A stretch of DNA of 64,000 nucleotides, taken from NCBI RefSeq assembly GCF_016765675.1, contig NZ_JAESWB010000233.1, positions 62,001 to 126,000 on the forward strand. Direction: 5' to 3'. The notes under the pieces are model-generated. The model made no database searches, had not been told where the DNA came from, and saw only the letters and a list, made by a program, of their open reading frames with translations. Shown here piece by piece: positions 1-64,000 of the stretch. Both the position numbers and the translations under genes were made by a program. Position 1 is the first letter of the stretch. Each line of letters begins with the position of its first letter. This DNA comes from Neobacillus paridis. Its GTDB lineage: Bacteria > Bacillota > Bacilli > Bacillales > Cytobacillaceae.

Positions 1-8
1 TCCTCAGT

Positions 9-158
9 TCAAGATTGGTTGGAGTCATTGGGGGTAATTTTATCAATCCGGGTGGCATCCTCTGAATCTAGCGCCTGACGCAGGAAATAAACGATCGTTC
101 CTCCAGAAATCAAGAGAATGATCACTAAACCTAGTAAGGTAACCCACAATAGAGCCAT
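9..158 (-). CDS. small single-pass membrane protein, unknown
   Basis: A 49-aa protein with one hydrophobic segment (about residues 3-27, LLWVTLLGLVIILLISGG) and a polar, acidic C-terminal tail. The ATG at 158 is chosen over a longer frame because AAAAGGAGGAA (164-173) lies just upstream of it. No family is recognised. It is divergent from the CAP-domain gene. The frame ends inside the window, so it is complete. Confidence 0.6.
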   Translation of the reverse strand: MALLWVTLLGLVIILLISGGTIVYFLRQALDSEDATRIDKITPNDSNQS

Positions 159-351
159 ATTTGATTCCTCCTTTTGAAAAATGATGAAATAGTACTTATC
201 TAAAGATATATGCTTTTGCGAGACCATTTTGCTGGTTGAAAAAAATGTTTTGAAAGCCGCTTTCTCAGTAGTCGCCGTGGCAAAAATTAGCTGTAGCTCT
301 CTGAATATTTTGAACCAGAAATTACAAATATTATTCGGAGGAGGGAATTAA

Positions 352-966
352 ATGAAAAAATCTTTTTGGTTCAGCTTATTGTTTATCCTCTCATTTCTCT
401 GTATTCCCAGTGTTTCAATGGCTCAGCAAATTTATACTGTGCAGCCGGGGGACTCGCTTTGGAAAATTGCGGTCAGGTATCAGGTGGGACTTTCTGAGTT
501 AATCAGTGCCAACCCGCAATTTAAAAATCCAAGCTTGATTTATCCCGGACAAAAAGTGACCATTCCTGATTTAAACGGTGTAAAATCGATTGAATCTCAG
601 GTGATTCAGCTAACTAATCAGGAACGGGCCAAGAATGGATTGAAACCTTTTACAGCGAATTGGGAACTATCACGGGTAGCTCGCTATAAGGCGATGGATA
701 TGCGCGATAAAAACTACTTCAGTCATACAAGCCCGACATACGGCAGCCCATTTGACATGATTAAGAATTTCGGTATCGCTTACCGTTCAGCTGCGGAGAA
801 TATTGCAGCAGGTCAAACGACTCCGGCGGCAGTTGTGAAAGCGTGGATGAACAGTCCTGGGCACCGCGCGAATATGTTAAGCACCTCTACCAATCAAATC
901 GGTGTCGGCTATGCCAAAGGCGGTTCATATGGATATTACTGGGTGCAAATGTTTATCGCCAAATAG
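352..966 (+). CDS. secreted LysM-CAP domain protein
   Basis: 204 aa. Residues 1-24 form a Sec signal peptide ending in SMA-QQ. A LysM domain follows (about 27-72, YTVQPGDSLWKIAVRYQ), then a CAP/SCP domain (about 82-203) with the family signatures NYFSHTSP, AENIAAG, WMNSPGHRANML and YWVQMF. LysM binds peptidoglycan or chitin-like glycans, so the protein should act at the cell wall or spore envelope. It resembles B. subtilis YkwD-type proteins; the activity of bacterial CAP domains is poorly known. The RBS GGAGGAGGG sits just before the ATG. It is probably monocistronic. Confidence 0.85.
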   Translation: MKKSFWFSLLFILSFLCIPSVSMAQQIYTVQPGDSLWKIAVRYQVGLSELISANPQFKNPSLIYPGQKVTIPDLNGVKSIESQVIQLTNQERAKNGLKPFTANWELSRVARYKAMDMRDKNYFSHTSPTYGSPFDMIKNFGIAYRSAAENIAAGQTTPAAVVKAWMNSPGHRANMLSTSTNQIGVGYAKGGSYGYYWVQMFIAK

Positions 967-1180
967 ATCGCCCGTAGATTTGAAGCGTGAAAAATACCCA
1001 AATTTAGTAAATGAATACTTCATACTAAGGCGTGTACTAATTTATTCCAGTGTTTGTAAAAAAGGAACGTAATGAGGTAAAATTGTGCAGGGCTCATGTA
1101 AAAAAGTGCCCCGAATTTGTAAAATAAATGATGCAAATTTGATATGCTTGGGAATTAGTTTCTTTTAAAAAATACATGTT

Positions 1181-1213
1181 AAGGGTCAGTTTCTAACAGA
1201 GACTGACCCTTTC
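1181..1213 (+). terminator. hairpin upstream of liaI
   Basis: A perfect 10-bp stem (AAGGGTCAGT 1181-1190 with ACTGACCCTT 1202-1211) followed by TTCT. It could end the CAP transcript about 215 bp downstream of its stop. The T-tract is weak. Confidence 0.5.
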
Positions 1214-1215
1214 TA

Positions 1216-1228
1216 CGTCTTAGGACCG
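1216..1228. promoter_or_regulatory. candidate LiaR operator upstream of liaI
   Basis: An imperfect palindrome, GTCTTAGGAC, followed by CGAG, about 90 bp before the liaI start. LiaI operons are autoregulated by LiaR binding to an inverted repeat upstream of liaI. The match rests on position and partial dyad symmetry only, so this is a weak call. Confidence 0.3.
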
Positions 1229-1316
1229 AGAACAAAATCAAGCTCTGGCGCAATTATGAAAAATGAACAATCGAGGTAAGATGGTATCAAGAACAAGAAA
1301 GGAAGTGGAAATTAAA

Positions 1317-1664
1317 ATGAAAAAATTTGGATTACTGGTAGCGGGTGGAATCGCCGCAATCATTTTACTTTCAACAATCGGTCCGATGGTCGGGTTAGCG
1401 GTCAGCTTGGTGCTCCTCTACTTCATTGTTAAACAATTTATTAAAGCGGAATCAACCGGTGCTAAAATCGGGCTTGCCATCGTTGGCGTGATTGTCTTGG
1501 CAGCTTCACTTCACAATATACCTGCCGTAATTGGTTTAGCAGCAGCATATGTACTGTTCCTCGTCTATAAAAAGTGGAACGAACAAAAGCATACCAAGTT
1601 CAAAGAAGATTCCGACCCATTCACCAATTTTGAAAAGCAATGGGATGAATTGAAGCATTACTAA
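1317..1664 (+). CDS. liaI: LiaI-like membrane protein of the cell-envelope stress operon
   Basis: 115 aa. The ATG at 1317 has AAGGAAGTGG (1299-1308) in front; the frame opens earlier at 1263 without a good RBS. The protein is largely hydrophobic, with about three to four short membrane segments between residues 4 and 85, then a charged tail ending in a conserved-looking FEKQWDELK stretch. LiaI is the membrane anchor that recruits the phage-shock protein LiaH under cell-wall antibiotic stress. The assignment rests on position before liaH-liaF-liaS-liaR as well as topology, because LiaI sequences diverge. Expression is expected to be LiaR-dependent. Confidence 0.75.
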   Translation: MKKFGLLVAGGIAAIILLSTIGPMVGLAVSLVLLYFIVKQFIKAESTGAKIGLAIVGVIVLAASLHNIPAVIGLAAAYVLFLVYKKWNEQKHTKFKEDSDPFTNFEKQWDELKHY

Positions 1665-1707
1665 GATCTCGCTGGACACATGATGTTTAAGGGAAAAACC
1701 AATTTAT

Positions 1708-1750
1708 TAAAGGGCTTCGCTTCCAAATTACGAAAAATTTAAAGCCCTTA
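1708..1750 (+). other. hairpin between liaI and liaH
   Basis: AAGGGCTT (1710-1717) pairs with AAGCCCTT (1742-1749), leaving a 24-nt loop. There is no clear U-tract, so mRNA processing or stability is as likely as termination. Confidence 0.35.
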
Positions 1751-1791
1751 TCCATTCAATCAAAATCATTTTTCAAAAGGAGAGAATAAAC

Positions 1792-2436
1792 ATGGCAAAC
1801 TTATTTACAAGAATTAAAAACGTTGTGATGGCGGATTTAAATGAGGCTTTGGAGCAAAAGGAAAATAAAAATCCCATTGCCCTGCTGAACCAGTATCTGC
1901 GCCAATCCGAGCAGGAAACTGAAAAGGTAAGAAAATTAGTGGAGCGCCAGTACCGCTTAAAAGCGGAGTTTACGAAGGAATACCACGAGGCCGTGAAGCT
2001 CGCCGAAAAAAGACAGCAACAGGCGGAAATTGCTGCAAAGGCGGGCGAAAGCGAATTATCGCAATTTGCTTTAAAAGAGCATCAGCAATATGCAGAACGC
2101 GTCGAGCACCTTCAAGCTTCACTGGCACAGATTAATGAACAGCTTGTCAATTTGGAAAATAGATACGAAGAAATGAAGCACAAATTAAAGGATATGCAGC
2201 TGCGCCGGATGGAACTTATGGGCCGTGAAAACGTCACACGCGCGAACCAGCGGATCAATCAAGTATTAGAATCGGATACGTATTCCAATACATCCTACTC
2301 CCGCTTTAAAGAGATTGAAAACTATTTGGAGCGCCTAGAACATCAAGTAAACAGCTCCTACTATCGCAGCACGATCGATGCCAAAGTTGCCGAATTAGAA
2401 AAAAATCTAAAATTAGATGAAAGCAAGTCCATTTAA
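1792..2436 (+). CDS. liaH: LiaH, PspA/IM30-family phage-shock protein
   Basis: 214 aa, almost entirely alpha-helical coiled coil and typical in length for LiaH. It starts MANLFTRIKNVVMADLNEAL, the PspA/IM30 amphipathic N-terminal helix, followed by long heptad-rich helices (about 25-150). PspA-family proteins oligomerise on stressed membranes; in B. subtilis LiaH is recruited by LiaI and is strongly induced by bacitracin, nisin and similar agents. The RBS AAAAGGAGAG precedes the ATG. It is second in the operon. A terminator-like hairpin after it would make liaIH far more abundant than liaFSR. Confidence 0.93.
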   Translation: MANLFTRIKNVVMADLNEALEQKENKNPIALLNQYLRQSEQETEKVRKLVERQYRLKAEFTKEYHEAVKLAEKRQQQAEIAAKAGESELSQFALKEHQQYAERVEHLQASLAQINEQLVNLENRYEEMKHKLKDMQLRRMELMGRENVTRANQRINQVLESDTYSNTSYSRFKEIENYLERLEHQVNSSYYRSTIDAKVAELEKNLKLDESKSI

Positions 2437-2560
2437 AGGCAAATCATGATATTCTAATAGAAAAGCAGCAGCATCCTGAGGTTATTCCGACAAGAACAAG
2501 CCAATCTGGTAAAGAGAGTGGGCTTGTGACTTTAAGGGCGAGGTGCAGGCTGGACAAAGG

Positions 2561-2586
2561 AAGGCGTAGAGTTTCTGCGCCTTTTG
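2561..2586 (+). terminator. partial terminator between liaH and liaF
   Basis: AAGGCGTAGA (2561-2570) and TCTGCGCCTT (2574-2583) form a 10-bp stem with a GTT loop and one G-U pair, followed by TTTT-G. B. subtilis has an equivalent leaky terminator after liaH that uncouples liaIH from liaGFSR. No liaG is present in the gap here. Confidence 0.65.
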
Positions 2587-2634
2587 CCCATAGAAAAAAT
2601 ATCATTCAGATTCGATAAAAAGGGAGGGTGAGCC

Positions 2635-3369
2635 GTGTTTAAAAACTACAAAAATGACTATATTGAGTGGCTGATTATATTCGGTGTGGTTCTACTCCTT
2701 TTGGAAATATTATTTTTCAACAAAGGGCTTATTTTCTCTCTTTTTGTCGCTGGTGGAATGATTTATTTAGGCCGCAAAAAGCAGGGAAGACCGCGCAGAA
2801 AATGGCTGTTTTATGGCGGGCTTGTGTTTTTAGCGATCAGCGTGTTTAATATGATGACGTTTAAGTTTTTGTTATTAGCTATCTTACTGCACTTTTTCAT
2901 TCAATTTTTAAATGCAAAAAAGAGGCCAAATAAAATAACCGTGGAACTCAGCAAGCCTGAGCAAACGGTGCATGCGGAAACGCTGATTCAAATAAAGCCC
3001 TTATTTGAAAATATTTTTCTTGGGCAGCAGAAAACGCCGCTGGGTATCTATGAATGGAATGACGTCAACATTCAAGCCGGGATTGGTGATACAGTCATCG
3101 ACCTTAGTTACACGATGCTCCCAAAAGGGGAAACCATTATTTTTATCCGCAACCTGATTGGCAATATTCAAATTCTTGTCCCGTATGATCTTGAGGTGAC
3201 GGTCAATCATTCAGCAGTAATCGGGAGAACAAAAGTATTTGAAAATCAAAACAGTAAGCTGTTCAATAGCGTTTTTCAAGTAAAAACGCCGGGCTATGAT
3301 GCAGCCGAGCAAAAGGTAAAAATCTTCACCTCACTCATCGTTGGGAATATTGAGGTGAGTCGAATATGA
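2635..3369 (+). CDS. liaF: LiaF, negative regulator of LiaSR
   Basis: 244 aa, GTG start behind GGGAGGG (2622-2628). Four hydrophobic stretches lie within residues 10-90. A soluble C-terminal domain (about 120-243, YEWNDVNIQAGIGDTVIDLS...) matches the LiaF/DUF2154-type C-terminal region. LiaF holds the kinase LiaS inactive without envelope stress. It overlaps liaS by 4 bp (ATGA), which implies translational coupling and stoichiometric control. Confidence 0.9.
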   Translation: MFKNYKNDYIEWLIIFGVVLLLLEILFFNKGLIFSLFVAGGMIYLGRKKQGRPRRKWLFYGGLVFLAISVFNMMTFKFLLLAILLHFFIQFLNAKKRPNKITVELSKPEQTVHAETLIQIKPLFENIFLGQQKTPLGIYEWNDVNIQAGIGDTVIDLSYTMLPKGETIIFIRNLIGNIQILVPYDLEVTVNHSAVIGRTKVFENQNSKLFNSVFQVKTPGYDAAEQKVKIFTSLIVGNIEVSRI

Positions 3370-4421
3370 GTACAACAGGGCGGCAAATGGTCTGGGGCGT
3401 CGTTTTTGCGATTTTAATGGCGGTGATTATCAGTACGGTCTTCCTATTTATTTTTCCATTAAACAGCTGGTCGGAATTGTGGACAAGACATTTCATGGAT
3501 ATTCCCATCGTCATCTTTATTCCTGCTTTCAGCATCGCCATGGGAATACTTCTTGGAACCGCCACTGGCCTTTATTGGAAAAAACAGTTTAGCGTGATTG
3601 AGCATTCTCTTCATCAATTGGAGGAGGGAAGGCATCATGATATAGAACGGGAAAGCTTCAGATCCGTTACAGAAATGCAAATCATCGCGGAGCGGATCGA
3701 GAAAATCGGCAAGCAAATTACCGAGCAAGCGAGGCACGCGCAGCGGCTGGCAACGGAAAAAGTGGAAGATCAGGAAGCTAGAATTCAGGAAATCATTGAA
3801 CAGGAGCGCAATCGTCTTGCCCGGGAATTGCATGATTCCGTCAGCCAGCAATTATTTGCGGCTTCGATGATGATGTCAGCGATTAATGAAACAAAGCAGG
3901 AAGCTGAAGAAACCTATGAAATAAAGCAATTGAGGATGGTCGAAGCGATGATCCATCAATCACAGCTGGAAATGCGGGCGCTGCTGCTGCACTTGCGGCC
4001 TGTCGCTTTGAAAAATAAATCGCTCCAAGAAGGAATTGAGGAGCTGTTAGTTGAACTATCACAAAAGGTGGAAATGGAGATAAAATGGAAAGTGGAGAAT
4101 TTTCCACTTGATAAAGGTGTGGAAGATCACCTATTCCGGATTCTTCAGGAATCTGTCTCCAATACTTTACGGCATGCAAGAGCATCAAAACTCGACGTCC
4201 TGTTAATAAAAAGAGATGATTTGGTGATTTTGCGGGTTGCTGATGATGGGATTGGTTTTGAAATGGAAGAAGGCAAAGCAGGCTCCTATGGAATGCAAAA
4301 TATGAATGAGCGGGCCTTGGAAATTGGCGGGACGTTAAAAGTGATTAGTATGAAAAATAAAGGGACGCGGCTGGAAGTAAAGGTCCCGGTAATTGTTAAT
4401 GGAGAGGGTGCCAATGATTAG
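3366..4421 (+). CDS. liaS: LiaS sensor histidine kinase
   Basis: 351 aa. Two membrane helices (about 10-30 and 45-70) flank a very short extracytoplasmic loop, as in intramembrane-sensing kinases. A HAMP-like linker follows, then a HisKA_3 dimerisation domain with [16 protein letters not shown] (phospho-acceptor His156), and a HATPase domain with DDGIGF and GSYGMQNM nucleotide-binding boxes. It phosphorylates LiaR on cell-wall antibiotic stress. It overlaps liaF (ATGA) and liaR (8 bp). Confidence 0.94.
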
Positions 4422-5046
4422 AGTTGTATTTGTCGATGATCATGAAATGGTAAGGATCGGGGTTTCGTCCTATCTGTCGGCACAGCCAGATATTGAAGTG
4501 GTCGGCGAGGCGGAGGACGGGAAAAAAGGTGTGGAACTGGCGTTAAAGCTTCGACCCGATATCATTTTAATGGATTTGGTGATGAAGGAAATGGATGGGA
4601 TTGAAGCGACGCGGCAAATCATTGAACAGTGGCCGGAAGCGAAAATCATCATTGTAACCAGCTTTTTGGATGACGAAAAAGTATACCCGGCACTTGAAGC
4701 AGGAGCAACGAGCTATATGCTGAAAACCTCCAAAGCAAGTGAAATCGCCAAAGCGGTCCGTGAAACCTATCAAGGGCATTCTGTCTTGGAACCTGAAGTT
4801 ACCGGCAAAATGATGATGAAAATGCGCAAAAAAACAGAGCATTTGCCGCATGAAGACCTTACCAGCCGTGAGATGGAAATTTTACTGCTGATGGCTGAAG
4901 GAAAAACCAATCAGGAAATTGCCGACGAACTATTCATTGCACTCAAAACCGTCAAAACCCATGTAAGCAACATCCTAAGCAAACTAAACGTCCAGGATCG
5001 TACCCAAGCGGTCATCTACGCTTTTAAACATTCGCTAACAAAATGA
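4414..5046 (+). CDS. liaR: LiaR response regulator, NarL/LuxR type
   Basis: 210 aa. The ATG at 4414 is preferred over 4393 because GGAGAGGGTG (4401-4410) lies directly upstream and the receiver domain begins at once ([13 protein letters not shown]). The phospho-acceptor is Asp54 ([12 protein letters not shown]), with Lys in the MLKTSKASE loop. The C-terminal LuxR-type HTH is about 145-208 ([15 protein letters not shown]...NQEIADEL). It activates liaIH and its own operon. It is the last gene before a strong terminator. Confidence 0.94.
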
Positions 5047-5054
5047 TTTCTTTT

Positions 5055-5108
5055 AAAGGTGTCAGGCACCATGTGTAAAATTCACAAGGTGCCTGACACC
5101 TTTTTTTC
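5055..5108 (+). terminator. terminator after liaR containing a GGTGTCAGGCACC motif
   Basis: A perfect stem AAAGGTGTCAGGCACC (5055-5070) / GGTGCCTGACACCTTT (5088-5103), then a T-tract. The stem uses the GGTGTCAGGCACC word that recurs elsewhere in the window. Confidence 0.88.
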
Positions 5109-5188
5109 TACTCAAAAATTCCCCTACTATTCCCCCAACTTGTCTCATATTTTATAGAGTGAGACTACAGCAAAGGGAGAGTCCGAAA

Positions 5189-6511
5189 TTGTCCATTTAT
5201 TATCGAGGTATTTTATTTTTAGTGGTAACTGCGTTTTTAGGTGAGGGAATCGAAATCTTGGTCAATATGATTTTGGCGCGGCAGCTGGGATCCCATGGGT
5301 TAGGTTTATATATGTCAATCCTCCCGACCATACTTTTGATTATCCTCATTTCTAGTTTTGAGCTGCCAGTATCGATTTCCAAGTTTATCGCTGAACGTGA
5401 GGAGCGCTATCACCGCAATATTATGTATCATGCGATCACCATTACGATTATTTTTACCAGTCTATTGTTTGTGGTTGGGACGGTGCTGCTGCCATTTATC
5501 CCCATCTTTAACTCGTATCATCCCTATGTCCGCTGGCTTGTCATTATCTTGATTCCGGTTATCTCATTCACTTCGGTTGCCAGAGGTTATTTTATGGGCC
5601 GGCAGCAGATGGGGAAAATTGCAATCTCTAATTTCTTACGAAAAATTTTCCAGCTTGCTGGCTTATTCGTACTGTTCCGTTTCTTTGAATTTAATCCGGA
5701 ATCCTCGTTATTAATTGCCATCGCAACCCTCATCGGTAGCGAAATTGTCGTTTTTCTTTATTTAGTGTTTATGTTTATCATTCAGTTCAAGGAGTTAAGA
5801 AGGCAGCCGTTTTCCAATCTAAACCGGAAAATCGTCCGCAAAAATTTAATGGCAGTATCGATACCTACCACGGGGATGCGCTTATTTACGGCTTTCACTA
5901 ATGCCGTTCAGCCTTTCATCATAAAGGCAGCCTTGGTTCACTCAGGAATCACTGCTGTTCAGGCAACGGAGCAGTTCGGAATGCTGATGGGGGTGGCGAT
6001 TTCGATCGGCTTTTTCCCGGGATTTATTGCCCATTCATTGATGATTGTCCTGATCCCTGCCGTTTCCAAGACACATTCAGAACGCGATTTTTCCAGCCTG
6101 CAAAGAATGCTCCAGCAGGTCATCATCCTTACGCTTGGATATGGAATTGTGGCGGTGACGATTTTTTTCTTTTTCGCCCCTGAGTTGGCGTCGTTATTCT
6201 TCAAATCGGGGACCTCGGCAACTTACTTGCAATTACTCTGGCCGTTTTTCCTATTTCACTACTTTGTGATACCGCTGCAGGCATTTATGATCGGTCTGGA
6301 TTTGATAAAGGAAGCGTTCATTCATATCATCTGGTCAACGGTGATTTCCTTTTCCCTGATTCTAGTTCTTGGTTCGATGTCGGAATGGCGGATGGATGGA
6401 GTAATTATTGGGATGAACACAGGCTCAGTTTTACTGGCCTTGATGCATTATTTTACGGTCTGCAAAAAAATCGGGGTATCTGTTTTTACAGGTAGAGTCG
6501 TTCATCAATAA
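5189..6511 (+). CDS. MATE/MOP-superfamily polysaccharide flippase, SpoVB-like
   Basis: 440 aa from a TTG at 5189, with AAAGGGAGA (5172-5180) 8 nt upstream. A GTG at 5159 in the same frame would put that RBS inside the gene. About 12 hydrophobic helices. The N-terminus (LVVTAFLGEGIEILVNMILARQLG) and the ARGYFMGRQQM segment fit the polysaccharide_synt/SpoVB group of lipid-linked glycan flippases. B. subtilis SpoVB is about 518 aa, so this is a shorter paralogue. A spore-cortex or capsule precursor role is only inferred. Confidence 0.75.
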   Translation: MSIYYRGILFLVVTAFLGEGIEILVNMILARQLGSHGLGLYMSILPTILLIILISSFELPVSISKFIAEREERYHRNIMYHAITITIIFTSLLFVVGTVLLPFIPIFNSYHPYVRWLVIILIPVISFTSVARGYFMGRQQMGKIAISNFLRKIFQLAGLFVLFRFFEFNPESSLLIAIATLIGSEIVVFLYLVFMFIIQFKELRRQPFSNLNRKIVRKNLMAVSIPTTGMRLFTAFTNAVQPFIIKAALVHSGITAVQATEQFGMLMGVAISIGFFPGFIAHSLMIVLIPAVSKTHSERDFSSLQRMLQQVIILTLGYGIVAVTIFFFFAPELASLFFKSGTSATYLQLLWPFFLFHYFVIPLQAFMIGLDLIKEAFIHIIWSTVISFSLILVLGSMSEWRMDGVIIGMNTGSVLLALMHYFTVCKKIGVSVFTGRVVHQ

Positions 6512-6550
6512 AACGCCTTTAGTAAAGGTCTTCGAAGGGCAGGTGTCAAA

Positions 6551-6586
6551 ACAAAAAAAGTGGGTTTTCAATAAGAAAACCCACTG
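6551..6586 (-). terminator. terminator of the BI-1 gene
   Basis: Stem AGTGGGTTTTC (6559-6569) / GAAAACCCACT (6575-6585). Read on the minus strand it is followed by seven T. It lies 12 bp past the BI-1 stop. Confidence 0.85.
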
Positions 6587-6597
6587 TGAAAGAATCT

Positions 6598-7236
6598 TTA
6601 ATCATTGCTTGAGAGAATGCCAAAGATGCGCAGAATGCTAATAAACAGGTTAATGAAATCCAAGTATAGGCTTAACGCCAGTAATGGCACGTCTTCTGCC
6701 CTAACCCCGTAATGCTTCATCCGGCTGATATCAAAGAGAACATATCCGCTAAATACCAGCACTCCGATAAAGGAGAAAGCGAGCATTCCCGTTGAGCTGA
6801 GCGGGAAGAAAATGTTAAAAATTGAAATCGCCACTAACGCCAAGAGGGCCGCAAACAGGAATCCGCCTAAGAAGGAAAAGTTCCGCTTTGACTTCGCTGC
6901 ATAAATGGCTATCCCCGCGAACACAACGGTGGTTGTGGCAAATGCGTTTACGACAACATTAGCACCGGCAGTCGATGCGTAATAAGCGACAATTGGATAC
7001 AAGGTTACCCCTGAGATAAAGGTAAAGATATATAGGAACGAATAGGAAATCGCCTTTTTTCGTCTGAAAATGACGGCTGCAATAATCATCACTAATTCTA
7101 AAATCGATAATGGTAAAAATAAACTAGGCGGAACATACACTCCAGCCATGGTGCCAAGGAAGGCGATGGCAAGCGAGAAGGCAAATGTTCGTATTACTGA
7201 TGGCATAAATTCGGATGATGTTTGTGTATTATACAA
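6598..7236 (-). CDS. Bax inhibitor-1 (TMBIM) family membrane protein, YetJ-like
   Basis: 212 aa, close to the 214 aa of B. subtilis YetJ, a pH-dependent Ca2+ leak channel. Seven hydrophobic helices; the C-terminal part contains GYVLFDISRMKHYG and a conserved-type SLYLDFINLFISILRIFG, which holds the family Asp pair. TTG start at 7236 with ATGAGGTGA upstream (7243-7251). It likely mediates Ca2+/H+-linked flux across the cytoplasmic membrane. Confidence 0.88.
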   Translation of the reverse strand: MYNTQTSSEFMPSVIRTFAFSLAIAFLGTMAGVYVPPSLFLPLSILELVMIIAAVIFRRKKAISYSFLYIFTFISGVTLYPIVAYYASTAGANVVVNAFATTTVVFAGIAIYAAKSKRNFSFLGGFLFAALLALVAISIFNIFFPLSSTGMLAFSFIGVLVFSGYVLFDISRMKHYGVRAEDVPLLALSLYLDFINLFISILRIFGILSSND

Positions 7237-7288
7237 TTTTAATTCACCTCATTTATAATGGTTACATATAAGTTATACGAAGAAGTGG

Positions 7289-7678
7289 TCAAGATGTTTC
7301 ATCTTTTCGCAAAAAATTTTTTTCTTCTTTTAACAAATCGCGAATTTCCGAAAGCAGTTCTTCCGTGCGGTTGATTTGCACCTCTACTTTTGGCACTTCT
7401 TCTTTTCTTTTAAAACGGTTAAGTAATTTTACCAAGAGAAACACCGAAAAGGCAATAATAAAGAAATCCACTACATTTTGAATAAATTGACCGTATTTTA
7501 ATGAACCATAGGCAAGGTCCTTGAAGTCGATAACCCCGGTAAATAAGGCAATAACTGGCATAATAATATCGCCAACAAGTGAGGACACAATCTTTCCAAA
7601 GGCACCGCCAATGACCACCCCGACGGCAAGATCGATGACATTTCCTTTCATCGCAAATTGCTTAAACTCATTCCACAT
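7289..7678 (-). CDS. mscL: large-conductance mechanosensitive channel MscL
   Basis: 129 aa. Start ATG 7678 ([20 protein letters not shown]) has GGAGGAATT upstream (7685-7692); the longer frame from 7723 lacks support. TM1 contains [20 protein letters not shown], the pore-lining Gly/Ala-rich helix. TM2 is about 70-92, followed by a charged cytoplasmic helix. It opens under membrane tension to release solutes during hypo-osmotic shock. Confidence 0.96.
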
Positions 7679-7802
7679 GTAATAATTCCTCCAGCTAAAG
7701 GTATTGAATAAAATTGTAACCATAACTTTTAGCTTTTGGCAAATGCGGCTGAGTCTAACAATTTTTCTTGATCTTTTTCACACTTTTTACAGTGCGGTTA
7801 TT

Positions 7803-9035
7803 TTAAAATGCCCAGTTTCCGTTTCGGAAAATCGGTTCCCTTTTTCCATTCTCGGTAATGCCGTCAATATCCATTTCTGCAGAACCAATCATGAAGTCGA
7901 CATGTGTGATACTTTCGTTTAAGCCATGCGCCTTCAATTCTTCGGAGGTCATTGATTTGCCGCCCTCAATACAGAAAGCATAGGCACTGCCAATCGCCAA
8001 ATGGTTCGAGGCATTTTCATCAAACAATGTGTTAAAGAAAAGGATGTTTGATTGGGAAATGGGCGAATTATATGGGACAAGAGCGACTTCACCTAGATAA
8101 TGGGAGCCTTCGTCCGTTTCCACTAAAGATTTGAGGATTTCCTCGCCTTCCTCGGCTTTAACATCGACGATTTTTCCGTTTTCAAATGTGATCGAAAAAC
8201 GATCGATGATATTGCCGCCATAGCTGAGCGGCTTCGTGCTGGCGACCGTTCCGTTGACACCTGTTTTAAGCGGCACGGTGAAAACCTCTTCAGTCGGCAT
8301 ATTGGCCATGAATTCGACACCCTCTTCATTGATACTGCCGGCACCACACCAGAGATGGTTTTTCGGTAGCTCAATTGTTAAATCAGTACCGGGTGCCTGA
8401 TAATGCAGCTTGGCATATCGCTTTTCATTTAAATAACGCACCTTCTTGTGGAGGTTTTCATCATGCTTTTTCCAGGCCGCTACCGGGTCTTCAGAATCGA
8501 TACGAACGGCTTTAAAGATGGCATCCCAGAGCAAGGAAACCTGCTGGTCGCTTGAAGCATTCGGAAAAACTTTGGCCGCCCAAGCTGGCGAAGCTGCAGC
8601 GACAACGGTCCAGCTGATTTTGTCTGATTGGATTGCCTGACGAAATTTTGAAAGAGCTTTACCGGCCACTTTATTAAAATTAGCAATTCGCTCAGGATTC
8701 ACACCCTTTAATAAATCCGGACTGGAGGAAACAACAGACATGAACGCTGCGCCTTTTTTAACAAGATCCTCTTGTTCTTTTGCCCGCCATTCCGGATATT
8801 CTTTGAACGCCTCATCTGGGGCTAAATCATATTTCGTTTTTGAAACGATGTCATCGCTCCAGTTGACAATGACATTTAAGGCACCGGCCTCATATGCTTT
8901 TTTGACCGCCAGGCGGACAAATTCCGCGGCGTCTATTGCAGCATTAATGACCAGTGTTTGGCCTTTTTGGAGGTTCACACCAATCTTGATGGCAAGCTCC
9001 GCGTATTTATCCAAATTTTTTTGAAAATCACTCAT
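7803..9035 (-). CDS. ampS: M29-family aminopeptidase (AmpS/PepS)
   Basis: 410 aa, the usual length for thermophilic-type metallo-aminopeptidases of family M29. The N-terminal domain starts MSDFQKNLDKYAELAIKIGV; the C-terminal metal-site half includes NMPTEEVFTVPLKTGVNGTV, VDVKAEEGEE, ETDEGSHYLGEVALV and HLAIGSAYAFCIEGG, which carry the usual Glu/His/Asp ligands. It removes N-terminal residues from peptides in the cytoplasm. RBS AAAAAGGAG lies just upstream of the ATG. Confidence 0.93.
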   Translation of the reverse strand: MSDFQKNLDKYAELAIKIGVNLQKGQTLVINAAIDAAEFVRLAVKKAYEAGALNVIVNWSDDIVSKTKYDLAPDEAFKEYPEWRAKEQEDLVKKGAAFMSVVSSSPDLLKGVNPERIANFNKVAGKALSKFRQAIQSDKISWTVVAAASPAWAAKVFPNASSDQQVSLLWDAIFKAVRIDSEDPVAAWKKHDENLHKKVRYLNEKRYAKLHYQAPGTDLTIELPKNHLWCGAGSINEEGVEFMANMPTEEVFTVPLKTGVNGTVASTKPLSYGGNIIDRFSITFENGKIVDVKAEEGEEILKSLVETDEGSHYLGEVALVPYNSPISQSNILFFNTLFDENASNHLAIGSAYAFCIEGGKSMTSEELKAHGLNESITHVDFMIGSAEMDIDGITENGKREPIFRNGNWAF

Positions 9036-9194
9036 ATGTATTTTCTCCTTTTTCAGAATCTTCCTATTTAATATTGTAGCGGTTTTTGCGGGAAAAAGAA
9101 ACCGCTAGTATTGCTGGCTAATGATAGAAAAAAGTTGGGATTCATTCAAACCAGTGAGGGGAATTTGAGTCAGCGAGAAAAATGAGTTTTAATG

Positions 9195-9441
9195 GCCCGA
9201 AAGCATGGGAGATTGCCGATTTCAGTCAAATAGAACCTGTCTCATTGCCCGAAAGCATGGGAGATTGCCGATTTCAGTCAAATAGAACCTGTCTCATTGC
9301 CCGAAAGCACGGAGGTTTGCCGATTTCGGTCAAATAGAACGCATCTCATTGCCCGAAAGCACGGAGGTTTGCTGGTTTCGGTCAAATAGAACCTGTCTAA
9401 CGGCCCGAATGCAAGGGAAGCTGCCGATTTTGGTCAAATAG
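9195..9441. repeat. 52-bp tandem repeat, about 4.7 copies
   Basis: Units begin at 9195, 9247, 9299, 9351 and 9403, each opening with GCCCGAAAGCA (or the GCCCGAATGCA variant) and containing a GTCAAATAGAAC-like core. Period is exactly 52 bp and copies 1-2 are identical. The array is intergenic between ampS and topB and carries no ORF. It fills most of the 550-bp gap 9036-9588; the rest shows nothing recognisable. Confidence 0.92.
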
Positions 9442-9552
9442 TCCTCCTTGCCTAATACGTCCCCGGCCGTTTAAGCATCCTTCCAGTAAAGAAAGATCAG
9501 ACTTTTCCTTATATTGGTGCACTCAAATCTAGCAGAAAAAGATATGCCCAAC

Positions 9553-9586
9553 TAAAAAAGATAGGCACACGCGGGGTGCCTATCTA
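9553..9586 (-). terminator. terminator of topB
   Basis: Stem GATAGGCAC (9560-9568) / GTGCCTATC (9576-9584), with a T-rich tail on the minus strand, immediately after the topB stop. Confidence 0.85.
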
Positions 9587-9588
9587 AC

Positions 9589-11679
9589 TTAATCTTGATC
9601 CTTCAGCGCCTGTTTTAGCAGATCACCAAGACTGGTGCCGAAGTCTTCTTTTTTCGTATATTTTTGAACGAGGCGGCGCTCCTCGTGTTTTTTAATGACC
9701 TTTTTCGTTTCCTCAGCCTTTTCCACGACGTTGCAGCGGCGGCATTGGAAATAAACGCCTGCTTTCCCCTCATGAATTTCCATTTTCTTATGACATTGCG
9801 GACAGCGGCGGTTCGACAGCTTCGGATCCTTGCGGCGCCGGTAAGAACATTCCAAGTTGGAACACACTAGAATTTTGCCATCCTTGGTATTGCGCTCTTT
9901 CAAAAACGAGCCGCATTCCGGACATTTGGAGCCGGTTAAATTATGTGCTCGGTACGATTTATCACTTGTCTTAATTTCAGAAACGAGCTGCTCGGTCTGG
10001 CGACGAATTTTGCGCAAAAATTGTTTAGGGTCCGCTTTTCCTTTTGCAATCTGCTCCAGTTCCTGTTCCCACTTTGCGGTCAGCTCCGGTGATTTTAACT
10101 CATTATTGACCAACTCAATTAACTGCTGGCCTTTTTTGGTCGAATGAAAGCGCCCATTAACCCGTTCGACAACTTCAGATTCCACGAGGCGCTCGATAAT
10201 TTCCGCTCTCGTCGCCGGTGTGCCGAGTCCGTATTTTTCCATATGCGAAAGTACATCAGCTTCAGAAAAACGCAGTGGCGGCTCGGTCCATTTTTGATTT
10301 AGCACGACCTCTTTCACAGTGTAATTTTGACCTTGTTTTAACTTTTGCAGTCCGGAAACGGGTTCCTCTGAATCCACTTTGCCCAGCACTTTTCTAAACC
10401 CTGCTTCCATCACATTGGTTTCTTTGGCTGTAAAGGTTTCGCCTTCAACCTTGAAAGAGGTATGGATGGTTTCATATTCATACGCCGGTAAAAACAGTGC
10501 CAGAAACTGTCTGGCGATCAAGTCATAGATTTTTCGTTCATCCGAATCGAGTTCGCCGAGATTCAAGCGCTGCTCAGTCGGAATTATTGCATGGTGGTCA
10601 GTGACCTTTTCATTATTAAAAACCCGCCGGGCCAAAACCTTTCCGTTCCCCGCAAGCAGCGGGCGGACTTCCTCTTTATATCCTGAGTCCATTCCCTGCA
10701 GCCGGTCCATCATGGTCCCGATCATGTCGGTTGTTAAGTAACGAGAATCAGTCCTGGGGTAGGTGACTAGTTTATATTGTTCATAGAGCCGTTGCAATAT
10801 ATTTAATGTTTTTTTCGCCGAGAAGCCAAAGCGCTTATTGGCATCCCGCTGCAATTCTGTTAAATCGTAGGGGAGTGGCTGCGATTCTGATTTTTTCTTG
10901 CGCTCGATCTTTTCGAGTACTGCTTTTTGGCCATGGACTTTCGCCAAAATACGCTCAGCAGTAGCCTTATCAAACAGCCTCTTTTCGCCACCATGCTCCC
11001 AGTCCGCCGTTAATGGGCCGATTTCCGCGCGAATTGTCCAATATTCTTTCGGAACAAATTTTTGAATCTGCTGTTCGCGCTCTAAAATCATCGCAAGGGT
11101 AGGGGTCTGCACGCGGCCGGCTGATAACGGATCCTTATACTTTGTCGTAAGCGCCCGTGTTACATTTAGTCCAATCAACCAATCAGCTTCAGCGCGGCAA
11201 ACGGCAGAATGGTAAAGATTTTCAAATTGTTTGCCCGATTTCAGTTGTTTGAAGCCCTCTTTAATCGCTTTGTCCGTTTGCGAGGAAATCCACAGCCGTT
11301 TAATCGGCTTGTTCCAATGCAGTTTTTCCAAAATCCAGCGGGCAACTAATTCGCCTTCACGGCCGGCATCTGTGGCAATAATACATTCGTTGATATCTTT
11401 GCGCTTGGCAAGACCCTCAATCGCCCGAAACTGGTGAGTGGTTTGCTTAATGACCTTCAAGCCCATTTTCTGTGGGATGATCGGTAAGTCTTCCAAATTC
11501 CAGGTTTTATATTTGCTGTCGTAGTGCTCTGGCATTTTCAGTTCAATTAAGTGGCCGAGCGCCCATGTGACGATATAGTGATTACCTTCGATATAGCTTT
11601 TATTTATTTGTTTGCAGCCAAGAACGCGGGCAAGTTCACGTGCCACGCTTGGCTTTTCAGCGAGTACAAGAGATTTCAT
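9589..11679 (-). CDS. topB: DNA topoisomerase III
   Basis: 696 aa. The ATG at 11679 has AAAGGAG (11685-11691) in front. An N-terminal TOPRIM domain (MKSLVLAEKPSVARELARVL; DAGREGE) precedes the type IA core with the catalytic-Tyr motif YPRTDSRYLT and the LSAGRVQTPTLAM segment. Two zinc-ribbon-like elements lie at the C-terminus (CPECGSF...CSNLEC and CPQCHKKM...CRRCN). It relaxes and decatenates single-stranded or hemicatenated DNA during replication and recombination. Monocistronic with its own terminator. Confidence 0.96.
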   Translation of the reverse strand: MKSLVLAEKPSVARELARVLGCKQINKSYIEGNHYIVTWALGHLIELKMPEHYDSKYKTWNLEDLPIIPQKMGLKVIKQTTHQFRAIEGLAKRKDINECIIATDAGREGELVARWILEKLHWNKPIKRLWISSQTDKAIKEGFKQLKSGKQFENLYHSAVCRAEADWLIGLNVTRALTTKYKDPLSAGRVQTPTLAMILEREQQIQKFVPKEYWTIRAEIGPLTADWEHGGEKRLFDKATAERILAKVHGQKAVLEKIERKKKSESQPLPYDLTELQRDANKRFGFSAKKTLNILQRLYEQYKLVTYPRTDSRYLTTDMIGTMMDRLQGMDSGYKEEVRPLLAGNGKVLARRVFNNEKVTDHHAIIPTEQRLNLGELDSDERKIYDLIARQFLALFLPAYEYETIHTSFKVEGETFTAKETNVMEAGFRKVLGKVDSEEPVSGLQKLKQGQNYTVKEVVLNQKWTEPPLRFSEADVLSHMEKYGLGTPATRAEIIERLVESEVVERVNGRFHSTKKGQQLIELVNNELKSPELTAKWEQELEQIAKGKADPKQFLRKIRRQTEQLVSEIKTSDKSYRAHNLTGSKCPECGSFLKERNTKDGKILVCSNLECSYRRRKDPKLSNRRCPQCHKKMEIHEGKAGVYFQCRRCNVVEKAEETKKVIKKHEERRLVQKYTKKEDFGTSLGDLLKQALKDQD

Positions 11680-11712
11680 AATAACTCCTTTCAAGTAAAG
11701 TCCTTTTCAATT

Positions 11713-12057
11713 CCAAGGCGCTTCCGCTTTTCTAAAAAGATAAGAAATTTTCGACTTTGAGAATTGTCCAGCTCCAGCGCCTAGCGGCTAGTGTCCTTCG
11801 CTCTCCGCCCTACGATAAGTCAACATCGAATCGCCTCCTGCTTCTGTGCCAAAGCTTATTCAACGAAGCTGATGTTCAGCTCGTCGCAAAGCCTAGGAAG
11901 CATATTCAGGTAGTTACTTGGCTCTTCGTGTTTCCTTTATCTTAGTTGGAGCGCTCCACAAGGAAGGCTTCGACTGCATTTGCATCGCACGAAGGAAAAA
12001 CGATAGCTTTTTCGAGGAGGCCATACGCCGCTGACCAAGGCGCTTCCGCTTTTCTAA
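11713..12057. repeat. dispersed Bacillaceae-type structured repeat with 23-bp direct repeats at its ends
   Basis: The word starting CCAAGGCGCTTCCGCTTTTC occurs at 11713-11735 and again at 12035-12057 (23 identical bases, 322 bp apart). Between them is GC-rich DNA with GTCCAGCTCCAGCGCCTAGC and GGAGCGCTCC segments and no plausible gene. From memory, such 'CCAGCTCCAGCGCCTAG...GCGCTTCCGCTTTT' units are frequent in Bacillaceae intergenic DNA. It lies between topB and the hutH promoter. Confidence 0.75.
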
Positions 12058-12154
12058 GTATAACGGAAAAATAATCATTTTTGTAATTTGACGAAAACTA
12101 CTTTCATTTGTTATCTTGCTAAAGTATTATTGTGATAAAATTCAGAAAATTTTG

Positions 12155-12184
12155 TTGACAATACAGGTTTTCCTCACATACAAT
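12155..12184 (+). promoter_or_regulatory. sigma-A promoter of hutH
   Basis: TTGACA (12155-12160), an 18-bp spacer, TACAAT (12179-12184). Transcription would start near 12191, giving a leader of about 160 nt before hutH. Confidence 0.75.
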
Positions 12185-12224
12185 AATGATCAAACCAATA
12201 ATTTTTTAGGATAGGTGATCGGAC

Positions 12225-12293
12225 ATGTTGCATCTCCGAAAAGAAAATTTGTTTATCGTAAAGGGTCATAAAGAGGCTGGATTCCAAATCTAA
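12225..12293 (+). CDS. possible 22-aa leader peptide of hutH
   Basis: An ATG with AGGTGA-type RBS (12213-12218) opens a 22-codon frame (MLHLRKENLFIVKGHKEAGF plus two residues, then TAA at 12291). It contains two His codons. The last eight codons run through the 5' arm of the terminator hairpin and the stop lies in its apical part, so a translating ribosome would melt the hairpin. This is inferred from layout only; it could be a chance ORF. Confidence 0.35.
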   Translation: MLHLRKENLFIVKGHKEAGFQI

Positions 12294-12328
12294 TCAGATA
12301 TGGAATCCAGCCTCTTTCTTTATTTTAC
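12271..12328 (+). terminator. attenuator-like terminator in the hutH leader
   Basis: A 16-bp perfect stem AAGAGGCTGGATTCCA (12271-12286) / TGGAATCCAGCCTCTT (12301-12316) capped by a small ATCT/AGAT stem, then a U-rich TTCTTTATTTTA run. It lies between the hutH promoter and the hutH RBS with no other plus-strand gene upstream, so its likely job is to block hutH transcription conditionally. B. subtilis hut is controlled by HutP antitermination at a leader terminator; no hutP is seen here. Confidence 0.75.
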
Positions 12329-12353
12329 TAAAGTGGTAGAGGAGTGGGATGAA

Positions 12354-13871
12354 TTGATTACGTTAACAGGGAACAGTCTAACATTGGCAGAAATGAAGGA
12401 AGTCTTATTTCACGGGCAAAAGGTGCAAGCTTCGGAGGAAAGCATCAAAGCGGCTGCCAAGAGCCGTGAAGCCATAGAAAGAATTGTTTCAGAAGAAAGG
12501 GTGATTTATGGGATTACCACCGGATTCGGCAAATTTAGTGACGTGTTGATTGATAAAGGAAACGTCGAGGACTTACAGCTAAACTTAATCCGGTCGCATG
12601 CCTGCGGCGTTGGCGAGCCGTTCCCGGAGGTTGTTTCCAAAGCGATGGTGCTGCTTCGTGCCAATGCCTTATTAAAGGGGTATTCCGGGATTCGTCCGCG
12701 CGTTATTGAAATGCTGCTGGAGCTGGTCAATAAAGATATTATTCCGGTCATTCCGCAGCAAGGATCACTTGGCGCAAGCGGGGATTTGGCGCCACTTTCA
12801 CATCTTGCCTTAGTGTTAATCGGTGAGGGTGAAGTTTATTATAAAGGGGAGCGGATGGAAGCGGGCGAAGCCTTGAGACAAGAAGGGTTACCGCCCATCA
12901 CGTTGGAAGCCAAAGAAGGCCTTGCTTTAATCAACGGTACTCAGGCAATGACTGCCATGGGCGTAGTCGGCTATTTGGAGGCGGAGCAGCTGGCATATGA
13001 AAGTGAGCTTATTGCTTCGATGACCATAGAAGGTTTAAATGGCATTATTGATGCCTTTGCCGAGGAAATCCAGGTGGCCAGAGGTTATAAACAACAGATT
13101 GATACCGCTGCTAGAATCCGCAGCTACTTAAGCGATAGTTTATTAACGACACAGCAGGGGGAACTACGCGTGCAGGACGCCTATTCGTTACGCTGTATTC
13201 CCCAGGTTCATGGAGCTTCATGGCAGGCACTTGATTATGTCAAAGAAAAGCTGGAAATTGAAATCAACGCCGCTACCGATAATCCGCTGATTTTTGACGA
13301 TGGCCAGATGGTGATTTCCGGTGGAAACTTTCACGGGCAGCCGATTGCGCTGGCGATGGATTTTATGAAAATTGCTGTTGCCGAGCTGGCCAATATTTCT
13401 GAGCGGCGGATTGAACGGTTAGTCAATCCACAATTAAACGATTTGCCGCCATTTTTAAGCCCCCAGCCTGGACTGCAATCGGGCGCAATGATTATGCAAT
13501 ATGCTGCTGCCTCCTTAGTTTCGGAAAATAAAACATTAGCCCATCCGGCTAGTGTCGATTCCATTCCGTCCTCGGCCAATCAGGAAGATCATGTCAGCAT
13601 GGGGACAATAGCTGCAAGACATGCCTATCAGATCATCCAAAATGCCCGAAGAGTGCTGGCAATTGAGATGATATGTGCGATGCAGGCGGTCGAATATCGT
13701 GGGATTGAAAAAATGGCTGTCCAGACGAAAAAATTCTTTAAAAAAGGCCGCGAACAGGTAGCCCCTATTAATAAAGACCGAATTTTTTCAAATGACATTG
13801 AAAAATTGGCCGAATGGCTGAAGACTTTGGAGTTCACTCAGTTTAGCCATAATTTTAGCTTTGAAAAATAA
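12354..13871 (+). CDS. hutH: histidine ammonia-lyase
   Basis: 505 aa from a TTG at 12354 with GAGGAG (12339-12344) 9 nt upstream. The ATG at 12300 lies inside the leader hairpin arm and has no RBS. The MIO prosthetic-group motif [14 protein letters not shown] puts Ala-Ser-Gly at residues 141-143, the canonical position. [13 protein letters not shown], the NPL substrate-site segment and [17 protein letters not shown] are also present. It deaminates L-histidine to trans-urocanate. It stands alone, without hutU, hutI or hutG next to it. Confidence 0.95.
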
Positions 13872-13876
13872 ATGAA

Positions 13877-13931
13877 AACTCGCCAATTGGCGAGTCCTTA
13901 AGGACGGTTCATGAGGCGTAGTTGAATTTAT
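13877..13931. repeat. dispersed repeat, copy A
   Basis: ACTCGCCAATTGGCGAGTCC is a perfect palindrome core (ACTCGCCAATTGGCGAGT) followed by CTTAAGGACGGTTCATGAGG and a TGAATTTAT end. A near-identical copy in inverse orientation lies at 24367-24430. It begins 6 bp after the hutH stop and may also act as its terminator, although no U-tract follows. Confidence 0.8.
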
Positions 13932-13940
13932 AGGACATAG

Positions 13941-13963
13941 AAAAGGCGTGACAACTCACGCCT
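13941..13963 (-). terminator. terminator for the minus-strand small gene
   Basis: Stem AGGCGTGA (13944-13951) / TCACGCCT (13956-13963). On the minus strand it is followed by TTTTC. It lies about 75 bp downstream of the 64-aa ORF. Confidence 0.65.
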
Positions 13964-14038
13964 ACCCTGGTTAATAAGAAAATAAAAATTTCTTTATACC
14001 TTTTTCCCCTTTGGGGTTCGCCAGTTAGCAAGTTTTCT

Positions 14039-14233
14039 TTATCTTTTTTTCGGAAGAAGCCGAGCGGTGTCGTTCGTTTCGTCTTCCGCCAATCTATTTT
14101 TAAAAGCTTCTTGGGTGACAAGAAATTCCTCGTCACCCAGTTCCTCTAATGCGATTTTTTTACGAACAGTGTTCTTGGGAAAATTTCCTGGATGATTTTT
14201 GTTTGTGTGGTTAAAATGTTCACCGCGACCCAT
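14039..14233 (-). CDS. small hydrophilic protein, loosely YfhD-like
   Basis: 64 aa from ATG 14233, behind AAAGGAG. The opening MGRGEHFNHTNKNHPGNFPK is Gly/His/Asn-rich and reminiscent of the YfhD family of small Bacillus proteins (MGRGRGH...NNK...). The middle EELGDEEFL is acidic. The function is unknown; similar small proteins are often sporulation-related, but nothing here shows that. The start is chosen from the RBS; the frame extends upstream to 14281 without one. Confidence 0.55.
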   Translation of the reverse strand: MGRGEHFNHTNKNHPGNFPKNTVRKKIALEELGDEEFLVTQEAFKNRLAEDETNDTARLLPKKR

Positions 14234-14361
14234 CTTCAACACTCCTTTCGCAATTATTATTTGCTCACCGGCAAAAATCATGACCGGGAACTTTTGGTAT
14301 CGTCAATTTAATCCAGGATTTTTGCTATAATAAATTAAATGGCGTAAAGGAGGAGAAGGCG

Positions 14362-14733
14362 ATGGATATGTTTCAGAAGATTTCCGAGGAACGGATTAAA
14401 AAAGCGTACAAGGATGGCGAGTTTGACAATCTTCCAGGTATGGGAAAGCCGCTGAAATTAGAAGATTTGTCGGCCATCCCAGAGGAATTGCGCATGGCTT
14501 ATAAATTGTTAAAAAATGCTGGATATACCGAGGAAGAAAACACTTTACGTCAGGAAATGATGTCAATTGAAGACCTGTTAAAAAAATGCCAAGACGACGA
14601 CAGGGAACTCCTTCAAAAAAAGTTAAACGAAAAACTGCTGCGATTTAATCAATTGATGTCTAAGCGAGGGAAAAAAACGAATTCATCGATTTTTAAAAAC
14701 TATGAGGTTAAGATTCAATCCAGGTTGAAGTAA
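14362..14733 (+). CDS. DnaJ-homologue subfamily C domain protein (DUF1992)
   Basis: 123 aa. RISEERI...GEFDNLPGMGKPLKLED is the DUF1992 signature (also in the animal DNAJC28 region), followed by a helical ALKNAGYTEEE-type segment and a Lys-rich tail. There is no J-domain HPD motif, so a co-chaperone role is not implied; the function is unknown. RBS GGAGGAGAAGG directly precedes the ATG. Confidence 0.85.
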   Translation: MDMFQKISEERIKKAYKDGEFDNLPGMGKPLKLEDLSAIPEELRMAYKLLKNAGYTEEENTLRQEMMSIEDLLKKCQDDDRELLQKKLNEKLLRFNQLMSKRGKKTNSSIFKNYEVKIQSRLK

Positions 14734-14829
14734 TTTAGTAGATATATTTATGGTTGGTTATCGGGCTTCATCTGTCTAACACTTACCGAATCAAAAAAGG
14801 CTGTGCGCATGAATCGTTTTATTACCGAA

Positions 14830-14949
14830 TTACTTTTCGCCAGCTTTTTCTTCTTGCGGGGATGGTTTGCACAATCTGTCCAGCATGTAACCGGCAAAGA
14901 CCATAAAGGCAATGGGAATCGAGAAATTTAAAACATGAACAAGTGTCAT
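14830..14949 (-). CDS. 39-aa single-pass membrane peptide, unknown
   Basis: The ATG at 14949 is preceded by TTGGAGGGATTCAACTAT on the minus strand. The peptide has one membrane helix (MTLVHVLNFSIPIAFMVFAG) and a charged tail (QEEKAGEK). A plausible promoter with an inverted repeat and a GTTCTAT site lies 60-90 bp upstream. It is divergent from the riboswitch-sinI unit. Too short for homology calls by eye; the RBS and promoter make it credible. Confidence 0.6.
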   Translation of the reverse strand: MTLVHVLNFSIPIAFMVFAGYMLDRLCKPSPQEEKAGEK

Positions 14950-15000
14950 ATAGTTGAATCCCTCCAATATTTAGAATATTAATAATTTTTAATAAATTTT

Positions 15001-15042
15001 GTTCTATTTATATTATATGCTATTTGTCACAATTTAGACAAA
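15001..15042 (-). promoter_or_regulatory. promoter of the 39-aa gene with dyad operator
   Basis: On the minus strand: TTGTCT (plus 15036-15041), an 18-bp spacer, TATAAT (plus 15012-15017). A perfect 6-8-6 inverted repeat TTTGTC (15023-15028) / GACAAA (15037-15042) overlaps the -35. GTTCTAT (15001-15007), one base off the SinR box GTTCTYT, lies just downstream of the -10. Confidence 0.5.
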
Positions 15043-15200
15043 TATTTTTTGGGATTTTTTAAAAAATATCTTTAGATACTTGACTTAAAATTTTCTCCTT
15101 GGTAAAATGATCAATTTACTTTGTAGAATTTTGAAAAAATATGTGTAAAAAAGAAGTAAAAAAATTAAAATAGGATGACAAATTCTAACACCCCGTTAAA

Positions 15201-15217
15201 AAAGAACTAGATATAAT
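15201..15217 (+). promoter_or_regulatory. sinI leader promoter -10 with adjacent SinR-type box
   Basis: TATAAT (15212-15217) is a good -10, about 80 bp before the riboswitch. AAAGAAC (15201-15207) is the reverse complement of GTTCTTT, an exact match to the B. subtilis SinR consensus GTTCTYT. The box lies in the -10/-35 spacer, so SinR binding would repress sinI. The -35 is poor, so the promoter call is moderate. Confidence 0.45.
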
Positions 15218-15271
15218 GATCTTACTTAATATAAGTGAGTAAATTAGTCCTAACTTTAGTAGTCATATCGT

Positions 15272-15385
15272 TGGGTTACTAGAGTGATTTTGCAGAAAAA
15301 GGCAAACCTATTGAAAAATAGGGACGCAAAGCCGAGGATCTAAGGCAAGTACCCTACTTGCTACGATGGCCGGGTTACCTGGAAT
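15272..15385 (+). promoter_or_regulatory. cyclic-di-GMP-I (GEMM-I) riboswitch
   Basis: The aptamer core is visible: GGCAAACC, then hairpin CCTATT-GAAA-AATAGG with its GNRA loop, then GGGACGCAAAGCC, a second hairpin GCAAGTA-CCC-TACTTGC, and the closing GGCCGGGTTACC. These are the diagnostic conserved blocks and order of the class I c-di-GMP aptamer (compare Vibrio Vc2). It lies about 30 nt before the sinI RBS. A small AATAC/GTATT hairpin (15383-15397) sits between aptamer and RBS; no intrinsic terminator is seen before the gene, so translational control is the likelier output. Confidence 0.93.
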
Positions 15386-15416
15386 ACGACAAAGTATTTT
15401 AGGGGTGTGTTAATTA

Positions 15417-15542
15417 GTGGTTTTATCTGAGAGCGTAGTTGAAAAGATTGATGAAGAATGGGTATATCTGATATTGGAAGCCAAGAAACTGGGGTTAACC
15501 ATAGCGGAAGTGCAAAGTTTCCTTAACCAAAAGAATACTTAG
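15417..15542 (+). CDS. sinI: SinI-type antirepressor under riboswitch control
   Basis: A 41-aa protein: GTG start with AGGGGTG (15401-15407) upstream. The core VEKIDEEWVYLILEAKKLGL followed by TIAEVQSFL is the SinI dimerisation helix pair, which mimics the SinR C-terminal domain and pulls SinR into an inactive heterodimer. In B. subtilis sinI precedes sinR in tandem; here the two genes converge. Loss of SinR activity derepresses matrix genes, so this gene links c-di-GMP level to biofilm or motility choice. Function is inferred from family and context. Confidence 0.88.
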   Translation: MVLSESVVEKIDEEWVYLILEAKKLGLTIAEVQSFLNQKNT

Positions 15543-15560
15543 TCGGGTACATACAAAAAT

Positions 15561-15598
15561 AAAAGCATTCTGCAATCAAACATGCAGAATGCTTTTTT
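15561..15598. terminator. bidirectional terminator between sinI and sinR
   Basis: Stem AAAAGCATTCTGCA (15561-15574) / TGCAGAATGCTTTT (15583-15596) has A/T tracts on both sides, so it serves both converging genes. Confidence 0.92.
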
Positions 15599-15619
15599 AC
15601 GTCAATCAAAACCTGTTCC

Positions 15620-15943
15620 TTATTTATCTTGATTATTGCGCCATTTATTGAATTCAAGAAATTCACGAAACTGATCCTTTGAAACACCTGAATTCATTGC
15701 TTCCTTAACCAAATTCATCCAATCACTATCGAGCTCAGTTTTGTCAATTTGTTCATGAATTAAATATTCAACCGGAATATTTAAGACATGGGCAATTTTT
15801 TCGAGGAATTGAATCGAAGGGTTTTTTTGCAAATTTCTTTCCAATGAACTTAAATAGGATTTTGCAACACCGGCTTGTTCAGCAAGTTCGGATAGTGACA
15901 TTTTCTTTTCTGAGCGGAATCGTTTAACGCGGTCACCTATCAT
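15620..15943 (-). CDS. sinR: SinR-type biofilm repressor
   Basis: 107 aa (B. subtilis SinR is 111). The ATG at 15943 has AGGTG upstream; a GTG three codons earlier is possible. The HTH_3 domain MIGDRVKRFRSEKKMSLSEL...AGVAKSYLSSLERNLQ is nearly SinR-identical. The C-terminal SinI/SinR interaction helices are LDSDWMNLVKEAMNSGVSKD and QFREFLEFNKWR. It represses matrix and related operons as a tetramer and is antagonised by SinI. It converges with the riboswitch-controlled sinI and has no sinI directly upstream. Confidence 0.93.
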   Translation of the reverse strand: MIGDRVKRFRSEKKMSLSELAEQAGVAKSYLSSLERNLQKNPSIQFLEKIAHVLNIPVEYLIHEQIDKTELDSDWMNLVKEAMNSGVSKDQFREFLEFNKWRNNQDK

Positions 15944-16211
15944 ATTTCTCACACACCTAATTTATATAATATTAATTATATTTTATCAAAAAGAATGAGA
16001 AAGTACCATATTAAGAACAAAGGATTCTGATAAAATAAAGTTTTTTTGAAAAATCTTTGGGATAGGGTTAATATAAATAGTGTTCCTTTGAATGAGGAGA
16101 AACTCATAGTTTCTTGTCAGCGAATCAGTATACGCTACATCTTTCCCTAGAAGCAGAAAATTCCAGGCCATTTTACATAAAATATATGAAAAAGGAAGGG
16201 GACCCTTTCAA

Positions 16212-16961
16212 ATGATTGTTTTAAAATCACAACGCGAAATCGATGCGATGAAAAAAGCAGGTGAAATTCTGGCAGCCTGTCATAAAGAAATAGCGAAACT
16301 GATTCAGCCCGGAATCACCACATGGGAGATTGATCAGTTTGTTGAAAAATTTTTAAGTGAGCATCATGCAACCCCCGAGCAAAAGGGCTACAAAGGTTAT
16401 GAGTATGCCACTTGTGCGAGTATTAACGATGAAATTTGCCATGGTTTTCCACGTAAAACGCCGCTTAATGAAGGAGATATCGTAACGATCGACATGGTTG
16501 TTAATTTTAACGGGGCATTGGCGGATTCAGCATGGTCTTACGCGGTTGGCAAGGTTTCAGAAGAAACGGGGCATTTATTAAAGGTTACTAAAGAAGCCCT
16601 CTATAAGGGAATTGAACAAGCGGTTATTGGTAATCGAATTGGCGATATTGGTCACGCCATCCAAACCTATGTTGAAAGCGAGGGATTATCCGTGGTGCGC
16701 GACTTTATCGGCCATGGAATTGGTGCTGTGATTCACGAAAAACCGGATGTTCCTCATTATGGGCTACCTGGCAAAGGCCCGCGGATTAAAGAAGGCATGG
16801 TGTTTACCATCGAGCCAATGGTCAATATCGGGATGCATTATACAAAGATGGACAATAACGGCTGGACCGCCCGCACGGTTGATGGAACTTATTCTGCTCA
16901 ATACGAGCACACAATTGCCATCACCAAGGACGGCCCGCTAATTATCACCGATCAGGAATAA
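16212..16961 (+). CDS. map: type I methionine aminopeptidase
   Basis: 249 aa. Metal-ligand segments of the creatinase/M24A fold are visible: IVTIDMVVNFNGALADSAWS (Asp ligands), FIGHGIGAVIHEKPDVPHYG (His), FTIEPMVN (Glu) and YSAQYEHTIAIT (Glu). It removes initiator Met from nascent proteins. B. subtilis has a second Map (YflG/MapB) in the same yfl/yfk neighbourhood, which this copy matches by context. RBS AAAAAGGAAGGGG is well placed. Confidence 0.95.
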   Translation: MIVLKSQREIDAMKKAGEILAACHKEIAKLIQPGITTWEIDQFVEKFLSEHHATPEQKGYKGYEYATCASINDEICHGFPRKTPLNEGDIVTIDMVVNFNGALADSAWSYAVGKVSEETGHLLKVTKEALYKGIEQAVIGNRIGDIGHAIQTYVESEGLSVVRDFIGHGIGAVIHEKPDVPHYGLPGKGPRIKEGMVFTIEPMVNIGMHYTKMDNNGWTARTVDGTYSAQYEHTIAITKDGPLIITDQE

Positions 16962-16969
16962 TAGCAGGA

Positions 16970-16999
16970 GGCTGCCTTTTTGGGGCAGCCCCTTATTTT
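16970..16999. terminator. terminator between map and the DUF1128 gene
   Basis: Stem GGCTGCC (16970-16976) / GGCAGCC (16984-16990) with a T-rich loop, then CCTTATTTTC. It partly overlaps the 3' end of the converging gene. Confidence 0.7.
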
Positions 17000-17226
17000 C
17001 TTCTTAAGCTTCCCAATTCTTCCACAAGAGCCTGCATTTCATTGGGGCTGAAGGAGTTTTTTCTTAGAACCATTTCATAAATTTCTTTAAGTTCTTCATA
17101 CATTTCTTCATTAAAGTGGGATGGCTTGATGGCTCCCAGGTTTAATACCTTTAATTTTTCTTTTATTTTTTCAATCATGTATTCGACATTTTCCGTTGTT
17201 TTCTGCGATAAATCCACGTCCGACAC
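16993..17226 (-). CDS. yfkK: DUF1128 family protein, YfkK-like
   Basis: 77 aa, acidic and helical. NVEYMIEKIKEKLKVLNLGA followed by IKPSHFNEEMYEELKEIYEMV and FSPNEMQALVEELGSLR matches B. subtilis YfkK (DUF1128). The function is unknown. It converges with map, as expected for the yfk region. GTGTCGGAC lies upstream, with AGGAGTG as RBS. Confidence 0.85.
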   Translation of the reverse strand: MSDVDLSQKTTENVEYMIEKIKEKLKVLNLGAIKPSHFNEEMYEELKEIYEMVLRKNSFSPNEMQALVEELGSLRRK

Positions 17227-17395
17227 TCCTTCAAGCTATTTGCTTTTATCTTTTCATGTTCATGGTATCCTGTCAATCAAAAACCTATTTCCCATTTCAT
17301 GTAGTAAAAATAGCCAGCCAAGACTTGCATCAAAAGCTGGTATGAAGCAAAATGAAAAGTAGGAAGATGTTTGAACAAGAAAGGAAAGAGTACAT

Positions 17396-17743
17396 ATGAA
17401 GAAAAATCAGTTTTGGAAAGGAATGTTACTTGGGGCAATTGCCGGTGGTGCGATTAGTTTGTTCGACAAAGATACTCGAGAAATCATGAAGGACAATGTC
17501 CAAAAATCAGCAAAGAATGTCTACAAGATTGTCAGACATCCAGGAGAGACGGCAGCGAAAATTAAATCAACGATCGAACAGGTGAGTGAAGACTTTTCAT
17601 ATATTGCCGAAAAGGTGGACGAATTTCGTGAATTAACACCGCAAGTTACTGAAATCATAAAGGAAACAAAGGATACTTTCACCAAGAGTGATGATTCTGA
17701 AGGCTTGGAAGACCTCCTCGAGGATAAAGTACCGAATGATTAA
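17396..17743 (+). CDS. YtxH-domain general-stress-type protein
   Basis: 115 aa. The N-terminus has a Gly-rich membrane helix (FWKGMLLGAIAGGAISLFDK) followed by a long amphipathic helix, the YtxH layout; the C-terminal tail is acidic. YtxH proteins are general-stress or membrane-associated proteins of unknown mechanism. It lies 23 bp upstream of the YihY gene, with which it probably forms an operon. Confidence 0.75.
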   Translation: MKKNQFWKGMLLGAIAGGAISLFDKDTREIMKDNVQKSAKNVYKIVRHPGETAAKIKSTIEQVSEDFSYIAEKVDEFRELTPQVTEIIKETKDTFTKSDDSEGLEDLLEDKVPND

Positions 17744-17766
17744 ATGATGAAGAAGGAGAGGTCAAG

Positions 17767-18603
17767 ATGGGGAATAATAGGAATGTTCGCTCCTCTTTCA
17801 TTCGATTAATGTGGCATCGAATTGGTGAAGATGATATCCCGGGATTAAGCGCTCAATTGGCCTATTATTTTCTTCTTTCTCTTTTCCCGCTTCTAATTGT
17901 TTTGTTTACATTGATCCCTTACATTCCGATTCCCCATCAGGATATCCTTGCTGTTATTCGCGAATTTGCCCCGGTCGACACGATGAAGTTTATTGAAAAA
18001 ACGACTGGGGAAATCATGAGTCATCGCAGCGGAGGCTTGCTTTCCTTCGGGATTATCGGGACCATTTGGTCGGCTTCTAATGGGATTAATGCGATTGTGA
18101 GAGCTTTTAATAAAGCCTATGATGTGAAGGAGAGCAGGTCATTCATTGTGGCCCGGGGAATGGCAATTCTCCTGACGGTTGGGATGATTTTCGTGTTCAT
18201 ATTCGCTTTAATTTTGCCGATTTTCGGGAAAGAAATTGGCATATTTGTCTTTACACAATTTGGCTATGTTGACTTGTTTATTAAGCTGTGGAATACCTTT
18301 AGCATCGTTGGCAGTGCCATTATTTTGTTTGTCATTTTTACCGGCTTGTATTGGATTGCACCGAATGTGAGGCTTCGCTGCCGCAGTGCTTTTCCTGGGG
18401 CTGCTTTTGCGACGGTCGGCTGGATTGTTTCCTCCTTTGGCCTTTCCTTTTATGTAGGCAACTTTAGTAATTATACGATTACTTACGGCAGTATTGGGGC
18501 TGTCATTGTGTTGATGATTTGGCTGTACATCTCCGCCTTTATCATTATTTTAGGTGGGGAAATTAACGCCTATTTCACTAAAAAAAACCGTTCCAACTGC
18601 TAA
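17767..18603 (+). CDS. yfkH: YihY/BrkB-family membrane protein, YfkH-like
   Basis: 278 aa with six hydrophobic helices. Family hallmarks are GLSAQLAYYFLLSLFPLLIV near the N-terminus, IWSASNGINAIVRAFNKAYD, and a C-terminal TYGSIGAVIVLMIWLYISAF followed by IIILGGEINA. B. subtilis YfkH is the counterpart in this neighbourhood. Once misannotated as RNase BN; the real role is unknown (envelope or transport). RBS AAGGAGAGG precedes the ATG. Confidence 0.9.
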   Translation: MGNNRNVRSSFIRLMWHRIGEDDIPGLSAQLAYYFLLSLFPLLIVLFTLIPYIPIPHQDILAVIREFAPVDTMKFIEKTTGEIMSHRSGGLLSFGIIGTIWSASNGINAIVRAFNKAYDVKESRSFIVARGMAILLTVGMIFVFIFALILPIFGKEIGIFVFTQFGYVDLFIKLWNTFSIVGSAIILFVIFTGLYWIAPNVRLRCRSAFPGAAFATVGWIVSSFGLSFYVGNFSNYTITYGSIGAVIVLMIWLYISAFIIILGGEINAYFTKKNRSNC

Positions 18604-18700
18604 TAGTTACCTTTATGAAAAAGGGTTATCTGTTCAAACTATGATTGTGGACGCGGTGCTTTTGCCGAAGTCCCTATGCATATACAGGGAGGTTTGGACG

Positions 18701-18805
18701 TTGACCAAGCATACAAAAAAAGATGGCGGGACGAAACAAAAAGGAAAAGGCAGTAAAGGGAACAAGACTTCCGGCTCCGCCAACGGCTCTAACGGTTATC
18801 ACTAA
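18701..18805 (+). CDS. 34-aa Lys/Gly/Ser-rich small protein
   Basis: TTG start with AGGGAGG (18686-18692) 8 nt upstream. The peptide is TKHTKKDGGTKQKGKGSKGN-like, hydrophilic and basic, ending in NGSNGYH. It ends just before a strong hairpin. Composition recalls minor small acid-soluble spore proteins, but no specific family can be named. A longer frame (from 18554) is not supported because it overlaps the yfkH end without an RBS. Confidence 0.4.
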   Translation: MTKHTKKDGGTKQKGKGSKGNKTSGSANGSNGYH

Positions 18806-18822
18806 GGAATATGAATGGCAAT

Positions 18823-18856
18823 AAGACCGGGGGAATTATTATTCCACCCGGTCTTC
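18823..18856. terminator. terminator hairpin
   Basis: AAGACCGGG...GGAAT pairs with ATTCC...CCCGGTCTT, a long imperfect stem that ends the yfkH/small-ORF unit. Confidence 0.75.
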
Positions 18857-18869
18857 AATTAGATAAACG

Positions 18870-19045
18870 TTTATTAAGCAACCTGGGCCGATCCGGCAGT
18901 GAGGAGAAGTCATCGGCAAATACCGAGGTCCTAATTCCACCGCTAAAGATCAAGCCCTATTCGATAATTGGTTAAACAACCACCAAATACCTAAGCAACC
19001 CCCAAATACCGAAATCCTAACCGATAAATAGCGATGGTACCCAAA
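18870..19045. repeat. degenerate short direct repeats
   Basis: CAACCACCAAATACCTAAG (18977) is followed 19 bp later by CAACCCCCAAATACC. CAAATACCGA with TCCTAA occurs at 18917 and 19003. The 200-bp gap next to pfeT otherwise contains no gene. Confidence 0.45.
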
Positions 19046-19051
19046 AAGAGC

Positions 19052-20977
19052 CTAATTCCTCAATAACCGCAAACTGTTAAGGATAACCAATATCGTACTG
19101 CCTTCATGTCCGATGACTCCAAACGGCAGGTCAATGAACTGAAAGAAATTAGACGAAATTAATAAAACGATGACGGAAATCGAGAAAATCACATTTTGTT
19201 TAATGATTCGGTTCATCCGTTGCGACAGGCTGACCGCTTCGGCAATCCGCGGCAGATCGTTTTTCATCAATACGACATCTGCTGTCTCAAGCGCGACATC
19301 TGTTCCTTCTCCCATCGCAATTCCGACATTGGCAATCGCCAGCGCCGGGGCATCATTTATGCCATCGCCGACCATCCCGACAGTTTGATATTTTGTTTTG
19401 AGTTGCCTTAGATGGTCTACTTTTGTTTCCGGCAGACATTCTGCAAAAAATTCGTCGACATGACTTTCGGACGCAATCGCCCGGGCTGTTTTTTCGCTGT
19501 CGCCTGTTAACATAACCGTTTGAATACCGTGCTTTTTCAACTGGTCAATGGCGACCTTTGTTTCTTCTCGAACAACATCCTTTAGGGCGATTATCGCACT
19601 CGTCTCGCCGTTGATTTCGATATAAACGAGTGTATTCCCTTGGCTGGCCAGTTCTTTTGCTCTCACATCTCCAGGATCAGCGGCATTTTCGGCAGTTTCC
19701 CGGCCAACAAAGGCAGCTTTACCAATTTTCCATTGCTCTCCAGCGATTTCTGCTTTGATTCCCCAGCCTGGTACATCTTCCAAACTATCGGGATGTAAAA
19801 GGTCCTTTCCAGTCGTTTGTTTGGCATATTTCACAATGGCCTGTGCCAGCGGGTGATTAGAATGATTTTCAATCGAAGCTGCTTTCCATATGAGCGTATC
19901 CTGATCAAGCCCGTTTTTGACAATGACTTCTGTTACTTCCGGTTTTCCTTTTGTTAGCGTGCCTGTCTTATCAAAGGCAATCGCTCCTAAATGGCTTAAA
20001 TTTTCCAAGTGAACGCCGCCCTTAAATAAAATGCCGTGGCGTGCCCCGTTGGAAATAGCAGAAAGAGTTGCTGGCATAATCGAGGCAACAAGAGCACAAG
20101 GCGATGCAACGACCAACAGAATCATCGCGCGATAAAATGATTCATGCCAGCTCCAGCCTAAGAGAAAGTGCGGCAGGAAAAACATCGCGATGACTACAAG
20201 AAGAACAATCTTTACGTAAGTTCCTTCAAAGCGTTCAATAAACTGCTGTGATGGTGATTTTTCACTTTGTGCAGACTGCACAAGCTGAATGATTTTTTGA
20301 AACAATGTATCATTGCTGGCTTTTGTTACTTGAACGGTGATGGAACCGGACAAATTGACCGTTCCCGCAAATACTTCATCTTCGTTTCCTTTAGAGACCG
20401 GCATTGATTCCCCGGTAATTGCCGCCTCATCAATATTGGTGCGCCCCTTTATAATGACTCCGTCAGCCGGAACGCGTTCGCCTGGTTTAATTAAAATATG
20501 GTCACCAACCCGCAATTCGGAAACGGCTACCTTTTTTTCAATACCATTTATCAAGAGCAGGGCTTCTTCGGGCTGAAGCTCCATAAGTGAAGAGATCTCC
20601 TTATGGCTTTTGTTCATCGTATAGGTTTCAAGGGCACCGCTGACGGCAAAAATAAAAATTAATATCGCTCCTTCTGTCCAGTACCCGATAATGGCTGATC
20701 CAACTGCTGCAAATATCATCAACATTTCTACATTTAAATCTTTGTTTTCATAGGTGGCCTCAATACCTTCCTTGGCTTTGAAAAATCCACCAATGACAAA
20801 GGCCAGTAAATAAGCAATAATGGAATCTGCTTCCTGGTTATATTGATCAAAAAGCCACCCCACGGCAATCAATACTCCGCTTAATCCTGCTGCAATCAGT
20901 TCGACATGCGGTTTTACTTTATCAATAAAGCTAATCTTTTGAATCCCCTTAGCTATAGTCTTCGCTTCAGACCCCAT
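19052..20977 (-). CDS. pfeT: P1B4-type metal-efflux ATPase, PfeT/ZosA-like
   Basis: 641 aa. The ATG at 20977 is preceded by AAGGAGGGAG. There is no N-terminal heavy-metal-binding domain. The actuator motif ITGESMPV, the phosphorylation motif FDKTGTLTKGKPEVTE and the hinge GMVGDGINDAPALA are present. The membrane metal site reads VVASPCALVASIMP, that is SPC rather than CPC, the P1B4 hallmark. B. subtilis PfeT (formerly ZosA) exports Fe(II) and is under PerR and Fur control. Fur-like boxes upstream support an iron role over zinc or cadmium. Confidence 0.85.
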   Translation of the reverse strand: MGSEAKTIAKGIQKISFIDKVKPHVELIAAGLSGVLIAVGWLFDQYNQEADSIIAYLLAFVIGGFFKAKEGIEATYENKDLNVEMLMIFAAVGSAIIGYWTEGAILIFIFAVSGALETYTMNKSHKEISSLMELQPEEALLLINGIEKKVAVSELRVGDHILIKPGERVPADGVIIKGRTNIDEAAITGESMPVSKGNEDEVFAGTVNLSGSITVQVTKASNDTLFQKIIQLVQSAQSEKSPSQQFIERFEGTYVKIVLLVVIAMFFLPHFLLGWSWHESFYRAMILLVVASPCALVASIMPATLSAISNGARHGILFKGGVHLENLSHLGAIAFDKTGTLTKGKPEVTEVIVKNGLDQDTLIWKAASIENHSNHPLAQAIVKYAKQTTGKDLLHPDSLEDVPGWGIKAEIAGEQWKIGKAAFVGRETAENAADPGDVRAKELASQGNTLVYIEINGETSAIIALKDVVREETKVAIDQLKKHGIQTVMLTGDSEKTARAIASESHVDEFFAECLPETKVDHLRQLKTKYQTVGMVGDGINDAPALAIANVGIAMGEGTDVALETADVVLMKNDLPRIAEAVSLSQRMNRIIKQNVIFSISVIVLLISSNFFQFIDLPFGVIGHEGSTILVILNSLRLLRN

Positions 20978-21000
20978 TTGTTTCTCCCTCCTTGAACCCA

Positions 21001-21029
21001 ATTATAGCGTAAGAAAAAAATTCAGTCAA
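21001..21029 (-). promoter_or_regulatory. sigma-A promoter of pfeT
   Basis: Minus-strand TTGACT (plus 21024-21029), a 17-bp spacer, TATAAT (plus 21001-21006). The 5' leader would be very short. Confidence 0.8.
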
Positions 21030-21056
21030 TTTTAATTGATAAAATTTATTTATAAT

Positions 21057-21071
21057 TGAGAATGATATTCA
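21057..21071. promoter_or_regulatory. Fur-like box upstream of pfeT promoter
   Basis: TGAGAATGATATTCA matches the 7-1-7 Fur consensus TGATAATnATTATCA at 12 of the 14 fixed positions or nearly so. It sits 28 bp upstream of the pfeT -35, where an activator would bind. Confidence 0.55.
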
Positions 21072-21111
21072 AGTACATTCCCATTACTTCAATAAGTTTG
21101 TTGTCCTAGAT

Positions 21112-21126
21112 TGATAATAATTATTA
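21112..21126. promoter_or_regulatory. second Fur/PerR-like box
   Basis: TGATAATAATTATTA differs from the Fur 7-1-7 consensus at one position and from the PerR box (TTATAATnATTATAA) at two. It lies about 85 bp upstream of the pfeT -35. Confidence 0.55.
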
Positions 21127-21197
21127 ACTAAAAATTTATATTTTGACGAAGGGATTGATAAGAATAATCAACCTCACTACTTCCTAAAAAACATGAA

Positions 21198-21227
21198 AGC
21201 TGTCATCCAAAGATGACAGCGTTTTTT
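21198..21227. terminator. intergenic terminator hairpin
   Basis: GCTGTCATC (21198-21206) / GATGACAGC (21211-21219) then GTTTTTT on the plus strand; the minus side is less U-rich. It may end the minus-strand MFS remnant, or a short plus-strand transcript starting near the Fur-like box. Confidence 0.7.
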
Positions 21228-21293
21228 CAAAAATAATTTATTCGGTTTTCTTTTCCTGCTATTCATTGTATGCATAAGCTGTGAATTTGCTGC

Positions 21294-21500
21294 TTATATT
21301 GAGTGGTTTTGTTTGGCTAACAGATGTGGTTTTTTTCTAAAGATAAAAATAAGAAAGGATATAGATAAAAGAATCGTGCTAATACTATAATAGAAGCTCA
21401 CATGCTGAAGATCTTTAATGAATAAACTGCTGATTATTGGTCCGCATAAGCTGCCAAAGCTGAAAAAAATGCTGCAAAATAATTCTTCCATGGTGGTAAC
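21294..21500 (-). pseudogene. 3' remnant of an MFS transporter (yfkF position)
   Basis: The last 65 or so codons read as two hydrophobic helices: FGSLCGPIISSLFIKDLQHV and a second, ending in FRKKPHLLAKQNHSI, typical of TM11-12 and the tail of an MFS carrier. The upstream part of the frame is not transporter-like and runs antisense into chaA. B. subtilis has the MFS gene yfkF next to yfkE/chaA, so this looks like a decayed yfkF. Confidence 0.55.
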
Positions 21501-21681
21501 GGGAATAACCCAGATTTGCAAGAAAAATGTTGTCTTGGCAATTATTTTAATGATAATCTTTTTTTGGATAAAAAAGTGCAGAGAGCACAACTCATGAATG
21601 GGGAAATGAAGTTGGGGCTGTACGAGTTTTCTGACTGGTAAATATGATTTATAGATAGAAATCAATTTGGAGGTTACTTTA

Positions 21682-22737
21682 GTGACAAATAAGATTTTTA
21701 TGCTGATGACATTTATCGGGGTTCCGGTTTCTGTTATCGGCACATTCATGAACTGGCCAAGTATTCTTTTATTTATTCTTTATTGTTTAACGATTATTGC
21801 CCTGTCAAGCTATATGGGGAGGGCCACGGAAAGTCTGGCAATTGTCGCCGGGCCGCGGATTGGCGGGCTGTTAAATGCGACGTTTGGAAATGCCGTTGAA
21901 TTAATTATTTCCCTTTTTTCCTTAAAAGCCGGACTTGTAGGGGTTGTCTTGGCCTCTTTAACAGGTTCTGTGTTAGGAAACCTGCTGCTCGTGGCCGGGC
22001 TATCATTCTTTGTCGGCGGGTTGAAATTTAAACGGCAGAAATTCAATGTGTTTGATGCCCGTCATAATTCCGGGCTGTTAATGTTTGCGATTATTGTTGC
22101 CTTTGTCATTCCAGAAGTGTTTTCCATGCATATGAACGATCCAAAGAAATTAACATTGAGCATTGGTATTTCCGTTACGTTAATTGTGTTATATTTAGCG
22201 GCCTTGCTTTTCAAACTAGTCACCCACCGTGGAGTATATCAGAGTGATGCATTAAGTGAGCACCATGATGAGGAGCCGGAATGGGGGATTGGCAGAGCTG
22301 TTTTCGTTTTATTAATTGCGACCTTGGCAGTTGCTTATATTTCGGAACATCTTGTCCATACATTTGAATATGTCGCCGAATCGTTCGGCTGGTCCGAGCT
22401 GTTTATCGGGATTATCATTGTAGCGATTGTCGGTAATGCAGCAGAACATGCTTCTGCCGTTATGATGGCCGTGAAAAACAAAATGGATGTCGCCGTTGAA
22501 ATTGCCATCGGCTCGACACTTCAGATAGCGATGTTTGTCGCCCCTGTACTTGTTCTAGTTTCCTTGTTGTTTGAGAAATCGATGCCGCTGTTATTTACCT
22601 GGCAGGAACTGATCGCGATGGCATCATCCGTGCTTCTAATGGTTGTCATCTCCAACGATGGCGAAACCAACTGGTTTGAGGGCTTGACCCTAATAGCTGC
22701 GTACATCATTATGGGGATTGGATTCTATCTCCTATGA
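21682..22737 (+). CDS. chaA: Ca2+/H+ antiporter, CAX family (YfkE/ChaA)
   Basis: 351 aa from a GTG at 21682, the same length as B. subtilis YfkE. The TTGGAGG RBS at 21667-21673 would be coding if the longer frame were used. Two inverted halves each carry the cation-binding signature: NATFGNAVELIISLFSLKAG and VAIVGNAAEHASAVMMAVKN. An acidic loop (HHDEEPEW) joins them. It exchanges cytosolic Ca2+ for H+. Confidence 0.95.
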   Translation: MTNKIFMLMTFIGVPVSVIGTFMNWPSILLFILYCLTIIALSSYMGRATESLAIVAGPRIGGLLNATFGNAVELIISLFSLKAGLVGVVLASLTGSVLGNLLLVAGLSFFVGGLKFKRQKFNVFDARHNSGLLMFAIIVAFVIPEVFSMHMNDPKKLTLSIGISVTLIVLYLAALLFKLVTHRGVYQSDALSEHHDEEPEWGIGRAVFVLLIATLAVAYISEHLVHTFEYVAESFGWSELFIGIIIVAIVGNAAEHASAVMMAVKNKMDVAVEIAIGSTLQIAMFVAPVLVLVSLLFEKSMPLLFTWQELIAMASSVLLMVVISNDGETNWFEGLTLIAAYIIMGIGFYLL

Positions 22738-22751
22738 TGATGTGGGCAAAC

Positions 22752-22796
22752 AAAAAAGACTCTATATCGTCGTAAGGCGATTTAAGAGTCTTTTTA
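22752..22796 (+). terminator. terminator of chaA
   Basis: AAAGACTC (22755-22762) / GAGTCTTT (22786-22793) with an inner ATCG/CGAT helix, then TTTTT. Confidence 0.85.
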
Positions 22797-22797
22797 C

Positions 22798-23207
22798 TTT
22801 CATTTTACCATGTACGTTTACTTTTTTCCGGGATTAAATCAATCGCTTTTATATGGGACCATCAATCACCAACCTTCATGTTATGTTATACACAAGCCAA
22901 ACACGAGAGTTGACAGCATAAAGAAAAGTATTCCTACCTCCTTATGAATTATCGATCATCTGGTTAGTCGATTGATTGCAGCCCTCCTTTTTTGAAAGGT
23001 TAACTACATTATAAATCTTAATTGTAGTTTTGTAAACATTCTGATTATTATATTTTTGTTACTTTAAACACTTTGACAAATGGATACCTGGATGTTTATT
23101 TGAAAAATTCTTTTCCAAACTTGCCCTGGGAAATGGATAATATTTATCTTCTTCGAAAAAACTACTAGCAAACGTGTTTACGCTATTAATGAAAGGAGTT
23201 TCACCCA
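22798..23207. other. gene-free stretch upstream of yfkD with a dyad
   Basis: No supported gene in 410 bp. An inverted repeat AACTACA (23002-23008) / TGTAGTT (23023-23029) surrounds a TTATAAAT stretch and could be an operator. Two minus-strand GGAGG sites (near 22950 and 22983) face only very short frames (a 12-codon MLSTLVFGLCIT near 22906-22930), so no gene is called. Confidence 0.3.
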
Positions 23208-24014
23208 GTGAGAAAATCGTTTGCTGTCCTGATGACATTGCTTTTTATGCTAATAACACCTGCTGCTCAGGCAGAAAAAGCCCCTATAAAGAAGGAACCA
23301 GGAAAATATCAAATTCCTGCGTCCGTTCGCAGTATTACAAAGGAAAATACCTACCCGAATTCCACTCAGGACCTGCCCTATTTGCAGCCAAGTGATTTAA
23401 CAAAAAAATTAATCAACTCATCGAATGTAAAAATTGAAAATCCTGATTTAATCCGGATGCTGAATGAGTCAACCATAAACGGGACTCCATTTGCCATCGG
23501 TTACCGGGCGATCATCTTTCTGGGGCAGTGGGCCTTAAACTACGAATCAGCTGAAACCTCACCAAATTGGGAGTATCAAAAAATAAATACCAATTACTAT
23601 GACAACCGTGGCGGCAATTCGCCATATCGAATCAAGTATGTCCAGGAATCACAGAAAATTGTTCGCGGCGGTTTGACAGCAAAAATTCCAAATGCCGAAG
23701 AAGTGAAAAAAATGATGCTGCTAAAAGCAATGAAAAAGACCAATCTTCCCTTATCCTTTGATGCGGTCATTGGCGCCGGCACGAAAAATGACCATTATTA
23801 CAACATTCCAGCGAAGCGCTTGGGCTATCTTTACGCTTATGCCCCGGCCATCAGTGAAAAAGGGAAAGTAACATACGGCGAGGTCTATTTAATGCTGAAA
23901 GGCAATCGCAAATTCATCGTCATTAAAAATGTTACCTCGCAAGGAATCGGCGCTTGGATTCCTGTACAGGATTACGTTTCCTTTGGTTTTGTTGCATCTG
24001 AGCGACCGAGATAA
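23208..24014 (+). CDS. yfkD: YfkD-family secreted/membrane-associated protein
   Basis: 268 aa with an N-terminal signal peptide (SFAVLMTLLFMLITPAAQA). GTG start behind AAAGGAG (23191-23197). The body contains ALNYESAETSPNWEYQKINT, NYYDNRGG and KLINSSNV, matching the YfkD family found next to chaA in B. subtilis. The function is not established. It ends at a strong terminator. Confidence 0.85.
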   Translation: MRKSFAVLMTLLFMLITPAAQAEKAPIKKEPGKYQIPASVRSITKENTYPNSTQDLPYLQPSDLTKKLINSSNVKIENPDLIRMLNESTINGTPFAIGYRAIIFLGQWALNYESAETSPNWEYQKINTNYYDNRGGNSPYRIKYVQESQKIVRGGLTAKIPNAEEVKKMMLLKAMKKTNLPLSFDAVIGAGTKNDHYYNIPAKRLGYLYAYAPAISEKGKVTYGEVYLMLKGNRKFIVIKNVTSQGIGAWIPVQDYVSFGFVASERPR

Positions 24015-24031
24015 AAGGGCGCGCAGCCGGG

Positions 24032-24066
24032 GACTCCCATGTAGGAATGCGGGAGTCTTTTATTTT
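24032..24066 (+). terminator. terminator of yfkD
   Basis: GACTCCC (24032-24038) / GGGAGTC (24051-24057) followed by TTTTATTTTTT. Confidence 0.85.
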
Positions 24067-24147
24067 TTCAAAATTTCGCAGGGGATAACATTGCCAAAGC
24101 CCGGAAAATTAGGTAGGATGATAACGGTTAGAAAGGAGAGTGGAGAG

Positions 24148-24345
24148 ATGGGCAGTCCGACCTTTGATAAGAATTCTCAACTAAACTTTTTAAAGCAGCG
24201 ATTAAATATGTTTATCGAAGTATTGGATGCAATTGATCCGGAAGAAACGGATCTTAATGATATTGATCGTTTAATTGCCATCGTTGACGAAATGGAATCA
24301 AAATGCCGTGAGTTTAAAAATCGTGACGTCAAGGAGCCTGTTTAA
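24148..24345 (+). CDS. SE1561-family small protein
   Basis: 65 aa from ATG 24148 with AAAGGAGAG (24132-24140). QLNFLKQRLNMFIEVLDAID and DLNDIDRLIAIVDEMESK form two acidic helices characteristic of the SE1561 family. The function is unknown. The longer overlapping frame from 23929 runs antisense-like through yfkD and is rejected. Confidence 0.7.
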   Translation: MGSPTFDKNSQLNFLKQRLNMFIEVLDAIDPEETDLNDIDRLIAIVDEMESKCREFKNRDVKEPV

Positions 24346-24363
24346 TAGAGCAGGCTTTTTTTG
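24335..24363 (+). terminator. terminator overlapping the SE1561-family stop
   Basis: AGCCTG (24335-24340) / CAGGCT (24351-24356) then TTTTTTT. The 5' arm lies within the last codons. Confidence 0.8.
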
Positions 24364-24366
24364 ACT

Positions 24367-24430
24367 AGGAAAGCATAAATTCAGTTACGCCTCATGAACC
24401 GCCTTAACGGACTCGCCAATTGGCGAGTTG
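24367..24430. repeat. dispersed repeat, copy B (inverse of 13877-13931)
   Basis: TTACGCCTCATGAACCGCC followed by ACTCGCCAATTGGCGAGT is the reverse complement of copy A with a few substitutions. Its outer end AAAGCATAAATTCA also resembles sequences at 53858 and 60195. Confidence 0.75.
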
Positions 24431-24631
24431 TCATCTATTGAAAAAGAAGGGAATTGTCCCGCTCCACATTGAACGCATCACTAGAACAAGTGTCACACAA
24501 AGACCGGGTGCTGGCCTTGTAAGGTGCTACCCTCTTAGGAACGCTGCCAAAAGAATGAGCTTCTGCTTTGCTTGTCACGAAAACATCGCCCCTTTTCTAA
24601 CTGTCCCTTGTAATCGATTGCAGCCAAATCC

Positions 24632-24660
24632 TTTAAATAAACTGCTTATAGGAGTATAAT
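24632..24660 (+). promoter_or_regulatory. promoter of the fumarase gene
   Basis: TTTAAA (24632-24637), 17-bp spacer, TATAAT (24655-24660), about 70 bp before the start codon. The rest of the gap 24431-24631 shows no gene. Confidence 0.5.
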
Positions 24661-24728
24661 TAAAGCGGTTAAATAATTGCAATATTTTTAATAAAGATTG
24701 TAAGAACAAAGGGAAGGGGAACAGATTC

Positions 24729-26273
24729 GTGAATATTGCAAAGTTTGAAGAAAGCATGTATAAACTGGTCGTAGAAACGTCGACAAAGCTTCCGAAGGAT
24801 GTTCGCCGGGCAGTGAAGGCGGCAAAGGAAAAAGAAAATGCTGGCACCAGAGCCGCAATGAGCCTGGCCACGATCACCAATAATATTGCCATGGCCGATG
24901 AGCAAGTGTCGCCAATCTGCCAGGATACTGGTCTGCCAACTTTTAAAATTAAAACTCCTGTTGGCGTAAACCAATTGGAACTGAAAGCGGCGATCAAAAA
25001 CGCGATCGTCCAAGCAACCAAAGATGGAAAGTTACGTCCAAACGCGGTTGATTCCTTAACAGGCAAAAACAGCGGTGATAATCTAGGCGAAGGGGTGCCA
25101 GTTATCAAATTCGATCAGTGGGAAAAAGATTATATCGATGTCCGGCTCATTTTAAAAGGCGGCGGCTGCGAAAACAAGAATATTCAATACAGCCTGCCGT
25201 GTGAATTGGAAGGCCTAGGACGTGCCGGACGCGACCTTGACGGAATTCGCAAATGTATCATGCACTCCGTTTATCAGGCACAAGGTCAAGGCTGTTCCGC
25301 CGGCTTCATCGGCGTCGGTATTGGCGGTGACCGTTCCTCAGGCTATGACTTAGCGAAGGAACAATTATTCCGTCCCGTTGAAGATGTGAACCCTAATGAA
25401 GATCTGCGCAAGCTTGAAGAATATGTAATGGAAAATGCCAACAAACTGGGTATCGGCACAATGGGCTTCGGCGGCGAAGCCACTTTACTGGGTTGTAAAA
25501 TTGGCGCCATGCACCGTATCCCGGCGAGCTTCTTTGTTTCCGTCGCCTACAACTGCTGGGCATTCCGCCGCATGGGCGTAAGCGTTGACCCTGAAACCGG
25601 TGAAATTATCGAATGGGCCTATCAAGATGGTGAATTTATCGACTTTGCAGCTGCTAACGAGGCAGAGAAAGAAACGGCTGCGTCTGGCTCAGAAGACGTG
25701 ATTACTTTGCAAGCCCCGATTACAGAGGAACAAATTCGTTCGTTGAAAGTCGGCGATGTGGTCGAGATTAACGGTTTAATGTACACCGGCCGTGACGCGA
25801 TTCATAAATATTTAAATGATCATGACGCACCGGTTGATTTGAACGGGCAAGTGATTTACCACTGTGGCCCGGTTATGCTGAAGGATAAAGACGGCGTTTG
25901 GCATGTGAAGGCTGCCGGCCCAACAACAAGTATTCGCGAGGAGCCTTATCAGGGTGACATCATGAAGAAATTCGGCATCCGCGCTGTAATCGGTAAAGGC
26001 GGCATGGGTCCGAAGACATTAGCTGCCTTGCAAGAGCACGGTGGTGTGTACTTGAATGCGATCGGCGGCGCTGCTCAATACTATGCTGACTGTATCAAAG
26101 CAGTTGAAGGTGTGGATCTGATGGAATTCGGTATCCCTGAAGCCATGTGGCATCTCCGCGTCAAAGGTTTCCGCGCCGTTGTCACCATGGACTCTCATGG
26201 AAACAGCCTCCATGCTGATGTTGACAAATCCTCTCTGGAAAAACTAGCCCAATTTAAAGAACGGGTATTTTAA
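24729..26273 (+). CDS. fumA: class I (Fe-S) fumarate hydratase
   Basis: 514 aa, GTG start behind AAAGGGAAGGGGA. An alpha-type domain (VSPICQDTGLPTFKIKTPVG, GGGCENKNIQYSLP, GQGCSAGFIGVGIGG) supplies the three Cys ligands of the 4Fe-4S cluster. A beta-type C-terminal domain follows (LKVGDVVEINGLMYTGRDAI, HCGPVMLK, IGKGGM). It hydrates fumarate to L-malate in the TCA cycle and is oxygen-labile, unlike the class II enzyme of B. subtilis. A UUCG-capped terminator follows. Confidence 0.94.
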   Translation: MNIAKFEESMYKLVVETSTKLPKDVRRAVKAAKEKENAGTRAAMSLATITNNIAMADEQVSPICQDTGLPTFKIKTPVGVNQLELKAAIKNAIVQATKDGKLRPNAVDSLTGKNSGDNLGEGVPVIKFDQWEKDYIDVRLILKGGGCENKNIQYSLPCELEGLGRAGRDLDGIRKCIMHSVYQAQGQGCSAGFIGVGIGGDRSSGYDLAKEQLFRPVEDVNPNEDLRKLEEYVMENANKLGIGTMGFGGEATLLGCKIGAMHRIPASFFVSVAYNCWAFRRMGVSVDPETGEIIEWAYQDGEFIDFAAANEAEKETAASGSEDVITLQAPITEEQIRSLKVGDVVEINGLMYTGRDAIHKYLNDHDAPVDLNGQVIYHCGPVMLKDKDGVWHVKAAGPTTSIREEPYQGDIMKKFGIRAVIGKGGMGPKTLAALQEHGGVYLNAIGGAAQYYADCIKAVEGVDLMEFGIPEAMWHLRVKGFRAVVTMDSHGNSLHADVDKSSLEKLAQFKERVF

Positions 26274-26287
26274 ATCAACAAGGTCGG

Positions 26288-26320
26288 ATAGACTTGCCTT
26301 CGGGCGGGTCTATTTTTATT
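26288..26320 (+). terminator. fumarase terminator with UUCG tetraloop
   Basis: ATAGACTTGCC (26288-26298) - TTCG - GGCGGGTCTAT (26303-26313) then TTTTTATTTTA. Confidence 0.9.
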
Positions 26321-26520
26321 TTAGTTGCTAGGATCCAATTTGTCCCAAACTTTGTAAAAAAGGGACGGGAATAGGGGAAATTGTAAGCCTCCCCATGACT
26401 TATCACACGAAGGTGTAACGAAAGGCCGCATTTATCTTCAACCATCGCCACAATCTACCAATTATGTTTTCCCTGATAAAACTAACACTATAAAAAACAA
26501 TTTATCGAGGGGGAAAACAG

Positions 26521-27288
26521 TTGAAAAAAATAATCGTGACGATCATTAGTATGATCGTCCTGTTGCTTCCAAATATTACATACGCAATATCCAATCAGCC
26601 GATTCATTGGGGATTTAAAAAAGCCGTAAACGAGCAGCCGCCGGATGCTGGTGCACAGTACAATGAGATTCTTGCCAAATACGGTGCTTTTTACAAAGGC
26701 GACCCAGGCACAAAGACCTTATACTTAACTTTTGATGCTGGTTATGAAAATGGCTTTATGCCAAAAATTCTTGAGGTATTAAAAAAGGAAAAGGTACCGG
26801 CGACCTTTTTTGTCACAGGTCATTTCTTAGAATCGCAGCCTGAACTGTCGAAACAGATTGTGAAAGAAGGGCATATCATCGGCAATCATTCCTGGAGTCA
26901 TCCGGATTTCACGACAATGAGTGATGCGAAAATTCGCGATGAGCTAGAAAAAGTGAAGGCGAAAACGAGCGAATTAACCGGGCAGAAGGAAATGAAGTAT
27001 TTGCGCCCACCGCGCGGAATTTTTAGCGAAAAGACATTACAGGTTGCAAAAGATGCGGGGTACACACATGTATTCTGGTCACTGGCATTTGTCGATTGGA
27101 ACATTAACCAACAAAGAGGCTGGCAATACGCTTATGACAATATCATGAGACAAATTCATCCAGGCTGCGTGCTGCTATTGCATTCCGTCTCCAAAGATAA
27201 TGCCGATGCCTTGGAAAAAGCCATCCAAGATTTGAAAAAGAAGGGCTATGAATTCAAAAGCCTTGACCATATTACGAAGAAAAAGTAA
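26521..27288 (+). CDS. pdaA: delta-lactam-biosynthetic de-N-acetylase PdaA
   Basis: 255 aa. TTG start behind GAGGGGGAAAAC. Signal peptide about 1-22. A NodB-type CE4 domain carries TFDAGYENGFMPKILEVLKK (catalytic/metal Asp), GHIIGNHSWSHPDFT (His pair), LRPPRGIFSE and LLHSVSKDN. PdaA deacetylates muramic acid so that muramic delta-lactam can form in the spore cortex, needed for germination. The DAGYEN form of motif 1 is the PdaA-specific variant of NodB's DDG. Confidence 0.93.
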   Translation: MKKIIVTIISMIVLLLPNITYAISNQPIHWGFKKAVNEQPPDAGAQYNEILAKYGAFYKGDPGTKTLYLTFDAGYENGFMPKILEVLKKEKVPATFFVTGHFLESQPELSKQIVKEGHIIGNHSWSHPDFTTMSDAKIRDELEKVKAKTSELTGQKEMKYLRPPRGIFSEKTLQVAKDAGYTHVFWSLAFVDWNINQQRGWQYAYDNIMRQIHPGCVLLLHSVSKDNADALEKAIQDLKKKGYEFKSLDHITKKK

Positions 27289-27289
27289 C

Positions 27290-27318
27290 ACCGGATTTCA
27301 GCGAAGTCCGGTCTTTTT
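27290..27318 (+). terminator. terminator of pdaA
   Basis: ACCGGA...TCCGGT stem with a loop containing GCGA, then CTTTTT. Confidence 0.8.
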
Positions 27319-27453
27319 ATGGCCAATTATACAAAAATTATTATCCATAATCAGTTTATTATTTACACAATTCAAAAATCATATTATCCTAAGGATACCC
27401 TTAGTTAGTTGCAACCTTCCATTATTTCAAAATAAAGGTTTGAGGAGTTTTTT

Positions 27454-28695
27454 ATGTCTATTTATTACAAGGTTGTATTATTTCAAGTATTAATTATCCT
27501 CTTTCCTATGCTCGTTTATCATTTATTTTTTAATGAAAATGAACGTGACCGGAGAAAGCCTCATTCAAAACTGACCATCATTCAGCTCATCATACTAATT
27601 CTAGCGATGTCCTTTCCTATTAAATTTGCTGAAGGGTATGTTTATGACTTTAGAATTATTCCCTTTATGATTTCATTTATCTATGGGGGAACTATACCAG
27701 GATTAATAACTTGGGTCGTGTTGATGATTTATCGATTTATCATTGGGGGTGATGGATTTACCGTCGTCCTCATCAATTATTCGCTCACCTGCGTTTTATT
27801 AATTCTTACAGGGAAGAAAATTGCCTCGTTTCATAAGAAGCACAAACTGGTGTTTATTAGTTTAGTGTTTTGGACGAATACTTTTATTGTGATGCTAACA
27901 TTATTCACCAAAAATCAAAGTTCACAAATCAGCTTTATGTTAATTTTCTACACTATCACCTGGGTGTGCTTAATGCTGGTTGTCTTTGTGATTGAAAATG
28001 TCAATCAGCAAATGATGATCCGTGAAAAACTACAAAGAGATGAAAAGTTAAATGTAGTCAGTCAACTGGCAGCTTCCGTGGCTCATGAAGTGAGGAATCC
28101 ATTGACTTCAGTACGCGGCTTTCTGCAGTTGATGTCCGATGATAACAATTTACAGGAATCGCAAAAATCGTATATTCGGATTGCCTTGAATGAACTGGAA
28201 CATGCCCAATCCATCATCAATGATTACCTATCATTAGCGAAGCCAAATACGGAAGAGCTAACTTCGATCAATATTTCGGATGAAGTTAAGAAAACATTGG
28301 CACTTATGAAGTCTTACTCGAATATCCAAAATATTACGATTGAAACCGATATTCAAGATTCTCTTTATGTGAAGGGAAACAGAGGGGAAATGAAGCAGCT
28401 TTTAGTCAATATCATCAAAAACGGCATTGAAGCGATGACTACCGAGGGAGTTTTGACCGTCCGCGCCTTCGAAAAGGACGGCCTGATATCGATTGACATT
28501 AGTGATACTGGCAAAGGAATGACAGCGAATCAAATAGAAAAACTTGGTACTCCTTTCTACACGACAAAAGAAAAAGGCACCGGTGTCGGACTCACCATTT
28601 CGTACCAACTTATCCAAGCAATGAAAGGCAGGGTCAACGTCGAAAGCGAACCCGGAATCGGCACAACCTTCACCATCCAATTTCCAAGCGCATAA
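27454..28695 (+). CDS. membrane sensor histidine kinase, KinB/KinD-like
   Basis: 413 aa. About six membrane helices (1-185) with the FAEGYVYDFRIIPFMISFIYGG block of 5TM (5TMR-LYT) sensor domains. A HisKA domain (ASVAHEVRNPLTSVRGFLQL, phospho-His) and HATPase_c (NIIKNGIEAM, DTGKGM, GTGVGLTISYQLIQAMKG) follow. No partner regulator is adjacent, typical of orphan sporulation kinases feeding Spo0F. The phosphorelay role is inference. Confidence 0.82.
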   Translation: MSIYYKVVLFQVLIILFPMLVYHLFFNENERDRRKPHSKLTIIQLIILILAMSFPIKFAEGYVYDFRIIPFMISFIYGGTIPGLITWVVLMIYRFIIGGDGFTVVLINYSLTCVLLILTGKKIASFHKKHKLVFISLVFWTNTFIVMLTLFTKNQSSQISFMLIFYTITWVCLMLVVFVIENVNQQMMIREKLQRDEKLNVVSQLAASVAHEVRNPLTSVRGFLQLMSDDNNLQESQKSYIRIALNELEHAQSIINDYLSLAKPNTEELTSINISDEVKKTLALMKSYSNIQNITIETDIQDSLYVKGNRGEMKQLLVNIIKNGIEAMTTEGVLTVRAFEKDGLISIDISDTGKGMTANQIEKLGTPFYTTKEKGTGVGLTISYQLIQAMKGRVNVESEPGIGTTFTIQFPSA

Positions 28696-28712
28696 CAAGG
28701 CGCTTTTTTGTT
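28688..28712 (+). terminator. terminator of the kinase gene
   Basis: AGCGC...GGCGCT stem at the stop codon, followed by TTTTTTG. Confidence 0.65.
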
Positions 28713-28758
28713 TTTGATGCCATTTTTTGGTTCCTTTTATTGCCTTCACCCTCCCGTA

Positions 28759-28842
28759 CCATTTTGATGCCCCGCCATTTTGATGCCTCGCCATTTTAGT
28801 GCTTCTCCATTTTGGCGCCTCTCCATTTTGGTGCCTGACACC
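28759..28842. repeat. 16-bp tandem repeat, five units, ending in a GGTGCCTGACACC palindrome
   Basis: Units of form CCATTTTGATGCCCCG start at 28759, 28775, 28791, 28807 and 28823 with an exact 16-bp period and small changes. The last unit merges with GGTGCCTGACACC (28830-28842), the same word found in the liaR terminator. Confidence 0.9.
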
Positions 28843-28943
28843 ATTCGTGGACATTTGTCTTCCTGTAGTGGACACATTTTCTACCAATTATCGATTTTTG
28901 ATTGTTTCGTGTTATAATCGGGGAAAAAGGATGGAATGATTCT

Positions 28944-29810
28944 GTGTGGGAAGAAACAATAAAGATAGATGGTCCTTATAATTTTGATAGTGTATTGGAT
29001 AGGCATCAGCCTGATCCACTGAAGCAGGTAAACCTGGAGCAAAGGTCGATTCGGGTGCCGATATTTATTGATGACCGGCCACATGTGGTCGATGTAAAGG
29101 CTATTGGCACAATTGACCAGCCGGCATTCCATCTTTCCGGAAAAAGTGAAGCCGATAAAGCAGCGCTAATTCAGCGCATCGCCGAGATTTTTCAATGGAA
29201 TGTTCCATTAAAGCGGATCCACCAGTATTTTCAACAGACCGACTTAAAAGAAATTTTCCAGACCTTTATCGGGACACCGCTTATACTGGATTTCGATCTA
29301 TTTGGAAGTATAACCAAATGTATTATTCATCAGCAAATTAATATGAAATTTGCCTATACGTTAACGGAGGGATTTGTTAAAACATTTGGCTTTGAAATAG
29401 ATGGTCTATGGTTTAATCCACAGCCGGAGACAGTTGCTACTTTAACAGTGGAACAACTGCGCGAAATAAAAATGAGCGGCAGGAAGGCAGAATACATCAT
29501 TGGCTTTGCCAGGGAAATTGTCGATCATGGATTAGATCTGGAAGCTTTAAAAAGGGAATCGGATGAGGAAATTTTTCATCGGTTGACTAAAGTGCGCGGA
29601 ATCGGCAAGTGGACGGTAGAAAATTTTCTTCTCTTTGGACTGGGCCGCCCCAATCTTTTTCCAATGGCAGACATCGGAATTCAAAATGCGCTTAAAAAAC
29701 TGTACCAGCTTGAACGAAAACCGACTAATGAAGAAATGGCACACTATATAAAAGGATGGGAGCCATACTTAAGCTATGCTTCGTTATATTTATGGCGCAG
29801 CATTGAATAA
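28944..29810 (+). CDS. DNA-3-methyladenine glycosylase II (AlkA/YfjP-like)
   Basis: 288 aa from GTG 28944, close to B. subtilis YfjP (287). An upstream TATAAT (28913-28918) would fall in the coding region if the frame began at 28902. The helix-hairpin-helix plus catalytic-Asp motif is LTKVRGIGKWTVENFLLFGL...PNLFPMADIGIQ, with Asp in MAD. It excises alkylated bases in base-excision repair. It lies 12 bp before rlmCD, probably co-transcribed as yfjP-yfjO. Confidence 0.9.
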   Translation: MWEETIKIDGPYNFDSVLDRHQPDPLKQVNLEQRSIRVPIFIDDRPHVVDVKAIGTIDQPAFHLSGKSEADKAALIQRIAEIFQWNVPLKRIHQYFQQTDLKEIFQTFIGTPLILDFDLFGSITKCIIHQQINMKFAYTLTEGFVKTFGFEIDGLWFNPQPETVATLTVEQLREIKMSGRKAEYIIGFAREIVDHGLDLEALKRESDEEIFHRLTKVRGIGKWTVENFLLFGLGRPNLFPMADIGIQNALKKLYQLERKPTNEEMAHYIKGWEPYLSYASLYLWRSIE

Positions 29811-29822
29811 TTTGGAGTGAAC

Positions 29823-31214
29823 ATGATGAAAACAGAAGCAGCAATCAAAATCGAACCAAAGCAGACATTCCCGTTGACGATTAAACGGCTTGGGATTAAT
29901 GGCGAAGGCGTCGGTTATTTTAAAAAACAAGTTGTCTTTGTGCCTGGGGCCCTTCCAGGTGAAGAAGTAGTGGTTGAGGCTACGAAAATTCATTCGAAAT
30001 ATGCCGAAGCCAGGATCAAAAAAATCCGTATCAAGTCACCTCATCGGGTAAGGCCGCTTTGTCCGATTTATGAGCAATGCGGCGGCTGTCAACTGCAGCA
30101 TCTTGCTTATAGCCAGCAGCTCAAGGAAAAACGGGATATTGTGATCCAAGCACTTGAACGCCATACAAAGCTCACACTGGAAAAACTTGATATCCGCGAA
30201 ACAATAGGGATGGAAAATCCTTGGGGTTACCGGAATAAAAGCAGCTTTCAAGTTGGTGAAAAAGATGGTAAACTGCTCGCCGGTCTATATGGTCTCAATT
30301 CGCATCAGTTAATCGATATCGACCAATGCGCGGTGCAACATCCACAAACAACTGAAGCAACAGCTGTGGTAAAGCGAATTTTACAAGACCTGCACATCCC
30401 CATCTATAATGAAAAAACGTGGAAAGGGATTGTCCGCACGATTGTTACCCGTGTAGGAGTGCAAACAGGCGAACTGCAGGTGGTCTTAATTACTTCCCAA
30501 AAAGAACTGCCGAAAAAGGCTCTTATTATTGCGGAAATTCAAAAGCGACTTCCTCGGGTAAAATCGATTGTGCAAAACATCAATGGTGAAAAAACATCAC
30601 TAATTTTTGGCGAAGAAACGGTGAAGCTTGCGGGTGAAGATTTTATCCAGGAAACATTAGGCGATTTGCAATTTGAGTTATCCGCAAGAACGTTCTTCCA
30701 GTTAAATCCGGCGCAAACCCTAAAACTTTATAATGAAGTAAAAAAAGCAGCAGATCTTACAGGAACAGAAAAAGTGCTTGATGCTTATTGTGGCGTCGGG
30801 ACGATCGGGTTATGGCTCGCCGATCAGGCTGCAGAAGTCCGCGGCATGGACGTGATCTCGGAATCGATTGAAGACGCCAAGAAAAATGCAAAACGCCATG
30901 GATTCACCAATACGAAATATGTCCCGGGAAAAGCAGAAGAAGTCTTGCCAAAATGGGTAAAAAAAGGCTGGAAGCCCGATGTAGTGGTGGTGGACCCGCC
31001 GCGAACAGGCCTCGACAGTCAGCTGCTGCAAACGATATTGCAGGTTGAACCAAAAAAGTTAATCTATGTTTCTTGCAACCCATCTACGTTGGCGAAGGAT
31101 ATACAAGTGCTAAGTAAGAATTATGATGTGAAATACATCCAGCCGGTGGATATGTTTCCACATACGAGCCATGTGGAATGTATCTCGCAACTCATTTTAA
31201 AGAAAGGCAACTAA
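29823..31214 (+). CDS. rlmCD: 23S rRNA (uracil-C5)-methyltransferase RlmCD/RumA family
   Basis: 463 aa. An N-terminal TRAM domain (about 10-65) precedes Fe-S Cys residues in [20 protein letters not shown]. The SAM-binding motif is [15 protein letters not shown], with the DPPRTGLD motif and catalytic Cys in [12 protein letters not shown]. It methylates U747/U1939-type positions in 23S rRNA. The ATG at 29823 or 29826 fits the TTGGAGTG RBS. Its 3' end forms half of a terminator and abuts a serine recombinase, suggesting this locus is an integration site. Confidence 0.94.
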
Positions 31215-31236
31215 CCCATTGGGCGTTGCCTTCTTA
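31204..31236 (+). terminator. terminator at the rlmCD stop
   Basis: AAGGCAAC (31204-31211) / GTTGCCTT (31225-31232) spanning the stop codon. It overlaps the 3' end of the convergent recombinase gene. Confidence 0.75.
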
Positions 31237-32718
31237 CGTTTCTTGCAGCGGATTAACAAAGTTGTATTGAATGTGGACGGTGCCATCATTCTTACATGTG
31301 ATCTTCTCTACCAGGGAATGAAGGACCTGCGGCGTCAATTCCGTTAAGTTGAGGACGTCTTTTAATTTTTTGCCGATATTAATGGCGTAATCCTCATTGT
31401 CGTATTCCTGTAGTTTCTCATTAAGTTCGGTTTTTTTGGTTTGAAGGTCCTTAATCTTGCTGTCCGTTAATTCTCGATATTCAACCAAATCTTCTTTTGA
31501 AATGACATATTCAGTATAGAGGTCTACATATTCGAGCTTTTTGTTTCTTAATTTATCTATTTCGGATTGGGCCTTTTCTAGCTCTTTTAAAACGTTCCGC
31601 TTTTTTACATTAAGCTTATTTAATAGAGAGTTTAAGAAGGTCTCTCCCTTTAGAGAGTTAAACAGTGCTTTTAAGTCCTCCATAATCACATGCATAAGCT
31701 CTTTTTCCCGAACGGCCACCTTGTTAAGACAAAAGGTATCACCATGTCTAATGTTTCCGCCGCAGCGGTATCCCTTTTGATTGGCTTTTAACCACATGCC
31801 TTTTTGACATTCTTCGCAATAAAGAATGTTGGTAAAAAGGTGTTTCTTCGGAGTGGTAGCTGTTCTTGTACGGTTTTCTATCATCACCTGTACGGCATTA
31901 AAGGTTTCATTTGGAATGATCGCTTCGTGGGTATTTTCGATAATCACGACACCGTCATCGCTTAACTCTCTCCGTTTAGAAGAGGTCACGGAAATCGTTT
32001 CTGTCCGGTTCTGGACAAGATCACCGCAGTAATGAGGGTTATTCAAGATATTCTTGACACCGGAAGCATGCCATAAGTTCGAAGCGTTCGTCTTATTAGC
32101 CGCTTGTGAAGGAGTAAGAACACCCTCCGTTGTTAATGTTTTCGCGATTGTATCCATTCCAGTACCGTCTAAATACTCTTGGAAAATCCGTCTGACAATG
32201 TCCGGTGAGTTATCATTTCTTATTTTAAGAATTCCATTTTCACAATTGTATCCGTATGGAGGATTTGAGCCGACAAACAGTCCCCGTTGTGCTTTTACCT
32301 TTTTAGCTTGTTTGTTACGGCGGCTGCTGTTAGCTGATTCATTTTCATAAAGCCAGGCAAATAATCCGAAGTTCTGAACATTTCCTTCCACACTGTTAAT
32401 AGAGCCGTCCAGACAAACTAAATGAATGCCATTTTCCTGCCATAAGTTCCAAAGTTCATAGGAAAGTTGTCCGTTCCGAGCTATCCGTGATAACTCTTTT
32501 GTTACAATGACGTCAAACATTCCAGCTTTTCCGGCTTCAATTAGAACCCTTAGCCCGGGCCGGTTTCTTTTGGTACCAGACTTTTTGTCTGTGAATACCT
32601 TAACGATTTCCCAATTTTGTTGGGCTGCGTAATTAGTATAAATGTCAATTTGGTTGTCAATCGATGTCCTTTGTGAATCCATTTCCGTTGAAACACGAGC
32701 ATATACTGCACATCTCAT
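31234..32718 (-). CDS. large serine recombinase
   Basis: 494 aa. The catalytic domain starts CAVYARVSTEMDSQRTSIDN (nucleophile Ser in RVST) and continues with TKELSRIARN. A Recombinase domain follows (YGYN...IVRRIFQEYLDGTGMDTIA), then a zinc ribbon (LYCEECQKGMW...RCGG...CLNK), a coiled coil (about 380-460) and a C-terminal IQYNF strand. It catalyses site-specific integration or excision. It overlaps the upstream 53-aa gene by ATGA. Its position 20 bp from the rlmCD stop marks the left boundary of the accessory region. Confidence 0.93.
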   Translation of the reverse strand: MRCAVYARVSTEMDSQRTSIDNQIDIYTNYAAQQNWEIVKVFTDKKSGTKRNRPGLRVLIEAGKAGMFDVIVTKELSRIARNGQLSYELWNLWQENGIHLVCLDGSINSVEGNVQNFGLFAWLYENESANSSRRNKQAKKVKAQRGLFVGSNPPYGYNCENGILKIRNDNSPDIVRRIFQEYLDGTGMDTIAKTLTTEGVLTPSQAANKTNASNLWHASGVKNILNNPHYCGDLVQNRTETISVTSSKRRELSDDGVVIIENTHEAIIPNETFNAVQVMIENRTRTATTPKKHLFTNILYCEECQKGMWLKANQKGYRCGGNIRHGDTFCLNKVAVREKELMHVIMEDLKALFNSLKGETFLNSLLNKLNVKKRNVLKELEKAQSEIDKLRNKKLEYVDLYTEYVISKEDLVEYRELTDSKIKDLQTKKTELNEKLQEYDNEDYAINIGKKLKDVLNLTELTPQVLHSLVEKITCKNDGTVHIQYNFVNPLQET

Positions 32719-32876
32719 GCACAATCACCACCTAGAGCAATTTTTTCATGAGATGCTGGTGAGTTTACTGTCTTATTATTGACGAATCTTTCCAGTTCTA
32801 ATTCAACGAGTTGTTGTAGAATCCGCTGCAGATTCACACCTTTATTTGGTGAAGCATATGATCGAATAACTTTCAT
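32715..32876 (-). CDS. 53-aa protein coupled to the serine recombinase
   Basis: ATG 32876 has GGGAGAGG upstream. The frame ends in an ATGA overlap with the recombinase start, so translation is coupled. The sequence (MKVIRSYASPNKGVNLQRIL, then QQLVELELERFVNN) is a basic amphipathic helix. It may be an accessory factor, such as a directionality or DNA-binding helper, but no family is recognised. Confidence 0.6.
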   Translation of the reverse strand: MKVIRSYASPNKGVNLQRILQQLVELELERFVNNKTVNSPASHEKIALGGDCA

Positions 32877-33460
32877 TTAATTTCCTCTCCCTTGATGTTT
32901 GTCTATGATGTATAAATTTCGGTATTGTGACCATACTAAGAATGTTTTTCTGTTATTTATCCATATTGGTATAATTCCTCCTGAAGTTTAATTTGATTTC
33001 GGCAGTTCATCCACCGACAGGAAGAAACATAACCATTACAGAAATAAATTCAATAGGTAATATGTAGAATAAATGGAAAAGGTGGACAGTGTCCTAGATA
33101 TAAAATTTAATATTTATATGTGGTCATAAAGCTGGCTATCAACCGAACAAGGAACCAAAGGATGTGTATATCAAGCTAAGTGCGAGTTGCAAATATGTAA
33201 GGAAAGATGATTTATTTAAGGCACTTTTCATTGTAGGCGTGTTTATTTGTTGGTTGTAATTATCCTTCCAAAACAGATTGGAGGGGATATATACTTTTAG
33301 GTTATGCGGGTTACTGACTATGAAAATACTCCACCCCTATCCCCAGAAAACAAGAGATTCTTGATTCAAGGGACAGAGGCAGTGGTATTTATCAAAGGGT
33401 ATATACTTTAGTGCGAAGCTGGGAACCCGGATGCTGCTGCTGTTTAATACCTGAATTTCT

Positions 33461-33661
33461 TCATCTTGTCATTTGCTTTAAGTTAAAGCATATGCAGTTT
33501 CGCCCGCATATATTGTGACAAGCACCATTGGCCGTAACCAATCGAAACTCCACCGAACCGTTACTTACAAGGAGCCGTTCCCGCTCCTTCTCCAGCAATC
33601 CAGCCCAAACAGCAGAAAGACCTTGATTAATGATTGCTAGTGCTGATTTTCTTTGTCGCAT
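33461..33661 (-). CDS. possible 66-aa small protein
   Basis: ATG with AGGTGA 9 nt upstream. The helical basic N-terminus (MRQRKSALAIINQGLSAVWA) is followed by a C-terminal part with three Cys (CHNICGRNCICF). No family recognised. The RBS and Cys cluster favour a gene; isolation in gene-poor DNA argues against. Confidence 0.35.
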   Translation of the reverse strand: MRQRKSALAIINQGLSAVWAGLLEKERERLLVSNGSVEFRLVTANGACHNICGRNCICFNLKQMTR

Positions 33662-33993
33662 CGGCTCAGCTCACCTGACCTCTTATTTAGCGTGACTTAA
33701 GGGCATTTCCCACGGTTATCCTGTTCGTAGTTCTTTCATGTCGAACACTACCAAACGACAGCTTTTTGACAGAGGGTGGCATCTCTAGCCCTTTTGGGGA
33801 TTTATCTCAAATATTGTGACTTTAATAAAACCTTTTCAGAAAAAGTATGCAACATTTTATTATTATGAATTTACTTTAGAGGAAGTTTTAACCTAGAATG
33901 GTTAATGGTTTAAATGAGGAATTTGCAAATATATCCACAAAATGGCTATAATGAAATAACATAAATTGCAGTGGCTTATATAAGCTACCAAGT

Positions 33994-34036
33994 AAGAAAC
34001 CCTTCAAACTGGTTGGTGTGAAGGGCTTCTTTTTTG
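33994..34036 (+). terminator. orphan terminator
   Basis: AAGAAACCCTTCA pairs with TGAAGGGCTTCTT around a short loop, then TTTTTG. No complete plus-strand gene ends near it, consistent with lost upstream sequence. Confidence 0.75.
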
Positions 34037-34280
34037 TTTGAGATAATTAGCTATGATTGCTTTTAGGTTGAGGATAAATCCGATTCGGCAGCAATAGTAA
34101 AAATATAACTCATATTATTCATATATGCATAAATATTAGCTGTTATTGTGGGGCACTTATTCAAGTAACTGGGTTAGTTAAAGAAGTTTATAAAGAAAAA
34201 ACCAACTTTAAAAAGGTGGTCTGTAATTTAAATCTGTTCGTTTTATTTAATTTCATCTGTAGTCTGATGTTTAACATTAA

Positions 34281-34925
34281 TTATTTTGTAGGTTTTTTAA
34301 ACCTTGCCATTTCTTCTGGTGCAAATGGGTAAGGTGAATCCATACTTTCAAAAGATTTATTAATAATTAAACGAATGCCTACAACATACCAAACGACAAA
34401 AATGATAGTCCCGATAATATAGTCCCAAACTGAAGCCAAATTATGAGTTTGAATATAATAAATGTATACGATTGCGATTGGTAAATGCCCTAAAACAGTA
34501 CTTGCTAATCCAGCATTATAAACACTTTTTAGCATTCTATTATTTACAATTCCATGCATAAGAAGCTGGGCAAAGCCGCCAAACAAAATAGGAGCTAATC
34601 CAAACCAAATGGCATCTGGCCATATAATTGGTGGGACATAGAGCACGATTGCAGTTCCCCAGTTCGTTAAAAAAGCAGACATTTGATTTAGTGGAAAACG
34701 ATCTGGTCTTGGACTATCTTTGTAAGCAAACATGGTGTTTGCAAACATTGGGAATCCACCCGGGAAACCAAACTCCTCAAAAAAGTGAAAATTCAATACG
34801 GCTAGATTTAGCAGAGCTAGTCTTTGTAGAACATTTAAATCGGACCAAAAAATAGCCGTGCAAATGATAATTGCTATGCCGATGAAGACACTAATGTTAT
34901 AGAAATGTCTCAATAAAAACTTCAT
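34281..34925 (-). CDS. HXXEE-domain membrane protein 1
   Basis: 214 aa with about six membrane helices. The domain signature H-x-x-E-E appears as NFHFFEEFGFPGGFPMFANT, followed by ITLLMHGIVNN-like residues (LLMHGIVNNRMLKSVYNAGL), the second conserved His/Asn motif. HXXEE proteins are of unknown function; conserved His and Glu in the membrane suggest metal-dependent chemistry. It is the second of two paralogues in one operon opposite a TetR gene. RBS AAAGGAGATT. Confidence 0.82.
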   Translation of the reverse strand: MKFLLRHFYNISVFIGIAIIICTAIFWSDLNVLQRLALLNLAVLNFHFFEEFGFPGGFPMFANTMFAYKDSPRPDRFPLNQMSAFLTNWGTAIVLYVPPIIWPDAIWFGLAPILFGGFAQLLMHGIVNNRMLKSVYNAGLASTVLGHLPIAIVYIYYIQTHNLASVWDYIIGTIIFVVWYVVGIRLIINKSFESMDSPYPFAPEEMARFKKPTK

Positions 34926-35023
34926 TTTATCTCAATCTCCTTTAGTAAATTTTATAACTGTGTAGAATTAGTTTTTAGTAGCTTTGTTTAGCTAGAAACA
35001 TAAAAGGTTAACCTATAGATTGT

Positions 35024-35683
35024 TCATTTTTTCTTTTCAAGAGAGGCGAATGCTTGTACCTCATTGCAACGATTAACCTGCCATTCTGGTACAGCATAAG
35101 GGGAATTCACATTCTTAAGGGCTTGAACAGGTAAAATCGTCGTTAGGATCAATACAATGAAGAATGAGGCGGCTCCCCAAAACCAATCCCATCCAGTCAC
35201 TAAGTCATTTGAAACGATAAATACCATGTAATAGATACTGATTGGAATTAAGAAAAAAATAACGCTCGCTAATCCTGGATTGTACCAAGTCTTCAATCTA
35301 CTGTTCATTTGAATTCCATGACCAATGAATTGGAATAAATTGAAGAACATTGTTGCAAGACCAAGCCAAATGAACTCCGACCAGATAATTGCAGCAATAT
35401 AAACAACATAAGCTAAATGATTAACAATCATGGATGAATGCATGTTTCCGGGGAAAGTTCTATAATTCACTTTTTCACCGAAATTCGCTTTATTTATGAC
35501 TACAGGACCACCACCTGGAAATACATATTCCTCATATTGATGAACGAGTAGTGCCATAAAACTAAACATAAGAATGTTTTGCAGGGTACTTAATGTATCG
35601 ATACCCCAGAACCCCATATAAAAAGCCAGAAAAATAAAAACGACAATCGTAAATTTGTACCAGTTATAACGATAGAAATTCAT
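35024..35683 (-). CDS. HXXEE-domain membrane protein 2
   Basis: 219 aa, paralogous to the downstream gene. Signature LLVHQYEEYVFPGGGPVVIN and IGHGIQMNSRLKTWYNPGLA align with HFFEEFGFPGG and MHGIVNNRMLKSVYNAGL of its neighbour. About six membrane helices. RBS AGGAGG is ideal. It is first in the two-gene operon and divergent from the TetR regulator, which probably controls it. Confidence 0.82.
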   Translation of the reverse strand: MNFYRYNWYKFTIVVFIFLAFYMGFWGIDTLSTLQNILMFSFMALLVHQYEEYVFPGGGPVVINKANFGEKVNYRTFPGNMHSSMIVNHLAYVVYIAAIIWSEFIWLGLATMFFNLFQFIGHGIQMNSRLKTWYNPGLASVIFFLIPISIYYMVFIVSNDLVTGWDWFWGAASFFIVLILTTILPVQALKNVNSPYAVPEWQVNRCNEVQAFASLEKKK

Positions 35684-35856
35684 GTTAAACCTCCTGATAA
35701 TCGACTTTCCAAAAGCTTGGATTTTAAATTGTGTAATTCCTGATTTCTTTTATTTACGATAGAAATGAATTGATAAAAAAGCATTGGAGAAATAAATTCT
35801 ATTAGTATTCAAATAAAAATATCGTTGTATTCCTCCTTTAAATAAAATATAATAAT

Positions 35857-35872
35857 GAACACCGTGTTGTTC
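35857..35872. promoter_or_regulatory. candidate TetR operator
   Basis: GAACACCGTGTTGTTC, an imperfect palindrome with perfect GAACA/TGTTC arms, in the divergent promoter region between the HXXEE operon and the TetR gene. Confidence 0.4.
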
Positions 35873-35991
35873 TATTCGTGGTTAAATTATATGCTTTGGT
35901 TTAGCTGAATACAATAATCAAAAAATGTCCTTATGTTGGTTAAGGGACACCAGGGTAGCGTGTGTTGGATAAAATGTAGGAGGAATCATTC

Positions 35992-36639
35992 TTGTATCAC
36001 AAAAATGAAGATTTAAGAGTACAACGTACAAAAGAAGCGATCCGAAATGCATTTGTAGAATTAATTGAAGAAAATGGGTATGAGGCGATTACCATTAAAG
36101 ATATTACAAAACGGGCAAAAATCAATCGTGGTACTTTTTATGCCCATTATCAGGATAAATTCGAATTAATGGAGACTTTTAAAGAAAAAATCTTAAGCGA
36201 TTTACTCACAATGGTTAAAGTGAATCTCCCTAATTCTATTGCGGAATATAAAGGAAACTCATCCTTGAAAACTCCATATGTAACAGCTGTCACTATATTT
36301 GAGTATTTAAATAAAAACTATAAATTATTTAATGTAATACTAAACTCAAGTGGGAATATGGCTTTTCAAAAAGAATTACAGAAAATTATATGGAGGATGT
36401 TAATTGAAAATGGTCCAGAAGCACTTATAGATGAGGACAATCTACTTGTTCCAGCAGATTATTTAACATCATATGTTGCGTCTGCTCATTTAGGAATCAT
36501 TCAACAATGGCTAGGGAATGGAAGGAAGGAATCCCCTGAAGAAATGGCTCATATTCTTTCCGTGATTACCGTTTGTGGACCGTTCTATGCAGCTGGTTTT
36601 AAAAATGAATCTTTTGAAGGTAAAGTAGATGGTGTGTGA
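35992..36639 (+). CDS. TetR/AcrR-family regulator
   Basis: 215 aa, TTG start with TAGGAGG upstream. N-terminal HTH: RTKEAIRNAFVELIEENGYE, then ITIKDITKRAKINRGTFYAH and YQDKFELM. The C-terminal ligand domain resembles the YxaF/TetR_C group. It likely represses the divergent HXXEE pair in response to an unknown ligand. After its TGA the same frame stays open for 19 more codons (to [10 protein letters not shown]-stop) through the 36-bp repeat, suggesting a shortened or chimeric 3' end. Confidence 0.85.
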   Translation: MYHKNEDLRVQRTKEAIRNAFVELIEENGYEAITIKDITKRAKINRGTFYAHYQDKFELMETFKEKILSDLLTMVKVNLPNSIAEYKGNSSLKTPYVTAVTIFEYLNKNYKLFNVILNSSGNMAFQKELQKIIWRMLIENGPEALIDEDNLLVPADYLTSYVASAHLGIIQQWLGNGRKESPEEMAHILSVITVCGPFYAAGFKNESFEGKVDGV

Positions 36640-36665
36640 AAAGTATCATTAATTATTATTGATTG

Positions 36666-36701
36666 TATTGAAGTAAAGCAAATTGCTACTGAGACATAAT
36701 G
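36666..36701. repeat. 36-bp direct repeat, left copy
   Basis: Thirty-six bases starting TATTGAAGTAAAGCAAATTG are identical to 40025-40060. They encode [10 protein letters not shown]-stop in one frame. The IS begins immediately to the right. Confidence 0.95.
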
Positions 36702-36775
36702 GGTAGTGTCAAAAGTTCTATGAAAACTCATTAGGTGTTCAGCTTTTTCTGCCAAATATTTGGTGGAAAGGCCAC

Positions 36776-36925
36776 GCAATCGCTCTTGACAAACACGCCA
36801 ATGGTTTTAGGTAAGTTTAACAAGGGCGACGGGGACAAAAAGAAGGCATGCTAAATAGCCCTTGGTTTTTTCCATTTTAAACCATTGGCTAGTTCGGTTT
36901 GTCAAGAGTTCGCTTCGCCGATTGC
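36776..36925. repeat. 150-bp nested inverted repeat inside the IS
   Basis: Three arm blocks pair in order: GCAATCG/CGATTGC, CTCTTGACAAAC/GTTTGTCAAGAG and GCCAATGGTTT/AAACCATTGGC, with CAAGGGC/GCCCTTG near the loop. It lies between the left IR and the transposase stop. It could fold as a long hairpin or reflect inverted duplication. Confidence 0.7.
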
Positions 36926-36968
36926 TGTTTGGGTGTTCGAACCTTCAAGGGCTCTGCTAAACAAAAAG

Positions 36969-37604
36969 TTAGGCTAATTGTTCAATAATCCAGTCTTGTG
37001 CCAAACCAATGAGTTTAGACCATCGTGCAGGCATGTTCGGCAGCTGTAGTAACTCCGGATTGACCACTGGCACCTTACCTTCTAGTGCGGCGTGAGGCCG
37101 TAAAAAGTTAAAGTAAGCTACAAACAAGGTCACAAAAGAAACAGACCCATGTTCAGAACCAAAACCGTGTGTGGAGCGATAATTGCCCTTAAACGTGCGA
37201 TTTAACCGTTCTATCACTTGTTTTAGTGGTCTATACTCTGTTGACACTGGATCTTCGTTTGTAAGCCCAATAACTTGCTTAATGTCGAAATGAATGTCGT
37301 GTTGGGCAAAAAAGTGCTGAGCTAAAAGGTAAATTGGATTACCGTCCACGACAAATGTTAGAACCCGGTAATCAAGTTTCTGTAGGGTTTCGATGATCGG
37401 AAGATCATCAACCTGTAGCTTACGATAAGGTTTATTTACAGGAGTCTTTTCAGGTTTGTCAAACATGCCTTTTCCAATAAGAAGGGTAAGCAATGTTCGA
37501 ATTACCTGATCTTGATGCTTGATAAATTCCATTAAATAGGTTAATAATTGAGGGTACAAACTTGTCACTTCCAATCTAGGATGTTGTGTGTGTGGTAACC
37601 TCAA
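36969..37604 (-). pseudogene. DDE transposase, internally deleted
   Basis: The C-terminal half has DDE-type features: VLTFVVDGNPIYLLAQHFFA (second acidic region) and VIERLNRTFKGNYRSTHGFG with the catalytic Glu, then YFNFLRPHAALEGKVPV. The N-terminal 80 residues (EFIKHQDQVIRTLLTLLIGK...KLQVDDLPIIETLQKLDYR) look like the natural N-terminus. The HTH and first catalytic Asp expected between them are missing, so 211 aa is about half the usual size. Unlikely to be active. Confidence 0.75.
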
Positions 37605-37709
37605 TTATCCTTAGATTTTAGGGGGTGGCAAGTTTTTTGCATTTAAAGCCCTTTAAATCAAGGATTATTAACCTTTCTAATATTAAAGTTTTGACAATAC
37701 GAATGGTTC

Positions 37710-37720
37710 GGGGGGGGGGG
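37710..37720. repeat. homopolymer of 11 G
   Basis: Eleven consecutive G just outside the IS right end; GC-poor surroundings make it striking. Prone to slippage or to assembly error. Confidence 0.9.
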
Positions 37721-37796
37721 TTATCCCTTCGATGGAGTGCATCTAATAAGGTATATTTTTTTGAAGTCTATGGTTGCTATACCCCCCCTCGTGAAA

Positions 37797-37965
37797 CATC
37801 CCTGTGAAACAAGATTATTCGGAGAATGACAGGCACTATTACTACTACGAGATGGAGGAGTATGATGAGCAGTTAGTAAGGCGGCTTATTGAAAAAGTTA
37901 CGGTGCTTGATAAAAAACTCACTGTTGAATTCAAGTCTGGTGTTGAGCTTGACGAAGAGATATAG
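37797..37965 (+). pseudogene. 3' remnant of a second serine recombinase
   Basis: In frame to TAG 37963: YYYYEMEEYDEQLVRRLIEK, then VTVLDKKLTVEFKSGVELD, the C-terminal DUF4368-type tail of TndX/Tn1549-like large serine recombinases. Nothing upstream in frame is recombinase-like. It probably marks the end of a former transposon that carried the mef-msrD cassette. Confidence 0.7.
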
Positions 37966-37976
37966 AATATTGAGCC

Positions 37977-38015
37977 AACCGCCAATTAAGTGAACTATCA
38001 CCATTTGGCGGTTTT
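37977..38015 (+). terminator. terminator after the recombinase remnant
   Basis: AACCGCCAA (37977-37985) / TTGGCGGTT (38005-38013), then TTT. Confidence 0.75.
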
Positions 38016-38051
38016 TCCGGGTTTTTCCGTGACCTTTTCAATTTTTAAATA

Positions 38052-38080
38052 TTGAAGATATCAAGTTATTGTGTTAAAAT
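38052..38080 (+). promoter_or_regulatory. promoter of the mef leader
   Basis: TTGAAG (38052-38057), a 17-bp spacer with an upstream TG near the -10, and TAAAAT (38075-38080), 40 bp before the leader peptide. Confidence 0.6.
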
Positions 38081-38120
38081 GTACGTTGGTACAAATAAGA
38101 ATTTAGGAGGAACCGAAACT

Positions 38121-38147
38121 ATGACAGCCTCAATGCGTTTAAGATAA
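38121..38147 (+). CDS. mefL: mef leader peptide MTASMRLR
   Basis: An 8-codon ORF behind AGGAGG (38105-38110) encodes MTASMRLR, the leader known upstream of mef(A) in streptococcal Mega-type elements, where macrolide-stalled ribosomes relieve attenuation. A terminator-like hairpin follows at once. Confidence 0.9.
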   Translation: MTASMRLR

Positions 38148-38156
38148 GCTGGCAAT

Positions 38157-38199
38157 AAAAAAGGCAGAATCTATCCCCGATGATAGGCTTTTTTTGTTG
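38157..38199 (+). terminator. attenuator after the mef leader peptide
   Basis: AAAAAGGC...TCTATC folds back on GATAG...GCTTTTTTT, ending in seven T. Its position directly after the leader fits drug-responsive attenuation. Confidence 0.75.
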
Positions 38200-38309
38200 T
38201 GCTTATTTATACGATATTGAGCATTCATTAGTTAAGGTGAGATATAGACTATTTAATTATAGCTTTATTTAACTATGCCTTTATAAAAGAATGTTTCCAT
38301 ATTGTATGT

Positions 38310-38352
38310 ATGCAGATCAGAGCCACATTGTGGATTTTGGCCTGCATTTTTT
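38310..38352 (+). terminator. second hairpin before mef
   Basis: ATGCAG...GCC pairs with GGC...CTGCAT followed by TTTTTTATT, 60 nt before the mef start; a second possible stop point in the 270-nt leader. Confidence 0.6.
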
Positions 38353-38414
38353 ATTGCCTAGAATACTATTCAAAATAGAAATTCAAGCAAAATAATATGC
38401 AGGAGATAATAAAA

Positions 38415-39638
38415 ATGGAAAGATACAACAATTGGAAACTAAAGTTTTTTACAATATGGGCAGGGCAGGCAGTATCATTGATTACAAGTGCCATCCTGCA
38501 AATGGCGATTATTTTTTATCTTACAGAAAAAACAGGATCTGCGATGGCCTTGTCGATGGCATCACTAGTTGGTTTTTTACCCTATGCGCTCTTTGGGCCA
38601 GCTATTGGTGTGCTAGTGGATCGGTATGATAGGAAAAAGATAATGATTAGTGCTGATTTAATTATCGCAGCAGCTGGTGCAATGCTGGCTATTATTGCAT
38701 TGTACATGGAGTTACCTGTTTGGATGGTTATGGTCGTATTGTTTATCCGTAGCATTGGAACAGCTTTTCATTCCCCCGCTCTGAATGCGGTCACGCCTCT
38801 TTTAGTACCAGAAGATCAGTTGACTAAATGTGCGGGTTATAGCCAGTCCATGCAGTCTATAAGTTATATTCTAAGCCCAGCAGTTGCGGCATTGTTATAC
38901 TCTGTTTGGGAATTGAATGCAATTATAGCCATCGATGTACTTGGTGCTGTAGTTGCTAGTCTCACAGTAGCATTTGTGGATATTCCAAAGCTTAAAGTAG
39001 ACCAGCAAAAGCAAAGTTTACATTCAAATTTCATAAAAGAAATGAAAGAAGGAATTGTCGTACTGAGACAAAACAAAGGGTTATTTGCCTTATTACTTTT
39101 AGGAACACTATATACATTTGTTTATATGCCAATTAATGCACTATATCCTTTAATCAGCATGGAATATTTTAATGGGACACCGATGCATATTTCTATTACC
39201 GAAATTGCTTTTGCCTCTAGTATGCTGGCAGGAGGCTTGATATTAGGAAGAATGGGAAGTTACGAAAAGCGTGTACTATTAATAACGGGTTCATTTTTTA
39301 TGATGGGAGCTAGTCTAGCCGTCTCGGGGTTACTTCCTCAAAATGGATTTGTGATGTTTGTAGTTTGCTGTGCAATAATGGGGCTTTCGGTGCCATTTTA
39401 CAGCGGTGTGCAAACAGCTCTTTTTCAGGAGAAAATTAAGCCTGAATATTTAGGGCGTGTATTTTCCTTGACCGGGAGTATCATGTCACTTGCTATGCCA
39501 CTTGGGTTAATCCTTTCCGGGTTCTTTGCTGATAGAATTGGTGTAAACCATTGGTTTTTAATATCAGGTATTTCAATCATCGGCATTGCTATAGTTTGTC
39601 CGTTAATGACTGAGATTAGAAAATTAGATTCAAAATAA
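38415..39638 (+). CDS. mef: Mef-type macrolide efflux MFS transporter
   Basis: 407 aa (Mef(A) is 405). The ATG at 38415 has CAGGAGAT upstream. The sequence is strikingly Mef(A)-like throughout: FFTIWAGQAVSLITSAILQM, GVLVDRYDRKKIMISADLII, FHSPALNAVTPLLVPEDQLT and GLSVPFYSGVQTALFQEKIK. Twelve membrane helices. It exports 14- and 15-membered macrolides by proton antiport. Divergence from Mef(A) (for example RYNNWKLKFFTIW versus KYNNWKRKFYAIW, from memory) suggests a distinct Bacillaceae allele. It keeps its leader peptide. Confidence 0.93.
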   Translation: MERYNNWKLKFFTIWAGQAVSLITSAILQMAIIFYLTEKTGSAMALSMASLVGFLPYALFGPAIGVLVDRYDRKKIMISADLIIAAAGAMLAIIALYMELPVWMVMVVLFIRSIGTAFHSPALNAVTPLLVPEDQLTKCAGYSQSMQSISYILSPAVAALLYSVWELNAIIAIDVLGAVVASLTVAFVDIPKLKVDQQKQSLHSNFIKEMKEGIVVLRQNKGLFALLLLGTLYTFVYMPINALYPLISMEYFNGTPMHISITEIAFASSMLAGGLILGRMGSYEKRVLLITGSFFMMGASLAVSGLLPQNGFVMFVVCCAIMGLSVPFYSGVQTALFQEKIKPEYLGRVFSLTGSIMSLAMPLGLILSGFFADRIGVNHWFLISGISIIGIAIVCPLMTEIRKLDSK

Positions 39639-39663
39639 AATATACATTATTGGAGGGATATTT

Positions 39664-39684
39664 ATGTATTATATTTTCATGTAA
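39664..39684 (+). CDS. msrDL: msrD leader peptide MYYIFM
   Basis: A 6-codon ORF (MYYIFM) with GGAGGGA upstream. The streptococcal msr(D) leader is MYLIFM, which stalls ribosomes with macrolides; Leu3 is Tyr here. A hairpin follows. Confidence 0.85.
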   Translation: MYYIFM

Positions 39685-39700
39685 TTCTTCCTGCTTAAAT

Positions 39701-39718
39701 CGCAGGGTTTTCCCTGCG
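39701..39718 (+). terminator. msrD attenuator hairpin
   Basis: CGCAGGG (39701-39707) - TTTT - CCCTGCG (39712-39718). It lies in the position of the msrD leader terminator; the U-tract is not obvious. Confidence 0.55.
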
Positions 39719-39763
39719 TACAGGCAAATGAAAACATGCGATTATAGACAGGAGGAAATAATT

Positions 39764-40035
39764 ATGGAATTGATATTAAAAGCACAAGACATTCGTGTGA
39801 AAAATTTACAGGGCGAGATGTTTTAGATATAGATGAACTAGAAATATATGATTATGACCGTATTGGTTTAGTAGGAGCAAATGGTGCAGGAAAAAGTACT
39901 TTACTCAAGGTGATTTTAGGGGAATTAACTTCGCCAGGATGTAAAATCAATCGTCTTGGAGGATTTACCTATATCCCTCAGTTGGATGAAGTAACTTTGC
40001 AGGAGGAAAAAGATTTTGCGCTTATATTGAAGTAA
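39764..40035 (+). pseudogene. msrD: truncated and frameshifted msrD (ABC-F ribosome protection protein)
   Basis: Starts [12 protein letters not shown] behind AGGAGGAA, but the frame then breaks (stop after 17 codons). The shifted frame continues as an ABC-F start: [20 protein letters not shown] (Walker A), [18 protein letters not shown]. It ends abruptly at the 36-bp repeat after about 85 of roughly 487 codons. No functional protein is expected, so the operon offers efflux only. Confidence 0.9.
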
Positions 40036-40060
40036 AGCAAATTGCTACTGAGACATAATG
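40025..40060. repeat. 36-bp direct repeat, right copy
   Basis: Identical to 36666-36701; here it truncates msrD. To its right is ATTAGGAGG and the start of the next gene. Confidence 0.95.
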
Positions 40061-40075
40061 ATTAGGAGGAAGAAA

Positions 40076-40446
40076 ATGAATAAACATGAACTATATAAAA
40101 CTGCATTTAGTTTAATTAATCATAAAATAGGTTTGCTGAATTGATTGAAGATAGCAATTCGTATAGAAGAACCAGAGGACTTAGATTAATAGCTGCTAAT
40201 GCAAAATGGGATATAGAATACAAGATTGATGAAATTATTGATGAATATTTAAAACATTTCTTGGATGAGAAGCCTATTACGACAAGGCGATATATTAAGG
40301 TATTACCTAATATTGCAAAATATAAACCAGAGTTAGAGGATTGTATTATAGAAGCGTTGAAGAAAGCAGATACAGAGATATACAAGGAAAGTATGCAGCC
40401 GTTAGTATATAAAGATTTTATGTCTGTTTTAAAGAAAATTAAATGA
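40076..40446 (+). pseudogene. small HEAT-like helical protein, frameshifted
   Basis: ATG 40076 with TTAGGAGGAAG upstream. The frame stops after 22 codons (MNKHELYKTAFSLINHK...). Adding one A in the run at about 40125 would join it to the 101-codon frame from 40141 (IEDSNSYRRTRGLRLIAANA, TTRRYIKVLPNIAKYKPELE). The joined product of about 123 aa resembles HEAT/'SufBD'-labelled small proteins of clostridia. Either a pseudogene or a sequencing slip in an A-run. Confidence 0.65.
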
Positions 40447-40532
40447 CAAATTCTAATTTGCTAGAATTTTTGAAACTGTCTCATTGTATGGATTGATGAT
40501 GTATATTATGCTTTGGTTAGGAGGTGCTGAAT

Positions 40533-41009
40533 ATGGCAAATGAAGATAAAAAAGATTTTAATGCAATGTTGAATGATAGTAAGGATATGCCTAAATTTCA
40601 TACTATTACAGATCCTAAAAGCATTGAAAAATATGGTGGTGACAAAATGTATTTTGCTCCACCTATTGAGTATGATAAGGTAATGAAATTAGTACCATAT
40701 GGCAAAGTGACAACAGTGGGGAAAATCAGAGAATATTTTGCAAAATTAAGTGGTGCTGATTTTACTGATCCTATAACAGCAGGAATATTTATTTCTATCG
40801 TAGCATGGGCAAGTTACCAAAGAAGTGAGAATGAAACACCATATTGGAGAACATTAAAAGCAAATGGTGAATTGAATCCAAAGTATCCTGGTGGTGTGGA
40901 AGAACAGAGAAAAAAACTGGAACAAGAGGGACATACAGTTATTCAAAAGGGCAGGAAGAATATTAAATATTACGTTCAAAACTATGAATATGTGCTCTTT
41001 GAATTATAG
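40533..41009 (+). CDS. MGMT-family (alkyltransferase-like) protein
   Basis: 158 aa, ATG 40533 after TTAGGAGGTG. The domain VPYGKVTTVGKIREYFAKLS, then SIVAWASYQRSENETPYWRT, NGELNPKYPGGVEEQRKKLE matches the MGMT/ATL fold (winged-helix DNA-binding part of O6-alkylguanine transferases). The catalytic PCHR Cys is replaced by PYWR, so it cannot be a normal alkyl acceptor; ATL proteins bind alkylated DNA and flag it for repair. It follows the HEAT-like pseudogene. Confidence 0.8.
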   Translation: MANEDKKDFNAMLNDSKDMPKFHTITDPKSIEKYGGDKMYFAPPIEYDKVMKLVPYGKVTTVGKIREYFAKLSGADFTDPITAGIFISIVAWASYQRSENETPYWRTLKANGELNPKYPGGVEEQRKKLEQEGHTVIQKGRKNIKYYVQNYEYVLFEL

Positions 41010-41132
41010 TGACAAATTCCTATTTGTAGAGTTAAATAACATCATTTTTGATTAGGTTCTCTCTTGTAAGAAAATGGAGTCAAGGAACCTGTCCCTTAGT
41101 CCCACCAAAATAAATGGATTGGGGTGCTTGGA

Positions 41133-42200
41133 ATGAAGGCGATAACAGTATTGCCCTTTGGAGTGAAGTACACACCGATGGAAAAGTTAGCTTTAATTAA
41201 TTTTGAGAAGGAGCCGGATTCAATATATAAAGGGTTTGAGTTACAGTATTTAAATGGCGCTGAAATTGGGCAAGGATATCGGATATTGGCCTATCGAAAT
41301 GATGGATATGTAGATATGTATGATGACCTGTCACTACTATTTAATCCAAATGAGGAATGTGATGTTGCGGAAAAGGGATTAAATAAACATATCCAAACGA
41401 ACATCGCAAATACGGTATTTGAAAAATTGGATGGCTGTGTACAAATTTCGTTCGATTTTAAAGATTTGGAAAGCCGAAAGATCCATGTATTTATCAAAGA
41501 ACAGACGAAAAAGAAAAGTATCCCCATGAATTTATTGGCACCCATTGGTTTTGGAAGCGAAAAACCATCTTCACTTCCGCTGTTTTTCTTATATAATTTT
41601 GATTTTATTAGAAGAAAAAGTACGATTGTTGATATCCGTATAGATAACAAAGCCTTGAAATTAGATCCGTTTCCATTCCCGTTTCCAATGTATGGACAAA
41701 TGCGATACTATACAAGATATACGATGGAAAGTCAGATTCTTGAATTTTTTCCCATTGATAGGCAAGTAAAAGAAATAGAATTAGATGAGCGCATGCGATA
41801 TACTGATCAAGGAATAAATTACAAGTTTGTTAAAACAGCAAATGGAGTAGGGTTGTCGCAAATAGAATTAATACAAGAGAAAAAAGTCGTTATTCACTTT
41901 TCTCCGGCATTTGTTTTGGAAAATCAGACCGGTGAGTTTTCCATTTGCCCGCCTGAAGAAATGGGCCATGTTGACGGGATTTATCAAGTGGAAAAGAATG
42001 GTGATCTTGCAAATGTTTCCTTAATACCAAATAAAGGGTGGACAAGTAATCCAAATACGAGACTTACCAAAATCATTTTATCACCCAAATCGGTATTTTG
42101 TAATTGGAGTAAGGAATATCAATATTCATCGGTGGTTGATTTGAAAAAGATGAATGTACGTGCAAAATGGATCAATGGAAATAATAAAACGGGTGCCTAG
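41133..42200 (+). CDS. hypothetical 355-aa protein
   Basis: ATG 41133 with GATTGGGGTG upstream. Not recognised. No signal peptide or membrane helix; many aromatic residues and a Pro/Phe-rich LDPFPFPFPMYGQMRYYTRY segment (about 190-210) precede a beta-rich C-terminal half. The N-terminus (VLPFGVKYTPMEKLALINFE) also looks beta-rich. Codon use is AT-rich like its neighbours. No partner gene. Confidence 0.7.
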   Translation: MKAITVLPFGVKYTPMEKLALINFEKEPDSIYKGFELQYLNGAEIGQGYRILAYRNDGYVDMYDDLSLLFNPNEECDVAEKGLNKHIQTNIANTVFEKLDGCVQISFDFKDLESRKIHVFIKEQTKKKSIPMNLLAPIGFGSEKPSSLPLFFLYNFDFIRRKSTIVDIRIDNKALKLDPFPFPFPMYGQMRYYTRYTMESQILEFFPIDRQVKEIELDERMRYTDQGINYKFVKTANGVGLSQIELIQEKKVVIHFSPAFVLENQTGEFSICPPEEMGHVDGIYQVEKNGDLANVSLIPNKGWTSNPNTRLTKIILSPKSVFCNWSKEYQYSSVVDLKKMNVRAKWINGNNKTGA

Positions 42201-42433
42201 CAGTAGTTACCGGTAAGATGGTGTTGGAACCAAAAGTCAGTACATTTTTCAATCTCTCTTTTCTTCTGGCAATTTGAATGTCCAGAAAACGTGCCAAGGT
42301 TCATTTTGACCTCGTAACCTTAGTTTATAATACTTCAAAATTAGCTGTGGATCGTATCAATGCATCGTTAAATCAACAACAAGTTGCTTAAAATACAGAC
42401 CGTATAGAATAGTCGTTCTTAATTTCCAAACTG

Positions 42434-42622
42434 GTTGATTGGAGTGGAAGGCGGCGACTCCTCGAAAATGCTAAGGCATTTCCTTCGTGCGTGGATAAAT
42501 TCACGGAAGCTCTTTCAGTGTTCTGCGGGAAAAGCGTGGCCAGGTGGGATCCCGCAGGAGCGAAGCGACGAGGAGGCTCACGGACCGCCAGCGGAAAGCG
42601 TCCGCCTGGAACGGAAATCAAC
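42434..42622. repeat. structured Bacillaceae-type dispersed repeat
   Basis: Ends are inverted: GTTGATT (42434-42440) ... AATCAAC (42616-42622), with GGCGG/CCGCC further in. The core GCGGGAAAAGCGTGGCCAGG and GCAGGAGCGAAGCGACGAGG is GC-rich and self-complementary (GCGGGA...TCCCGC). Similar units are, from memory, frequent between Bacillaceae genes. A stretch of about 60 bp (42463-42522) interrupts the usual unit. It fills the gap 42201-42890, which has no gene. Confidence 0.75.
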
Positions 42623-42890
42623 ACAATGTTTATGAAGTAAAAACTTAAAAAACTTTTAACAACCAATATTCTGTAGGTCTGTGTTTCTTTAAAATAGGAA
42701 TTTATGAAATTGATTCACGTACTAAAAAATCTTTTAATTTGAGAAATAATTTTTGTGAAAAAAAACTAGCGGAAAAAGAGTGCGGGTGAGAAACCTGTAT
42801 CAATAATCATATCATCGATTTGTAACGCTCTTCCTCTAAAAGTAACTATAAGTGATGTTGTAATAAGTTGTCCGTCAAATGATATTTTCA

Positions 42891-43136
42891 TTATATTCGT
42901 CTCACCCTCACCAACGGGTCTTTACGAATATGAACGATACATTCCTCGTTCGATGTATGGTAAACAATATTTCCAGGTTCTACTTTAAAAAACTCTTTAT
43001 TTACATTTTCTTCTGGAATGGATCTAATGGGTGCGACTTCATCAATAATTTTTTTATCCTCATCCTCATGATAATTAAGAATCGACACTAATACAAACTG
43101 ATTTGGGAATAATTCTCTAACTTCCTGCCACTTCAT
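42891..43136 (-). CDS. hypothetical 81-aa protein
   Basis: Starts MKWQEVRELFPNQFVLVSIL behind AAGAGATGAT. Acidic middle (NYHEDEDKKIIDEVAPIRSI), basic end (KDPLVRVRRI). Soluble alpha/beta composition. No family named; similar short proteins occur as orphan genes in Bacillaceae. Confidence 0.6.
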   Translation of the reverse strand: MKWQEVRELFPNQFVLVSILNYHEDEDKKIIDEVAPIRSIPEENVNKEFFKVEPGNIVYHTSNEECIVHIRKDPLVRVRRI

Positions 43137-43184
43137 ATATCATCTCTTCTTTTTCCCTTATTATAAGCTATTGCTAATTTCATA

Positions 43185-43475
43185 TCACTTTTTTTTTGTA
43201 GCCATTTCTAAAGTAGCATAAGCTCCTTTTATATAAAGTTCGGTCACATCTTTTCCCAATTTCTCTACAACCTTAGCCTTTCCATCCAGTACATCTTCTC
43301 CGTCTCCTCCGATTATTTCAGCAGGTTCCCTTGGGGTTGAAAATCCTCCGAGCAATTCAGGGCAGACAGTAACTGCTTTATTTTCCCCGATTAATTTCGC
43401 TAACCTATTATCTAAACTATGCGTACCGTTGTATCTTACCTTTAATCCCGCCAAACAAGAACTGAGTAAAATCAT
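43185..43475 (-). pseudogene. DUF523 protein, C-terminally truncated
   Basis: 96 codons from ATG 43475 (GGAGGGAG upstream). MILLSSCLAGLKVRYNGTHS and VCPELLGGFSTPREPAEI are the DUF523/YbbK N-terminal motifs; GKDVTELYIKGAYATLEMA follows. The usual AAILKERSPSCG second Cys motif and about 50 residues are missing: the frame ends in a poly-A run (ATKKK-stop). Possibly non-functional. Confidence 0.7.
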
Positions 43476-43573
43476 AACTCCCTCCGAAAATAGATCAAAT
43501 GTTAAATCTGACTGTACTAAACCGTAGTTGAAAAGCATTATACCTTGAATTTAGATAATCGTAAACTATCTGT

Positions 43574-45025
43574 CTAATCATTCCTTTTTTCGATTAAATC
43601 AGCAAGTTTTATTAAACCTTGTTCAAGCTGTTCTGCTGTCGCATATGAAAAGGAGAGGCGAAGGTGAGTAGAATCATTTTGATCATAGATATTTCCCGGA
43701 TTAATCAAAATCCCTTCTTTCAAACCCTTCTTAAACAATTTATTCATAGATACATCCATGTCTAATTTGAGCCAAATATAAAAACCACCTTTTGGAATAT
43801 TCCATGTTGCAATCTCTGAGAAATATTTTTCAAGAATTTGAAGAGTTAAATCCCTACGGATTTTCAACTCTTTTCTTATATGATGAAGATGTTCTTCATA
43901 CAAGCCGCTTGCAAGCCATTCTGCGACAGCATATTGTGATAATATGCTTGATCCATAATCAGTTTGCATCTTAATATCAGATAAACGATCTATTACTGGT
44001 TCTGGGCCGACAAGCCAGCCAATTCGTAAACCAGGCCCCAAAGTTTTGGACATGCTCCCCATATATAAAACAAGTCCTTGCTGGTCTGTGGCTTTTAGCG
44101 GTTTTGGTTCAGGCTGCTCAAACCATAAATCTCCATAAACATCATCTTCAATAATTGGAAGTCTTTCCTTACTGCAAACATCTAAAAGTTGTTTTCTTCT
44201 AGTCTTCGATATTGAAACGCCTGTTGGGTTGTGAAAAGAAGGAATGGTATAGAGCAATGCCCCATTATGTTGTCGTTTTAATCGCCCTAATAAATCTATT
44301 TTTATTCCTTCACTTTCCATCGGAATACCAAATAAATTCATCCCAGCGGACTGAAATAGATTAACAGATGTTAGATAAGATGGTGTTTCATGAAAAATAG
44401 TGGAACCTTTATGTAATAGCCCCAGAGAAATTAACTGTAATGCCTGAAGTCCGCCAGAAACAATTAATACGGATGCAGGTGTAACCGCAATTCCTTTTGT
44501 TTTTAAAAAGTTACAAATCTTTTCTCTTAAATAAAGATCTCCTTTTGGTTCCGTATAGCTAAGAGAAAGTGGTTGTTTTTTGTTTTGAAGAAAGACTTTT
44601 TTCATCTTTTCAGACGGTAAAAGTTCGGGTGCGAGTTCGCCTGTTCCAAGACGAATAATATCCGGTCTAGATTCGGCATTATTAATATCTTGTATGATAG
44701 ATTGGTTGGGTTGATATGTACCTGATTTTACATAATTTCTCCAATCGGGTGGTGGGGTAGAGGAAATGATGCTCCAGGTATTATTCATGACAACTGTACC
44801 TCTGCCAACTTTTGCTTGAATTAACCCATCTGCCACTAATTCATCAAGAGCTGTAACAATTGTACTTCGATTTACATTAAACTGCAGAGCTAATGTTCTT
44901 TGTGGAGGTATTTTTGTGCCTATTGTCCATTCCCCATTCATGATTTTCCGTTTCATATATGCGTAAATTTGTTGATGTAAGGGGAGCTGAGAAGAACGGT
45001 TTGGCACCCATTCAAGGTTAGACAT
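43574..45025 (-). CDS. MocR/PdxR-type GntR-aminotransferase regulator
   Basis: 483 aa. An N-terminal GntR winged helix (QIYAYMKRKIMNGEWTIGTK, PQRTLALQFNVNRSTIVTAL) joins a fold-type I aminotransferase domain with PLP-lysine motif YMGSMSKTLGPGLRIGW and the conserved PIIEDDVYGDLWF. MocR regulators sense amino acids or PLP chemistry. It is divergent from a LysE exporter, and paired operator repeats lie between them, so it probably controls that exporter. Confidence 0.92.
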   Translation of the reverse strand: MSNLEWVPNRSSQLPLHQQIYAYMKRKIMNGEWTIGTKIPPQRTLALQFNVNRSTIVTALDELVADGLIQAKVGRGTVVMNNTWSIISSTPPPDWRNYVKSGTYQPNQSIIQDINNAESRPDIIRLGTGELAPELLPSEKMKKVFLQNKKQPLSLSYTEPKGDLYLREKICNFLKTKGIAVTPASVLIVSGGLQALQLISLGLLHKGSTIFHETPSYLTSVNLFQSAGMNLFGIPMESEGIKIDLLGRLKRQHNGALLYTIPSFHNPTGVSISKTRRKQLLDVCSKERLPIIEDDVYGDLWFEQPEPKPLKATDQQGLVLYMGSMSKTLGPGLRIGWLVGPEPVIDRLSDIKMQTDYGSSILSQYAVAEWLASGLYEEHLHHIRKELKIRRDLTLQILEKYFSEIATWNIPKGGFYIWLKLDMDVSMNKLFKKGLKEGILINPGNIYDQNDSTHLRLSFSYATAEQLEQGLIKLADLIEKRND

Positions 45026-45059
45026 ATCTTAATGCACTCCTGTTTTTCTTTTATTATAA

Positions 45060-45094
45060 CAATTGGTTGGTTTAAAGCCCACCCAATTGGTTGG
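45060..45094. promoter_or_regulatory. MocR direct-repeat operator
   Basis: CAATTGGTTGG occurs twice, at 45060-45070 and 45084-45094, 24 bp apart in direct orientation. Paired direct repeats are typical of MocR dimers that bridge two half-sites. They lie in the divergent promoter. Confidence 0.8.
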
Positions 45095-45146
45095 AGACTT
45101 CACCGTATTCTTCCGATAAAATATTTTCAAAAAAGGAGGAAACATA

Positions 45147-45767
45147 ATGATTGAGGCATTTATTCATGGAACAGCATTAGCTTTCGGCTTAATTCTGCCA
45201 CTTGGGGTTCAAAATGTTTTTATTTTTAATCAAGGAGCTACACAAAAAAGATTCTTACGCGCAGCACCTGCTATTATTACAGCGTCTATTTGTGATACAA
45301 TTTTAATCCTTTTAGCGGTCACAGGTGTTTCAATCATTATTTTCCGTTTTGAATGGCTGACCAATTTAATATTTATTATTGGATTTTGCTTTCTAATCTA
45401 TATGGGCTGGTCTATTTTTAGAAGTGATGCTGAAAATGAAGGGAAACAGCAAAAGAATGTGCAATTAACTGCAAAACGACAGATTATATTTGCGACATCA
45501 GCTTCCTTTCTTAATCCCCATGCAATCATTGATACTATTGGAGTGATTGGCTTTAATTCATTGAGCTACAAAGGAAATGAGTTAGTTATCTTTGCATTAT
45601 CCTGTATTAGTGTTTCATGGATATGGTTTTTTGGTTTGGCGATTGCGGGAAGAATTCTTGGAAAAGTTGATACAACTGGTAAATTGATCAAACGATTTAA
45701 TCAAGTATCAGCGTTTATTATATGGGGAATAGCAGTTTATATCGGAATTAAGGTTATAGGTGATTAG
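45147..45767 (+). CDS. LysE/ArgO-family amino-acid exporter
   Basis: 206 aa with six membrane helices. N-terminal FGLILPLGVQNVFIFNQGAT holds the LysE PxGPxN-like motif; SASFLNPHAIIDTIGVIGFN is the second conserved loop. It exports basic or other amino acids. RBS AAAGGAGGAAAC. Regulated, by inference, by the divergent MocR protein. Confidence 0.92.
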   Translation: MIEAFIHGTALAFGLILPLGVQNVFIFNQGATQKRFLRAAPAIITASICDTILILLAVTGVSIIIFRFEWLTNLIFIIGFCFLIYMGWSIFRSDAENEGKQQKNVQLTAKRQIIFATSASFLNPHAIIDTIGVIGFNSLSYKGNELVIFALSCISVSWIWFFGLAIAGRILGKVDTTGKLIKRFNQVSAFIIWGIAVYIGIKVIGD

Positions 45768-46000
45768 AATAACATTCAAGTAAAAATGAAAATTCTTATT
45801 GAGGAAAAGAATTCCTTACAGGCAATGCCAGCAAATTGGATTTCATCCCCTCAAGATTAGTACAGGGCTAAATAGTTGTGTTCAGCTGTGATATAATGTA
45901 AATTTTATAGAATTGACAGTAAGTTTATAAAAAACATATTTATTCAACCGTAGGAGTTTCATCCAATCGAAGAGAGTATCAGGGAGTATGTCATATATTA

Positions 46001-46114
46001 ATGAAATTTAAAAAAATTGCAGGAAAGCCAAAACAAGTTGAAGTGATAAATGAACTGATGGCTTTATACGGAAAAAGGCCTGCCTTTATGGATGAATTGA
46101 GGGAAATAAAATAA
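46001..46114 (+). CDS. possible 37-aa ORF
   Basis: MKFKKIAGKPKQVEVINELM followed by ALYGKRPAFMDELREIK. The RBS is distant (GGGAG 14 nt upstream). It ends where the MATE remnant frame begins and may be the fragment of another gene. Confidence 0.25.
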   Translation: MKFKKIAGKPKQVEVINELMALYGKRPAFMDELREIK

Positions 46115-46581
46115 CAAAGTGCCTAACCTCTCCGCCAGACTGGTTCACTGCAAAGTATAGTATTGCAACTTTAATAGGGATGTTGGCACAAGCCGTAATG
46201 GTTATTTTTGAAGGGGTAATTATCGGAAATGGGTTGGGAACTCTTGGACTTGCGACGATCAGCGTTATCATGCCTTTGGAAATGCTAAACCTGGCATTAG
46301 GAGGATTTTTCGGAATTGGGGTTGCTAGTGTTGCCGCCATGAAGCTTGGGAAAAACGATACGGAGGGCGCAAAGGCAGTCTTTGCCCAGTGTTTCTGGTT
46401 CTGCGTCATTTCTGTAACAATACTGGCCGCCTTAGTGTTTTTCAACGCCGAAAGAGTTGCTTACCTTTTAGGTGCGACTCCGGATATTACGGCTAGTGTC
46501 GTTACATTCATTAAAATATTTATTTGTGGCTATCCGTTTTTAGTTACCGGCCAGTTGTTAGTCACCTTGACATTTTATTAA
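46115..46581 (+). pseudogene. N-terminal fragment of a MATE efflux transporter
   Basis: The frame reads FTAKYSIATLIGMLAQAVMV, VIIGNGLGTLGLATISVIMP, GGFFGIGVASVAAMKLGK, the first four helices of a MATE carrier, then stops (VTLTFY). About 150 of the usual 450 residues remain and no good start is seen. Confidence 0.75.
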
Positions 46582-46648
46582 TGGAATAACCAGTCCAAAG
46601 ATAGCCAAGTGCCCAATGCTGTGAGAGGAACCGACTCAGGGTTACCCA

Positions 46649-47753
46649 TCAAGAAGTCACACCTTTTTTCATTTTTAGAAAGGGGCGCATTAAATAACTT
46701 GCTACTTTTAATGGATTAATGGTTTTTGTCTGAAACAATTTTTCACCCCAGTATCCATGAAGTGATCGTATTATGCGATCTAATCCTTCATTGGATATTT
46801 GCTCCATAGCTCTTCTTAGTACGAGAGAATCTTCATAGCTCTGGCGAAGCGGTGCCATTAATTCCTCGTAATTTCCCATCCCACACAAATCATAGGCTGC
46901 ATAAACACCGCTTAATATCGAAGTATACTGGCCAAAGCCCATAAACGGCATCATCGTTCCGAAGCAATTGCCTATGTAAAAGGTATTTCCTATTCGTGGT
47001 TTCAAACAGATTTCAATAGGATAATGAGTAATTTGAAACTGATCAGTGATGGGCAGTTCCTGCTTTAGCTGAGAGCGAACCTTTTGGTAAAATAGCTTCC
47101 AGAGATCCCTGATATTGAGATCTGCGTTTTTCGGTAAGTCTGGAATGGCAAGGGAAATGCATGCTTCTTTTTCTGAATAGGGAATTAGGAAGCAATACCC
47201 GTATGGAGACAGGTCGTAATCGACCCAGGCCATAACTGTATATCGGTCAAACGAGCCTTCAACGGTGGCACCTTGTATAGATACGGAAAAATCTTCTCTA
47301 AAGTTTCTGGTCTCCTTTGCATAGGCTCCATCTCCAGTTGCTATGACCACATGAGTATATTCACTAAGTAATTGCTCATATGTTTTCTGGGAGTTGAAAT
47401 GAATTGTTGATTTCGTTTGCCGTTCTAACTGTGATTCAAAAGAATCCCGTTCTCTGCCGCGGACATTTGTGAACCCAAGATGTCCCTCGATTATCGCCTG
47501 TTCATTTTTAGAGAAAAGTTCCATTCTTTGAATGTTTGATGTCGGTTGGAGATATATTCCATACTCATCTGACAAGGAGGCAATGCAATCATGAACGGGC
47601 CGGGAAAAGATATCCAGCAAGACCTCGCCGTTGACAAATCTGTCCCCTACTTTGCTTCTTTTCTCAAATATTGTTGGGGTAATTCCGTTTTTTTTTAAGG
47701 GTTATTGCACACGCTAAACCGGAGAGTCCAGCCCCCATAATCGCAATTTCCAT
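46649..47753 (-). pseudogene. FAD-dependent oxidoreductase with a frameshift in a 9-A tract
   Basis: ATG 47753 (GGAGATGA upstream) starts MEIAIMGAGLSGLACAITLK, the FAD-binding GxGxxG. The frame breaks at nine A (plus-strand T 47688-47696). With eight A it would continue as NGITPTIFEKRSKVGDRFVN and into the 323-codon frame (LDIFSRPVHDCIAS...). The C-terminal part resembles geranylgeranyl-reductase/FixC-type flavoproteins (GNTFYIGNCFGTMMPFMGFG). Joined length is about 367 aa. Inactive, phase-variable, or a sequencing slip. Confidence 0.75.
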
Positions 47754-48101
47754 ATCAAATCATCTCCGAAATACTTCTTATAGTAGAAGGATTCCCTTGC
47801 GAGAAATAATAAATGTATCCATGTTTTTCAAAATAATTGGTTTCTTTATCTATTTTCATGCGAACAGTGTAGAGGAGAAATATACCCGGAATATTATAAA
47901 GGTGTACATGGCATAGAGTACAAATATCGGAAATCCTCTAATCAAAAAAGGCCGGGTGGTTTTTGTAAGATGTTCCCTTTTGAATTACGAAACTTAAAAA
48001 AAACATTGTCATTAGCAAATAAGAAAACAGGGTCATTTCACCTATAGAATGGCTCATGCTTTTTTCAGTTAAGCATTAAAAACAGAAACAAATTAAGAGC
48101 A
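47754..48101. other. gene-free stretch
   Basis: About 350 bp of AT-rich DNA between the broken oxidoreductase and the YoaP-like gene. Nothing recognisable was seen. Confidence 0.4.
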
Positions 48102-48863
48102 TTATTCAGATGCTAATAGTTTTGCTAGTAGTTTATCAAATTTGTTTGGACTGATTATTTCGTGTGTAATGAATTCTCCGTTATAAAACAAACCAAAAGT
48201 TGTCCAAATTGTTGGTGAATTTTGTGCTTCTTCTTTAGTAGTTATTCTAAAAGATTTAAAAGGGACACCCTTGTTTTCTGCTATTTTTCTTAGTTCTTCC
48301 AATATACCAACAGCAAATGGACACTGAACAGTGTAATAAATAGTTATGCCTTCATCATAAGAAAAAGTTTTTACCTGTTTTTTAAAAGATGGTGCAATTG
48401 CTTGTTTATTCCATGACAATGCCACTAATTCAAAATACGGTTCTGCTTGGTCTACTAACTCAAACCCCATATGTTCAAAGAAACGTTTATCACTTAAATA
48501 TGGATAATTTTTCTTGCCTACAATATGTACAATCCCATCCATACCACGATTGATTGCATCCTCTTTACAATAATTTAACAATTGCTTGGCATACCCATTA
48601 TTTTTGTATCTTCCTGAAACCCACAAACAGTTAATATACATATAATTCGATGCTTGAATAGGAATCCATGCCATTTCGGCAGGTAAGTATTCAACAAATA
48701 CTTTTGCACGTTCATCCAAGCGATAAAAAACTAATCCTTCATCCATTCGTTCTGAAAGCCATTGCTTCTTCTCGCTTACTGCATTTTCATATTGTTTTGC
48801 CCCCAATGCACAGCATATGTGTTCGGTTTCTATATTACTTTTTGTAATTTGAACAAATCCCAT
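48102..48863 (-). CDS. yoaP: GNAT acetyltransferase with YoaP domain
   Basis: 253 aa from ATG 48863 (AGGTGG upstream), the size of B. subtilis YoaP (about 251). The GNAT core has YINCLWVSGRYKNNGYAKQL (acetyl-CoA loop) and RFFEHMGFELVD. The C-terminal YoaP-like region (about 170-253) includes YYTVQCPFAVGILEELRKIA, with a thioredoxin-like Cys-Pro, and ITHEIISPNKFDKLL. Substrate unknown. Confidence 0.85.
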   Translation of the reverse strand: MGFVQITKSNIETEHICCALGAKQYENAVSEKKQWLSERMDEGLVFYRLDERAKVFVEYLPAEMAWIPIQASNYMYINCLWVSGRYKNNGYAKQLLNYCKEDAINRGMDGIVHIVGKKNYPYLSDKRFFEHMGFELVDQAEPYFELVALSWNKQAIAPSFKKQVKTFSYDEGITIYYTVQCPFAVGILEELRKIAENKGVPFKSFRITTKEEAQNSPTIWTTFGLFYNGEFITHEIISPNKFDKLLAKLLASE

Positions 48864-48905
48864 TTCTTCCACCTCCATATTTGATATTTTAGCATCCCAA
48901 TTCAC

Positions 48906-49361
48906 ACCTATTTTACCAAAAAGGGAAGCTTATTCCTCATTTAAAAATTAGGTTGCTATTTAAGTGGTTATTTTAGGTGCTAAATTGCTAAAAACATTGA
49001 TAAATCAATAAAAATAAGGTGCGAAAACGTTACGATTTCGTACCTTATTTGTATTGCTAATTTAATTTTTGTAATTTAAAAGAGAATGTCTTAAGAATTT
49101 TCTGTCGGCTTTTATGTTAATATATGATGGGGAGAATGATAGAATAATATAAATCAAATCTTGTGAACTACCCACCGGATTACATTCAGCAAAATGTATG
49201 TTATACAGCGTTGATTTTAATGAAATTGAATATCTTTAATAAAACATGGGAGCTTTAGTGATCAAGGGAGTTCTATTCAATATGAGATATTTGACCTTGA
49301 ATTTCATGCTAAAAGATTAAAGATATTATTTCAGTGAGAGACTAAAAGCAGGAGTGGTAAA
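48906..49361. other. gene-free stretch with one terminator
   Basis: No supported gene. Apart from the hairpin at 49012-49050 nothing was recognised; 49080-49360 is AT-rich with many stops. Confidence 0.4.
49012..49052. terminator. orphan bidirectional terminator
   Basis: AAATAAGGTGCGAAA (49012-49026) / TTTCGTACCTTATTT (49036-49050), one mismatch. No gene ends nearby on either strand. Confidence 0.75.
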
Positions 49362-49811
49362 ATGCTTAACTATCGTAAAGCTACTATTAATGATATTGAT
49401 GTAATGGTTGATTTAAGAAAAAAGCAGCTGATTGATGAAGGGATCGAACCCAATATCGATATTGATACGGATCTACATAGTTTCTTTATAAATAAATTAA
49501 ATGATCAGTCTTTGCATCAATGGCTTGTGGAAGATCAGGAAGAGGTTATTGCTTGCGGGGCGGTTATTTTTTATCAATTTCCACCTTCCTATTCGAATAA
49601 AAGCGGGAAAAAGGCTTATATAACGAATATGTATACGAAAAAAAGCTACCGGGGTCAAGGTATTGCAACCAGTTTGTTATCTAAATTAGTAGAAGAAGCA
49701 AAAAATGCCGGGATTACAAAAATATGGCTTGGTGCTTCAAAAATGGGCAGACCTGTTTATAAGAAGTTTGGCTTTAAAGAAACGGATGAATGGCTAGAGT
49801 TAGATGTTTAA
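49362..49811 (+). CDS. GNAT-family N-acetyltransferase
   Basis: 149 aa. MLNYRKATINDIDVMVDLRK is the usual GNAT start. The acetyl-CoA loop reads YITNMYTKKSYRGQGIATSL, with RGQGIA as the Q/RxxGxG/A motif, and KFGFKETDEWLEL closes the fold. Substrate unknown. The RBS (CAGGAGTGG) is good. Confidence 0.88.
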   Translation: MLNYRKATINDIDVMVDLRKKQLIDEGIEPNIDIDTDLHSFFINKLNDQSLHQWLVEDQEEVIACGAVIFYQFPPSYSNKSGKKAYITNMYTKKSYRGQGIATSLLSKLVEEAKNAGITKIWLGASKMGRPVYKKFGFKETDEWLELDV

Positions 49812-50086
49812 GGTGATCTGTGGTCATTTTAACAAGCATCTATGCGTCAAACTGTTATCATCTATTTAAAGGCTTATTTCTATGAGATATTCTACTTATA
49901 TGGTACCTGACCCCCGATGAAATGGTACATGTCATACAGTGGGAACAGCTTCTGATAACCTAGAGGTGTTAGGGGAAAATACCGAACATTTGGAAAACGA
50001 ATATGTTATGTTCCATTCCCTAATGCCGAAACTATGGTAAGAGTAATACAACAGGTAAATATACCAAAAAGTTGGGGGAAATAGTA

Positions 50087-50257
50087 ATGAATAATTTTAT
50101 TCCTGGATTAATCGCTCTTTTACCGTTAATTCTATTTGCATTTGTCTTAAGATGGATTCGCCTAATCAAAATAAACAGCGAAATTCAAGTTGATCAAAAT
50201 AAAAAGATTATATCCTTATTGGAGGAACTGAAAAATAACAAAGGCAGCGCCGGGTAG
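50087..50257 (+). CDS. small membrane protein with coiled tail
   Basis: 56 aa from ATG 50087 (GGGGGAAAT upstream). One membrane helix (FIPGLIALLPLILFAFVLRW), then a charged helix (QNKKIISLLEELKNNKG). Unknown function; similar short anchored helices are common in Bacillus. Confidence 0.5.
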   Translation: MNNFIPGLIALLPLILFAFVLRWIRLIKINSEIQVDQNKKIISLLEELKNNKGSAG

Positions 50258-50329
50258 TTCACGGACAGTGGGTGCAGCCGTTTCATATGGAGGCTTAATT
50301 TAAAAAAACATATTTGAGATGAAATGTAT

Positions 50330-50390
50330 AGGTGCCTTAACCTCCGATGTGGGAAAACTTTAATGCACTGGGGGCCAGGCACCTCTTTTC
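50330..50390 (+). terminator. long hairpin of the GGTGCC...GGCACC type
   Basis: AGGTGCC (50330-50336) / GGCACCT (50378-50384) with a 41-nt loop, then CTTTTC. It belongs to the same motif family as 5055 and 28830. Confidence 0.45.
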
Positions 50391-50396
50391 AGATAG

Positions 50397-50492
50397 AAAA
50401 ATTACAGATATCCGGCCTGAAATTGCAGAATAATAGAAAAATTGCAGATATAATTGAAAGACTGCCGATATCTGACCTCTAAAATGCAGAAG
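50397..50492. repeat. degenerate 19-23-bp direct repeats
   Basis: Copies of AAATTGCAGATAT-like units (ATTACAGATATCC, ATTGCAGAATAA, ATTGCAGATATAA, CTGCCGATATC, ATGCAGAAG) occur in tandem, overlapping the SDR remnant's 3' end. Confidence 0.55.
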
Positions 50493-50640
50493 TCCAGCCA
50501 GCGTCTGCTACTAATACTGTACCATTGACAAAGCTGGATTCATCGGAAGCTAAAAAGAGGGCCACTTGGGCAATTTCTTCCGATTCTCCTACTCTTGGCA
50601 TAACAGATTGCACAGCCTGTAGACGGCTCGCGCCGAATTT
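50479..50640 (-). pseudogene. 3' remnant of a short-chain dehydrogenase
   Basis: The frame ends [20 protein letters not shown], then [18 protein letters not shown]-stop, the classical SDR C-terminus (glycine-rich NG..(I/L)xVDGG region). About 50 codons remain. The sequence upstream, to 50870, is not SDR-like and holds no gene. Confidence 0.75.
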
Positions 50641-50834
50641 TTATCGATGAAGTAATCCGTATTGATTTCCATAATAGTGAAATCTCCTTAGCCCAATATC
50701 TTGACGGATTTCAAGAACAATACTTTCGTGAAGGGTAGGATAAACCAATTCATCATCCTTCAACTTCAATTATTCTTTTGTTGCTGTTTTTTTTGTTGTT
50801 ACAATATACCTATACCCGTAATTGTATTTTGTGA

Positions 50835-50840
50835 TATAAT
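50835..50840 (+). promoter_or_regulatory. -10 element before the CoADR gene
   Basis: TATAAT with TG two bases upstream. In the -35 region lies TATACCTATACCCGTA (50805-50820), which loosely recalls CsoR/CstR-type persulfide-sensor operators. The operator idea is speculative. Confidence 0.4.
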
Positions 50841-50870
50841 GCGCATATAAGCAACTAGGAGGGAAAACAT

Positions 50871-53327
50871 ATGGGAAAAAAGATCATCATTGTTGGCGGA
50901 GTTGCAGGAGGAGCTACTACTGCGGCCCGACTGAGAAGATTGGATGAACATGCTGAAATTATCCTCTTTGAAAGAGGCGAATATATTTCATTTGCAAACT
51001 GCGGTTTGCCTTATTATATCGGTGGGACTATATCTGAACGTGATCAGCTTTTGGTTCAAACGGTGGAAGAAATGTCTGAAAAGTTTCATTTAGATATCCG
51101 AAATCTAACTGAAGTGACAAAAATTAATCGCGAGAAAAAGACGATTGAAGCAAAAAATTTAAGGACGGGTCAGATTTATGAGGAAGCATACGATAAACTG
51201 GTGTTATCGCCTGGAGCTAGTCCTATTAAACCGCCCATCCCGGGGATTGAAGCGGCAGAATCCCTATTTACATTAAGAAATATTCCTGATACCGATAAAA
51301 TTAAATCATTCGTTGATTCCAAGAAACCAAAGAAAGCAACAGTCATCGGCGGGGGCTTTATTGGCATTGAAATGGCCGAAAATCTTTGCGATTTAGGAAT
51401 TCAGGTAACCATTGTTGAAATGTCCAACCAGATCATGGCACCGATTGACTATGAAATGGCTGCGATTTTACACTCACATCTTCGTGAAAAAGGAGTAAAG
51501 CTAATCCTGGAGGACGGGGTAGCAGCGTTTAAAGAAAACGGAAAGATTGTAAGATTAAAGAGCGGCAAGCAAATTGAAACCGATATGATTATTTTAGCCA
51601 TCGGGGTCAAACCAGAAAATCAATTAGCTCTTAGTGCCGGTCTTAAGGTTGGGGCATGGGGAGGCATACAAGTAAACGAATATTTGCAAACGGAAGATCC
51701 CGATATTTATGCGATTGGCGATGCGATTGAGGTAAAAGATTATATCAACGGCCAGCCAACGCAAATCCCGCTTGCCTGGCCAGCTAATCGTCAGGGGAGA
51801 ATCGTTGCCGACCATATAAATGGAATCCAGGCTAAATATAACGGAACATTAGGAACGTCGATTGCAAAAGTTTTTGATATGACTGTAGCAGCAACCGGTA
51901 ATAATGAAAAAACATTAAAACGGCTTGGAATGCCATATGAGGTCATTCACGTCCATCCTGGCTCACATGCGGGTTATTACCCAGGCTCTTTTCCGCTTTC
52001 CCTGAAATTAATTTTCGAAAAGGAAACCGGGAAAATTTATGGGGCTCAGGCTGTTTCCTATGATGGTGCTGATAAACGCATTGACGTGATTGCGACAGCC
52101 ATCAAAGGCGGATTGACGATCTTTGACTTGCCGGACTTGGAATTAGCCTATGCACCTCCTTATTCTTCGGCTAAAGATCCGGTGAATCTGGCTGGCTACA
52201 CGGCAACGAATGTGGCGGCGGGCTTAGTCGAAACGGTTCAATGGTACGAGATCAATGAAATTATCAACAATGGCGGATTATTAATCGATGTTCGCGAACC
52301 GATGGAAAGAGAAGTGGGTTATATTGAAGGGTCCGTCAATATTCCACTTGGACAATTGCGGAACCATCTGGCTGAATTGCCAAAAGATCAAACGATTTAC
52401 TTAACCTGTCAGGTAGGTCTGAGAGGTTATCTAGGAGCGCGAGTTTTAATGCAACATGGGTTTAAGGTGAAAAATTTGGATGGTGGAATAAAAACATATT
52501 CCTATGTTTACGAATCCAATACAGATGACAACTCTGGGTTTTCTATAAGCGATTCAGGGGTAATCGAAGCAAAACAATCCGTTCCTAAACAGACCATTTT
52601 GGTTGATGCCTGCGGATTACAATGTCCCGGCCCAATCATGAAAGTCTATCAAACCATGGATAAAATGAATTCAGGCGACATTTTGGAAGTTCATGCAACT
52701 GATCCGGGATTTACCAAGGATATTAAAGCATGGGCTAATAAAACGGGAAATACCTTAATAAAAACTAGTTTTGAAGATAGGAAATTTAAGGCCTTGATTC
52801 AAAAAGGAATCCAAAATGAAGCTGCTGCATCAAAAGAAACTTCTGCCTTACCGGAGAAAGACGGAGCTACGCTTGTGGTATTTAGCGGGGACCTGGATAA
52901 AACGATCGCTTCGTTTATTATTGCCTCAGGTGCTGCGGCGATGGGTAAAAAAGTAACGATGTTTTTCACGTTCTGGGGGCTCAATGTATTGCGGAGAACA
53001 GATGCACCACCAGTCGAAAAAGATTTTATGGAAAAAATGTTTGGCATGATGATGCCTAAAGGTGTTGAAAAATTGCCGCTGTCCAAGATGAATATGGGTG
53101 GAATGGGGGCAAAAATGATCAACCATGTAATGGAAAAGAAAAATGTCGATAATCTACAAACTTTAATGAAAAATGCCCTTGATGCTGGAGTAAAACTAGT
53201 AGCGTGCTCCATGTCGATGGATATCATGGGAATTAAAAAAGAAGAATTAATTGATGGTGTCGAGATTGGCGGAGTGGCCACTTTCCTTGGTGACGCTGAA
53301 CAATCCGGCCTTAACCTGTTTATCTAG
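50871..53327 (+). CDS. CoA-disulfide/persulfide reductase fused to rhodanese, TusA and DsrE domains
   Basis: 818 aa, four modules. (1) Pyridine nucleotide-disulfide reductase, about 1-450: FAD GGVAGGATTAARLRRLD and the CoADR single-Cys motif FANCGLPYYIGG (Cys44). (2) Rhodanese, about 465-550, with LTCQVGLRGYLGAR as the active-site Cys loop. (3) TusA/SirA, about 575-650, DACGLQCPGPIMKVYQ. (4) DsrE-like, about 665-818, VVFSGDLDKTIASFIIASGA and VACSMSMDIMGIK. It likely moves sulfane sulfur between persulfides and reduces CoA or low-molecular-weight persulfides. RBS AGGAGGGAAAAC. Confidence 0.93.
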   Translation: MGKKIIIVGGVAGGATTAARLRRLDEHAEIILFERGEYISFANCGLPYYIGGTISERDQLLVQTVEEMSEKFHLDIRNLTEVTKINREKKTIEAKNLRTGQIYEEAYDKLVLSPGASPIKPPIPGIEAAESLFTLRNIPDTDKIKSFVDSKKPKKATVIGGGFIGIEMAENLCDLGIQVTIVEMSNQIMAPIDYEMAAILHSHLREKGVKLILEDGVAAFKENGKIVRLKSGKQIETDMIILAIGVKPENQLALSAGLKVGAWGGIQVNEYLQTEDPDIYAIGDAIEVKDYINGQPTQIPLAWPANRQGRIVADHINGIQAKYNGTLGTSIAKVFDMTVAATGNNEKTLKRLGMPYEVIHVHPGSHAGYYPGSFPLSLKLIFEKETGKIYGAQAVSYDGADKRIDVIATAIKGGLTIFDLPDLELAYAPPYSSAKDPVNLAGYTATNVAAGLVETVQWYEINEIINNGGLLIDVREPMEREVGYIEGSVNIPLGQLRNHLAELPKDQTIYLTCQVGLRGYLGARVLMQHGFKVKNLDGGIKTYSYVYESNTDDNSGFSISDSGVIEAKQSVPKQTILVDACGLQCPGPIMKVYQTMDKMNSGDILEVHATDPGFTKDIKAWANKTGNTLIKTSFEDRKFKALIQKGIQNEAAASKETSALPEKDGATLVVFSGDLDKTIASFIIASGAAAMGKKVTMFFTFWGLNVLRRTDAPPVEKDFMEKMFGMMMPKGVEKLPLSKMNMGGMGAKMINHVMEKKNVDNLQTLMKNALDAGVKLVACSMSMDIMGIKKEELIDGVEIGGVATFLGDAEQSGLNLFI

Positions 53328-53409
53328 ACTGAGCGTTGGAACATGGTACGCAGAGAAAAAACGTCCAAAAGAATTGTATGGTAGTCCTAGTTTAAAGGGG
53401 TGAATTGAA

Positions 53410-53589
53410 ATGAAAGAAAATAAAAAAGTTCAAAATACTTGTCAGACAACCGGTTCTTGAGGAATTAGCCGCCCCAAAATGCCTGGGAAAGAAGAGGAAC
53501 CAGCTAAACAGCTGATTCCCATATGACCGGGGACATTTGTGTGGCTCCTGGCAGGAGTCATTTACCTAATTTATAAACTTTTTAGTTGA
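53410..53589 (+). pseudogene. 60-codon frame with two in-frame TGA codons
   Basis: After AAAGGGGTG (53394-53402) an ATG opens MKENKKVQNTCQTTGS-TGA-, continues GISRPKMPGKEEEPAKQLIPI-TGA- and PGTFVWLLAGVIYLIYKLFS and ends with TGA at 53587. Both internal stops (53458, 53524) would be Trp if one base were G. The C-terminus is a clean membrane helix. The reading frame has survived otherwise, so these are recent nonsense changes, or TGA is read through. Confidence 0.5.
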
Positions 53590-53778
53590 TTGCACACAAA
53601 CAATTTATACCTGATTGGCGGTATCCGTGAGACTCAAGAAATGTTGGATTTCTGCGCAGAACATAACATTACGCCTAAGATTGAAGTCATTTCAGCCGAC
53701 CAAATTGACGAAGCCTACGAACGCGTACTAGCTTCAGATGTAAAGTATCGATTTGTCATTGACATCAGCACAATGTAA
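53590..53778 (+). pseudogene. 3' remnant of a zinc-type alcohol dehydrogenase
   Basis: The frame reads [53 protein letters not shown]-stop, the C-terminus of NAD(P)-dependent medium-chain alcohol dehydrogenases (AdhA/YjgB group). About 60 of 350 codons remain. Confidence 0.85.
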
Positions 53779-53806
53779 GTTGTTTCATATGATATTTGAT
53801 CATTTC

Positions 53807-53846
53807 AAGGGTGTCCTAAAAGCTTAGCCTTCGGGACACCCTTTTT
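53807..53846 (+). terminator. terminator of the ADH remnant
   Basis: AAGGGTGTCC (53807-53816) / GGACACCCTT (53834-53843), then TTT. Confidence 0.85.
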
Positions 53847-53877
53847 AAAAAGATAAGAAAGCATAAAATTTTGTCAC

Positions 53878-53908
53878 ACCACAGTCCTTGATACTGTGGT
53901 ATTTTTTT
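53878..53908 (+). terminator. second hairpin
   Basis: ACCACAGT (53878-53885) / ACTGTGGT (53893-53900), then ATTTTTTT. It is preceded by an AAAGCATAAAATTTT word shared with 24370 and 60195. Confidence 0.7.
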
Positions 53909-53937
53909 GGATCATTTTACTTTCCTGCCTTCGAAAA

Positions 53938-54042
53938 ATTAGCGGATTTTATTGATTTATTAGCTAATCTATCGATTTTATTGGCGAATTCGATTCATTT
54001 ATTAGCGGTTTCAAGGATTATATTAGCGAATCAAAAAAACAC
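53938..54042. repeat. 21-bp degenerate tandem repeat, five units
   Basis: Units begin ATTAGCGG, ATTAGCTA, ATTGGCGA, ATTAGCGG and ATTAGCGA at 53938, 53959, 53980, 54001 and 54022; the period is exactly 21 bp. The array is intergenic, with no start codon or RBS. It occupies part of the 520-bp gap 53779-54296; 54045-54290 shows no other gene. Confidence 0.85.
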
Positions 54043-54296
54043 ACAAATCTTTTAGAAAAAGCTTACTTAAATAGTCAGCCGTTATTCAAGGATTTTGTTA
54101 AAACTTTCCCATTATTGATGTACTATATTTACTCTCGGTTAGTGGGGAGCAAGTCGCTTTCCGCATACCGGGTAATATTACATGTAAAGTTTAAGGGAGG
54201 ATTGACGGCTTAAATAGATTTCTTCATCATTTCTCGATATTATTATTTTATGATGAAATTCATGAATACTTTTATTGCAAACCAAGGGGCAATTTA

Positions 54297-55670
54297 ATGA
54301 AAAAATTTAAGAAAATAACGAGCATATCAACAAAACTAGGATTACTTTTCAGCGGAATATTTGTTTTATTACTTTTCATTCTTGGCTCGATATTATACGG
54401 GGTTTTTATTAATATGTTCAGTGATTATGTTAAGCAGGATTTGCTGGTAAGAGGTTATAATCACGCCAAGGTGTTGGAAGGACAATTGAATAAAGAAACA
54501 ATTGCTCATGTAATCAGAATGGAAAAAGGAGCCACAACCAAGGTTGTAATTACTAATCCTAATCAAAGTGTCATCGGTTCTTCGGTTCCCCCGGATGAAG
54601 ATATGAAAAATCACTTATTATCTAAAGGACAGGTTCTAAAAAAAGGACTGATAGTAGAAAGTGATTGGAAAAACCATGATTATATCATTTCCGTATCTCC
54701 AATTGGGAAAAATGAAGGCTACGTATATATGTACTATCCGGCCTACATAATACGTGAAATCGTGGTGGTATTAAACCTATTAATATTAATGGCTAGCGTA
54801 GGAGTCATATTGCTTGCCTTTGGTTTTATTGGAATTTTATCAAGAAGACTCACAAAGCCGCTTTTATTGATGAAGGATGCAACAAATAAAATGTCACTTG
54901 GAAGGTATCAACAAAAAATTCCTGTCAAAGGTGATGATGAAATTGCCCAACTGGGAAAATCGATTCAGTCACTGGGGGAACAGCTCCAATACTTCGAGGA
55001 CAGCAGGAATGATTTCCTTGCAGCCGTTTCCCATGAGCTTCGCACCCCTCTAACCTATATTAAAGGATATAGCGATATTTTAATGAAGGGGATGTATAAA
55101 AGCAGTGAAGAACAGAAGCAGTATTTACAAATTATCAATAATGAAGCAAAACGTATATCATTTTTGGTAAATGATTTATTTGAAATGAGTAAATTACAGG
55201 TAAATGAATTTGTTTTAGATCGCGAGTATTCCAATATCAATCAGATTATCGAAAAAGTAATAACAAATCTCCAGCCAGAAATATTGAAAAAGGGGTTAAA
55301 GATTACCTCTAACTTACAAGAAATCCCGTTAATTAGTGTTGACCCTAAAAGAATCGAGCAAGTCTTCTATAACCTTGTTGAAAATGCACTGAAATACACC
55401 CAGCAAGGGGAAATTTCGATTCTCGCTTATGTAGAAAAAGGTTTTGTAAAAATAAAAGTAAAAGATACTGGAATCGGGATTCCAAAGTCAGATTTAACGA
55501 AAATATTTGACCGTTTTTATCGTGTTGAACAATCTCGTGCCCGGCAAACAGGAGGAACCGGGCTGGGCCTATATGTTGTAAAACAGATTGTAGAGGCCCA
55601 TGAAGGAGAAATAACGGTTGATAGTCAAGAAAACAAAGGATCAACTTTTACTATAACATTAAAAATCTAA
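54297..55670 (+). CDS. sensor histidine kinase of an OmpR-type two-component system
   Basis: 457 aa. TM1 about 13-35, an extracytoplasmic domain about 36-160, TM2 about 160-185, HAMP about 186-238 (SRRLTKPLLLMKDATNKMSL), HisKA with FLAAVSHELRTPLTYIKGYS, HATPase with NLVENALKYT, DTGIGIP and GTGLGLYVVKQIV. It is followed 24 bp later by its regulator. The gene cluster contains Met/His-rich small proteins, so a metal or envelope signal is plausible but unproven. Confidence 0.93.
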   Translation: MKKFKKITSISTKLGLLFSGIFVLLLFILGSILYGVFINMFSDYVKQDLLVRGYNHAKVLEGQLNKETIAHVIRMEKGATTKVVITNPNQSVIGSSVPPDEDMKNHLLSKGQVLKKGLIVESDWKNHDYIISVSPIGKNEGYVYMYYPAYIIREIVVVLNLLILMASVGVILLAFGFIGILSRRLTKPLLLMKDATNKMSLGRYQQKIPVKGDDEIAQLGKSIQSLGEQLQYFEDSRNDFLAAVSHELRTPLTYIKGYSDILMKGMYKSSEEQKQYLQIINNEAKRISFLVNDLFEMSKLQVNEFVLDREYSNINQIIEKVITNLQPEILKKGLKITSNLQEIPLISVDPKRIEQVFYNLVENALKYTQQGEISILAYVEKGFVKIKVKDTGIGIPKSDLTKIFDRFYRVEQSRARQTGGTGLGLYVVKQIVEAHEGEITVDSQENKGSTFTITLKI

Positions 55671-55694
55671 ATGTTATAAGGAGAAGAAAAAGTA

Positions 55695-56369
55695 ATGATA
55701 AAAATTTTGGTAGTCGATGATGAGTTTGAAATGAGACAGCTTTTACGGCTTTATTTACAGCAGGAAGGTTTTGTTGTGGAAGAAGCAGAGAACGGGAAGG
55801 AAGCTTATGAAAAAATTGTGAAACACGAGTATCAGTTAATGATCCTTGATATTATGATGCCACTTCTTGATGGCTGGCAGACACTTGAACAAGTTCGAAA
55901 GGTGTCAGATTTGCCGGTGATGATGCTAACGGCAAAGGGGGCAGTAAAAGATAAGGTTGCCGGATTATCAAAGGGTGCAGATGATTATTTAGTCAAGCCA
56001 TTTGATGCTGAGGAATTGATAGCAAGGGTCCATGCATTGCTTCGCAGGACCCATCTAAGTGCGGAAAAGGAACACTTGTTAAAATATAAAGGTATCATAG
56101 TAGATTTAAATGCTCGAGATGTAATTTTTCATGATAAAAAAATTAGCCTTACACAAACAGAGTTTGATCTACTAAGAATTCTTTTAGAACATAGGGGAAT
56201 TGTCTTATCTAGAGAGCAATTGGTTGAGTTAGTTTGGGGGATAGAGTTTACCGGGGAAGATCGAACGGTTGATTCTCACATTAAAAATCTCCGGGATAAA
56301 TTAAAAGCAGCAGGGGTCAATGAGCAACCCATTAAAACAGTTTGGGGAATTGGATATAAAGTTGAATAG
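55695..56369 (+). CDS. OmpR/PhoB-type response regulator
   Basis: 224 aa. Receiver: MIKILVVDDEFEMRQLLRLY with phospho-Asp in YQLMILDIMMPLLDGW and Lys in DDYLVKPFDAEEL. A winged-helix effector domain about 130-223 ends TVWGIGYKVE. Co-transcribed with the kinase and, by 8-bp spacing, with the next small gene. Confidence 0.95.
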   Translation: MIKILVVDDEFEMRQLLRLYLQQEGFVVEEAENGKEAYEKIVKHEYQLMILDIMMPLLDGWQTLEQVRKVSDLPVMMLTAKGAVKDKVAGLSKGADDYLVKPFDAEELIARVHALLRRTHLSAEKEHLLKYKGIIVDLNARDVIFHDKKISLTQTEFDLLRILLEHRGIVLSREQLVELVWGIEFTGEDRTVDSHIKNLRDKLKAAGVNEQPIKTVWGIGYKVE

Positions 56370-56377
56370 GTGAGAAA

Positions 56378-56620
56378 ATGAATAAATTACTGTCCACCGT
56401 ATTTTTAATTTTGATTATTATTCTAGGGATTTCATCCTTGATATTTGTTATCAAAATGACTTGGTTTCCCCCGACCCCAATGGGGATGATGATGGGGAAA
56501 CATATGATGCTGCATCATATGTTCTTTTGGTTTTCACAGATGATGATCATTTGCTTTCTTTTCTTAACGTTAATCTTGATTATTTGGAGGACCATGAACA
56601 GGAATAAAGATAAGAAATGA
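56378..56620 (+). CDS. Met/His-rich small two-helix membrane protein
   Basis: 80 aa, two membrane helices (about 5-27 and 48-70) joined by WFPPTPMGMMMGKHMMLHHM, a loop with seven Met and three His suited to binding Cu(I) or a similar soft metal. The RBS AGGTGAG overlaps the regulator stop, so it belongs to the two-component operon. No named family recognised. Confidence 0.7.
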   Translation: MNKLLSTVFLILIIILGISSLIFVIKMTWFPPTPMGMMMGKHMMLHHMFFWFSQMMIICFLFLTLILIIWRTMNRNKDKK

Positions 56621-56656
56621 GGGGAATGTATAAACTGCTAATTAATTTTCGGATTC

Positions 56657-56689
56657 AAAAAAGCTGAGGAATTTCACTCAGCTTTTTTG
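56657..56689. terminator. bidirectional terminator
   Basis: AAAAAAGCTGAG (56657-56668) / CTCAGCTTTTTT (56677-56688), shared by the two-component operon and the facing secreted-protein gene. Confidence 0.92.
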
Positions 56690-56730
56690 AACTTTTTTAA
56701 TCGACCTTTAAATTTTATATTTCGTAATTT

Positions 56731-56988
56731 CTATAAGTTATTCATCATGCTTTTGGTTTCCGTATTATTTTTGTATATTCCATTCATCATGCCTCCATCT
56801 CCATGGCAGGCTTTGTACATTTTTTGTAAATCCTCTTTTGAAGAATTTGGATGCATTTTTTGCATGAAAGGCAGCATTTTTTCAAAACTAAAGCCATCAC
56901 CCGAATTGCTGTTACCAGCTGCAAATACAGCTGTACCAGCTCCAAGAATTAAAGCTCCACTTAAGATGCCAACAGCAAGTTTTTTCAT
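56731..56988 (-). CDS. secreted small Met/His/Cys-containing protein
   Basis: 85 aa; signal peptide VGILSGALILGAGTAVFAAG. The mature part SFEKMLPFMQKMHPNSSKED then LQKMYKACHGDGGMMNG has regularly spaced Met, His and one Cys. Similar short secreted proteins exist in Bacillus under misleading names ('FAD/FMN-containing dehydrogenase', from memory). It converges on the two-component operon and may be part of the same response. RBS AAGGGGGTG. Confidence 0.7.
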   Translation of the reverse strand: MKKLAVGILSGALILGAGTAVFAAGNSNSGDGFSFEKMLPFMQKMHPNSSKEDLQKMYKACHGDGGMMNGIYKNNTETKSMMNNL

Positions 56989-57107
56989 GATTTAACACCC
57001 CCTTTCTTTCGTTACCTTCATCATATAGCTAAAATTCGCAGAAATAATGAATTTTTCATGATGGGAAATGATATTATTTTCGTGATTAGGGAAATTGTGT
57101 CTAAATC

Positions 57108-57165
57108 TTGACCAATTTAAAAAATGGAAGTATAGTAAAACTCATATATGGTTACCTAGGGTAAC
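57108..57165 (+). promoter_or_regulatory. promoter and MarR operator
   Basis: TTGACC (57108-57113), 17-bp spacer, TATAGT (57131-57136), followed by the palindrome GTTACC-TAG-GGTAAC (57151-57165) just past the expected start site. The layout fits autorepression by the MarR protein that follows. Confidence 0.8.
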
Positions 57166-57190
57166 TATTTTGTTTTTAGGGGGGCAAAAG

Positions 57191-57619
57191 TTGCAATATT
57201 TTTTTCAACGTTATATACGATTATATCGGTCCATTATAAGTAGACTAAATGAAATACTGGCTGAACACGGGCTTTCTTTTTCATTATGGGAGGTTCTTTT
57301 TTACGTGCAAAAAATGGGACCATCAACGCTGGTAGAGATCGCCGACTATTATCATGTCGAAAAGCCGTCGATCACTAGAAGAGTCCATCGTTTGAAAGAA
57401 CAAATGCTTATTGAAGGAGTATCAAGCAAGGACGGCCGTGAAAGAATGATTCAGTTGACAGATAAGGGTAGGGAGGTATACAAAGTATGCCGTCGGAAAA
57501 TCAATCAGTTAGAGAATGAGGTAATGAAAGGTATTCCAGACAATGAAAAAAATACCTTGTCTCAAATCCTTCCCAAAATACAACAAAATATTTTGAACAA
57601 AGGGGCAGAGAATGAATGA
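57191..57619 (+). CDS. MarR-family repressor
   Basis: 142 aa from TTG 57191 with AGGGGGGC upstream; an earlier in-frame codon at 57095 would place the promoter inside the gene. Winged helix: FSLWEVLFYVQKMGPSTLVE, IADYYHVEKPSITRRVHRLK, EQMLIEGVSSKDGRERMIQL. It overlaps the MFS start by ATGA, so the pair is one operon, presumably induced by the exporter's substrate. Confidence 0.92.
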   Translation: MQYFFQRYIRLYRSIISRLNEILAEHGLSFSLWEVLFYVQKMGPSTLVEIADYYHVEKPSITRRVHRLKEQMLIEGVSSKDGRERMIQLTDKGREVYKVCRRKINQLENEVMKGIPDNEKNTLSQILPKIQQNILNKGAENE

Positions 57620-58815
57620 CAAAACCAAAATTGTGGACAAAAAATTTCTTCATTGTTTCAACGGCTAACTTTTTTCTTTACTTTACATTTTATTTATTAA
57701 TGGTAACGATTACGAACTTTGCATCGGAGAAATTCCATGCCACACCGAGTGCGGCCGGTCTCGCTTCGGGGATTTTTGTTATTGGGATGCTAATCGGACG
57801 CCTCTTTACAGGCAGGTCAATTGACAAGACAGGTTGGAAGAAGACTTTGTATATCGGCTTTATATTTTTCCTAATCACAACAGGTTTGTATTTCTTCGTA
57901 AATAACATGACAACTCTTTTAATCAACCGCTTTTTAAACGGGGCCGCAATGGGTATTGCTTCAACCGCAACCGGAACAATTGCTGCAAAAATCATTCCAA
58001 ATGAAAGGCGGGGGGAAGGCACCGGTTATTATGCCTTAAGTGTCGTACTGGCTGCGGCGATAGGACCATTTTTAAGTATGTTTCTATCTCAGTATACGGA
58101 GGTTTCGATTAACTTCGTTTTATGTATTCTGCTGCTGGCGTTCAGCTTGATAGCGATATTCTTTCTAAACGTTCCAATCATCCAATTTACCAAAGAGCAG
58201 TTGGAGGAAATGAAGGGATTTTCGCTTGATCATTTCTTTGAGGTAAAGGCCATTCCGATTTCCGTCATGGGGGCATTTATTGGGCTGGGCTATTCAAGCA
58301 TTCTTACCTTTCTAAGCTCCTATACAAACGAAATTGATTTAGTTGGCGTCGGCAGTTTCTTTTTTATTGTGTATGCTGTGCTTGTACTGGTATCAAGGCC
58401 CTTTACAGGCCGGTGGTTTGATGTAAGAGGGGAAAATTTTGTGATGTATCCGTCGTTCTTCGTATTCGCTCTTGCTTTGTTTGTCCTAAGCCAGGCGCAT
58501 CACGGATTTACTCTTTTATTAGCAGGTGCTTTCGTAGGTCTTGGATACGGAACACTCACCTCCAGCGGTCAGGCGATTTCTATTAAAGTCTCTCCGAAGG
58601 AACGAATGGGACTGGCAACCTCAACTTGGTTTATCTTTTTTGACGGCGGGATGGGGATTGGCCCATCAATCCTTGGGTTTATTGTTCCGTCGCTTGGGTA
58701 TCGCGGTCTATATATGACGATGGCGATTGTACTTTTTGCCTGCCTGTTCTTCTATTATTTGTTACATGGCAGAAAAGCTGGCAATAAAATACAGCAAATG
58801 GTCCAGCCTAGCTAA
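57616..58815 (+). CDS. MFS efflux transporter
   Basis: 399 aa, 12 membrane helices. Motif A-like GMLIGRLFTGRSIDKTGWKK between TM2 and TM3; ASTATGTIAAKIIPNERRGE GTG-type signature near TM4-5 (drug:H+ antiporter, YwoG/YfkF-like). Translationally coupled to the MarR repressor. Substrate unknown. Confidence 0.9.
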   Translation: MTKPKLWTKNFFIVSTANFFLYFTFYLLMVTITNFASEKFHATPSAAGLASGIFVIGMLIGRLFTGRSIDKTGWKKTLYIGFIFFLITTGLYFFVNNMTTLLINRFLNGAAMGIASTATGTIAAKIIPNERRGEGTGYYALSVVLAAAIGPFLSMFLSQYTEVSINFVLCILLLAFSLIAIFFLNVPIIQFTKEQLEEMKGFSLDHFFEVKAIPISVMGAFIGLGYSSILTFLSSYTNEIDLVGVGSFFFIVYAVLVLVSRPFTGRWFDVRGENFVMYPSFFVFALALFVLSQAHHGFTLLLAGAFVGLGYGTLTSSGQAISIKVSPKERMGLATSTWFIFFDGGMGIGPSILGFIVPSLGYRGLYMTMAIVLFACLFFYYLLHGRKAGNKIQQMVQPS

Positions 58816-58823
58816 GCAGGCTG
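58802..58823 (+). terminator. weak hairpin at the MFS stop
   Basis: CCAGCCT (58802-58808) / AGGCTGG (58817-58823) around the stop codon, without a U-tract. The gap to 59053 shows no gene. Confidence 0.4.
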
Positions 58824-59053
58824 GCGTAATCATTGGTTAACTTCATCCATTTTTTGGACTAGAAAGGTTCTAAAGTTCACATAATCTACTAATATCCACC
58901 ATGCGCGGTAATCTCATCCATTATATACTTGAGCTAGTGGAATGGGTTCTCCTATTGATTTACCAGGTTTTTCTCCGGTAACGAGACATCTATCATCAGC
59001 AAAAAATAGGTTCTCCTGTTCCCGAAAATATAATAGAAAAGAGGTTATCCATC

Positions 59054-60085
59054 TTGTATCATGAGAAGATCCGTGTAGTACAGTATGGCTGTGGGAAAAT
59101 GTCGAAGTATATTCTGCGCTATTTGTATGAAAAAGGTGCGGAGATTGTCGGGGCGATTGATATCAACCCGGATGTGGTCGGTATGGACGTTGGCGATTGG
59201 GCGGAACTCGGCGTGAAGCTCGGCGTCCCGATTCGCAGTGATGCCGATGCCGTGTTGGATGAATGTGATGCCAATATTGCGGTGTTGACGCTGTTTAGCT
59301 TCATGAATGATGTCTATCCTCATTTTGAAAAGTGCGTGATGCGCGGTATCAATGTGGTAACAACCTGTGAAGAGGCGATCTATCCGTGGACTACCGCTTC
59401 TACGATTACGAACAAGCTGGATAAACTCGCGAAAGAACATAATTGTACGATTGTCGGTTCCGGGATGCAGGACATTTTTTGGATTAATATGATTGGCTGC
59501 ATTGCTGGAGGTGTCCATCGTATTGATAAAATTGAAGGCGCTGTCAGCTACAATGTCGAGGATTATGGACTTGCGCTTGCAGAGGCCCATGGCGCCGGGA
59601 TGACGCCGGAGGAATTTGAGGAAAAAATCGCTCATCCAGAAACGCTGGAACCAAGCTATGTGTGGAACTCGAACGAGGCACTGTGTGCAAAAATGGGCTG
59701 GACGATCAAGTCGCAGACACAGAAATGTGTTCCGTATTTTTATGACCAAGACCTGTACTCGGCAACTTTGGGCCGGGTGATTCCAAAAGGACATTGCATT
59801 GGAATGAGTGCGGTCGTGACAACCGAGACCTTCCAGGGACCGATTATTGAAACACAGTGCATCGGTAAAGTGTATGGACCGGACGACGGCGATATGTGTG
59901 ATTGGAAAATAACCGGAGAACCTGACACTACCTTTTATGTCCAGAAGCCGGCGACGGTAGAACATACGTGTGCGACAGTGGTCAACCGGATTCCTACTAT
60001 ATTAAAGGCACCAGCCGGATACATCACCGTGGAAAAATTAGATGCTGTTGAGTATTTGCCCTATCCGATTCAACTGTTTGTCTAG
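59054..60085 (+). CDS. dihydrodipicolinate-reductase-like / 2,4-diaminopentanoate dehydrogenase-like protein
   Basis: 343 aa, TTG start (AGAGG upstream). N-terminal Rossmann fold [20 protein letters not shown] followed by [20 protein letters not shown]. The C-terminal domain ([40 protein letters not shown]) fits the family containing the ornithine-fermentation 2,4-diaminopentanoate dehydrogenase (Ord). True DapB is about 265 aa, so lysine biosynthesis is unlikely. No ornithine-fermentation neighbours are present; substrate uncertain. Confidence 0.7.
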
Positions 60086-60101
60086 CTCCCGGAATTTATA
60101 T

Positions 60102-60142
60102 GAAGAAAAGGCCGAATTCGAGTAGAATTCGGTCTTTTCTTC
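60102..60142 (+). terminator. terminator of the dehydrogenase-like gene
   Basis: GAAGAAAAGGCCGAATTC (60102-60119) / GAATTCGGTCTTTTCTTC (60125-60142): 17 of 18 pairs. Confidence 0.9.
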
Positions 60143-60246
60143 AGCAAAGAGTGGACTCGTTCAGGCAAAACGGGAAAAAAGGTTTTTTAGCAAATAGGGA
60201 AGCATAAAATTTCACACCACTATTTAAGTAACTAATATTCAATTAT

Positions 60247-60780
60247 TTAATTAAAATCATCATCAATCTCAGCAGATAACAGTTTGAAATTTCTATCAAG
60301 TTTAATTTCAACCGGTACTCCTTTTAAACTTCCACGATACCCATCCCGATCTAAATAATAATGGGCAGCCTTTGTAAATGATTTGGTTATTCCTCTATAT
60401 TTTATCTTCATTTGCTTCTTGCTGTCGGAAACGATGATTCCATGGCTATCGATAGTCCGTTCCGTATCAATGCTCCGTGCGGTTTTTCCATTGGCTTCAA
60501 CTTCAACTAATACACCTTTTTTCAATTTTAGGCCATAGTCTTCGATTCTTGTATTTTTTGTAATTTTATAGGTTCTGCTGCCCCCAAATGGAAACGAAAC
60601 AACCATTTTATTTTTACTTAACGACTTTACTTTTCCTTCCACTTCATGATAATTGAATTGAGTATAATTACCGTTAAAACCTTTCTCTTCCTTCAATTCC
60701 ATTGCAGATGCAAAGCTGCCAAATCCGACTAAAGCAACAAGTGTTGTGCCGATCATCGTTCGAACTAACTTATTTCTCAG
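60247..60780 (-). CDS. secreted protein, probable CTG start
   Basis: 177 aa if begun at CTG 60780, which lies 7 nt after a perfect AAGGAGG; the first ATG (60756) is 31 nt from that RBS and would remove the basic N-region RNKLVR of the signal peptide (MIGTTLVALVGFGSFASA). The mature part is beta-rich with two similar halves (VEGKVKSLSKNKMVVSFPFG; GIIVSDSKKQMKIKYRGITK), each with a strand-K-strand pattern. No named family. Function unknown, exported. Confidence 0.7.
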   Translation of the reverse strand: MRNKLVRTMIGTTLVALVGFGSFASAMELKEEKGFNGNYTQFNYHEVEGKVKSLSKNKMVVSFPFGGSRTYKITKNTRIEDYGLKLKKGVLVEVEANGKTARSIDTERTIDSHGIIVSDSKKQMKIKYRGITKSFTKAAHYYLDRDGYRGSLKGVPVEIKLDRNFKLLSAEIDDDFN

Positions 60781-60916
60781 CTTAAAACCTCCTTCGCTAT
60801 TTTCAAATTCATTATAATAATGGAAAATTAGAAAATAATGAGAGCTCTCTTAGAGTTTTATTAAAATTACAAATAATTTTACAAGTTCCTTTAATTTAGT
60901 TTAATATCTAAGCCTT

Positions 60917-60990
60917 GTGCCTGTCACCACTCAGAAATTGTTGGATGAATTTAAAGATTCAATATCTTCGGGTAGTGACAGGCACTTTTC
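60917..60990. repeat. GTGCCTGTCAC inverted repeat
   Basis: GTGCCTGTCAC (60917-60927) and GTGACAGGCAC (60975-60985) are exact inverse copies 47 bp apart, followed by TTTTC. Related to the GGTGCCTGACACC family. Gap 60781-61109 otherwise shows no gene. Confidence 0.75.
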
Positions 60991-61109
60991 ATTATACAGC
61001 AAATGAAGTAATTCTGAATTATCAAATTCCTTGTCGCTCTCATTTGAGTGGGGTATAGTAAAAGTGGAGACTAAATATTCAAGAAAATTGCACTATTCCG
61101 TGGAGAAGG

Positions 61110-62687
61110 ATGAAGGTAATGGCAACTGTGAAGGATTTACTAAAGGTGTTGGGCAAAGATAACGTTAGGATCATTGCTGGCAAAGAGGGGTTAGAGAGGA
61201 GGATTCAATTCCTTACGGTTCAGGAATTTTCTTTTAAAAGCTCCAGGGTTCAAAAAGACCTATTTATCATGACAACGTTTTTTGGCTTTAAAAATATGGA
61301 AGAAATTATTCAACATTTTGAATGGTTAGTTCATATGGAAATAAGTGGTATAGGATTCCATACCGTTAAATATCAAGAAATTCCGCAAAGACTAATCGAA
61401 ATTGCTGATAAGTCAGGCATACCGTTATTATCCATTCCCAAAGATCTTCCTTATCATATCATTTTTGAGAAATACAACAATTTGATCTTGCAAGAAACAT
61501 CCAAAGTGAAAAATGATATTGATAAATTGAATCAAGAAATGTTAGATTCATTAGTCCTTGAGAAAGATATACATTCTATCATTCAATCAGTGGGGAAGTA
61601 TTTGCAAGTTCCCATTATCTATCTAAACCATGAAAAAGAAGTGATTTCATTGTGGGGTCCGCCGTCTATTTCTAGATCCGATTTGCGGGATCTGGTAGCA
61701 GGGTTTCTCACTAACTATCCGGAGTTAATGGAAACAGTCCAAACAAGTAGAAAACATCTAGAAAGAACACAGTTACATAAAGTAAAAAAACTGAATTCTG
61801 TTTTAGTCATCCCTTTGAATAATCCTTTAGCTTTTTATGGATTTTTATTAGTTCTGAATCAAACAGAAACCGTACCGTTTCAAGAAAGTATATTAAAAAA
61901 TACGGCAACAGCATTAATTCTAGATGGAATTAAAAAAAATCAAACGATAGAATATCAGAAAACTAAGGATATACAACAATTTGAAGAAATTTTTTTAAAT
62001 AATAGGAACACCCCCCTTAGGGCTGAAGACTTTTATTATCATATTCATCATCTCCATTGCATTATTACCGCTGAACCTGAGTCATTAAATGACTTGAAGA
62101 AAAGTTATCAGTTATTCGAAAGGAGTATTCGCCAGATTGACCGCAATGCCCTTGTTTGGATTTTTGACAAGACACTGATAGCATTACTGCAAACAGAGTT
62201 CAAGCTGCCAATTCAGGAAATTAAAAACTGGAAAATTGGAATCAGTAATGAACTGAAAGAGATTACGAATGAATCCATTCAATCGGCATATGAACAGGCA
62301 AAAATCGCAATGCACTTTGCGGCGCTTCAGAAAAAAACGGCCTGTAAGTGGGGAGAGTTGGGTGTTGATCAAATCACCTATCATTTACAAAGATCAGCTT
62401 TATTAAAGGAGTTCCACTCTCAATATATTCAAGATCTCATCCAATTTGACCAGGTCCATCAAACTGAGTTGGTAAAGACATTATTTGTTTACCTCACCAC
62501 TTTTTTTAGTTTGAAAGAAAGTGGTGAATTATTGCATCTGCACCCTAACACAGTCAAATATCGAGTAAAAAAAATCCAAGATATTGTCCCGGTAAATCTC
62601 CAAGATTCTAATCAATATATTAATCTAATGATTTCATTGAGAAGTTACTTCTATCAACAAGAATGTGAATCACAAAATCTAAACTAA
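61110..62687 (+). CDS. PucR-family transcriptional regulator
   Basis: 525 aa. N-terminal PucR domain (TVKDLLKVLGKDNVRIIAGK, LERRIQFLTVQEF, about 5-125), a GAF-like middle (about 150-270), and a C-terminal PucR HTH_30 (LVKTLFVYLTTFFSLKESGE, LLHLHPNTVKYRVKKIQDIV). Such regulators activate purine, amino-acid or amide catabolism genes. It precedes a transporter remnant and an M24-type hydrolase, its likely targets. Start may instead be ATG 61119. Confidence 0.9.
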   Translation: MKVMATVKDLLKVLGKDNVRIIAGKEGLERRIQFLTVQEFSFKSSRVQKDLFIMTTFFGFKNMEEIIQHFEWLVHMEISGIGFHTVKYQEIPQRLIEIADKSGIPLLSIPKDLPYHIIFEKYNNLILQETSKVKNDIDKLNQEMLDSLVLEKDIHSIIQSVGKYLQVPIIYLNHEKEVISLWGPPSISRSDLRDLVAGFLTNYPELMETVQTSRKHLERTQLHKVKKLNSVLVIPLNNPLAFYGFLLVLNQTETVPFQESILKNTATALILDGIKKNQTIEYQKTKDIQQFEEIFLNNRNTPLRAEDFYYHIHHLHCIITAEPESLNDLKKSYQLFERSIRQIDRNALVWIFDKTLIALLQTEFKLPIQEIKNWKIGISNELKEITNESIQSAYEQAKIAMHFAALQKKTACKWGELGVDQITYHLQRSALLKEFHSQYIQDLIQFDQVHQTELVKTLFVYLTTFFSLKESGELLHLHPNTVKYRVKKIQDIVPVNLQDSNQYINLMISLRSYFYQQECESQNLN

Positions 62688-62710
62688 ACGACTATGGAGC
62701 TATTTGTCAT

Positions 62711-62738
62711 CTGATTACAATGTAATCAGTTTTTTTTG
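62711..62738 (+). terminator. terminator of the PucR gene
   Basis: CTGATTACA (62711-62719) / TGTAATCAG (62721-62729) then TTTTTTTT. The stem is perfect with a one-base loop, so the top pairs must open. Confidence 0.8.
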
Positions 62739-62885
62739 TTTTTGGGAGATAATGCTTTTACGTTGAGGATGTTATATTATTATTAAAAATTATTCTAAAT
62801 TTTCGATATTTTAGGAAGGAGCATTAAATTTGTTTGTTAACGCTTACAAGCGTTTTTCAACCTTGATTCATCTCATAATAGTATT

Positions 62886-63809
62886 TTGCAAGGAATTTCT
62901 GCCGGTGGAGAATGGGGAAGCGCTGTATCCTTTTTGGGCGAATATGCCAAACCAAATAGACGGGCGTTTATCGTTAGTTTTTCACAGGTTGGATCTGCAG
63001 CTGGCTTGCTCCTGGGCTCGCTTACAGGGTTGCTCATAAGCAGCATTGTTTCTGCAGAAGCACTGAATGATTGGGCTTGGCGACCTGCATTTCTTCTTGG
63101 TATCTTGATTGCCGCTTTTGGTCTCTATGTTCGCCGCAACGTAGAAGAAACACCGGTATTTCAAGAAACAAAAGATTCGAAACATCAGAAAGAACAACCG
63201 TTGGTAAATGTCTTTAAGGAACATAAAATGCGGATGCTTACGGTCTTTTTGTTGATTAGCGGTGCTTTGGTGACATATTGGTTAATCCTCAGCTTTATGC
63301 CAACGTATATTTCTAGCTTTTTGAAATTACCGTTGAGTTCAGGCTTTTCCTTGACCGCGATTACTTTGATTGTTTATATGATTGCTTTACCGATTGCCGG
63401 ATTACTTGCTGACATTTTCGGCAGAAAGCCTATCATGCTAATTGGCTCGGGCGGGATTGTCGTTTTCAGTTATCCGTTGTTTAACATTTTAGCGAATACC
63501 ACCAGCTACGCATCAATGGCCACTGTAGTTTCCCTGTTAGCCTTCATTTTCGCTTTGTTCCAAGGTCCAAATACAGTAGCAATGTCTGAACTATTCCCGG
63601 CCAACGTTAGGGTAAGCGGCTTTTCTGTTCCTTACCAGTTAGCCAGTGCCGTCTTTGCAGGTACGGCAATGATGGCGGCAACGTGGTTAATCGATAAGAC
63701 AGGCAATGTCATGATGGTTCCAATATACATGTGTGCAACCATGATGATTACGTTGTTAACAACCATTTTTCTTTTCAAAGAAACAAAAAATGTTTCCTAT
63801 GATAAATAA
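62886..63809 (+). pseudogene. MHS-family MFS transporter lacking its N-terminus
   Basis: 307 codons from a non-initiating TTG. They start in LQGISAGGEWGSAVSFLGEY (the TM4 region of metabolite:H+ symporters) and continue normally through FGLYVRRNVEETPVFQ, GLLADIFGRKPIMLIGSGGI and MSELFPANVRVSGFSVPYQL. About 120 N-terminal residues are missing. An RBS and start-like codon upstream (AAGGAGC, TTG 62830) are joined out of frame, as after an internal deletion. Confidence 0.8.
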
Positions 63810-63831
63810 CCTATTAAAACAGGAGGGCAAC

Positions 63832-64000
63832 ATGAATTATTCAAACCGTAGACAAAAACTAGTAAACTCACTAAAAATATTCGGCATTGAAACAATATTA
63901 ATCCAGAATTTGGAAAGTATCTATTATCTAACTGGATTCCACGCCGCCAATGCGTCCCGCCCCTTTGGATTGGTGCTATCCGGACAAGAAACTGTGTTAA
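63832..64000 (+). CDS. M24/creatinase-type peptidase, N-terminal part (cut by window end)
   Basis: 56 codons visible: MNYSNRRQKLVNSLKIFGIE, LIQNLESIYYLTGFHAANAS, PFGLVLSGQETVL. This is the creatinase/prolidase N-terminal domain (the 'xNIxYLTGF' motif), found in Xaa-Pro peptidases, ectoine hydrolases and creatinases. RBS GGAGGG. It follows the MHS remnant and the PucR regulator, hinting at one catabolic locus. Confidence 0.8.
   Translation, partial: MNYSNRRQKLVNSLKIFGIETILIQNLESIYYLTGFHAANASRPFGLVLSGQETVL

Follow-up and report, generated by a model that had tools for sequence, protein, structure and literature searches.

A predicted c-di-GMP-I riboswitch upstream of sinI, opposite sinR, in Neobacillus paridis and other Bacilli, with a possible relic in Bacillus subtilis

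Within the 64,000-nt stretch of Neobacillus paridis DNA analyzed here (the window), a c-di-GMP-I (GEMM-I) aptamer on the plus strand (15291–15382) is followed after 34 nt by sinI, which encodes a 41-aa SinI-domain antirepressor from a GTG start (15417–15542, plus strand) and converges on a sinR orthologue on the minus strand (15620–15943; the longest ORF extends to 15952). SinR is the master repressor that acts as the biofilm brake, SinI is its antagonist, and c-di-GMP is a lifestyle signal. An earlier note, made from the sequence of this region, had listed these parts, and that observation is confirmed. The aptamer matches the covariance model RF01051 with 76.9 bits (gathering score, 35; E = 2.3e-13), and the 5′ strand of its P1 helix, CAG, lies at 15293–15295. 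The −10 hexamer of the sinI leader, TATAAT, is found at 15212–15217 (plus strand); no −35 element is recognizable for it at the locus, and our promoter scan did not list this hexamer. Downstream, a plus-strand hairpin (15378–15403) in which CCUGGAAUAC (15378–15387) pairs with GUAUUUUAGG (15394–15403) runs into the sinI Shine-Dalgarno (SD) sequence, read from the sequence as AGGGGTG (15401–15407, plus strand). Between the two genes lies a 14-pair stem-loop (15561–15596) that the earlier note had taken as a terminator common to sinI and sinR. The stem and the T-runs on both strands agree with this reading (one run on the minus strand, and six T at 15593–15598 on the plus strand, the first four also within the stem), but a consensus scan of the region for promoters and terminators gave a signal no better than chance, with one terminator-like site vs. 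1.2 in shuffled sequence.

The window SinI matches the Pfam SinI domain (PF08671) with 40 bits (cut-off, 31.4), has no HTH, and falls below the cut-off of the NCBIfam equivalog model NF046031 (21.5 vs. 80 bits). Its alignment to PDB entry 1b0n_B is weak (E = 0.019); by sequence, it is a SinI-domain relative and not an equivalog of the B. subtilis type. SinR comprises an HTH_3 domain and a SinI/SinR dimerization domain, residues 4–108 of 110 align to 1b0n_A (E = 6.2e-38), and its HTH is almost identical to that of B. subtilis SinR. The ATG at 15943, where the region singled out in the earlier note also ends, aligns with Met1 of B. subtilis SinR.

The arrangement of aptamer, sinI, and sinR is widely conserved at the sequence level. 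We examined the best 80 named loci of 352 from a SinR search, whose labels include Neobacillus, Cytobacillus, Mesobacillus, Robertmurraya, and Bacillus, among them B. methanolicus and B. infantis; a few of the 80 labels (Pseudomonas, Chryseobacterium) are surely wrong. According to Rfam, c-di-GMP-I or its GGC variant adjoins sinR in 76 of the 80. Three of the four misses (L014, L030, and L049) lie on contigs that stop 100–260 nt past sinR, and in the fourth (L050) no aptamer was found either by Rfam or by our model R1, described below. A simple pattern identified a SinI ORF behind the aptamer in 74 of the 76 loci (the exceptions being L024 and L027), starting within ~35 nt of it save in L039 (Bacillus sp. 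MUM 116). In that locus the aptamer match is short (44 bits) and the gap to sinI is 234 nt, as if DNA had been inserted. An alignment of 70 leaders (A1) was made from the 76 named leaders minus six with split or long matches and minus L039, plus the window. GGC is invariant in all 70 and the C at alignment column 102 is present in 69; these presumably correspond to the Vc2 contacts G20–G21 and C92.

R1 was built from the same 70 leaders and contains the hairpin. A further set took one sinR locus from each of 78 genomes. Of these, 63 belong to other genera or families, drawn from 89 such genomes (in the remaining 26, SinR matches were weak or absent), and 15 belong to the same genus, drawn from 60. 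R1 matches 57 of the 78 at E <1e-11 (42/63 from other genera or families and 15/15 from the same genus), and in 56 of these 57 a SinI ORF, again detected by pattern, lies directly 3′. Forty of the 57 are convergent with sinR and 17 are on the sinR strand, 15 of the latter with the aptamer upstream of sinR in the order GEMM-sinI-sinR. The other 21 of the 63 loci have no convincing aptamer: 20 gave no match with Rfam either, even when the threshold was loosened, although a separate SinI-like ORF is still near sinR in 13 of them, and the 21st (L137) is a weak match. An aptamer-only model, R2, run on the 22 loci with no good R1 match or a weak one, picked out only L122 (41.5 bits). One locus from the family of the window (L096) retains a sinI SD with six G and has no detected aptamer, possibly through independent loss. 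The named and further sets overlap, such that their 133 aptamer-positive loci reduce to 117 distinct core sequences, which form 85 clusters. In a class-wide scan, R1 matched in 98 of 299 genomes. For 30 class-wide loci among the matches listed, an HMM scan placed SinI behind the aptamer in 20, of which nine come from families f50, f73, and f58, all three outside the order; sinR is inside 15 of the 30, including six of those nine, all from f50. The gene behind the aptamer is thus sinI, as the earlier note had it, and the pairing is conserved across many genera. In many bacilli, the gene for SinI, the releaser of the biofilm brake, lies behind a putative RNA switch that should sense c-di-GMP.

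The earlier note had also proposed that SinR feeds back negatively on sinI through a box beside the −10. This box, GTTCTTT on the minus strand (15201–15207), 4 nt upstream of TATAAT, is an exact but weak match to GTTCTYT, which we take to be the SinR operator consensus: the window has 19 copies of GTTCTYT, a chance-level number (20.9 expected). Across 77 leaders, whose relatedness means that this and the following promoter counts are not independent, GTTCTYT is present in 16 (5.4 expected; the largest of 200 shuffles had 12) and absent in 61, and AAAG[AGT]AC is present in 38 (7.5 expected). This enrichment and an HTH nearly that of B. subtilis SinR speak for feedback. However, AAAGGAC (18/77) is commoner than AAAGAAC (14/77), such that the promoter itself may be what is conserved, and the window has a single box without an inverted partner. 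We therefore regard feedback by SinR as a tentative possibility.

A second promoter element lies farther upstream. In the window it is GACAAATTCTAACAC (15177–15191, minus strand), a conserved element 35 nt upstream of the −10 that we read as a tandem Spo0A (0A) box. GACA[AT] stands exactly 35 nt upstream of a −10-like hexamer in 68 of the 77 leaders (shuffled mean, 0.25; maximum, 3), and GACAAA followed after 1–4 nt by AACA is found in 49 (0.24 expected). Relative to the 0A-box consensus TGTCGAA, as a passage of PMC10134886 gives it, the window has TTTGTCA (the reverse of TGACAAA) and, upstream of the element, the 0A-box-like 9-mer TTTGTAGAA (15120–15128, plus strand; 8 of 9 to TTTGTCRAA), both imperfect. 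The element could instead be the site of a regulator other than Spo0A, given that its fit to TGTCGAA is partial, that an exact TGTCGAA or its reverse TTCGACA occurs in 12 of the 77 leaders, and that 17 of 30 Bacillus sensu stricto loci (L203–L219) have no such box at 34–36 nt. Yet 12 exact boxes compare with 0.55 expected, the best match to TTTGTCRAA in 250-nt leaders is perfect in 15 of 77 (1.2 in shuffles) and 8 of 9 in 51 (21 in shuffles), and the remaining 13 Bacillus loci, among them that of B. subtilis, have TTCGACA 34–35 nt upstream of the −10. A different regulator is, in our view, rather unlikely, and the element is probably a Spo0A site in a promoter with no separate −35. The earlier note had contrasted this locus with the Spo0A-driven sinIR of B. 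subtilis. That contrast is not supported: a 0A-box-like element stands at a fixed −10 spacing in most leaders, in B. subtilis the TTCGACA box upstream of sinI is at nearly the same position (34 nt), and Spo0A is probably still an input to sinI.

The bases at the 3′ end of the aptamer suggest how the switch may act. Throughout A1, the aptamer 3′ end and the bases that follow it are complementary to a segment whose end is the SD. The resulting 10-bp helix is paired in 97.3% of 693 cells, compared with 26–57% when the partner is slid by 1–3 columns. Covariation is modest, with five cells changed on both sides; in L031, L037, L040, and L041, which have CCUGGGGGG at the SD, the lower half of the helix is held by G-C and U-G pairs with one mismatch. 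The helix takes in only the AGG of AGGGGUG. P1, formed by CAG with CUG, is short, with three pairs well kept and the fourth mostly unpaired. Covariation lends it no support (74.0% of cells paired vs. 75.4% in shuffles, with a covariation score below all 500 shuffles), and the RNAalifold consensus includes neither P1 nor the anti-SD helix. Positions 15378 and 15379, the CC of CCUGG, are presumably the equivalents of Vc2 C92 and C93, the ligand-pairing C and the first P1 base. Because c-di-GMP and P1 would need these same C's, ligand binding and SD pairing should be mutually exclusive, and we infer that the ligand turns sinI ON. No T-run comes after the hairpin, which is therefore not an intrinsic terminator, and we reject transcription termination as the platform.

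Folding predictions are consistent with this direction for most leaders. When the aptamer and P1 are enforced, the median unpaired probability of the SD rises from 0.23 to 0.65, with an increase in 66 of the 70 leaders; this release follows partly by construction from the enforcement, and the transcript starts were set by rule. Relative to the anti-SD fold, the enforced fold costs a median of 9.1 kcal/mol (range, −9.7 to 18.7), which tight ligand binding could make up. In the window leader, SD accessibility instead drops from 0.36 to 0.22, because UCCUAA in the leader re-pairs with the SD in the enforced fold; it lies in UAGUCCUAA (15245–15253, plus strand), a stretch complementary to UUAGG of the SD region and a possible second anti-SD. 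The SD unpaired probability also falls in L006 and L058 and is unchanged in L069. Such re-covering of the SD would fit a switch with the same aptamer and gene that is OFF with c-di-GMP, or one that acts on transcript stability or elongation and not on the SD, and stretches like CCUA recur, by eye, in long Neobacillus leaders. Short-leader lineages without such a stretch nevertheless retain the same hairpin (also by eye), the absence of a T-run argues against an effect through termination, and the bases for which the helix competes are those that should contact the ligand; we consider an OFF switch, or an action on stability or elongation, improbable. The CCUA-like stretch could also be a protein site. 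From the modeled folds, translational ON is the likeliest mode for the family and is less certain for the window sequence.

We favor, as likely, a two-input switch in which Spo0A~P and c-di-GMP act together on the SinR antagonist sinI, with translation turned ON by the ligand. In this model, sinI would be transcribed from a promoter with only a −10 element, probably activated by Spo0A~P around −33 to −47, and the transcript would open with the leader, followed by the c-di-GMP-I aptamer. When the ligand is absent, CCUGG and the next AAUAC would pair with GUAUUUUAGG and cover the sinI SD. When it is present, the two C's would be taken by c-di-GMP and P1, the anti-SD helix could not form its lower half, and sinI would be translated. 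SinI would then pair with SinR and lift its repression, possibly of exopolysaccharide genes, and, in cells with Spo0A~P as well, high c-di-GMP would favor production of the matrix. The interpretation given in the earlier note, in which c-di-GMP sets SinI synthesis and SinR feeds back on the promoter, is partly supported. Through a switch of this kind, c-di-GMP would reach the SinR biofilm switch of Gram-positive spore formers directly, in a way open to test, and its signal would be joined with that of Spo0A in a two-input gate on SinI.

Although the earlier note knew of no description of this wiring, and it is nearly unreported in the open literature, two papers touch on it. A 2015 study (PMC4342826) names a putative (c-di-GMP)-sinI riboswitch in B. 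methanolicus MGA3 (BMMGA3_08510) in one sentence and a table row; this is the same riboswitch-gene pair as in the window, with an RNA-seq 5′ UTR in MGA3, and B. methanolicus DE0196 is locus L057 of our named set. The passages of that study on the pair do not take up the expression platform, breadth, direction, promoter logic, or link to B. subtilis. The second, a 2023 survey (PMC9943018), describes a c-di-GMP-I riboswitch beside a Paenibacillus SinR homologue, as in the window, and reads it as antisense control of the regulator; its main text does not contain the word "sinI". That the element serves mainly to control sinR by antisense is very improbable for the window, even with that survey and the convergent orientation here and in 40 of the 57 further loci in its favor, and we reject it because a sense sinI ORF with its SD lies directly behind the aptamer, where an antisense riboswitch would have no sense gene, because a terminator-like stem stands between sinI and sinR, and because the aptamer is on the sinR strand in 17 of the 57 loci and cannot be antisense there. 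Sense control of sinI, which we prefer, suggests an alternative reading of the Paenibacillus claim.

The Bc1 and Bc2/cap riboswitches of B. thuringiensis belong to the same aptamer class, and the target of Bc2 is linked to the sessile lifestyle. The B. thuringiensis GEMM-I targets, in adhesion or motility, are effector genes, whereas the window target is the antagonist of a master repressor; likewise, the window platform is an SD hairpin, whereas the Bc1 abstract describes two rho-independent terminators (PMC4933901, PMC11218506). Array data cited in a passage of PMC7793685 report that sinI is up on diguanylate cyclase overexpression in B. thuringiensis, a result that fits the ON link and is silent on this leader.

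The most surprising part of our analysis is a possible riboswitch relic in B. subtilis. L137, which reaches only 20.5 bits by R1, retains the hairpin. In its genus, Bacillus sensu stricto, sinR is present in 44/44 genomes, and 30 loci among those listed were read. All 30 have CTGAAATAC-loop-GTATTTT[AG]GG immediately before sinI, including L231, whose SinI is identical to B. subtilis SinI (PDB 1b0n_B) at 57/57 residues. R1, with its hairpin, scores 13–24 bits at these sinI leaders. With R2 and filters off, the best sinI leader among the 30 loci scores 12.2 bits (E = 0.42) and the top match, at 13.3 bits, is away from the sinI leaders; this signal is at noise level, and thus there is no functional aptamer in these loci. 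The B. subtilis sinI-sinR locus resembles the window in its SinI and SinR orthologues, its 0A box 34 nt from the −10, and the same SD hairpin sequence, but it differs in having no detectable aptamer, the gene order sinI-sinR, and a longer C-terminal tail on SinI.

Traces of the aptamer may survive in part of the genus. In the subtilis-like loci, the sequence before the hairpin, ATGGCCGGACTGGCTG, closely resembles the sequence in which intact aptamers end, ATGGCCGGACTGCCTG (as in L042), with the ligand-contacting C altered (the C92 equivalent is G); pumilus-like loci keep CC. We aligned 16 of the 30 loci, right-anchored, to intact aptamers, with group names assigned from the sequences. None of 200 shuffles reached the score in any of the six subtilis-like loci, the result was marginal in four licheniformis-like loci (2–8 of 200 shuffles reached it), and four pumilus-like loci, L225, and L220 showed no signal. 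L169–L171, from a different genus in the family of Bacillus sensu stricto, have an intact aptamer together with sinI and sinR, and L169 and L170, but not L171, have the 35-nt box. The simplest reading of these sequences is that the aptamer was lost within the genus Bacillus, where the hairpin without a detectable aptamer is probably a decayed riboswitch; B. subtilis appears to have lost the c-di-GMP sensor and kept its hairpin. It is reasonably likely that riboswitch control of SinI is ancestral in much of the Bacilli and that the B. subtilis leader is a decayed copy in which the hairpin and the Spo0A box are left. If so, the Spo0A-driven SinI switch of the textbooks would be a simplified circuit of derived origin, and the hairpin left in B. 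subtilis may still hold back translation of SinI; altering it slightly could reveal whether the relic still matters. The loci would also offer a series of riboswitch decay, from intact L169–L171 to a hairpin without an aptamer in B. subtilis. A search of the open full-text literature, which leaves subscription journals mostly outside, found no title on a riboswitch relic before B. subtilis sinI.

The N. paridis genome itself has four c-di-GMP-I aptamers, 14 GGDEF matches, and 9 EAL matches, and c-di-GMP signaling is therefore probably present. The three aptamers outside the window lie in L001 (contig C92), L002 (contig C81), and L004 (contig C27), and one of them is a short and weak match (39.5 bits). 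Two more small ORFs with a SinI domain occur in L196 (contig C366) and L198 (contig C74), neither contig having an aptamer match. As for possible SinR targets, the genome has no match to the TasA family. Palindromes of the form GTTCTYT-N0-4-ARAGAAC number three, compared with two in a reversed control, and inspection of the ORF list around them found no obvious matrix genes. An exopolysaccharide cluster (L237, 6700–15929; contig C269) has an epsC/EAR leader RNA and, just upstream of its Wzz gene, a SinR-like HTH gene; GTTCTTT at 6951 and 7108 flanks the EAR element, in a 16-kb stretch that holds 12 GTTCTYT in total. Exopolysaccharide genes are possibly SinR targets here. Elsewhere in the window, 38124–38354 (plus strand) is a strong, full-length match (218 bits) to Rfam sRNA_1300 (RF02862), a family described from Enterococcus; by SinR, the closest named relatives of the present genome are Neobacillus and Bacillus.
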